Of a stretch of 34,209 nucleotides of DNA, positions 1-34,209 are shown piece after piece; position 1 is the first letter of the stretch; each line of letters starts with the position of its first letter. The DNA is from an uncultured Flavobacteriales bacterium (GTDB taxonomy: Bacteria > Bacteroidota > Bacteroidia > Flavobacteriales_D > Parvicellaceae): positions 1 through 34,209 of the forward strand of contig CAJYBK010000005.1 of NCBI GenBank assembly GCA_913064955.1, in the 5' to 3' direction. The notes beneath the pieces are model-generated. The model did not search any database. It was given only the letters and a program-made list of their open reading frames with translations, and was not told the DNA's origin. A program made the translations under genes and the position numbers.

Positions 1-1416
1 CGCTAAGTACTTATTACCTAGTCTAGCCAAATTCATTGCTTCAGAAAGCGCCTCTCTAAGTTTGAAGGCTTCTATTGCTTCTGCAACTTTTTGAGGGATA
101 GCAGCCATATCGGCTAAAGCGTCTATGTCTATTTGTTGTAAATCGTTTTGAGCTGGAACATTACCGTCATAGTATTTATGAGTCAACACCAAAGTTCGGT
201 TTACAAAATTTCCAAAAATATCTGCTAATTCGCTGTTGTTTCTTTGTTGAAAATCTTTCCAAGAAAAATCACTGTCCTTGCTTTCGGGAGCAATTGAACA
301 AAGTACATACCTCAAAACATCTTCTTGTCCTTTAAAGTCCTCTAAATACTCATGGCCCCATACCGCCCAATTTCTCGAAGTGCTTAATTTCTGACCCTCC
401 AAGTTAAGAAATTCATTAGCAGGCACATTATAGGGCAGAATATGGTTTCCAAACATCTTCAACATGATTGGAAATATAATGGTATGAAACACTATGTTGT
501 CCTTGGCTAAAAAATGAATAAGTTTAGTATCTTCATTTTTCCAAAAGTCTTCCCAATTTTTATTATTGTCTTTTGCCCATTGTTTTGTAGCAGAAATGTA
601 TCCAATTGGTGCGTCAAACCAAACGTACAGTACTTTTCCTTCACCTCCTTCAGATGGAACAGGAACACCCCAGTCTAAGTCTCTTGTCATTGCTCTTGGC
701 CTTAAACCTCCTTCAATCCAACTTAAACATTGACCAATCACTTGGTTTCTCCATTCTTTAGGGTAATGGTGCTGCTTCCCATCTAAAACACCGTCTTTTA
801 TCCACGCTTTTACCCACTCTTCATGCTCATCCATAGGTAAGTACCAATGAGATGTTTCCTTCAGCACGGGTTTATTTCCGCTCAAAGTAGAGGTGGGGTT
901 TATTAATTCAGTAGGACTTAAATCACTCCCACATTTTTCGCATTGATCTCCATAAGCCCCAGGATTTTTGCACTTCGGACAATCTCCAATGATATATCTA
1001 TCCGCTAAAAATTGATTAAACTCTTCATCATAGTATTGTTCGCTTGTTTGTTTGACAAACTTACCTTCTTCTTCCATTTGTTTGAAATAACCAGCAGCAG
1101 TTTCTTTATGAAGATCAGATGAGGTTCTATGGTAAATATCAAAACTTACCCCCAACTGGCTAAATACTTGGTCATTCATTTCATGAAACTGATCAACAAT
1201 TGCTTGTGGCGTAGTGTTATCTTTTTTAGCTCTGATAGTAATCGCAGCACCATGCTCATCTGATCCGCACACAAAAGCCACATCTTTATCATTGGAACGT
1301 AAATATCTGGCATAGATATCAGCTGGGATATAAACACCGGCTAAATGCCCTAAATGTAAAGGTCCGTTAGCATAGGGAAGGGCAGCAGTTACAGTATATC
1401 TTTTTGGATTCTTCAT
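1..1416 (-). CDS. metG: methionyl-tRNA synthetase (partial; C-terminal end lies outside the window)
   Basis: Reverse-strand translation from ATG at 1416 begins [65 protein letters not shown], the class I MetRS Rossmann start with an HLGH signature. Absent from the ORF track because it runs off the window edge. Confidence 0.95.
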
Positions 1417-1435
1417 GGTTAAATAATAATGCGTG

Positions 1436-1443
1436 CAAATATA
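1436..1443 (-). promoter_or_regulatory. putative Bacteroidetes -7 box (TATATTTG) for metG
   Basis: Exact TAnnTTTG on the minus strand, 19 nt before the metG ATG; no clear -33 TTG at consensus spacing. Confidence 0.5.
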
Positions 1444-1570
1444 AGGGAAAACTTAGTTTAAGGAAGGCGCAACCTATTCGAATTAAAACGCGTCTCAACA
1501 AACAAGTAAAGTTTTTGTTTTCCGCTTGTGTATTTTTTTTTAAACAAATGGAAATACTTTTTAAGTTTAC

Positions 1571-4324
1571 ATGATTAAAATTATAATGATGAATACATCC
1601 TCTACTATGTTGAACCTTAAATCTTTGTGTTTAATTTTTGTGTCATTTATTTACATAAATTCCAACGCCCAAGTAACCGTTAATAATACGAATACGGTGG
1701 AGTGGTATGTACAGAATGTACTTTTGGGAGCCAATGTAAGCGTAAGTAATATTACTTATAATGGAACCGCTTTGAACGCGCAAGCTGCTCAGCCGTCTGT
1801 TGGAGAATTTACCAACCCTGGTCTTCAGGTAGGGTTACCCAATGGAATGATTATGGGAACTGGTGATGTTCAAATGGCAAGTCAAGGAAATGTTGGAGGC
1901 GGATCAGGACTTGGAAATACAGGGCCTTCAAATTCAGCTAATGATGCTGATTTAAGCACCTTAGTGGCGGGAACTCAATTTCATAAATGTATTGTTGAGT
2001 TTGATTTCATTCCAACAGGAGATTCAATTTCTTTTAATTACATATTTGCTTCAGAGGAATATGAAGAGTATGTCTGTTCGGAATTTAATGATGTATTCGG
2101 GTTCTTTCTTTCAGGACCTAACCCTGGTGGAGGAAATTATACAGGGTTTAATGTTGCCAGAGTACCAAGTTCATTGTCCCCTGTTGCTTTTACAAACACC
2201 CCCGTTGCCATTAATACCATAAACCCAGGTGTTGCTGGAGCGAATGGTACTGTTTCAGAGTGCAGTGCTATTGATGTTAACTGGGCTTCTTACAGTATTT
2301 ATTATACACCTAATACTGGAACTTCTTATGAGTACGATGGAAGAACAGTCCCTCTGCCTGTTGCTGTACCTGTTGTTTGTGGAGATACGTATCACATCAA
2401 ATTAGCTATTGCGGATATTGGAGATGGACTTTATGATTCCGGAGTGTTTTTGGAAGCAGGTAGTTTTTCTTCGAATGGAGTTTCAGCGGCTAATGCAACC
2501 GCTCCGGGTGATGTAACTTTATGTACTACGGATTTAACAATGGATTTTAGTGCAGGTACAGACCCCGCCCCTGATAATTACTGGGACTTTGGGGATGGGA
2601 TAGGCACCTCCACACTCCCAGATCCATCATACACATACTTGGATACTGGATACTATCAGGTGATGTATATAGCATCCTCAACAACCGGAAGTTGTTATTC
2701 AGCAGATACTGTATATTTTGACGTGAATTTGATTTATCCGGAGCAATTCAATGCACAGTTTAATATTCCTCCTATTGATCCTTGCGATGGCATGGATAGT
2801 TTGTTGGTTAGTTTAGCCTTTACGGGTACTGGTGCAGATTCTATAGTTTGGGATATGGGAAATGGAACGATTTTCTCAGACTCCTTGTCAGTTGATTATT
2901 ATTACACCAATCAAGGCGTATATACAATAACAATGACGGCATTTGATAATACTTGTAATAACCAACAGTCATTTACGGAAACGTTTGATTACACAACTAC
3001 ATTCTCAACTGCTAATGCAGTAGCACCACCAGATACAAGTTTTTGTGGGCCACCGCCATACGATTTGGATTTTACCGCTACCTCAACAACTCCGGATCAC
3101 TACTGGGATTTTGGTGATGGAACAGGAACATCAACTCAAGCAAATCCTTCATATACATTTATAACCTCCGGGAATTATGACATTATGTATGTGGCGATTG
3201 ACTCAACTACTTGTAATATTGCCGATACAGTTTATTTTAATGTGGATATACTGCAGGCAGAAGAATTGTCGGCATCCTTTAACCTACCTGTTGTTGAACC
3301 ATGTACTTCACCAGATAGTGTGGAAGTAAATCTGGCATTTACTGGTACTGGTGCAGATTCCTTATCTTGGGACATGGGTAACGGAACAGTATTCTCAGAT
3401 GTTAATAATGTTGATTATTATTATACGTCTCAAGGAACTTATACAATTACAATGTCTGCATGGGATTTTCAATGTAATACTTTTGCTACATTTACAGATG
3501 TAGTTGATTTTAACACTTCTTACACCGCGGCCACTGCTGATGTTCCGGAAGATATATTTTTATGTACGTCTCCTTTAGATGTTGATTTTTCTGCAGGAAA
3601 CACTCCTCCACCAAACAGTTATTGGGATTTTGGAGATGGAGTAGGGACATCTAATCAAACGAATCCAACGTACACTTATGGGTCAACAGGAGATTATCAA
3701 GTGATGTACGTAGCGATCGATTCTTCTACGTGTAATATTGCAGATACCGTGTACTTTGATGTTACTCTGGCGCAAGCGGAAACTTTTTCTGCAACATTAG
3801 GTTTCGTTCCTCCACCGCCTTGTGGAAACGACAGCTTAATTGTGGATCTTGCGTTTACAGGTTCGGGTGCTGATTCCATAGTTTGGAATATGGGTAATGG
3901 AGATATCTTTTATACAAACGCGGTGGTTTATGCTTATACTGTGCCAGGAGAATACACCATATCAATGACTGCTTATGATAACTTATGTAATAATGTAGAA
4001 ACAATTTCCGAAACGGTAACGTTTGCTGGGGAAGTTGTTAGTATTGCTGATGTGCCAAATGTTTTTACACCGAATGGAGATGGTCAAAACGATATTTTGA
4101 AAATAATGAGCATCGATCCAAGTGCAGAATTTAGCATGACAATCTACAACAGATGGGGTAAAAAAGTATTTGTGTCCGAATCTAATGGAGACTTTTGGGA
4201 TGGAAGTAGTCGACTAGGAGGAGAGTCTCACGCAGGGACTTATTACTATGAGGTTATTTATAGAGACATTTGCACTGACGAAGACAAGTTAAAAACAGGA
4301 TACGTGCAATTAATGAGAGAATAA
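1571..4324 (+). CDS. secreted choice-of-anchor-L / PKD-repeat protein with T9SS type B (gliding-motility-associated) C-terminal domain
   Basis: Signal peptide; N-terminal choice-of-anchor-L-like region (NITYNGTALNAQ...GMIMGTGDV...FNDVFGFFLSGPNPGG); three PKD-like units (YWDFGDGxGTS); C-terminal VPNVFTPNGDGQNDILKI...YNRWGKKVF...WDG...GTYYYEVIY. ATG codons at 1586, 1589 or 1607 are alternative starts. Confidence 0.88.
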   Translation: MIKIIMMNTSSTMLNLKSLCLIFVSFIYINSNAQVTVNNTNTVEWYVQNVLLGANVSVSNITYNGTALNAQAAQPSVGEFTNPGLQVGLPNGMIMGTGDVQMASQGNVGGGSGLGNTGPSNSANDADLSTLVAGTQFHKCIVEFDFIPTGDSISFNYIFASEEYEEYVCSEFNDVFGFFLSGPNPGGGNYTGFNVARVPSSLSPVAFTNTPVAINTINPGVAGANGTVSECSAIDVNWASYSIYYTPNTGTSYEYDGRTVPLPVAVPVVCGDTYHIKLAIADIGDGLYDSGVFLEAGSFSSNGVSAANATAPGDVTLCTTDLTMDFSAGTDPAPDNYWDFGDGIGTSTLPDPSYTYLDTGYYQVMYIASSTTGSCYSADTVYFDVNLIYPEQFNAQFNIPPIDPCDGMDSLLVSLAFTGTGADSIVWDMGNGTIFSDSLSVDYYYTNQGVYTITMTAFDNTCNNQQSFTETFDYTTTFSTANAVAPPDTSFCGPPPYDLDFTATSTTPDHYWDFGDGTGTSTQANPSYTFITSGNYDIMYVAIDSTTCNIADTVYFNVDILQAEELSASFNLPVVEPCTSPDSVEVNLAFTGTGADSLSWDMGNGTVFSDVNNVDYYYTSQGTYTITMSAWDFQCNTFATFTDVVDFNTSYTAATADVPEDIFLCTSPLDVDFSAGNTPPPNSYWDFGDGVGTSNQTNPTYTYGSTGDYQVMYVAIDSSTCNIADTVYFDVTLAQAETFSATLGFVPPPPCGNDSLIVDLAFTGSGADSIVWNMGNGDIFYTNAVVYAYTVPGEYTISMTAYDNLCNNVETISETVTFAGEVVSIADVPNVFTPNGDGQNDILKIMSIDPSAEFSMTIYNRWGKKVFVSESNGDFWDGSSRLGGESHAGTYYYEVIYRDICTDEDKLKTGYVQLMRE
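2489..4027 (+). repeat. three tandem intragenic repeat units of ~520 bp (~173 aa) encoding PKD-like pairs
   Basis: Units begin near 2489, 3011 and 3530. Each carries A(N/T)AxxPxDxxxC...YWDFGDGxGTS...YQVMYxA...ADTVYF(D/N)V, then AFTG(T/S)GADSxxWxMGNG...YTI(T/S)M(T/S)A. Confidence 0.85.
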
Positions 4325-4350
4325 GCCCTTCAAGTTAAGCAACAATATAT

Positions 4351-4380
4351 AAAAGCGATGGCATTGTCATCGCTTTTTTT
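4351..4380 (+). terminator. intrinsic terminator
   Basis: AAAAGCGATG-GCATTGT-CATCGCTTTT hairpin followed by a T run, 3' of the PKD gene. Confidence 0.85.
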
Positions 4381-4427
4381 GTTTCAAATTTTATCAAAAA
4401 CGTAAAAGATTTACGGAGTATTGAAAT

Positions 4428-4435
4428 TACCTTTG
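4428..4435 (+). promoter_or_regulatory. putative -7 box TACCTTTG, 4 nt before radA ATG
   Basis: TAnnTTTG match; gap agtc then ATG at 4440. Confidence 0.55.
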
Positions 4436-4439
4436 AGTC

Positions 4440-5798
4440 ATGGCTAAAATAAAATCAGCATATTTCTGTCAAGGTTGCGGACATGAATCTCCTAAATGGC
4501 TTGGCAAATGCCCCTCTTGCAATGAATGGAATTCCATGGTGGAAGAGGTTGTTCAGAAGCAATCTGCTTCGGATAAACTTTTCAGTGATGCACCTAAAAG
4601 GTCTACACCGCATCGTATCGATGAGGTTGTATCACTGGAAAAGAAAAGGTTTATGCTTTCGGATAATGAATTTAATCGGGTGCTTGGAGGTGGTTTAGTC
4701 GTTGGATCGATTACATTAATTGGAGGTGAACCAGGTATTGGAAAATCAACCTTACTATTGGACATTGCGCTTAACAGCGGCTTAAAGACATTATATATCT
4801 CAGGAGAGGAAAGTGAAGAGCAAATTAAGTTGAGAGCAGAAAGAATAGGTTCCGAGACCAATGATTGTTATTTACTCACGGAGACAAACATTCAAAATAT
4901 TTTGCATCATAGCAAGGAGTTGCAACCACATGTAATTATTGTAGATTCTGTTCAAACAGTTCATACCGCCACCATTGAGTCTTCCCCAGGAAGTATATCA
5001 CAAATCAGGGAATGTACAGCAGAGTTGTTGAGATATGCTAAAACTACAGGTATTCCAGTCATTCTAATTGGGCATATCACCAAAGACGGAGCCATAGCAG
5101 GACCAAAAGTTTTAGAACACATGGTAGATACAGTTCTTCAGTTTGAAGGAGATCGTAATCATGTTTATAGATTACTACGAAGTGTTAAAAACAGATTTGG
5201 CAGCACTAATGAATTAGGGATTTATGAAATGTCATCTGCTGGGATGCGTCAGGTAGAAAACCCAAGCGAAATCCTAATTAGTAATTTTGATTCTCAATTA
5301 AGTGGAGTAGCTATTGCCTCTACCATGGAAGGAAATAGACCAATGTTGATTGAAGTTCAAGCTTTAGCATCAACTGCTGCATACGGTACTCCTCAAAGAT
5401 CATCAACCGGGTTTGACTTAAAAAGACTCCATATGCTATTGGCTGTTTTAGAAAAAAAGTGTGGATTTAGAATTGGCCAGAAAGACGTATTCATCAACCT
5501 AGCAGGAGGAATTAAAGTAGACGACCCTAGCATTGACTTGGCGGTGGTTTGTGCTATTCTTTCTTCAAATGTAGACATTGCAATAGAGGCCAAAACCTGC
5601 TTTTCGGCTGAGGTAGGACTATCTGGAGAAATTAGGCCCGTGCCTAGGGTAGAGCAACGAATTAGCGAAGCAGAAAAGCTAGGTTATAAAAGAATTTTTA
5701 TTTCAAAACACAGCAAAGGAATTACGCAAGATCAGTTTAAAATAAAATTGGTTGCTGTTTCTAAAATCGAAGAAGTATTAAAGCATCTATTTGGTTAA
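4440..5798 (+). CDS. radA: DNA repair protein RadA
   Basis: N-terminal C4 zinc motif (CQGCGHESPKWLGKCPSCNEW), Walker A GGEPGIGKSTLLLD, KNRFG motif (KNRFGSTNELG), Lon-like C-terminal domain. Confidence 0.97.
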   Translation: MAKIKSAYFCQGCGHESPKWLGKCPSCNEWNSMVEEVVQKQSASDKLFSDAPKRSTPHRIDEVVSLEKKRFMLSDNEFNRVLGGGLVVGSITLIGGEPGIGKSTLLLDIALNSGLKTLYISGEESEEQIKLRAERIGSETNDCYLLTETNIQNILHHSKELQPHVIIVDSVQTVHTATIESSPGSISQIRECTAELLRYAKTTGIPVILIGHITKDGAIAGPKVLEHMVDTVLQFEGDRNHVYRLLRSVKNRFGSTNELGIYEMSSAGMRQVENPSEILISNFDSQLSGVAIASTMEGNRPMLIEVQALASTAAYGTPQRSSTGFDLKRLHMLLAVLEKKCGFRIGQKDVFINLAGGIKVDDPSIDLAVVCAILSSNVDIAIEAKTCFSAEVGLSGEIRPVPRVEQRISEAEKLGYKRIFISKHSKGITQDQFKIKLVAVSKIEEVLKHLFG

Positions 5799-5807
5799 CT
5801 TAGCTAA

Positions 5808-6236
5808 ATGCAAAATATTACAGATGTTCCAGTCAACGCAATGCAACTGAATCTGCGCTTAGACTGGAGCGAACAGGACACCTTTCTTCATATTAATAAT
5901 GTGGCTTATTTTAAGTACACTCAAGCAGCAAGATTACAATTGTTGGAAAAAGTAGGACTGGTGGAAATGCACCGAAATGAAAACATCGGGCCCACATTAG
6001 GTAATACTCAGTGCAAATTTATCAAGCCATTATTTTATCCAGGAACCATCACCGTGCACACATACATCAAAGAAATTAAAAATACTAGTTTCGTCATTCA
6101 GCATGTAATTACGAATGACAAGAATGAGGTTGCTGCAAAAGCGGAGGATGTAATAGTGGTGTATGATTATAGCAAAGAGAATAAGGTGAGCATTCCGCTT
6201 GAAACACTTCCATTACTTAAACGTTTGATGCCTTAA
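5808..6236 (+). CDS. acyl-CoA thioesterase of the 4HBT hot-dog fold family (YbgC/FadM-like)
   Basis: LRLDWSEQDTFLHINNVAYFKYTQAARLQLLEKVGL... matches the 4HBT signature with D/H...N...Y..Y pattern. Confidence 0.85.
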   Translation: MQNITDVPVNAMQLNLRLDWSEQDTFLHINNVAYFKYTQAARLQLLEKVGLVEMHRNENIGPTLGNTQCKFIKPLFYPGTITVHTYIKEIKNTSFVIQHVITNDKNEVAAKAEDVIVVYDYSKENKVSIPLETLPLLKRLMP

Positions 6237-6358
6237 TTATGGAAATGTTTTTTTTTCGCATCTCTACTATATCAAATTGAACCCTATTTACTTGTAATTG
6301 TATCAAGGGTTAAACTATTAATTACTTCTAGAAAGTTCAAATTAGATATATTAGCCCT

Positions 6359-9300
6359 ATGAAAAGTATTCTTACCCTCATTATTTCTTTGTTTATTATA
6401 AGTTCGTTATCCGCTCAGAACATTACTGACAATAAACTGTATGGGCTTACCTATAAGATTTATCAACTCGACAGCACACAGGCTAGAGTTTTGTATGCTC
6501 AAAAGAGGGTGACCGATACAGTAGACTTATTTACAAATCTTCACAGTGTTCAATATGCGGATAGTATTTTTGATAAAACCAAACTACCAAAGGGTCACTA
6601 TTTAATAGTTAAAGCAGTTGGTACGAATGTCAATTATGAAACATATGAATCAGAATATTTTCAGATTAGAACATATGGATATAATGGGGAGGCATGGATT
6701 TATATTTCAGATTACAAAGGAAACATTCTAAAAGAGGCTGTTTTCACTATCAAAGGAGAACGATACAATTATAGAGATGATTGTAATTGTTATCCAGTGC
6801 CGGATTTAAAAGGTAACGGATGGGCAAAAATTGCATTTGAGGATCAATATACCTACATCAATATTGACGGATATAAGGCGCCAAAAGACATTTATAAGAA
6901 CACTAAAAATAAATACAAAAACAAGGTGTTTTCTACAACTAGAATATTACCTGGATACATCGCTTTTAATCAGCCTAAATATCATTTGGATGACACTGTA
7001 AAAACAAAGGCCTTTTTAGTGAAAGAGAATGGAAAGCCATGGAAAAGGAAAGTGAAGTTTAAGGTTTACGATACTCAAGACGGCAATAAACTAGCGTTTT
7101 CAAAACTACTTTCTCCTGTTACAGAAGGAGCTTTTGTTTATGATTTTCCTATACCAGACACTTTTGATATCGATCGTTCATACAAAGTTCAGTATACCAC
7201 CAAAAAAGGAAAGTTATTAAAGTATGATCATTTTAAAGTGGAAGATTATCAATTAGGAAATACAACTTATACGGCTTCACAACAAAAAAACACTTATTAC
7301 ATTGGAGAAAAACCAACATTAATCCTAGAAGGAAAAGACGCTAACGGCCTACCCCTCTTGGATGGAAGGGCAGAGATAAAGGTGACTTTCAACAGCCTAA
7401 AAGAGCACTATCGCGACACACTTTTTGTAGATAATGATTGGTATAAATCTTTTTATGAAACTAAGGTACTGCTAGATGTTTCGGGCGCCACTTATGTTGA
7501 AATACCTGATTCTATTTTTCCATTGGGCAACTGCTCTTACAAGGTTAGTGTCAAAATGAACAATTCAGAAAACGAGCCCAAGTATTTCAATTTTAACTTT
7601 GTTTATGATGCTATTGCTGAGCATTATGATCTTCATCTTGATGGCGATACAATAAAAGCGGAGTACTTCTATAACTCTGTTTTAACCAAAGAGTGTAAAG
7701 GAACTTTACAGACCTACTACAACAATACACTAATTGAAGAAAAAGAGATAAGTTTTCCTCATTACGAGAAGTTAAACTATGAATCTACCCACTATGTTTT
7801 AAAAGATCAACTTGGTAAACAAATTGGTAAGTTGACCAGTCCTAATAGAATTAATTCATTGGTTTATCCAATAGGTAGAAGAACACACGATTCTATTCAG
7901 ATTTCGTTTCATAACGAAATATCACTACCCATAAGTTGGCAGATTTATAAAGGAAAGAAGAAAGTAGCTGGTGGCAGAGGAGTAGAGTTAAATTACGCAG
8001 TTAATGACGAGAGTTTAGAGTCATATTATATCATTTATACCTATCGATGGCAAGACAAGGACTTCTTTTTGGAAAAGGGCTTTCATATCAAAGAAAAACA
8101 ACTAAATGTAGAGGTAGACCAGCCTGAAACAGTATTCCCAGGGTCTATTGTGCCTATTACTGTGGCGGTAACAAACTACAAAAATGAACCTATGCAAGAC
8201 GTGAACTTAACGGCTTGGTCAGTCAATATGAAGTTTGGTAATATACCATCACCAAACTTGCCTTATTTTGGTCTAAATCACCACACAATACTACGACCAT
8301 TTAATGTTAATTACGGAAGGTTTTATGTACAAGAAACAACACCGATTAAAGATAAACACATTGCTTTATTAGATTTATATGACACCCCTTATTACCGTTT
8401 TATTTATAACGAAACTGGTGTGGACCAAGAATACGATTCAATAAACTCTGATTGGAGTGAGTTCACACCCTATGTATATACCAATGGTCAGATAGAAAAA
8501 GTGTTTACGGTATATGTAAATGACGAACCAATTTATATTGATGACCCTAATATTTATCAAGTACTCTCGTTCAAGAAAAAGCCAGGTAAATACGACATTA
8601 AGGTTAGGACTAGAGATCATATTTACAAAATAAAGAATGTTGAATTGAAAAAATCAATGAAAACCTTCGTCTGTTTAAACTCTGATAGCGCTTTACAAAA
8701 TAAAGATGTTGAGTACATCAAACTAGACTCTATTCCTTTTATGATGCCGGAAGAGGATATGTTGATGTCGAAGATGCTGGTGGTCAACCTCCCTAGAAAC
8801 GGTGATATATATCTCGAACAGGATAGTCTAGTAATTAAGGTCCCAAGAAATTTAGCCGCCAGGTATTATGATCAAGATTTCGGTGCTTATCAATACTTTG
8901 GCCCATTTAAGAAAGGTAAAATTAACATTACAGACCCTTACACTGACACTACATATTCGTTTAAATTTGAGCCTGGTTATTTGTATTCATTTACAAAAGA
9001 CACCAGTTATGTTTCTCAAACGATTGTTTATCCCAATCCTTTAAAGTCTTTCTATCCAAATACTTATACAGGTCATTGGTTTTTTCAAACTAGAAGTTTT
9101 ATCGTGCCAAAAGTGAAAGTGCCAGTTGTTGACCCAAAGATTGATTTTAAGAAAAAAGTCAAACAAGAAATCAGCAGAAAGCCTAGAATGCACCCGTTAC
9201 TAAAAACGAGGTATCATCAAGGAAACTATAATCAACATAGCTGTCATTTTACTGTATACAATCAATCTGGTAAAAGCGTAGTTTGGACGGGAATATTTAG

Positions 9301-12076
9301 TGAGGAAAACGATTCCTGTACGCATGTAAAATTTGGAAACGCTAATGGTTTTAACAATATAAAACCAGGAAAATATGATGTTTTTGCCATGTTAAAAGAC
9401 AGTACTTATGTGCTTTTGAAGGATTATTACATTCACGAAAATGGATATAATTATTTTCGATATGACCCATCCTACGTAAGGGAATATGACCAAAACGTTT
9501 TGACTTATTATGAAAACATAATAATCAGATTGAATAAGCCCGCAGTTAGAGAGTTTAATAACCCTCCGATGGAAATAAAAGGCTTTTCAACAAAAATATT
9601 AGCATCCAAAAAGAATGAAACAATGTTGAGTGGTTATATGCTTAACCATAAAGGAGAGCCAATGGACTACGTTACTCTTTACGCGGAAATTGCAGGATAT
9701 TTTAAAGGAGGAGGAATTACCAACTCAGAAGGTTATTTTGAGATTCGAGATATTCCTTCTGGTAATTATATGCTTAAATTATTCATGCAGAATAATGGGA
9801 ACTATACCATCTACAATGTTAAAGTAGTCAAAGGAAGAAACACTCAAATTATGATTGAACCTCAGATTTTATTTAAGTATGTAAATAGTATTTATTATGA
9901 TCAAGGGGAGATAATAGGAAATTACAATAGTTATGGCTCTGCACCAATGAGCGATTATTCTTCGGTTTCCTCAGCATCCATAGAAGAAGTAATGGTATCA
10001 TCTCAAAAACTGAGTGCATTCAGTATTAAAAGTAAAGAAATAGCCGCAATGCCTACCCGTGGAGCAGTGGACATTGCATCAACCATGCAGGTGCTTCCAG
10101 GGGTGGTGTCTGTTTCAGAGAAAACGAAACAAATTGGTAAAGATGCTATAGAAGCATTAAAGGTGGATGAAAACTCAAACCGAATACGAACCAACTTTAG
10201 AGATTATGGTTATTGGCAGCCTAATTTAGTAACAGGCAAAGATGGGAAGGTTCAGTTTTCTGTTCAATTCCCTGATAATATTACTCAATGGAAAACAATA
10301 GTCCCTGCTATGGATGGCCATAAAAACACAGGAATAGGTTTCGCGCAAACTAAGTCATTCAAACCTTTGAGCGCTAATCTAGGCCTGCCAAATTTCTTGG
10401 TACAGAATGATGTAGCAACCATTAATGGCAAAGTCTTGAACTACACGGAAGAAGCAATTGGTGTAAAAACATACTTTGACGTGAATGGAATCAGAAAATA
10501 TACAGCAGACCACAACCCTACAACATTCTCATTAGACAAGTTCAACCTAACTTATGATAGTGTTCAAGAAATAAAAGTAACTTTTGGACTAGACAAAGGG
10601 GATGGATACATTGATGGAGAGGAAAGAAAACTAAATGTATTGGTTAATGGCGTGAAAAGAACATCCTCACAATTATTAGAATTGAACAACGACACTTCAT
10701 TTGTGATAAAACCCGACACGTCATTAATAGGAAGAACGCTATTCATTACAAATGACCCATTTGATTTAATCAAAAGAGAACTAGATGAATTGAAAGCGTA
10801 CAACTACTTGTGCAATGAGCAGACTGCTTCGAAAGTGAAAGCATTGTTATTGGAAAAGAAATTCTTGACTAACCTAAATGAAGAGTTTAAAGACGAAAAA
10901 TTGATTAGGAAACTCATCAAGGATTTGGAAAAAAACCAAAATGATGATGGTTCTTGGGGGTGGTGGAATAAAAGCGCAGGAGATACTTGGATTACTTCTT
11001 ATATTACTGATGCTATGAATTTGGCTGTGGCCTCAGGATACAGAACTAAATCTCATATGAAGGGAGCTGCATTTTTAAAGTCACGATTAAACCAAATGAA
11101 TATAAGCGACAGGCTAGAGGCAATTAATTCGTTGGCGGCTATTCCGTATCCTATGGACTACAAAGTAGAAATAGATAAATTGTCCAAACTTAACCTAAGT
11201 TTACAAGATCATTTCCAATATTTAAAACTATTGCAAAGCCAAGATAGCGTTGTGAATATTGATACAATCAAAAACTCCTTCGAAGTGGCCAAGAAAGGCA
11301 TCTTTTGGGGAGAGCAATTATTCAATGTAAAAGTGAATACTATGCAAACATCATTGTTAGCGTATCAAGTTTTGAAAAAAGCAGGTGGAAATGAAGACTT
11401 ATTAAAGAAAGTGAGAACCTACTTTTTGAATAATAAGCCCAACACCAAAAACACCATTGAACAAGCTAATATGCTGCAAGAGTTTATGGAAGATATGTTG
11501 GTAGAAAGCAACTTGCAAGCAGCACTAACGCCTGAGATTAAAATCAATAACTCTATTGCTGGAACAAATTACCCAATGGAGTTGAAGTTTAAACCAAATC
11601 AGGAAATCAAGTTTGAAAAAACTGGTGCATCTGTGAACGTGTATACATTTGAACATAAAATAGAGCGCACACCAACCTGTAGTGATTCATTATTTAAAGT
11701 AACCACTAAGTTTATGGAGAAAGGGAAAGAAGTAACTTATTTGACTTCCGGTGAACCTGTAACGATGGAGGTAGAGGTGATAGTAAGAAAATCATCGCAA
11801 TATGTGCTAATGGAAATTCCTATTCCTGCTTCTTGTAGTTACGGTGGTAACTTGCCACAAACGAATGTCTATGAAGAGTATAGAAAAAAATATGACCACA
11901 TGACGGCCATTGCTTGCAGAAACCTGTCCGCTGGCAGACACAAATTTTACATTCAGTTGATTCCAAGGTTTGAAGGAAGTTATTCTGTGCTTCCTGCTTC
12001 TATTGGATTGATGTACTACCCAGATGTGACATATTACGCACCAAGCAAAACGGTAAAGGTGGCAGCTAAAAAGTAA
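6359..12076 (+). CDS. alpha-2-macroglobulin family protein with embedded carboxypeptidase-regulatory-like and TonB-plug-like segments
   Basis: Signal peptide MKSILTLIISLFIISSLSAQN; MG domains; RTNFRDYGYWQPNLVTGKDGKVQFSVQFPDNITQWKTIVPAMDG (A2M domain); CNEQTASKVKALLLEKKFL (thioester region); C-terminal receptor-binding-like domain. Confidence 0.9.
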   Translation: MKSILTLIISLFIISSLSAQNITDNKLYGLTYKIYQLDSTQARVLYAQKRVTDTVDLFTNLHSVQYADSIFDKTKLPKGHYLIVKAVGTNVNYETYESEYFQIRTYGYNGEAWIYISDYKGNILKEAVFTIKGERYNYRDDCNCYPVPDLKGNGWAKIAFEDQYTYINIDGYKAPKDIYKNTKNKYKNKVFSTTRILPGYIAFNQPKYHLDDTVKTKAFLVKENGKPWKRKVKFKVYDTQDGNKLAFSKLLSPVTEGAFVYDFPIPDTFDIDRSYKVQYTTKKGKLLKYDHFKVEDYQLGNTTYTASQQKNTYYIGEKPTLILEGKDANGLPLLDGRAEIKVTFNSLKEHYRDTLFVDNDWYKSFYETKVLLDVSGATYVEIPDSIFPLGNCSYKVSVKMNNSENEPKYFNFNFVYDAIAEHYDLHLDGDTIKAEYFYNSVLTKECKGTLQTYYNNTLIEEKEISFPHYEKLNYESTHYVLKDQLGKQIGKLTSPNRINSLVYPIGRRTHDSIQISFHNEISLPISWQIYKGKKKVAGGRGVELNYAVNDESLESYYIIYTYRWQDKDFFLEKGFHIKEKQLNVEVDQPETVFPGSIVPITVAVTNYKNEPMQDVNLTAWSVNMKFGNIPSPNLPYFGLNHHTILRPFNVNYGRFYVQETTPIKDKHIALLDLYDTPYYRFIYNETGVDQEYDSINSDWSEFTPYVYTNGQIEKVFTVYVNDEPIYIDDPNIYQVLSFKKKPGKYDIKVRTRDHIYKIKNVELKKSMKTFVCLNSDSALQNKDVEYIKLDSIPFMMPEEDMLMSKMLVVNLPRNGDIYLEQDSLVIKVPRNLAARYYDQDFGAYQYFGPFKKGKINITDPYTDTTYSFKFEPGYLYSFTKDTSYVSQTIVYPNPLKSFYPNTYTGHWFFQTRSFIVPKVKVPVVDPKIDFKKKVKQEISRKPRMHPLLKTRYHQGNYNQHSCHFTVYNQSGKSVVWTGIFSEENDSCTHVKFGNANGFNNIKPGKYDVFAMLKDSTYVLLKDYYIHENGYNYFRYDPSYVREYDQNVLTYYENIIIRLNKPAVREFNNPPMEIKGFSTKILASKKNETMLSGYMLNHKGEPMDYVTLYAEIAGYFKGGGITNSEGYFEIRDIPSGNYMLKLFMQNNGNYTIYNVKVVKGRNTQIMIEPQILFKYVNSIYYDQGEIIGNYNSYGSAPMSDYSSVSSASIEEVMVSSQKLSAFSIKSKEIAAMPTRGAVDIASTMQVLPGVVSVSEKTKQIGKDAIEALKVDENSNRIRTNFRDYGYWQPNLVTGKDGKVQFSVQFPDNITQWKTIVPAMDGHKNTGIGFAQTKSFKPLSANLGLPNFLVQNDVATINGKVLNYTEEAIGVKTYFDVNGIRKYTADHNPTTFSLDKFNLTYDSVQEIKVTFGLDKGDGYIDGEERKLNVLVNGVKRTSSQLLELNNDTSFVIKPDTSLIGRTLFITNDPFDLIKRELDELKAYNYLCNEQTASKVKALLLEKKFLTNLNEEFKDEKLIRKLIKDLEKNQNDDGSWGWWNKSAGDTWITSYITDAMNLAVASGYRTKSHMKGAAFLKSRLNQMNISDRLEAINSLAAIPYPMDYKVEIDKLSKLNLSLQDHFQYLKLLQSQDSVVNIDTIKNSFEVAKKGIFWGEQLFNVKVNTMQTSLLAYQVLKKAGGNEDLLKKVRTYFLNNKPNTKNTIEQANMLQEFMEDMLVESNLQAALTPEIKINNSIAGTNYPMELKFKPNQEIKFEKTGASVNVYTFEHKIERTPTCSDSLFKVTTKFMEKGKEVTYLTSGEPVTMEVEVIVRKSSQYVLMEIPIPASCSYGGNLPQTNVYEEYRKKYDHMTAIACRNLSAGRHKFYIQLIPRFEGSYSVLPASIGLMYYPDVTYYAPSKTVKVAAKK

Positions 12077-12131
12077 TTCATTAACTTTACCTTGCTTGAA
12101 TTGCCACCTGCATCATCAAACTTGGTACAAC

Positions 12132-12689
12132 ATGAATGAAAATTATCACCCCGAAGAGTGGAAAAAAATTGAGTTTTCTGATAACATTTCCGAACATGAG
12201 CAATACTTAATTTCTACTTACGGTAGGGTGAAAAGCCTTAAAATAAATAAGGTGACAGGTATTTTGTATAAAACATCACCTACCAACAATTATAAAAGAA
12301 TCTCGGTTGTTCAAAAAAGCGGTAAAAGGACTGCTAGATGCGTTCATAAATTGGTAGCGGAGGCATTCGTAGAAAAAACAGATACAGACCAAAAGTTTGT
12401 AATTCATTTGGATTACGACAAATTAAATAACAATGTTTGGAACTTAGCTTGGGCTACGCAAGAGCAGAAAGTAGCTCACAATAATAAAGACCCTAAGCAC
12501 AAAGACCCCAATTACCGAGTTAAAAACTCAAAATTGAGTGAGGGAAAAGTGAGAATGATTAAGAAAAAACTCCTTGATCCAAATAGAAAAACAAGACTAA
12601 AAATGTTAGCCAAACAATTTGGTGTTTCAGAAATGCAATTGCACCGAATTAAGACTGGAGAGAACTGGAGTCATGTGACAATTGATTAA
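12132..12689 (+). CDS. NUMOD4/HNH homing-endonuclease-like protein with C-terminal HTH
   Basis: EEWKKIEFSD...YLISTYGRVKSLK (NUMOD4-like), CVHKLVAEAFV...VIHLDYDKLNNNVWNLAWATQEQ (HNH-like), LAKQFGVSEMQLHRIKTGENWSHV (HTH-like). The listed ORF starts at TTG 12096; ATG at 12132 is more likely. Confidence 0.85.
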   Translation: MNENYHPEEWKKIEFSDNISEHEQYLISTYGRVKSLKINKVTGILYKTSPTNNYKRISVVQKSGKRTARCVHKLVAEAFVEKTDTDQKFVIHLDYDKLNNNVWNLAWATQEQKVAHNNKDPKHKDPNYRVKNSKLSEGKVRMIKKKLLDPNRKTRLKMLAKQFGVSEMQLHRIKTGENWSHVTID

Positions 12690-12843
12690 AAATGAAATTT
12701 TATTTCAAAAACAATTCATATAGATTTATTAAGTTTCGATTACCACCTTATATTTTGACTTTCGTCTAAAAACCGAAACATTAAATTAATTTTTTCGTAA
12801 ATTGCACAATAGATTACTAGTTTACGTAAAATAATCAGAACAA

Positions 12844-14934
12844 ATGGCAACTGCAGCACCCGCAAAAAAGAAGACAATTTCTAAAGTTGAAAAACAAGTA
12901 TTAATTGATGCTTTTAGATTGATGTCCACTGCTAAATCTTTGACAGAATTGTACGAAGAGAACAAAGCAATCACAGCAAAATATGTTCATGCTACCTCTA
13001 GAGGGCATGAAGCAATTCAGTTGGCCATGGGAATGCAATTATTACCACAAGATTTTGTGGCGCCATATTACCGTGATGACAGTATTTTATTGGGAATAGG
13101 AATTACACCTTTTGAATTGATGCTACAGGTATTGGCCAAAAGAAGTGATATTTTCTCAGGAGGTAGAACGTATTATTCTCATCCAAGTTTGAATAGAGCG
13201 GATATGCCAAAAATTCCTCATCAGAGTTCTGCTACTGGAATGCAAGCGATACCTACTACAGGTGTAGCAATGGGTGTTCAGTTTAGAGAAAACGAAGGCT
13301 TAGATAAAGAGATTAAAGACAAACCAGTGGTGGTTTGTTCATTAGGTGATGCATCTTGTACAGAAGGAGAAGTTTCTGAGGCTTTTCAAATGGCTTGTTT
13401 GAAGCAGTTACCAATGATTTTCTTGGTTCAAGATAATGAGTGGGATATTTCTGCCAGTGCAGATGAAATAAGAGCACAAGATATTACTCATTTTGCCAAA
13501 GGTTTTAATGGGCTAGAAGTTAGAACTATCAATGGTAGTGACTTTACAGAATGTTATGAAACGGTTCAAGAAGTAATTGAAACGATTAGAAAAGAAAGAA
13601 GACCATTTTTGATTCACGCTAAAGTTCCATTGTTAAATCACCATACATCTGGTGTGAGAATGGAATGGTACAGAGATGATTTAGAGGAGGCAAAATCTAG
13701 AGATCCTTACCCTGTATTAGTAGAGCAATTGCTTAATGCAGGCGTTACACAAAAAGAAATGGACACAATAGTTGCAGACGCCAAAACATTGGTAGAAGCA
13801 GATTATCAAAGAGCATTAAAAGAAGAAGATCCAAGACCAGAGGATTTACTAGATCATATTTTTGCACCTACACCTATCATAGAAGAAGTTGGAGAAAGAG
13901 CGCCAGCAGGCAAGGAAGCAACTGTTATGGTTGATTCTGCATTATTTGCCATCAGAGAGTTGATGACCAAGCATCCTGAATGTTTATTGTATGGACAAGA
14001 TGTAGGAATTAGACTTGGCGGTGTATTTAGAGAAGCGGCTACATTGGCACAAACTTTTGGAACGAATAGAGTTTTCAATACTCCTATTCAAGAGGCATTT
14101 ATCATTGGAAGTACAGTTGGAATGTCGGCAGTTGGTTTGAAACCAATCGTTGAGGTTCAATTTGCAGATTACATTTGGCCTGGCTTGAATCAATTATTTA
14201 CAGAAGTAAGTAGATCTTGTTATTTATCCAATGGTAAATGGCCTGTTAGCATGATATTAAGAGTACCTATTGGAGCATATGGTTCTGGAGGCCCGTATCA
14301 TTCATCTAGTGTAGAATCAGTGGTTACAAACATCAGAGGAGTAAAGGTGGCTTACCCAAGTACCGGAGCAGATTTGAAAGGTTTGATGAAATCGGCTTAT
14401 TATGATCCAAACCCAATTGTGATTTTTGAACACAAAGGTTTGTACTGGAGTAAAATGAAAGGTACAGAAGGTGCTAGAACTATAGAACCAGATGAAGATT
14501 ATGTGATTCCTTTTGGAAAAGCACGTATGGTGCTCGAAGCAGATGCTGCCAAAGTAGAAAGTGGCGACTCTATTGCTATTATTACTTATGGCATGGGCGT
14601 TTATTGGTCATTAGAAGCAGAGAAACAATTCCCTGGTCAAGTAGAAATCATAGATTTGAGAACATTAAACCCAATTGATGAAGAAGCAATGTACACTGCT
14701 GCTAGAAAGCACAACAAAGTAATCATCGTGACGGAAGAGTCTGTTGAAGCAAGTTTCTCACTAGGTTTAATGGCTAGGATACAAAAGACATGTTTCAAAT
14801 CATTGGACGCACCTGTTGAGATTGTTGGCTCTGTAGATACACCTGCTATTCCGCTTAACTCTATCTTAGAACACACGCTATTGCCTAACGCAGAGAAAGT
14901 GGCTAAGAAGATAGGGGAGATTTTAGTGTATTAA
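12844..14934 (+). CDS. fused alpha/beta E1 component of a 2-oxoacid (probably branched-chain) dehydrogenase, thiamine-pyrophosphate dependent
   Basis: N-terminal half E1 alpha-like (TSRGHEAIQLAMGMQL...YYRDDSILLGIG...SLGDASCTEGEVSEAFQMA); C-terminal half E1 beta-like (LYGQDVGIRLGGVFREAATLAQTFGTNRVFNTPIQEAFIIGSTVGMSAVGLKPIVEVQFADY). Confidence 0.92.
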   Translation: MATAAPAKKKTISKVEKQVLIDAFRLMSTAKSLTELYEENKAITAKYVHATSRGHEAIQLAMGMQLLPQDFVAPYYRDDSILLGIGITPFELMLQVLAKRSDIFSGGRTYYSHPSLNRADMPKIPHQSSATGMQAIPTTGVAMGVQFRENEGLDKEIKDKPVVVCSLGDASCTEGEVSEAFQMACLKQLPMIFLVQDNEWDISASADEIRAQDITHFAKGFNGLEVRTINGSDFTECYETVQEVIETIRKERRPFLIHAKVPLLNHHTSGVRMEWYRDDLEEAKSRDPYPVLVEQLLNAGVTQKEMDTIVADAKTLVEADYQRALKEEDPRPEDLLDHIFAPTPIIEEVGERAPAGKEATVMVDSALFAIRELMTKHPECLLYGQDVGIRLGGVFREAATLAQTFGTNRVFNTPIQEAFIIGSTVGMSAVGLKPIVEVQFADYIWPGLNQLFTEVSRSCYLSNGKWPVSMILRVPIGAYGSGGPYHSSSVESVVTNIRGVKVAYPSTGADLKGLMKSAYYDPNPIVIFEHKGLYWSKMKGTEGARTIEPDEDYVIPFGKARMVLEADAAKVESGDSIAIITYGMGVYWSLEAEKQFPGQVEIIDLRTLNPIDEEAMYTAARKHNKVIIVTEESVEASFSLGLMARIQKTCFKSLDAPVEIVGSVDTPAIPLNSILEHTLLPNAEKVAKKIGEILVY

Positions 14935-15017
14935 TCAAGTTTCATAATTAGAACATTCGCAAATTATAGTATTTACTTATTTATAGTTAATTTTACAAAA
15001 AAATAAATCAAACCAAT

Positions 15018-15434
15018 ATGAAAAACGTATCAATTATTTTAATCTTAGCCGTTTTATTAAGCGGAATTACTTTTTCTTCATGTGGCAAATATGAGGAAGG
15101 ACCAGGGTTTACTCTTTTACCAAAAAAATCAAGACTACAGCAAAAATGGAGACCAATTGAAAGCGTAAGTTCTTCCGGAGTCGTTACTACTATTGACAGT
15201 GATGGTTCGTACATTGAATTTGTTAAAGGTGGTGACTTTAAAGCTTATGACGGAACATTTGATGTTGGTTTCTCAGGAACTTGGGAGTTCAACGATGATA
15301 AAACAGGAGTAAAAACAACATTTGAGGTATTTGGTACTTCAACTACTTCAGAATCGAAAATTGTAAAATTAAAAATTAACAGTTTAGGATTAGAGGATGA
15401 AGATGGAGATAAAACGTATTACGAATATTTCTAA
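15018..15434 (+). CDS. small putative lipoprotein, lipocalin-like
   Basis: Lipobox-like N-terminus (ILAVLLSGITFSSC); beta-rich sequence with a lipocalin-like layout (LQQKWRPIES...YIEFVKGGDFKAYDG...GTWEFNDDKTGV). Confidence 0.65.
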   Translation: MKNVSIILILAVLLSGITFSSCGKYEEGPGFTLLPKKSRLQQKWRPIESVSSSGVVTTIDSDGSYIEFVKGGDFKAYDGTFDVGFSGTWEFNDDKTGVKTTFEVFGTSTTSESKIVKLKINSLGLEDEDGDKTYYEYF

Positions 15435-15453
15435 AATATTTGTTTGTTGAATT

Positions 15454-15486
15454 AAAAAGGCTCTAAGTAATCTTAGGGCCTTTTTT
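15454..15486 (+). terminator. intrinsic terminator
   Basis: AAAAAGGCTCTAAG-TAAT-CTTAGGGCCTTTTTT hairpin (one G-T pair) plus T run. Confidence 0.85.
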
Positions 15487-15511
15487 GTTTAAGAAGTTGT
15501 TTAATTTAACC

Positions 15512-15964
15512 TTACTTATATCGATTCAATGCTTTCCTCGTCTGCTTATTCAATTTCTTTTTAAAAAAGGTGGTTCCTCCAATCAATTTACCGTTTAGAC
15601 CTAGTGCTTGACCAGCCCAATCACGAAGATTGAAATGATCGATATGCTGAGTAATGAGGCCGTCTTTTAGTAAAAATTTTGCACTAACACTGTTTTGCAC
15701 TTTTTTACCTGTTCTGAGGAAGGTATATTTCGCTTCCCAGTATGCAGACCCTTCGTTCTCACTACATGAAATTTTGCTATAGGTTAATTCTAAATCTTTG
15801 CCCTGTTCGCAAAGCATCTTCCACATTTTTCTTGCGTCATCTCCTATTAGTTGGCCAAATGCTGGGTCCTCAAAAATCACATCCTGATGATAACATGCTT
15901 GCATGGTTTGCCAATCTTTTTTGGCAAATGCCGTGTAGAAGAGTTCAATTACGTTGTTTTCCAT
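15512..15964 (-). CDS. nuclear transport factor 2 / SnoaL-like family protein
   Basis: VIELFYTAFAKKDWQTMQACYHQDVIFEDPAFGQLIGDDARKMWKMLC... is typical of SnoaL-like domains. Begins 3 nt after the M28 peptidase stop. Confidence 0.8.
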   Translation of the reverse strand: MENNVIELFYTAFAKKDWQTMQACYHQDVIFEDPAFGQLIGDDARKMWKMLCEQGKDLELTYSKISCSENEGSAYWEAKYTFLRTGKKVQNSVSAKFLLKDGLITQHIDHFNLRDWAGQALGLNGKLIGGTTFFKKKLNKQTRKALNRYK

Positions 15965-15967
15965 ACT

Positions 15968-17218
15968 TTAGAGTTTTTTTAAGAAATCCATCAACAATTT
16001 TGCTAAATCGTCAAATTCATTCAAGGGCAATGTTTCCGCTTTATCATAAATATCATGATAATAGGAAACCCCGCCCATGGTATAAATAAAGATACTTGGA
16101 ACACCTGCTTCAGAGAAGAAATAGTGGTCACTATTGGCCGCTTTTCCTCTTACCTTTACTTTATTAAGATATCCTTTTTTAACATTGATTTTACTCAATT
16201 TTTTAAATTCCTTTTTATGCACTGCACCATTCACGACAGTGATGCCTTCTTCACCTGTGCCTAAGATATCTAGGTTGATCAAGAAGTCAATATCATTTAA
16301 AGGAAACATAGGGTGTTCGACATAAAACCTGGAACCTAATATTCCTACTTCTTCTGCTGAAAAGGACATAAACACTAAATTACAAGGAGGTTGATGTTCG
16401 GAGTAATACTTAGCAAGATATAGCATCATAGCTGTTCCACTTGCATTATCATTGGCGCCTGGAAAATAAGCGTCATTTCCCATTCTACCCAAGTGATCGT
16501 AATGAGCACTGATGACAATTGTTTTTTTCTTGCACTTCCCTTCTATTTTTCCTACTACATTGTTGGTGGTAAGGTTGTTTAGAAACTTTGTTTCTACGTT
16601 GATTGATATTCTACTATCCTTTTTTAATTCCTTGGAAAATACCGAATCACGCAACTCTATAATTGGATGATTGAATGAGGTTCTGCCCACGGTCCAGGTA
16701 AACTTGCTATTAGTCAAGCATATTACTGGTGCTAATTGCGCTCCTTTATATTTCCAATCTCTATACATCTGATTAGTATCAATGTCCTTGGATTCAGGGT
16801 CGACTAATACAATTACTTTACCTTCTCTTGATTCATTGCCAAATTCAAAATTAAAAAAGTCTTTGTCTGATTGTATAAAGACTGGTGAAAACTCACCCTT
16901 TGCTGAACCAGAATTGGCGTCAAAAATAAAGTCTTTACCAATTTCTAACTTTTTATTATTCAAAGAAACTGATGCAACTCCAGGAAGAGTGTTAACTGAG
17001 ATAGGAAATGGTTGAAAATATTCTTTTTCGACAGGTTTTAAGCCATATTCAACAAACTTTGAACGAACAAATTCAGCGGCTTTTAGATGGCCATCATTTA
17101 CATAACCTCTTCCATCATATTTTTCAGAACATAATTCTTTTGTGATTTCTAAACCAAACTCCTGCTGCGCATGAGGGAATAGACAAAAAAGAAGAAGAAT
17201 AGCACTTAGTTTATACAT
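15968..17218 (-). CDS. secreted M28 family metallopeptidase
   Basis: VISAHYDHLG...YFPGANDNASGTAMMLYLAKYY...NLVFMSFSAEEVGILGSRFYVEHP...SDHYFFSEAGVPSIFIY: M28 zinc-ligand motifs. Start placed at the internal ATG (MYKLSAILLLFCLFPHAQ) rather than 17281. Confidence 0.92.
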   Translation of the reverse strand: MYKLSAILLLFCLFPHAQQEFGLEITKELCSEKYDGRGYVNDGHLKAAEFVRSKFVEYGLKPVEKEYFQPFPISVNTLPGVASVSLNNKKLEIGKDFIFDANSGSAKGEFSPVFIQSDKDFFNFEFGNESREGKVIVLVDPESKDIDTNQMYRDWKYKGAQLAPVICLTNSKFTWTVGRTSFNHPIIELRDSVFSKELKKDSRISINVETKFLNNLTTNNVVGKIEGKCKKKTIVISAHYDHLGRMGNDAYFPGANDNASGTAMMLYLAKYYSEHQPPCNLVFMSFSAEEVGILGSRFYVEHPMFPLNDIDFLINLDILGTGEEGITVVNGAVHKKEFKKLSKINVKKGYLNKVKVRGKAANSDHYFFSEAGVPSIFIYTMGGVSYYHDIYDKAETLPLNEFDDLAKLLMDFLKKL

Positions 17219-17346
17219 CGCTTTAAAGAATAGTTGTAAAATTAGACTTTTTTGGCAAAATACTTGCCTTAAAGTCACCACAGAAGCCTTTTCTTCTTTT
17301 ATCAGACACTAAACATCACCTAAAAACAGTTACATTTATAATTATA

Positions 17347-19425
17347 ATGTTCAGAAACTATTTTTTCATAGGGGTCTTGTTGCTAATCGCATCAAATTAC
17401 TTTTCACAAAGCAATAAAGCCACCCTATACATAAACTTTGAAGACGTAAATGCCTTTGCTCAACTGGATAACCCGAGGAATTATGATGGTAAGAATACTT
17501 TACACCTAGATAATGTTGTTAATCAGGATTATTTGCAACAAGCATTGGTTAGCCTTTCTAAAATCGAAAGTGTAGAAAACATTATCATCACAGATTATCA
17601 AGGTAAAAAAATACCACAAAGTTTGACCAACTGTCGCTATCTGCGTAAAATTACTTTCGTAAAATGCAAGGAGATTAATGCTAAGCATACCATTAAGTTG
17701 CTCGGTGAGTTACCTGCGCTGGAAAGCATCAATTTTGGCAACTGTAAAATAGAGGCCATCCCCGTGGAGATTAAAAACTGTACACAACTGAAAAGTATTA
17801 ATATATCATTGAATAATATATTGGACCTTAAAACAAGTATAGAATCATTAGCTCAATGTCCTAATTTAGAGTCTGTCGCACTTCCAGTTAATCAGATTTC
17901 AGAATTGCCTGAAAACATTGGAAAACTAACACACCTTAAAGAACTTAATTTAGCCAATAACAATTTGACAGATTTACCAATGGGGTTAAAAAGTTTGGAT
18001 AGTTTGGAGTCTATTGCAGTTCAAAAGAACATTATCATAGGCCCAGTAAAAGCTTACCAGAAGTTGAATACGCTTAACATTAAGTATCTTTCAATAGATG
18101 CAGTATCTGATGAGGAGTTAGAAGAGTTGAAAAAGCTTTTTCCTAATGCAAAAATCAAACAAGCCGAGAAGCCAAATTTGGACTTATTAGAAATGCATAC
18201 ACAAATTAAGGACTCTATTAACAATGAGATAAAGGCAGAAAGAACTAAAGAAGCGGATGATTCTGAGTACGTGATTAAAAAAAGGTCTTCCACAGAACTA
18301 AAAGTTTTGTCTTTGGCCTATTTGCACTACGCTAAAGTGTTTGACCCGCTACTTAATAAGAATGATTTCAGAGACACTTTACTCTTTGACGAACGTTTTA
18401 CGGACACGAACTATTATAACGTTTATAGGCGCCAAAAAGGACTGAGTTATGATTACTTTGAATTGAAGTTTGCAAGGACAAATGAGAAAAAGCAAATAGG
18501 CGTTAAATTTAAAATCACGGAGTATTTCTATAGCAACTTTGAAGAGTATTTTGCTTTTAATGAAATGATTTGGGTTGTTGTAGACAACCAGCAATCTGTT
18601 GGGGAATTTAAAAATGAATGGGTAAAGAATAAAAAGTATTTGGATTATAGAATTGATTATCAATCTGGTCAAAAGAACTTCCTTTTGACCTTCAAAACCC
18701 CTAACGGTTTTAAGGAATTAGTAGTAGTTCCGCGTTTCGAGACAAAAACACAAGCCATTTCGACTGTTCAGAAATCATATGAAGTTAGATACATTAAGTA
18801 TTTAGAAGGATTAAATAAACGTAGAAAAACCTTTAATAAAACTCAATATGACAAAACAGTAGAATATAGATTAAGCGTTAACAGGCTAAATAATACCACG
18901 TGGGAGGACTTCGGCAAACAGTACTTTTCTAGTGAAGAGAACAAACTATCACAAAAACAATGGCTGGAGTACTATGATGAGGTGATTAGCAAAGAAAAGC
19001 GAGCTTTGTTAAACAGCGAATTAAATACAGAGTATTTCTGTCGCCTATTGGCTTTGAACGGTGTTAACGAGCGAACATCTTTGCAAGAGACTAAAAGTGT
19101 TTATGGAGACTTGCCGAATAAGTTGGTTTTTGTGAATGGAAAGCATGAGCCTGTTGCTGTTAAAAACCTTTATGTGTTAAATCGAAAAGATAAATCGTAT
19201 AAAAAGTATGTTGGTTCTAACGGGCCTATGGAGTTTTTTGTTTTTTATAATTCTGGAGATCCTTTAAGTTTTGTCGTTGAATTTCGAAATGGAGATTTTG
19301 GAATCATTGAGTATTGGAATGCAGCTACTGTAACGTCTTCAGACGCGTTGAAACTAAGTCTTACTTTGATGTCTAAAGATTATACCGATCAGTATGATAT
19401 TATGAAACTTTTAAAACTATTGTAA
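17347..19425 (+). CDS. secreted leucine-rich-repeat protein
   Basis: Signal peptide (FIGVLLLIASNYFSQ); LRRs (LESVALPVNQISELPENIGKLTHLKELNLANNNLTDLPMGLKSLDSLE); unassigned C-terminal ~400 aa. Confidence 0.75.
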   Translation: MFRNYFFIGVLLLIASNYFSQSNKATLYINFEDVNAFAQLDNPRNYDGKNTLHLDNVVNQDYLQQALVSLSKIESVENIIITDYQGKKIPQSLTNCRYLRKITFVKCKEINAKHTIKLLGELPALESINFGNCKIEAIPVEIKNCTQLKSINISLNNILDLKTSIESLAQCPNLESVALPVNQISELPENIGKLTHLKELNLANNNLTDLPMGLKSLDSLESIAVQKNIIIGPVKAYQKLNTLNIKYLSIDAVSDEELEELKKLFPNAKIKQAEKPNLDLLEMHTQIKDSINNEIKAERTKEADDSEYVIKKRSSTELKVLSLAYLHYAKVFDPLLNKNDFRDTLLFDERFTDTNYYNVYRRQKGLSYDYFELKFARTNEKKQIGVKFKITEYFYSNFEEYFAFNEMIWVVVDNQQSVGEFKNEWVKNKKYLDYRIDYQSGQKNFLLTFKTPNGFKELVVVPRFETKTQAISTVQKSYEVRYIKYLEGLNKRRKTFNKTQYDKTVEYRLSVNRLNNTTWEDFGKQYFSSEENKLSQKQWLEYYDEVISKEKRALLNSELNTEYFCRLLALNGVNERTSLQETKSVYGDLPNKLVFVNGKHEPVAVKNLYVLNRKDKSYKKYVGSNGPMEFFVFYNSGDPLSFVVEFRNGDFGIIEYWNAATVTSSDALKLSLTLMSKDYTDQYDIMKLLKLL

Positions 19426-19467
19426 CCTTTTTAATGAGATGTATTATTCTGGTATAATTAAATAAAT

Positions 19468-20040
19468 TTGAAACAAACAAATTCAATATATCATCATAAT
19501 GCCAGTGCTTTGGAAGAAGAAAGGCAATGGATAGAAAAAGCTAAAGTTAATCCTTCAGATTTTGGCGTATTGTATAAAAAATACTACCTACAGATTTTTA
19601 GATTTGTGCTCAAGAGGGTTGGAGACGAAAATATCTCAGCAGAAATTGTAAGTGACATTTTTGTTAAAGCGCTACAAAACATTTCTAAGTACGAACACAA
19701 AGGGTTTCCATTTTCTGCTTGGTTATTTCAAATAGCTAGGAATGAAGTTAATCTTTCATACCGCAAGGAGAAATACAATAAGACCGTTACTGTGGAAACG
19801 CCAGAATTAAATGAAGTGCTAGAGGAGGTGGACGAAACGCAACATGAAGAAAACATTCAATTGCTTTTGGGCGGGCTAAAGGAGTTAAAACCTGATGAAC
19901 TGGAAATATTAGAAATGCGATATTTTGAAAAAAGACCATTTAAGGAGGTAAGTGCGATTCTGGAAATTACAGAAAGTACCGCCAAAGTTAGAATGCACAG
20001 GGTTATGCAGAAATTGAAAGATATTATTACAAGAAAATGA
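19468..20040 (+). CDS. RNA polymerase sigma-70 family (ECF-like) factor
   Basis: Sigma region 2 (YLQIFRFVLKRVGDENISAEIVSDIFVKALQNISKY...FSAWLFQIARNEVNLSYR) and region 4 (LKPDELEILEMRYFEKRPFKEVSAILEITESTAKVRMHRVMQKLK). No usable ATG; TTG at 19468 or 19510 is the likely start. Confidence 0.88.
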   Translation: MKQTNSIYHHNASALEEERQWIEKAKVNPSDFGVLYKKYYLQIFRFVLKRVGDENISAEIVSDIFVKALQNISKYEHKGFPFSAWLFQIARNEVNLSYRKEKYNKTVTVETPELNEVLEEVDETQHEENIQLLLGGLKELKPDELEILEMRYFEKRPFKEVSAILEITESTAKVRMHRVMQKLKDIITRK

Positions 20041-20756
20041 AAGAATTAAACATAAATAGGGACGTGCCACAACCATCTGATGATGATTTGTTAAAGCATC
20101 AAAACTTTGAAGAGGTGCTTAAAAAAGCTTCTCATACTACAACTGTAGAAACCGGTAACCTAGTCAGTAAAAAATGGTGGTATTTTGGAGTTGGTTTGTT
20201 TGTTGTTGCGGGGGTATTTGTTTCTACAATTATTGCAACTACATTTAGTACAAAAAATTACAAAAAAAACTATACTACTGTTAATCAAGATATTGTGGAG
20301 GTAAATAAATTGCAAGAAGTAGACTTGTCTATATTAAACAATATTTTGACTATTGAAAATAATACAGAAATTCAAAAAGAATCGGATAAAAATGAATTCG
20401 AACAGGAAGAAATAGAAGGTACAGTTCCAATCAAAAAAGTAGTACAGATTTACTATCCGAAAGAAGCCTCTACTTTAACCTTCAAACTCGAAGAGTCATT
20501 TGGGTTAAAGAGTCAGTATCAAAAGTTTGAGGAATTTTCCATCTATTCGAACCTTTCTTTTCAACCTATTGGTGATTATCAAAGCGGCTGGTTAAAAGCT
20601 AGTTGGTCTGAAGTTCAATTGGTCAAGAAAAGCGACAACTATTTTTTAATGTTATCAAAAAATGGTATTACTATTCCTTGTCAAGTTGTTCCTGTATTTG
20701 AATCAGAAGATTATGTGAATGCATTAGATATTTACGCTGCTAACGCAGGTAAATGA
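20037..20756 (+). CDS. single-pass membrane protein, putative non-canonical anti-sigma factor
   Basis: 4-nt ATGA overlap with the sigma factor stop; one TM (WWYFGVGLFVVAGVFVSTIIATTF) after a ~45 aa N-terminal tail. No Zn-binding anti-sigma motif seen. Confidence 0.55.
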   Translation: MKELNINRDVPQPSDDDLLKHQNFEEVLKKASHTTTVETGNLVSKKWWYFGVGLFVVAGVFVSTIIATTFSTKNYKKNYTTVNQDIVEVNKLQEVDLSILNNILTIENNTEIQKESDKNEFEQEEIEGTVPIKKVVQIYYPKEASTLTFKLEESFGLKSQYQKFEEFSIYSNLSFQPIGDYQSGWLKASWSEVQLVKKSDNYFLMLSKNGITIPCQVVPVFESEDYVNALDIYAANAGK

Positions 20757-20757
20757 T

Positions 20758-21498
20758 TTAGAACGTATTAATACGATCCAGGAAGCTAGTCATTTTTCTT
20801 CTTGCTACAGGAACCATTTTACCATTTTGAAGGACAGCCATATTACCCTCTTTTCTTGAAAATTCCTTCAAGTGATGTTCTACATTTACAATATATGATT
20901 TATGCGTACGGTAGAAAACATTTGCGTTCAGGTTGTCCTCATATACCTTAATGTTTTTGCTGCTCAAATGCCTTGTTCCATTGGCAAGATAAATCATTGT
21001 GTAGTTGTCACTTGCTTCTAAATGAGTTATTTCATCGTTTTTAAGGATAATGAATCCATCTCTAGTTGGGACGCTTATTCTGTCATTACTTTTATCCGCT
21101 TCTTTTTTGGCATCTAAAGCATCAGTGTCTTCGATGGTGTGGATTCTTAAAAGTTTCTCTACAGCAGTTTGTAGGTCATCAATGCTAATTGGTTTTTCTA
21201 AATAATCTATTGCATCAGCCTTAAATGCTTTCAATGCATATTCGTTATATGCAGTAGTGAAAATCACAGAGAAATCACGGTTTTCGTAATGCTTTAACAA
21301 TTCAAACCCATCTTCATTTGGCATAGCGATATCTAGAAATACCACTTCAGGATCTTCCTTGTCGATTAATGTTCTTGCTTCCGCTACTGAAGCGGCCAAA
21401 CCAACAACTTTCAGTTCTGGGCAAAACTCATCTACTAATATTTTTAAGTTCTCTCTTGCGTTGCTTTCATCGTCTACTATAATTGTTTTGAGTGCCAT
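20758..21498 (-). CDS. LytTR-type response regulator (REC + LytTR)
   Basis: REC domain (TIIVDDESNARENLKILVDE...PEVVFLDIAMPNEDGFELL...VIFTTAYNEYALKAFKADAIDYLEKPI) plus LytTR domain (ITHLEASDNYTMIYLANGTRHLSSKNIKVYEDNL...FYRTHKSYIVNVEHHLKEFSRKEGNMAVLQNGKMVPVARRK). Confidence 0.95.
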   Translation of the reverse strand: MALKTIIVDDESNARENLKILVDEFCPELKVVGLAASVAEARTLIDKEDPEVVFLDIAMPNEDGFELLKHYENRDFSVIFTTAYNEYALKAFKADAIDYLEKPISIDDLQTAVEKLLRIHTIEDTDALDAKKEADKSNDRISVPTRDGFIILKNDEITHLEASDNYTMIYLANGTRHLSSKNIKVYEDNLNANVFYRTHKSYIVNVEHHLKEFSRKEGNMAVLQNGKMVPVARRKMTSFLDRINTF

Positions 21499-21523
21499 AA
21501 TTCGTTGTTTTAAAAGGTTTAAT

Positions 21524-21531
21524 CAAAACTA
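21524..21531 (-). promoter_or_regulatory. putative -7 box TAGTTTTG for the LytTR gene
   Basis: Exact TAnnTTTG on the minus strand, 25 nt before the ATG, with the 21-bp repeats starting 26 nt further upstream. Confidence 0.5.
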
Positions 21532-21557
21532 TGTTAAATTTTAATAAAACGACAGGT

Positions 21558-21615
21558 CATTGAGTGGTTGGTATAAATCATTGAGTAGTTGGTAGGAACT
21601 ATTGAGTAGTTGGTT
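21558..21615. repeat. three direct repeats (CATTGAGTGGTTGGTA / CATTGAGTAGTTGGTA / TATTGAGTAGTTGGTT), period 21 bp
   Basis: Copies begin at 21558, 21579 and 21600 in the intergenic region between the divergent LytTR and CvpA-like genes. Confidence 0.9.
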
Positions 21616-21692
21616 TTAGAAATAAAGGTCAAAACCACAAATTGATGTGGAAATCATTCCTTTGGAGACTCTTTTTTGGAGTAGAAACACGG

Positions 21693-21700
21693 TATTTTTG
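21693..21700 (+). promoter_or_regulatory. putative -7 box TATTTTTG, 5 nt before the CvpA-like ATG
   Basis: Exact TAnnTTTG match; ATG at 21706. Confidence 0.5.
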
Positions 21701-21705
21701 TTTTA

Positions 21706-22230
21706 ATGAATTACATTGACATAGTCATATTAATACCATTACTATGGGCTGGATATCGCGGGTTTACTAAAGGTGTTATTATCGAGGTGGCAAGCATCGT
21801 GGCTTTTGTTCTAGGCGTATGGGGAGGCATTCACTTTTCTGATTTAATAGGTGATTTTGTAAAAGAGAATATCAGCGACCAATACGAGCCAGTGATTTCT
21901 TTCACAATTATTTTTATAGCCATTGTGGTTGGTGTTTTTGTGATTGGAAAAACGCTTGAAAAGGTGGTCAACTTGGCCCAATTAAAAATAGCAAATAAAG
22001 TAGCAGGTGCGATTTTTGGAGTAGGTAAAATCGTTCTTATTTGGAGTTTTCTAATAATCATAATTAATCAATACGACAGTAAGTTCCATTTTATCCCTGA
22101 TGAAACAAAGGACAGTTCATTGCTATACAAACCGTTGATTGACCTTTCTAAAGCAATAGTTCCAGCTGTTGAAGATAGTGACACATTTAAAGAGAATGCT
22201 GGTGGATTTAACTTGTTTGGCAAGAACTAG
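21706..22230 (+). CDS. CvpA family membrane protein
   Basis: MNYIDIVILIPLLWAGYRGFTKGVIIEVASIVAFVLGVWGGIHFSDLI: CvpA N-terminal signature, multi-TM. Confidence 0.9.
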   Translation: MNYIDIVILIPLLWAGYRGFTKGVIIEVASIVAFVLGVWGGIHFSDLIGDFVKENISDQYEPVISFTIIFIAIVVGVFVIGKTLEKVVNLAQLKIANKVAGAIFGVGKIVLIWSFLIIIINQYDSKFHFIPDETKDSSLLYKPLIDLSKAIVPAVEDSDTFKENAGGFNLFGKN

Positions 22231-22307
22231 TCAATTTAACCGGGATTTGAGGTTTTTAGAATCTCAACTATTTGTTTTTTAACTTCAATTTTCTGATTTC
22301 AGAACAT

Positions 22308-22315
22308 TATCTTTG
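22308..22315 (+). promoter_or_regulatory. putative -7 box TATCTTTG, 4 nt before the holB-like ATG
   Basis: Exact TAnnTTTG; gap tatc then ATG at 22320. Confidence 0.55.
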
Positions 22316-22319
22316 TATC

Positions 22320-23450
22320 ATGCTTTTTAAGGACATCATCGGTAGACAGGATCTCAAGGACCATTTGATGCATACTATTCAAAAGAAAAGAATAAGTCAT
22401 GCTCAGTTATTTTTGGGAAACGAAGGGTCAGGAAACTTGCCTCTGGCGTTGGCTTATGCAAGATATGTGCTTTGTGAAAACAAGTCAGAAACGGATTCTT
22501 GTGGCTCTTGTAGAAACTGTACTAGAATGGATAAATTGGAGCATCCAGATGTTCATTTTTCTTTTCCAGTGCAAGCAAAAGGCTCGGAAATCTACTTAAG
22601 CGATCACATGATATCTCAGTGGCGAGCAATCAATTTGGAGAACCCTTATTTTGGACTTAATGATTGGTATGAAGCGGGAGAGGGAAGCAATAAGCAAGGA
22701 AACATTGCCGTTAAAGAAGCAGATAGTATATCTCATAAGTTGGCATTGAAGTCTTTTGAAGGAGATTACAAAATCTTAATTATGTGGTTGCCAGAAATGA
22801 TGAAGGCACCTGCATCGAATAAGCTATTAAAGATCATAGAAGAGCCACCACCTAAGACTTTATTTTTGTTAGTGTCTGAAAGTGCAGACAATATCATTTC
22901 TACAATTTTATCACGAACACAGATTGTGAAGGTATTGCCACCTAAGGAATCAGAGGTTTCAGAATATTTGATTCAGAAATACCAATTGGACAAGACCGAA
23001 GCCGATAACCTGGCACATCTTTCTGAAAGGAATGTGGCTGAAGCAATTCACTTGATGAGAAACTTAGGCTCTTCAAAATTTAACATAGACAACTTCATTT
23101 TATGGATGAGATTGTGTTATAAAAGAGATGTTCCTGCAACGATTGATTGGGTGGATCAGATAACTGGTCGCGGACACACACGGGAAGAACATAAGTCCTT
23201 TTTAAAGTTTTGCTTACAGATGTTTCGAAATAGTATTGTTGGTCATTATACCAATGGAGATACTGTGGTACTTACGGGAGAACAGGAGAAGTTTCTGAAG
23301 AAGTTTGCTCCCTTTATTAATCATAATAATATTGTGCTTTTATCTCAGTCTATTGATGAGGCACATTATCACATAGAAAGGAATGCGAATCCTAAAATTT
23401 TATTTATGGATTTGTCGTTGAAAATATTCTTGCAATTGAAGAAAGCGTAG
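22320..23450 (+). CDS. holB: DNA polymerase III subunit delta' (clamp-loader ATPase-like)
   Basis: MLFKDIIGRQDLKDHLMHTIQKKRISHAQLFLGNEGSGNLPLALAYARYVLCEN...CGSCRNC...HPDVHFSFP...KIIEEPPPKTLFLLVSESADNIISTILSRTQIVKV. Start moved from 22272 to ATG 22320. Confidence 0.9.
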   Translation: MLFKDIIGRQDLKDHLMHTIQKKRISHAQLFLGNEGSGNLPLALAYARYVLCENKSETDSCGSCRNCTRMDKLEHPDVHFSFPVQAKGSEIYLSDHMISQWRAINLENPYFGLNDWYEAGEGSNKQGNIAVKEADSISHKLALKSFEGDYKILIMWLPEMMKAPASNKLLKIIEEPPPKTLFLLVSESADNIISTILSRTQIVKVLPPKESEVSEYLIQKYQLDKTEADNLAHLSERNVAEAIHLMRNLGSSKFNIDNFILWMRLCYKRDVPATIDWVDQITGRGHTREEHKSFLKFCLQMFRNSIVGHYTNGDTVVLTGEQEKFLKKFAPFINHNNIVLLSQSIDEAHYHIERNANPKILFMDLSLKIFLQLKKA

Positions 23451-23458
23451 GCAATGCT

Positions 23459-23992
23459 TTAATCCTCTTTATAATATCTTCGAAAGTTAATCAGAACAAA
23501 GACGTAAATTACTGTAGTAATTATGCCCATCATTTTGAGGAAAAGGTAAAGTCTTTCCACAGGAAATGTTTCGTCATCTGGTCTAGCAGAGTAGGATCCA
23601 AAAATAATAACAGAGAAAAAAATAAGAGTCAGGATGTATGCTCGAATTATTTTCCATACATCCGTGCTGTAAGTTTCTTTTTTAATGGACTTAAGGTAAG
23701 CATCCCTTTTCAATTTGAGTTTTCTGGCTGCTTCAAACTTGGCTTTCTTCTTTTCTTTCTCTAGCCATTCTTTGCTTACTTTTGGTTTTCTACGAAACGA
23801 AGTTGTGTAGGAAGGCTTTCTTATTTTTAATAAAATTTCGTATGCCTCATTTATTTTTATAAACTCCTTTATTGCTGAATCAGACGAGTTGATATCTGGG
23901 TGAATTTCCTTGCTTAATTTATAGTAAGCTTTTTTTATTTCACTTGTTGAAGCACCATACCTTAATCCCAAAATTGCATAATACTTATGCAT
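23459..23992 (-). CDS. J-domain (DnaJ-like) membrane protein
   Basis: J domain with HPD motif (YYAILGLRYGASTSEIKKAYYKLSKEIHPDINSSDSAIKEFIKINEAYEIL); two hydrophobic C-terminal segments. Confidence 0.88.
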   Translation of the reverse strand: MHKYYAILGLRYGASTSEIKKAYYKLSKEIHPDINSSDSAIKEFIKINEAYEILLKIRKPSYTTSFRRKPKVSKEWLEKEKKKAKFEAARKLKLKRDAYLKSIKKETYSTDVWKIIRAYILTLIFFSVIIFGSYSARPDDETFPVERLYLFLKMMGIITTVIYVFVLINFRRYYKED

Positions 23993-23995
23993 ATG

Positions 23996-24964
23996 TTACA
24001 TGGATTGTGTTGGTCTAGCTGAAATAGTAATCACTTGATCAAATTCTTCCGGACTTAAGTCATTAAAGAAAAAGTTGACAGGATTTACATGATTTCCCTT
24101 GTAAAACACCTCGTAGTGTAAATGCGGACCAACTGACGCCCCTGTGTTCCCGACAAGCGCAATGATGTCACCTCTTTTTACTTTTTCTCCTGGCTTACAT
24201 TTAAATTGAGAAACGTGAGCATACCTTGTTTTGTAACCAAACCCATGATTAAGAATAACTATTTGACCATAGCCGCTCATAACTTCTGTTTTTTCAACAG
24301 TAGCATCACCGGTAGCAAAAATTGGAGTTCCAATATCTGCAGTAAAATCGATACCAGTATGCATTTTCATAATCTTATAAATAGGGTGCATCCTGTATCC
24401 ATATCCAGAAGCAATTCTTGTTAACTCCACATTTGATATTGGCTGAATAGATGGTATAGATTGAAGAAGTTTTTCCTTGTTCTTGGCCATTGAAACAACT
24501 GAGTCATAACTGATGGACTGAGCAGTAATTCTTTTTTCCAGGATAGCCAGTTTTTTGGAAATCTCAACTACAAGTTCTCCGTGGGCCATGTCCATCATCG
24601 CAGCATATTTTTTTTGATTGCCACCTGTTCCTAATTCTCTTTTATAGCCTGGAAACGGATCTGCTCCAAAAATTGTTCTGTAAATATTATCATCACGGTA
24701 TTGCATTTCATCAAGAACAATGGCTGAGTTGTCCAGTCTAGCAATAAATTCCTTGAGTTTTGCTTCTGTTTGCTCATTATTTAACTGAGCTTCTTTTTTA
24801 CCCCTTTCCTTAATGAAGTTATAAGAAAAGAACAAGAGTAAAACGGACACTACAGTAGCAGACATAAAATGATAGGACAACTTTTTGAGATGATCTCTCC
24901 AAGTTAATTCCACTTCATCATAACTAAGTGTCTTTGGGTTATATTTATACTTTGTTTTACTCAC
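23996..24964 (-). CDS. M23 family metallopeptidase, membrane-anchored
   Basis: TM near the N-terminus; M23 core RMHPIYKIMKMHTGIDFTADIGTPIFATGDATVEKTEVMSGYGQIVILNHGFGYKTRYAHVSQF...GNTGASVGPHLHYEVF. GTG start. Confidence 0.93.
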   Translation of the reverse strand: MSKTKYKYNPKTLSYDEVELTWRDHLKKLSYHFMSATVVSVLLLFFSYNFIKERGKKEAQLNNEQTEAKLKEFIARLDNSAIVLDEMQYRDDNIYRTIFGADPFPGYKRELGTGGNQKKYAAMMDMAHGELVVEISKKLAILEKRITAQSISYDSVVSMAKNKEKLLQSIPSIQPISNVELTRIASGYGYRMHPIYKIMKMHTGIDFTADIGTPIFATGDATVEKTEVMSGYGQIVILNHGFGYKTRYAHVSQFKCKPGEKVKRGDIIALVGNTGASVGPHLHYEVFYKGNHVNPVNFFFNDLSPEEFDQVITISARPTQSM

Positions 24965-24983
24965 TTCTTTATTTGAAGGATGG

Positions 24984-24991
24984 CTAAAGTA
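24984..24991 (-). promoter_or_regulatory. putative -7 box TACTTTAG for the M23 gene, with TTG at -33 (N20 spacer)
   Basis: Minus strand reads TTG-N20-TACTTTAG, 19 nt before the GTG start. Confidence 0.5.
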
Positions 24992-25048
24992 CTTCTATTT
25001 ACTTAAAAAAGCAATCGCACATAGGTCAATTAACAATATTTTAGAGAG

Positions 25049-25588
25049 TTATCCTTTCTGTGAAATTAATTGTTTAGTCACTTCCCACAGAACAGCGCCA
25101 CCACAAACTGAGACATTTAAAGAGTGTTTTGTTCCAAACTGTGGTATTTCTAAAACGCCATCGCAGATGGCAATTACACTGTCCTGAACACCCTCTACTT
25201 CATTTCCAAACACGACACAAATGCCTTCAGGAGACACTTCCAAATCTTGTAAGGCGGTGGTTTCTAAAGCTTGCTCAATGGCGTAAACTTGATATCCTTT
25301 TGATTTCATTTGCTTGACCACTTCTGTTGTTTCTTCATGATATTCCCACTCTACAGACTCTGTGGCTCCTAAAGCTGTTTTTCGAATATCCTTATGAGGT
25401 GGTTTAGCGGTTATACCACAAAGCACAAGCTTTTCTACATTGAAAGCATCGCATGTTCTAAAAAATGAACCTACGTTATTGAGGCTTCTGATGTTGTCCA
25501 GCACTACAACTACTTTATGTTTAGATTTACTTTTAAACTCTTCTAAAGAGTCACGTTGGAGTTCGTCAAGTTTAAGTTTTCTGTTCAT
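25049..25588 (-). CDS. RNA methyltransferase, SpoU/TrmH family
   Basis: VVVVLDNIRSLNNVGSFFRTCDAFNVEKLVLCGITAKPPHKDIRKTALGATESVEW...VVFGNEVEGVQDSVIAICDGVLEIPQFGTKHSLNVSVCGGAVLWE: SpoU motifs. Start placed at ATG 25588. Confidence 0.93.
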   Translation of the reverse strand: MNRKLKLDELQRDSLEEFKSKSKHKVVVVLDNIRSLNNVGSFFRTCDAFNVEKLVLCGITAKPPHKDIRKTALGATESVEWEYHEETTEVVKQMKSKGYQVYAIEQALETTALQDLEVSPEGICVVFGNEVEGVQDSVIAICDGVLEIPQFGTKHSLNVSVCGGAVLWEVTKQLISQKG

Positions 25589-25606
25589 AACTATTGAAAA
25601 TTGATA

Positions 25607-25614
25607 CAAATCTA
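25607..25614 (-). promoter_or_regulatory. putative -7 box TAGATTTG for the SpoU methyltransferase gene
   Basis: Exact TAnnTTTG on the minus strand, 18 nt before the ATG. Confidence 0.5.
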
Positions 25615-25665
25615 AAAAACCAAATCGAAACGCTATATTTATCTTCGTTGGAAAGAAGAAAAACA

Positions 25666-28290
25666 TTGGCAAAATCAACGAAATCAAGCGCTAAGAAAGA
25701 CAAGGTAACCCCTTTAATGCAACAGTACAATAAGATTAAGGCGAAATACCCTGAAGCATTGTTACTCTTTCGTGTAGGAGATTTTTATGAAACGTTTGGT
25801 CAAGATGCCATCACTGCAGCAAATATTTTAGGAATTGTTCTCACCGCAAGAAACAACGGAGGGTCAAAGTTAGAATTAGCCGGATTTCCTCATCATTCTT
25901 TAGAAACGTATTTGCCTAAATTGGTGCGAGCAGGACAAAGAGTTGCTATTTGTGATCAGTTGGAAGATCCAAAACAAACCAAAAACATAGTAAAAAGAGG
26001 CGTTACAGAATTGGTTACTCCAGGGGTGGCGTTTAATGAGCAGGTACTAGAACAAAAGAAAAATAACTTCTTAGCTGCTGTACACTTTGATAAGAATAGA
26101 GCGGGTGCTGCTTTTGTCGATGTGTCTACAGGAGAGTTCCTTTTAGCTGAGGGTAATTTGGATTACATAGAAAAGTTATTTCAAGGGTTTATGCCTTCGG
26201 AAGTATTGTTTCAAAGAAATAGAGATAAGACCTTTATTGAAAATTTTGGGGATAAGTACTATACTTTTAAATTGGAAGACTGGGTGTTTACAGAGGACTA
26301 TGCTCAAGAGAAATTATTGAATCATTTTGGCACAAAAAATCTGAAAGGGTATGGTGTGGAAGATCAAAAATTAGGTGTAGTTGCTGCAGGAACAATTTTG
26401 CATTATTTGTCAGAAACGCAACACAATAAATTATCCCACATTTCCAGTATATCGAGAATTGACGAAGAGAATTATGTTTGGCTAGATAAATTTACGATTA
26501 GAAATCTAGAGATTGTTCACTCTTATAATGAGGATGCCGTTACACTTATCCAGGTAATGGATAAAACAGTTACTCCTATGGGCGGAAGACTTTTGAAAAG
26601 GTGGGTTGTTTTGCCTCTTAAGGAAGTAAAAGCAATTGAATCCAGATTGGAAGTTGTGGATTTCTTGGTTAATTCAGAAGACTTTGTTGATTCCTTGCAC
26701 CAACACCTATCCAACATTGGAGATCTAGAAAGGTTAATTTCTAAGGTTGCAGCGCTGCGTATTTCACCTAGAGAAACGGTGCAGTTAAAATATGCATTAA
26801 AAACTCTTCAGCCAATTAAATTGCTTTGTGAGAACTCAAGTTTAAAAGCATTACAAAACATTGGTGCTCAAATTAACTTATGTACACCTATTGCGGAAAG
26901 ACTGGAGAAAGAAATCAAAGACGATGCGCCTGTTTTAATCAATAAAGGAGGTGTAATAGCAAGTGGTGTCAATCAAGAACTGGACGATCTTAGAGCGATT
27001 TCATTTTCGGGTAAGGATTATTTAGTTCAAATGCAGCAAAAACTGCAAACCGAAACAGGCATCTCTTCCTTGAAAATAGCATTCAACAACGTGTTTGGGT
27101 ATTATATTGAAGTGCGTAACACGCACAAAGACAAAGTGCCAGAGGAATGGATTAGAAAGCAAACTCTCGTAAATGCGGAGCGTTATATCACCCAAGAGTT
27201 AAAGGATTACGAAAGTAAAATACTTGGTGCGGAGGAAAAAATCCAAGTTATAGAGGTTAGATTATTTGAAGAGTTGATTTATGCACTAGCTGAGTTTTTA
27301 CAGCCTATCCAGTACAATGCCTCCTTGGTGGCAAGACTGGATTGTTTAATGTCTTTTGCGAAATTGGCAAAATCTAATAATTATGTCAAACCATCTATCA
27401 ACGAATCTAAAGTCATTGATATCAAAAATGGTCGTCATCCTGTAATTGAGCAGAATTTACCAATAGGAGAGGAGTATATTGCCAACAATGTGTTTTTAGA
27501 CGAAGACAAGCAACAAATCATAATGATTACAGGACCCAATATGAGTGGTAAGTCTGCTCTACTGCGTCAAACCGCATTGATTGTGCTGATGGCTCAAATG
27601 GGAAGTTTTGTGCCTGCAGACAGCGCTGAGTTGGGTTATGTTGACAAAGTCTTTACGAGAGTAGGCGCGAATGATAATATTTCCAGTGGCGAATCAACGT
27701 TTATGGTTGAAATGAACGAAACTGCTAGTATACTGAACAATATCTCAGACAGGAGTTTGATTTTATTGGATGAAATTGGTAGAGGCACCAGTACCTATGA
27801 CGGAATTAGCATTGCTTGGTCAATAGCAGAATTCTTGCATCAACACAAAAAATTTAAGCCAAAAACACTTTTTGCAACGCATTATCATGAGTTGAATGAT
27901 ATGGCCAGTACCTTCAAAAGGATTAAAAATTATAATGTCTCCGTTAAAGAAGTAAACAAACGCATCATTTTCCTGCGAAAGTTAGTTGAGGGCGGAAGCG
28001 AACATAGTTTTGGGATACATGTTGCGAAGGTTGCGGGTATGCCGAAGGTGGTGGTAGATAGAGCCAATAAAATTTTAGTTAAATTAGAGAAGTCGCATGC
28101 TGCAGAAGATTTACAAGCCAAAACAAAAGAATTGGCTAACGAAGCAGATATGCAGTTGAGTTTCTTTCAATTGGACGACCCTGTCCTTTCTCAAATTAAG
28201 GAAGAAATAAAAAGCATTGATATAAATACACTTACTCCGGTAGAAGCGTTAATGAAACTTAACGAAATTAAGAAGTTAGTTGGAGGATAA
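25666..28290 (+). CDS. mutS: DNA mismatch repair protein MutS
   Basis: [11 protein letters not shown] mismatch-recognition motif, Walker [38 protein letters not shown] at 25666 ((M)[30 protein letters not shown]) fits the N-terminus better than 25594. Confidence 0.96.
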
Positions 28291-28297
28291 TTGTAAC

Positions 28298-28332
28298 AAA
28301 AAATCCCTTTCTGATTTAATCAAAAAGGGATT
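28298..28332. terminator. bidirectional intrinsic terminator between convergent mutS and usp
   Basis: AAAAAATCCCTTT...AAAAAGGGATT hairpin; the T tract is best on the minus strand. Confidence 0.7.
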
Positions 28333-28354
28333 CCTATTGCGTTTAGATAGTTTA

Positions 28355-29194
28355 TTAAAATGAATTACCCATTGCAGAGCCAGTAGAGAATGTTACTTGT
28401 TTAGGGTTAACACAAAGTACAGGTCTTAGATCTTCATTAGTAATTATTTGTTGCTCATATCTAGCACCAAGCATTCCCATTAAGGAACCTCTCTGCATAT
28501 TCATGATAGTAATTAGGTCAGCATCAATTTCACCAGCAAGGTCTAATAATTGGTCTACAAAGTCTCCAGACTTGTCCGCAATGTGTGTAGCACATTTAAC
28601 TTTCTTCTCACCAAGATACTTTTTAGCGTAAGCAATGTTTCCATTCATTTTGTTCTTAAGGAACTCATCAGTTTCTTTAGGAGTAACTATGTGCACTTCT
28701 GAGTCAAAGTATTTAGCCATTTCTGCAACAATTTCTAATTTTTGCTTAGTTTCATTGTGCAAGTCCATAGGGACTAATATACGATCGTAACCACTCTTTT
28801 TGTCAGTTCCTTTTTGTGTAACAATAAACGGCACTGGAGAATTAGTGATAACTTTCAAAGCATAACTACCAGTTAACTTCTGCCATCCACTTGCTCCATG
28901 AGTTCCCATGATAATCAAACTAACACCTTTTTCAGCTGCTACATCACCTATGTCTTCAAAAATATTTCCTACTCTAACAATTGGTTGAACAACTATTTCT
29001 GCGTTGTATCTTTTCAAATACTCCACCTCTTCTTGGATTTTTAATTTGGCAGCATCTAATTTATCCTTGTCATCAACGATATTTAAAAGAAAAATTTCTG
29101 CGCCTACAGATTTTGCTAAATCTGCTGCATGAATCATAGCAGTGTGTGCTACTTCTGTAAAGTCCGTAGGGACCAAAAACTTGTTATTTATCAT
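28355..29194 (-). CDS. universal stress protein, tandem UspA domains
   Basis: KFLVPTDFTEVAHTAMIHAADLAKSVGAEIFLLNIV...LIIMGTHGASGWQKLTGSYALKVITNSPVPFIVT and a second domain starting DRILVPMDLHNETKQKLEIV. Confidence 0.93.
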   Translation of the reverse strand: MINNKFLVPTDFTEVAHTAMIHAADLAKSVGAEIFLLNIVDDKDKLDAAKLKIQEEVEYLKRYNAEIVVQPIVRVGNIFEDIGDVAAEKGVSLIIMGTHGASGWQKLTGSYALKVITNSPVPFIVTQKGTDKKSGYDRILVPMDLHNETKQKLEIVAEMAKYFDSEVHIVTPKETDEFLKNKMNGNIAYAKKYLGEKKVKCATHIADKSGDFVDQLLDLAGEIDADLITIMNMQRGSLMGMLGARYEQQIITNEDLRPVLCVNPKQVTFSTGSAMGNSF

Positions 29195-29261
29195 GGCTTT
29201 AATTTGTTTTACTTAGAGTGTAATATTAAGGTTTTGTTTTCAGATTTCAAAATTAAAAAAA

Positions 29262-29648
29262 TTATCGTATTTCTTTTAGTGTTAAAAGAACTTCTATTAT
29301 CAAGTACAAAAAGAATGGAGCAAAGAAATGTAATATAACTATGATACGTTCGATTGGAAATAGTGAAAACATAATCAATAGAAACCCAATGGCAAACATC
29401 ATTTTGAAAAGTGTCAGCGCTAGAAATGTTAAGCCCACCTTAGTTTCATCTATACTTTTAACCTTTTTCACTAAGAACATACTAAGAGCTAAGAATGAAA
29501 AAAGGTAAATATGAATGTAGCAAACTAACAATGGCAATTTATCAGGAAGAACCGAATAGGTAATACCAATATGAATTAATAAACTTCCAATAAGAAGTAA
29601 AGGTAAAAAAAGTGAACTTTTACGGTTTTTTATCTTGGTCTGGCTCAT
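29262..29648 (-). CDS. four-TM hypothetical membrane protein, resembling the DUF6168/AtpI-like proteins near Bacteroidetes atp genes
   Basis: Four hydrophobic segments in 128 aa; overlaps the AtpZ gene by 29 nt. The family label is from memory, unsearched. Confidence 0.65.
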   Translation of the reverse strand: MSQTKIKNRKSSLFLPLLLIGSLLIHIGITYSVLPDKLPLLVCYIHIYLFSFLALSMFLVKKVKSIDETKVGLTFLALTLFKMMFAIGFLLIMFSLFPIERIIVILHFFAPFFLYLIIEVLLTLKEIR

Positions 29649-29856
29649 CGTTTTTTTTCGTTAAGTTCATCACTTCTTTAATGACAATGTATATTCCAAG
29701 CCCTACACCCAACAAAGCTAAAATAACTGTCCAGATTTTTTTATCATTTTGATATTTGTCATCCAGATAATTTCCTAACCAAGCAAAGCCGCCTATCACT
29801 AGGCCCATTTGTATCCCTGCATTGGACATTCTAAGAAATTTGTTGTTGGCTGCCAT
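29620..29856 (-). CDS. AtpZ/AtpI family protein
   Basis: 78 aa, two TMs: MSNAGIQMGLVIGGFAWLGNYLDDKYQNDKKIWTVILALLGVGLGIYIVIKEV, typical AtpZ pattern (GxxxGxxLD). Confidence 0.85.
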   Translation of the reverse strand: MAANNKFLRMSNAGIQMGLVIGGFAWLGNYLDDKYQNDKKIWTVILALLGVGLGIYIVIKEVMNLTKKNDEPDQDKKP

Positions 29857-30029
29857 TATTCTGGTTCGTTATCTTTTAATTCGGACATTATTTTCCAAAG
29901 CATTAAAGCCGCAAATAACGGAAGTAAAATCTTGAAAATTGGATAAGACATATTAAATCTAACATCCAGCACGTGTCCTGCAGCAATTGAGGCAAGAACA
30001 AATAGAAATATTCTTAGTTTGTTTTTCAG
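29856..30029 (-). CDS. unlisted small two-TM protein; start uncertain (CTG at 30029 proposed)
   Basis: Minus-strand frame, closed upstream by a TAG inside the 3' end of bactofilin: LKNKLRIFLFVLASIAAGHVLDVRFNMSYPIFKILLPLFAALMLWKIMSELKDNEPE*. The stop overlaps the AtpZ start (TAATG). Confidence 0.5.
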   Translation of the reverse strand: MKNKLRIFLFVLASIAAGHVLDVRFNMSYPIFKILLPLFAALMLWKIMSELKDNEPE

Positions 30030-30033
30030 AACT

Positions 30034-30474
30034 CTAGTGTTCTTCTAGAATTTTCTCTACTGTCACACTTGTTTTGTCTAACTTTTTAGTTAAACCCTTT
30101 TTGTCGTTTCCCATAACACAGGTTCCGGAGAACTCAGCTCCTGGTTCAATGTGAAGTTTGTTGGTTGTCATCTCTCCATTTAATTTGGCAGTTGCTTTCA
30201 ATGAAAGTAATTCACCAACTTTAATGGTGCCAATAATCTCACCTTCTACATCAGCATTTTGACATATTATATCTCCTTCAATTTTTCCATTTACACCAAC
30301 GACTAATCTTCCTTTAGTAGAAACGTGACCTTTAACAAAGCCATCTATACGTAGGTTGCTTTCAGCAGTAATTTCTCCTTGAATATTTGTTCCTTCAACT
30401 ATTCTATTCAATCTGTCAGGAGCATTTACATCTCCCGTTTTTTGGTTTGATCCAGAGTTATTTCCTTTAAACAT
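30034..30474 (-). CDS. bactofilin (polymer-forming cytoskeletal protein)
   Basis: NRIVEGTNIQGEITAESNLRIDGFVKGHVSTKGRLVVGVNGKIEGDIICQNADVEGEIIGTIKVGELLSLKATAKLNGEMTTNKLHIEPGAEFSGTCVM: bactofilin beta-helix repeat. Confidence 0.95.
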   Translation of the reverse strand: MFKGNNSGSNQKTGDVNAPDRLNRIVEGTNIQGEITAESNLRIDGFVKGHVSTKGRLVVGVNGKIEGDIICQNADVEGEIIGTIKVGELLSLKATAKLNGEMTTNKLHIEPGAEFSGTCVMGNDKKGLTKKLDKTSVTVEKILEEH

Positions 30475-30495
30475 GCTTTATACTATTTAATTGGT

Positions 30496-32265
30496 TTACG
30501 AACCGCCTTTTATTTTCTTCTCTTGCTCTGCCACCTCTTCAGCAGTCATTTCTTTTAGATAAACACGAGAGAAATCAGCGATTTGCATTCCGTTGTTGTA
30601 AAATCCTCTTACTTGTGAGTGATACATAGTGTAATTCTCAGTGTACCAAAGCACCATAATTGGAGCTTCTTCCATCATGATTTTCTCTGCTTCAGCAAAG
30701 TAATCGTTACGCTTAATTACATCTACTGTTACTTTTCCTAAGTTATATAAAGAATCGTAAGCTGCATTTTTGTATCTCATAGTATTTGGGAACGAAGGCT
30801 CTTCCATTGAATTTGGAACTTCTTCTCCATATAGAATAGATAAGAAACTTTCTGGAGATGGGTAATCAGCTACCCATGCAGAACGGTAGATTTCAGAATT
30901 GTCATATCTTGAATGCTCTAGTTTATTCTTAAACGAAACTTGATCGATGCTGATGTTAATTCCTAGTGTTTGATTAATCTGACGCTCCACTTCAGTGGCA
31001 ACTAATTTGTGAACGCTACCTCCTAGGTTAATTTCAAGCGTAATTTCTGGAAACCCTTCTCCATTAGGGTAGCCTGCTTCAGCCAATAATTGACGAGCTA
31101 ATGCAGGGTCAAAACTATATCCTTTAATTCTTGAGAAATCGTAATTGTTAAAGGTCGGGATTTTAGGAGTAATTCCTTTTGTTCCCGGAGAGCCTTGACC
31201 ATTTAAGATGTTGTTTACAATTGCAACCCTATCAACAGCATAATTAAATGCTTGTCTTACTTTTAAATTGTTAAAAGGCTCTGTGGTACATGTAAACCCA
31301 TAATACTGAGTAGATAATTCCGGTTGTCTGTCCAAAATTGTTTTAGGCGGAGTGTTTTTAAAGTTTTCGATGTTTTCCGAAACTACTTGAGCAATTTTAG
31401 CAGAAGGTAACCCTTCAATTATAGAAATCTCGTCAGAGTTGAATTCTTCTAATTGAGTAAACTTGCTTGGTATAAATGCAAAATGAATAGAATCTAAATA
31501 AGGTAATGAATTCCCGTTTTCATCTTTTTGGTAGTACTTAGGGTTGTAAACCAAAAACAAATCTTTTGTTAAGTCTTTCCCCTTAGTAAATAAAAATGGC
31601 CCACAACCTACTGTCATGTTTTTTCCATATTTATCAAAAGCTTCTTTAGCAATAATACTAGTGTTCGGCATTGCCAAAACATAAATAAATGAAGTGGAAG
31701 GTTTTTTCAAAGTGAACTTAACCGTGTGGTCATCAACAATTTCCAATCCGCTAATGTGGTCAGCAGTACCATTGAAAAACTCCTCAGCACCTTTAAGATA
31801 AGGCTTAAGTAATGATTTATAATTTAACTCATATTCTTTTGAACACAATAGTTCAAAGGTGAATTTAACATCTTGAGCATTTAGTGTTCTTCCTTTTCCT
31901 CCGGAAAAACAAGCGTCATCATGAAACTTCACATCGTTTCTTAGTGTAAAGGTATATTCCGTACTAGCATCATTAACAGTCCATTTTTCAGCAACCGCAG
32001 ATCTTAAATTAAAAGTCTTTGGGTCATATTCCACCAATCCGTCATGGATCTGTGTCGCAACCTTAAAAGAAGTAACATCCACAACTTCCATTGGGAAAAT
32101 GGATGAATAAGTTTCATCTTCACACACTTTTAGTGTTCCGCCATAAAAAACAGTCTCACCATCAGAAACACGTTTGTTGTTGCTCCCATCTCCTTCAGCT
32201 TCTTCAGTTGGTCCGCAGCCGATAAGCCCAATGACCATTAACGGTATAAAATACTTAATCTTCAT
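30496..32265 (-). CDS. ABC transporter substrate-binding lipoprotein, SBP family 5 (peptide/OppA-like)
   Basis: Lipobox MVIGLIGCG; TFTLRNDVKFHDDACF...LNAQDVKFTFELL...VKFTLKKPSTSFIYVLA...RQAFNYAVDRVAIVNNILNGQGSPGTKGITP. Confidence 0.93.
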   Translation of the reverse strand: MKIKYFIPLMVIGLIGCGPTEEAEGDGSNNKRVSDGETVFYGGTLKVCEDETYSSIFPMEVVDVTSFKVATQIHDGLVEYDPKTFNLRSAVAEKWTVNDASTEYTFTLRNDVKFHDDACFSGGKGRTLNAQDVKFTFELLCSKEYELNYKSLLKPYLKGAEEFFNGTADHISGLEIVDDHTVKFTLKKPSTSFIYVLAMPNTSIIAKEAFDKYGKNMTVGCGPFLFTKGKDLTKDLFLVYNPKYYQKDENGNSLPYLDSIHFAFIPSKFTQLEEFNSDEISIIEGLPSAKIAQVVSENIENFKNTPPKTILDRQPELSTQYYGFTCTTEPFNNLKVRQAFNYAVDRVAIVNNILNGQGSPGTKGITPKIPTFNNYDFSRIKGYSFDPALARQLLAEAGYPNGEGFPEITLEINLGGSVHKLVATEVERQINQTLGINISIDQVSFKNKLEHSRYDNSEIYRSAWVADYPSPESFLSILYGEEVPNSMEEPSFPNTMRYKNAAYDSLYNLGKVTVDVIKRNDYFAEAEKIMMEEAPIMVLWYTENYTMYHSQVRGFYNNGMQIADFSRVYLKEMTAEEVAEQEKKIKGGS

Positions 32266-32290
32266 AGAAAAGTCCAGTTAGTTTAATTAT

Positions 32291-32319
32291 CAAAGATAAA
32301 AAAACCTTTTAAGAAACAA
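32291..32319 (-). promoter_or_regulatory. putative Bacteroidetes promoter TTG-N18-TATCTTTG for the SBP gene
   Basis: Minus strand TTG (32319-32317), 18-nt spacer, TATCTTTG (32298-32291), 25 nt before the ATG. Confidence 0.6.
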
Positions 32320-32517
32320 CACTTATTTTTAAAATTAAAGAACTTAAAGCAGTTTTGTTGGAAGAATTTTTGAACATATCTTTAAAAAAAATGGATTCAT
32401 CGAAGTTAATAAATGACTCAAATTGTGAAAAAAGTATTGAAATACTTTGAAAATTAAAAAAATGCGCTTAATATTGCCCCTTGAAATAGACTATCAATTT
32501 TAGAATATAATAATAAA

Positions 32518-33315
32518 ATGAAGAGATTACTAGCTGTAATTGCCACGTTTGCCTTTGGATTTGGAATGGCTCAGAATGATGCAAGCATTGTACATGAAGG
32601 ACATTACCAAGGAAAAAACTTATACGTTCAGAATCCTTTCGCTGGAAGTGGTGTTGGTTTCTGTGTTATTAAAGTTACTGTAAACGGTGATGCAACAACT
32701 GACCAAATTAGTTCAAGTGCGTTTGAAATTGACTTTGGTAACTTAAATCTTTCTTTGGGAGATCCTGTTGTTGTTAAAATTGAACACAAAACGGATTGTT
32801 TACCTAAGGTCTTAAACCCAGAAGTACTTAAACCAAAATCTACTTTTGAGACAACTAGTATCAAGGTAGAGAACGGAAAGTTACTTAAGTGGAGTACAAC
32901 ATCTGAGCAAGGAAAGTTAACTTACATTGTTGAGCAGTACAGATGGAATAAGTGGATTAAAGTAGGTGAGGTTGACGGAATTGGAACTGCGGGAGCAAAC
33001 AACTATGAATTTCAAGTTGAGTTGCACTCAGGGACAAACAAGTTTAGAGTGAAACAAATTGACTATTCAGGAAAACCAAATATTTCAACTACAGCTTCTG
33101 TTGATTCAGATGCTTCTAAATTGAAGTTAGTTGCTGATAAAGGAAAAGATGTTGAATTTTCTGGAGAGACTTTATATGAGATTTTCGATACCTTCGGAAA
33201 CATGGTGAAGAAAGGATATGGAAAAGTAATTGACTGTGGAAACCTTGAGAAAGGTCTTTACTATGTAAATTATGACAACACAACTGGAGATGTTTGGAAT
33301 AAGAACAAGAAATAA
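32518..33315 (+). CDS. secreted hypothetical protein with a possible T9SS type A-like C-terminus
   Basis: Signal peptide MKRLLAVIATFAFGFGMAQ; fibronectin-like middle (VENGKLLKWSTTSEQGKLTYIVEQYRWNKWIKVGEVDGIG); C-terminus LYEIFDTFGNMVKKGYGKVIDCGNLEKGLYYVNYDNTTGDVWNKNKK. Confidence 0.75.
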   Translation: MKRLLAVIATFAFGFGMAQNDASIVHEGHYQGKNLYVQNPFAGSGVGFCVIKVTVNGDATTDQISSSAFEIDFGNLNLSLGDPVVVKIEHKTDCLPKVLNPEVLKPKSTFETTSIKVENGKLLKWSTTSEQGKLTYIVEQYRWNKWIKVGEVDGIGTAGANNYEFQVELHSGTNKFRVKQIDYSGKPNISTTASVDSDASKLKLVADKGKDVEFSGETLYEIFDTFGNMVKKGYGKVIDCGNLEKGLYYVNYDNTTGDVWNKNKK

Positions 33316-33333
33316 TTTCTAAATACAATATTT

Positions 33334-33370
33334 AAAAATCCCTTTCGAATTTCGAAAGGGATTTTTTTTT
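33334..33370 (+). terminator. strong intrinsic terminator
   Basis: AAAAATCCCTTTCG-AATTT-CGAAAGGGATTTTTTTTT near-perfect hairpin with T tract. Confidence 0.9.
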
Positions 33371-33373
33371 GAA

Positions 33374-33381
33374 TAATTTTA
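33374..33381 (+). promoter_or_regulatory. putative -7-like box TAATTTTA, 4 nt before mce ATG
   Basis: TAnnTTTA; gap aacc then ATG at 33386; imperfect last base. Confidence 0.35.
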
Positions 33382-33385
33382 AACC

Positions 33386-33793
33386 ATGAAAAAGATTGAA
33401 CACATAGGAATAGCGGTTAAGGACATTTCTAAATCAAACGAATTGTTCGCTGCTCTTTTTGATGATGAGCCGTACAAAATGGAGGAAGTTGTTTCCGAAG
33501 GGGTAATGACTTCTTTCTTCAGAGTGGGTGAAAGTAAGATTGAATTATTGCAAGCAACCAATGAGAATAGTCCGATTGCCAAGTTTATTGAAAAGAAAGG
33601 TGAGGGTATTCATCACATTGCATTTGGTGTCGATGACATCGAATCAGAAATCAAACGTCTAGAGGCAAAGGGCTTTACAATGATCCATAAAGAAGCGAAA
33701 AAAGGAGCAGATAATATGATGATTGCTTTCTTACACCCTAAGTCAACTAATGGCGTCCTTATTGAGTTGTGTCAGGAAATAGTTGCGAAATAG
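33386..33793 (+). CDS. mce: methylmalonyl-CoA epimerase
   Basis: MKKIEHIGIAVKDISKSNELF...GVMTSFFRVGESKIELLQAT...IAKFIEKKGEGIHHIAFGVDDIE...HPKSTNGVLIELCQ: glyoxalase-fold MCE signatures. Confidence 0.94.
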   Translation: MKKIEHIGIAVKDISKSNELFAALFDDEPYKMEEVVSEGVMTSFFRVGESKIELLQATNENSPIAKFIEKKGEGIHHIAFGVDDIESEIKRLEAKGFTMIHKEAKKGADNMMIAFLHPKSTNGVLIELCQEIVAK

Positions 33794-34209
33794 ACTGTCC
33801 ATTCTTTACATCAACAAAATGCGAATGTAAGCCGCATTGTTTTGCACCTTCGACATGCTGAATAGAATCGTCCAAAAACAGAGTTTCTGAGGCTTGTAGG
33901 CTTTGGTCGTTGAGCACATGTTCGAAACATGCTCGGTCTGGTTTTCTGAACCCAATTTCATGAGAAAGAAACACCTTTTTAAAACATGGAGTAAGTATAT
34001 CGGAACCGTGTTCGACTATAATGTTTTGAGAAAAGGCGGTTAGATGAATAGCGTTGGTGTTACTTAGAAGAAAGACATTATATTTCTTGGCAAGACTTTG
34101 AATTAACTTTATTCTTTCCAGTGGAAGGTCAAGCAACATGGCATTCCAGGCCGTTATAATTTCTGAAGGTTTCAGGTTGGGTTGTTCTTGTTGTTTTCTG
34201 CTAATAAAT
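33759..34209 (-). CDS. HAD-IA family hydrolase (partial; N-terminus outside the window)
   Basis: The frame stays open to the window edge (FISRKQQEQPNLKPSEIITAWNAMLLDLPLERIKLIQSLAKKYNVFLLSNTNAIHLTAF...FLSHEIGFRKPDRACFEHVL...TLFLDDSIQHVEGAKQCGLHSHFV). The listed M at 34139 is internal. Confidence 0.9.
   Translation of the reverse strand, partial: FISRKQQEQPNLKPSEIITAWNAMLLDLPLERIKLIQSLAKKYNVFLLSNTNAIHLTAFSQNIIVEHGSDILTPCFKKVFLSHEIGFRKPDRACFEHVLNDQSLQASETLFLDDSIQHVEGAKQCGLHSHFVDVKNGQSISQLFPDTTQ

Follow-up and report, generated by a model that had tools for sequence, protein, structure and literature searches.

Three direct repeats in exact 21-bp phase stand upstream of a LytTR response regulator gene in the window, by which we mean the whole 34,209-nucleotide stretch of DNA analysed here, from an uncultured Flavobacteriales bacterium. 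We put the probability at roughly 85% that these three boxes are the putative operator of this regulator (20758–21498, minus strand), with positive autoregulation of its gene and a second promoter on contig C257. The boxes are very probably the landing site by which the regulator would control its own expression and that of one or more further genes, and we read the whole as a LytTR two-component system whose regulon is very small. The autoregulatory LytTR operator put forward in the original prediction is supported, as a predicted element, by its conservation in orthologues and by the lack of enrichment at the neighbouring paralogue. In our proposal the molecules of the regulator would occupy neighbouring boxes immediately ahead of the -33 element of its own promoter, lined up along one helix face because 21 bp makes two turns. 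The phosphorylated regulator would occupy two to three boxes and activate its own promoter, the bound protein most likely recruiting RNA polymerase; its sensor would be a Reg_prop/Y_Y_Y/His_kinase protein encoded elsewhere in this genus, and the same operator would drive the C257 promoter upstream of a gene for a 262-aa protein. We infer the binding of the boxes by the regulator, and activation rather than repression is most likely given the geometry and published precedent (PMC6193735).

The three repeats were predicted at 21558 (CATTGAGTGGTTGGTA), 21579 (CATTGAGTAGTTGGTA) and 21600 (TATTGAGTAGTTGGTT), and we confirmed both the copies and their spacing of exactly 21 bp. The conserved part is 15 bp of each 21-bp unit (YATTGAGTRGTTGGT on the plus strand, ACCAACYACTCAATR on the minus strand), while the 6-bp spacers between the boxes differ from one another. 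Read on the minus strand, the LytTR boxes are the proximal box 1, ACCAACCACTCAATG (21558–21572), the middle box 2, ACCAACTACTCAATG (21579–21593), and the distal box 3, ACCAACTACTCAATA (21600–21614). The array scored 28 as a triple, compared with a maximum of 23 in 300 dinucleotide-preserving shuffles of the 207-bp intergenic region, and its chance origin is therefore excluded; a 14/15 pair at any lag from 10 to 60 arose in 3 of 1500 shuffles. When the 3.45-Mb genome was scanned for paired boxes, allowing as many as 3 mismatches and using pattern searches rather than a weight matrix as in all our regulon scans, the only matches were the window site and contig C257, and the reversed control pattern gave 0 matches over the whole assembly. 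Genome scans with a single box returned matches at control level.

The boxes, which come in the order 3, 2, 1 on the minus strand, are followed there by 3 bp, TGTC, 19 bp, TAGTTTTG and, 25 bp further, the ATG. The -7 box TAGTTTTG had been predicted 26 nt after the proximal box and ahead of the LytTR gene, and it is present there as exact sequence (21531–21524, minus strand), with the Bacteroidota TAnnTTTG motif equally spaced in orthologues. The putative -33 element TGTC (21551–21554, minus strand) was read from the sequence 19 bp upstream of the -7 element, so that TGTC-N19-TAGTTTTG has the layout of a Bacteroidota -33/-7 promoter. In six promoters, comprising those of all four species of the genus and two further relatives, TAnnTTTG lies 26–27 bp after the proximal box, and in a seventh it lies at 47 bp (26+21). 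A similar arrangement occurs in the Bacteroides LRS-like operons, whose LytTR promoters read TGTA-19 bp-TATCTTTG and TGTG-19 bp-TATCTTTG and resemble TGTC-N19-TAGTTTTG here; in these operons direct repeats with a 22-bp period lie 11 bp upstream of TGTA-19-TATCTTTG (PMC6193735). As in the HdrRM and BrsRM systems of Streptococcus mutans, direct repeats with a period of ∼21–22 bp lie just ahead of the regulator's own promoter (PMC6193735).

To ask how widely this arrangement is kept, we assembled 54 distinct orthologue promoters from relatives, whole-genome regions and named genome records (Cryomorphaceae, Vicingaceae, Crocinitomicaceae and other Flavobacteriales, the named records being mostly metagenome bins) and determined the best 15-base self-match of each promoter at every lag from 10 to 40. 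The mean self-match at lag 21 was 10.78, compared with 7.85–8.63 at every other lag, making it the only enriched lag. With 13-base windows, lag-21 pairs occurred in 46 of the 54 promoters (threshold 9 matches) against a mean of 9.4 at other lags, and three successive boxes occurred in 22 (threshold 8) against a mean of 1.1; the promoters are mutually related and these counts are not independent, the other lags in the same sequences serving as the control. The third copy, which the original prediction had singled out as notable, is therefore real but not exceptional, given its recurrence in these 22 promoters and the precedents of CoxC and RcoM (PMC11347149). Promoters of the tandem paralogous LytTR gene showed no peak (19 usable promoters, lag 21 at 9.63 within a range of 8.16–10.0), and the lag-21 signature therefore belongs specifically to the promoter of this regulator rather than to LytTR genes in general. 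A lack of conserved repeats ahead of orthologous regulators had been named beforehand as one outcome that would refute the prediction; 21-bp-phased boxes are kept upstream of the orthologous regulators, though some orthologues, notably in genus g8, lack a clear motif pair. The box sequence itself drifts by lineage, from ACCAACYACTCAATR in the window to TCAGTTACTCAATG in G001, TTACCGTTAACTCAAT in G057 and CTACCGTTTAATT in oceanic bins. Perfect 15/15 self-repeats at 21 bp also stand upstream of LytTR orthologues, with TTACCGTTAACTCAA twice and ACAGATAACTCAA twice (L041/L104; G051, G057), and the predicted operators of G051 and G057 are the cleanest outside the genus. Lag analysis of orthologous promoters can thus locate LytTR operators where the consensus is too weak.

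LytTR response regulators of the AgrA/ComE type have paired 9-bp direct repeats with the sense-orientation consensus [TA][AC][CA]GTTN[AG][TG]. The window boxes match this classical consensus at 5–6 of 9 positions on the sense strand and at 7 of 9 on the opposite strand, the poor sense-strand match arising because the GTT of relatives reads AAC here; the boxes of several relatives match it in sense orientation at 8 of 9 positions (for example TCAGTTACT, ACCGTTAAC and ACCGTTTAA). The system shares with regulators of the AgrA/ComE type the receiver plus LytTR architecture and direct repeats of ∼21-bp period, which in that type lie upstream of -35, and differs from them in having AAC for GTT, a 15-bp conserved box, a third copy and a likely Reg_prop sensor partner. 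Three evenly phased repeats are also bound by the LytTR domains of CoxC and RcoM, where 8-bp repeats (TTCNNGCA/TTNNNGCN) separated by spacers of 12–13 bp give a period of ∼20–21 bp; unlike the regulator described here, these are one-component CO sensors, and CoxC is a repressor (PMC11347149). Neither LytTR autoregulation nor a LytTR operator of three repeats is new in itself; what is newly mapped is the conservation of this one across a marine bacterial group and its small target set. Our literature search found no paper on LytTR binding sites with direct repeats in Bacteroidetes and none on Reg_prop proteins with LytTR; Bacteroidota have many LytTR regulators, yet we found hardly any of their binding sites in the literature. 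This case supplies a concrete box with its phasing and the geometry of its promoter, along with one candidate target and a probable sensor.

The presumed box binder is a protein of 246 aa with a response regulator domain and a LytTR DNA-binding domain, both above the curated Pfam cut-offs (Response_reg 3.2e-21, LytTR 5.9e-16), and ComE (PDB 4cbv, E 4.5e-06) matches it over both domains. The nearest full-length NCBIfam model is BtsR (E 6.2e-40); however, we do not assign the protein to BtsR because its 137 bits fall under the curated equivalog cut-off of 246. The LytS-LytTR systems BtsSR and YpdAB also differ in sensor type and targets (PMC5552118). LytTR domains number 9 in this genome and 14 in the sister genome. 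The LytTR Regulatory Systems (LRS) have an inhibitory membrane protein and two boxes of different sequence (PMC6193735), whereas here we find a receiver domain, a probable ancestral histidine kinase partner and three boxes. No inhibitory membrane protein gene lies beside the regulator, whose neighbours are a divergent cvpA and a converging ECF-sigma gene pair. Given these neighbours and the ancestral kinase partner, the system would work like an LRS but is not one.

No sensor kinase gene was evident among the ORFs of the window when these were read by eye, in keeping with the original prediction. Most relatives have a Reg_prop histidine kinase gene immediately after the regulator, and in the loci of ∼20 relatives the gene order is LytTR paralogue, regulator and Reg_prop/Y_Y_Y/His_kinase sensor gene. 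In this genus the regulator is separated from both the paralogue and the kinase gene, and the missing adjacent kinase is thus a lineage-specific separation. Full-length kinase homologues are present on contig C260 of this genome (51% identity), in G001 and in G002; in G001 the homologue lies at 1.24 Mb and the regulator at 3.71 Mb. Ancestral linkage makes the Reg_prop/Y_Y_Y/His_kinase protein the probable sensor of the regulator. No boxes were found upstream of the kinase genes in this genus.

The second site, on contig C257, is the only other strong site in this genome. It contains three boxes at 21-bp phase (ACCAACCGCTCAACA, ACCAACCACTCAATG and ACAAGTTACTCATTT) followed by TATTTTTG, and these point to the 262-aa gene ∼260 bp downstream (L116 598–1386). 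A genome scan for 21-bp-spaced boxes had been suggested as a way to define a regulon; it yielded this second site but not a larger set, and we claim no larger regulon because searches of six genomes for ACTCAAT pairs, with one mismatch allowed, stayed at control level. The 262-aa family has ten matches in G001 (homologues at L117 3142–3915 and L118 3032–3805). The best of them is preceded by a two-box operator, CAGTTACTCAATG and, 21 bp on, GAGTTACTCAATA, plus a degenerate third box, and this operator is nearly identical to the boxes in the promoter of G001's own regulator. Across the complete 4-Mb G001 genome, exact ACTCAAT-N14-ACTCAAY occurs at two sites only, one in the promoter of the regulator and the other ahead of the gene for the 262-aa homologue. 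The box variant common to the sites within each genome suggests co-evolution of the sites with one protein, with duplication of a promoter as the alternative. A promoter core of the 262-aa gene, TTTAACAA...AACCC-T-rich, is conserved between this genome (G000) and G001 and recurs at another G001 copy, whose boxes have decayed. Family copies outside the genus are without boxes, and matches in L060 among them proved to be a simple repeat. The 262-aa protein has no relative in Pfam, NCBIfam or PHROGs (E below 0.05) or in PDB.

The family consists of proteins of ∼250–260 aa, with multiple copies in one sister genome and a scattered occurrence among other Flavobacteriales; in several genomes the family gene is followed by a short ORF of a different type (MRLTLIRIYG...). 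The 262-aa gene is divergent from an hsdR-like gene in this genome (L116 598–4510) and from cas9-cas1-cas2 in G001 (L117 3142–9708; the cas genes were recognised by eye), and these defence-gene neighbours may be coincidental. Dispersed TGTCATATTGAGCGAA-type repeats, possibly miniature mobile elements, flank the G001 target gene (L117 2821–2904 and 4439–4522, also 3976–3999 and 4366–4389) and lengthen the leader from operator to gene to ∼750 bp.

A class-wide scan for the window's box variant returned 3 genomes besides G000 among 395. The match in G372 (L042) is a simple-sequence false match, and that in G054 (L044) lies between a paralogous LytTR gene and the gene next to it. The match in G381, a distant member of the class, may be a genuine related site: ACCAACTACTCAAA and ACCAACTACTCATT stand at 21-bp spacing upstream of a Reg_prop gene (L045 1501–1535), which suggests a regulator of the same specificity controlling its sensor. 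More tentatively, and at rather less than even odds, we propose that a 21-bp-phased operator, often with three boxes, is the conserved mark of a Reg_prop-kinase/LytTR system in Flavobacteriales, and that in this genus the parts of the system were separated and its reach reduced to a nearly dedicated switch, acting on itself and on a single protein whose family is uncharacterised, with co-evolving species-specific boxes and a target divergent from defence genes.

Several other explanations of the boxes must be weighed. A LytTR operator could also act as a repressor site, with occupancy over the -33 region shutting the promoter in negative autoregulation. The proximal box ends 3 bp before the putative -33, compared with the 10–11 bp usual in LytTR operons, and partial overlap and repression are therefore possible; we keep repression as a rival because the LytTR protein CoxC, whose three repeats overlap -35, is a repressor (PMC11347149). 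On the other hand, the boxes lie upstream of the -33/-7 elements and not over them, the conserved 26–27 bp to the -7 element is the layout of a LytTR activator, and the LytTR systems of S. mutans are autoactivated via direct repeats 4–11 bp upstream of -35 (PMC6193735), so that we regard repression as unlikely, with perhaps one chance in five. Alternatively, the boxes might bind another factor that controls the regulator, such as the LytTR paralogue (on contig C64 in this genome), since site preferences are common to LytTR proteins and, in most relatives, the gene immediately preceding the regulator is that of the paralogue. This is quite improbable, as paralogue promoters are without the lag-21 signature and as in this genus, where the paralogue is unlinked, the boxes have remained beside the regulator and are most regular in the window.

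The original prediction had also proposed control of the divergent CvpA-like gene (21706–22230, plus strand; Pfam Colicin_V 4.4e-26). The boxes might even serve cvpA, alone or together with the regulator gene, the latter being a bystander, as the intergenic region is common to both genes and cvpA is divergent in G001 too. Among the genomes examined, however, only this one and G001 have cvpA as the divergent neighbour; G002, G003 and the other relatives examined, including other families, have a different upstream gene and still keep 21-bp boxes before the regulator. The operator thus goes with the regulator gene and not with cvpA, which is probably outside the regulated unit. Moreover, the boxes at the second sites in C257 and G001 share one orientation and face a downstream gene. 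We therefore find control of cvpA unsupported and a cvpA operator very unlikely. That the array is a neutral tandem duplication or a mobile repeat with no regulatory role would fit the near identity of the boxes, yet the 15-bp boxes alone are conserved while their spacers differ, phased boxes persist across families despite diverged sequence and copies of the pattern are not spread about the genome; such an origin has next to no probability. An activating operator of the LytTR regulator remains our preferred reading.

The converging gene pair (19468–20756) encodes an ECF-type sigma factor and, with a four-base overlap, a product without a Pfam match that is probably membrane-anchored and possibly an anti-sigma factor; its end lies 2 bp from that of the LytTR gene. 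Elsewhere in the window, a small ORF (12096–12689) whose product by eye resembles NUMOD4/HNH homing-endonuclease-type proteins is flanked by the genes for a large secreted protein and a dehydrogenase.
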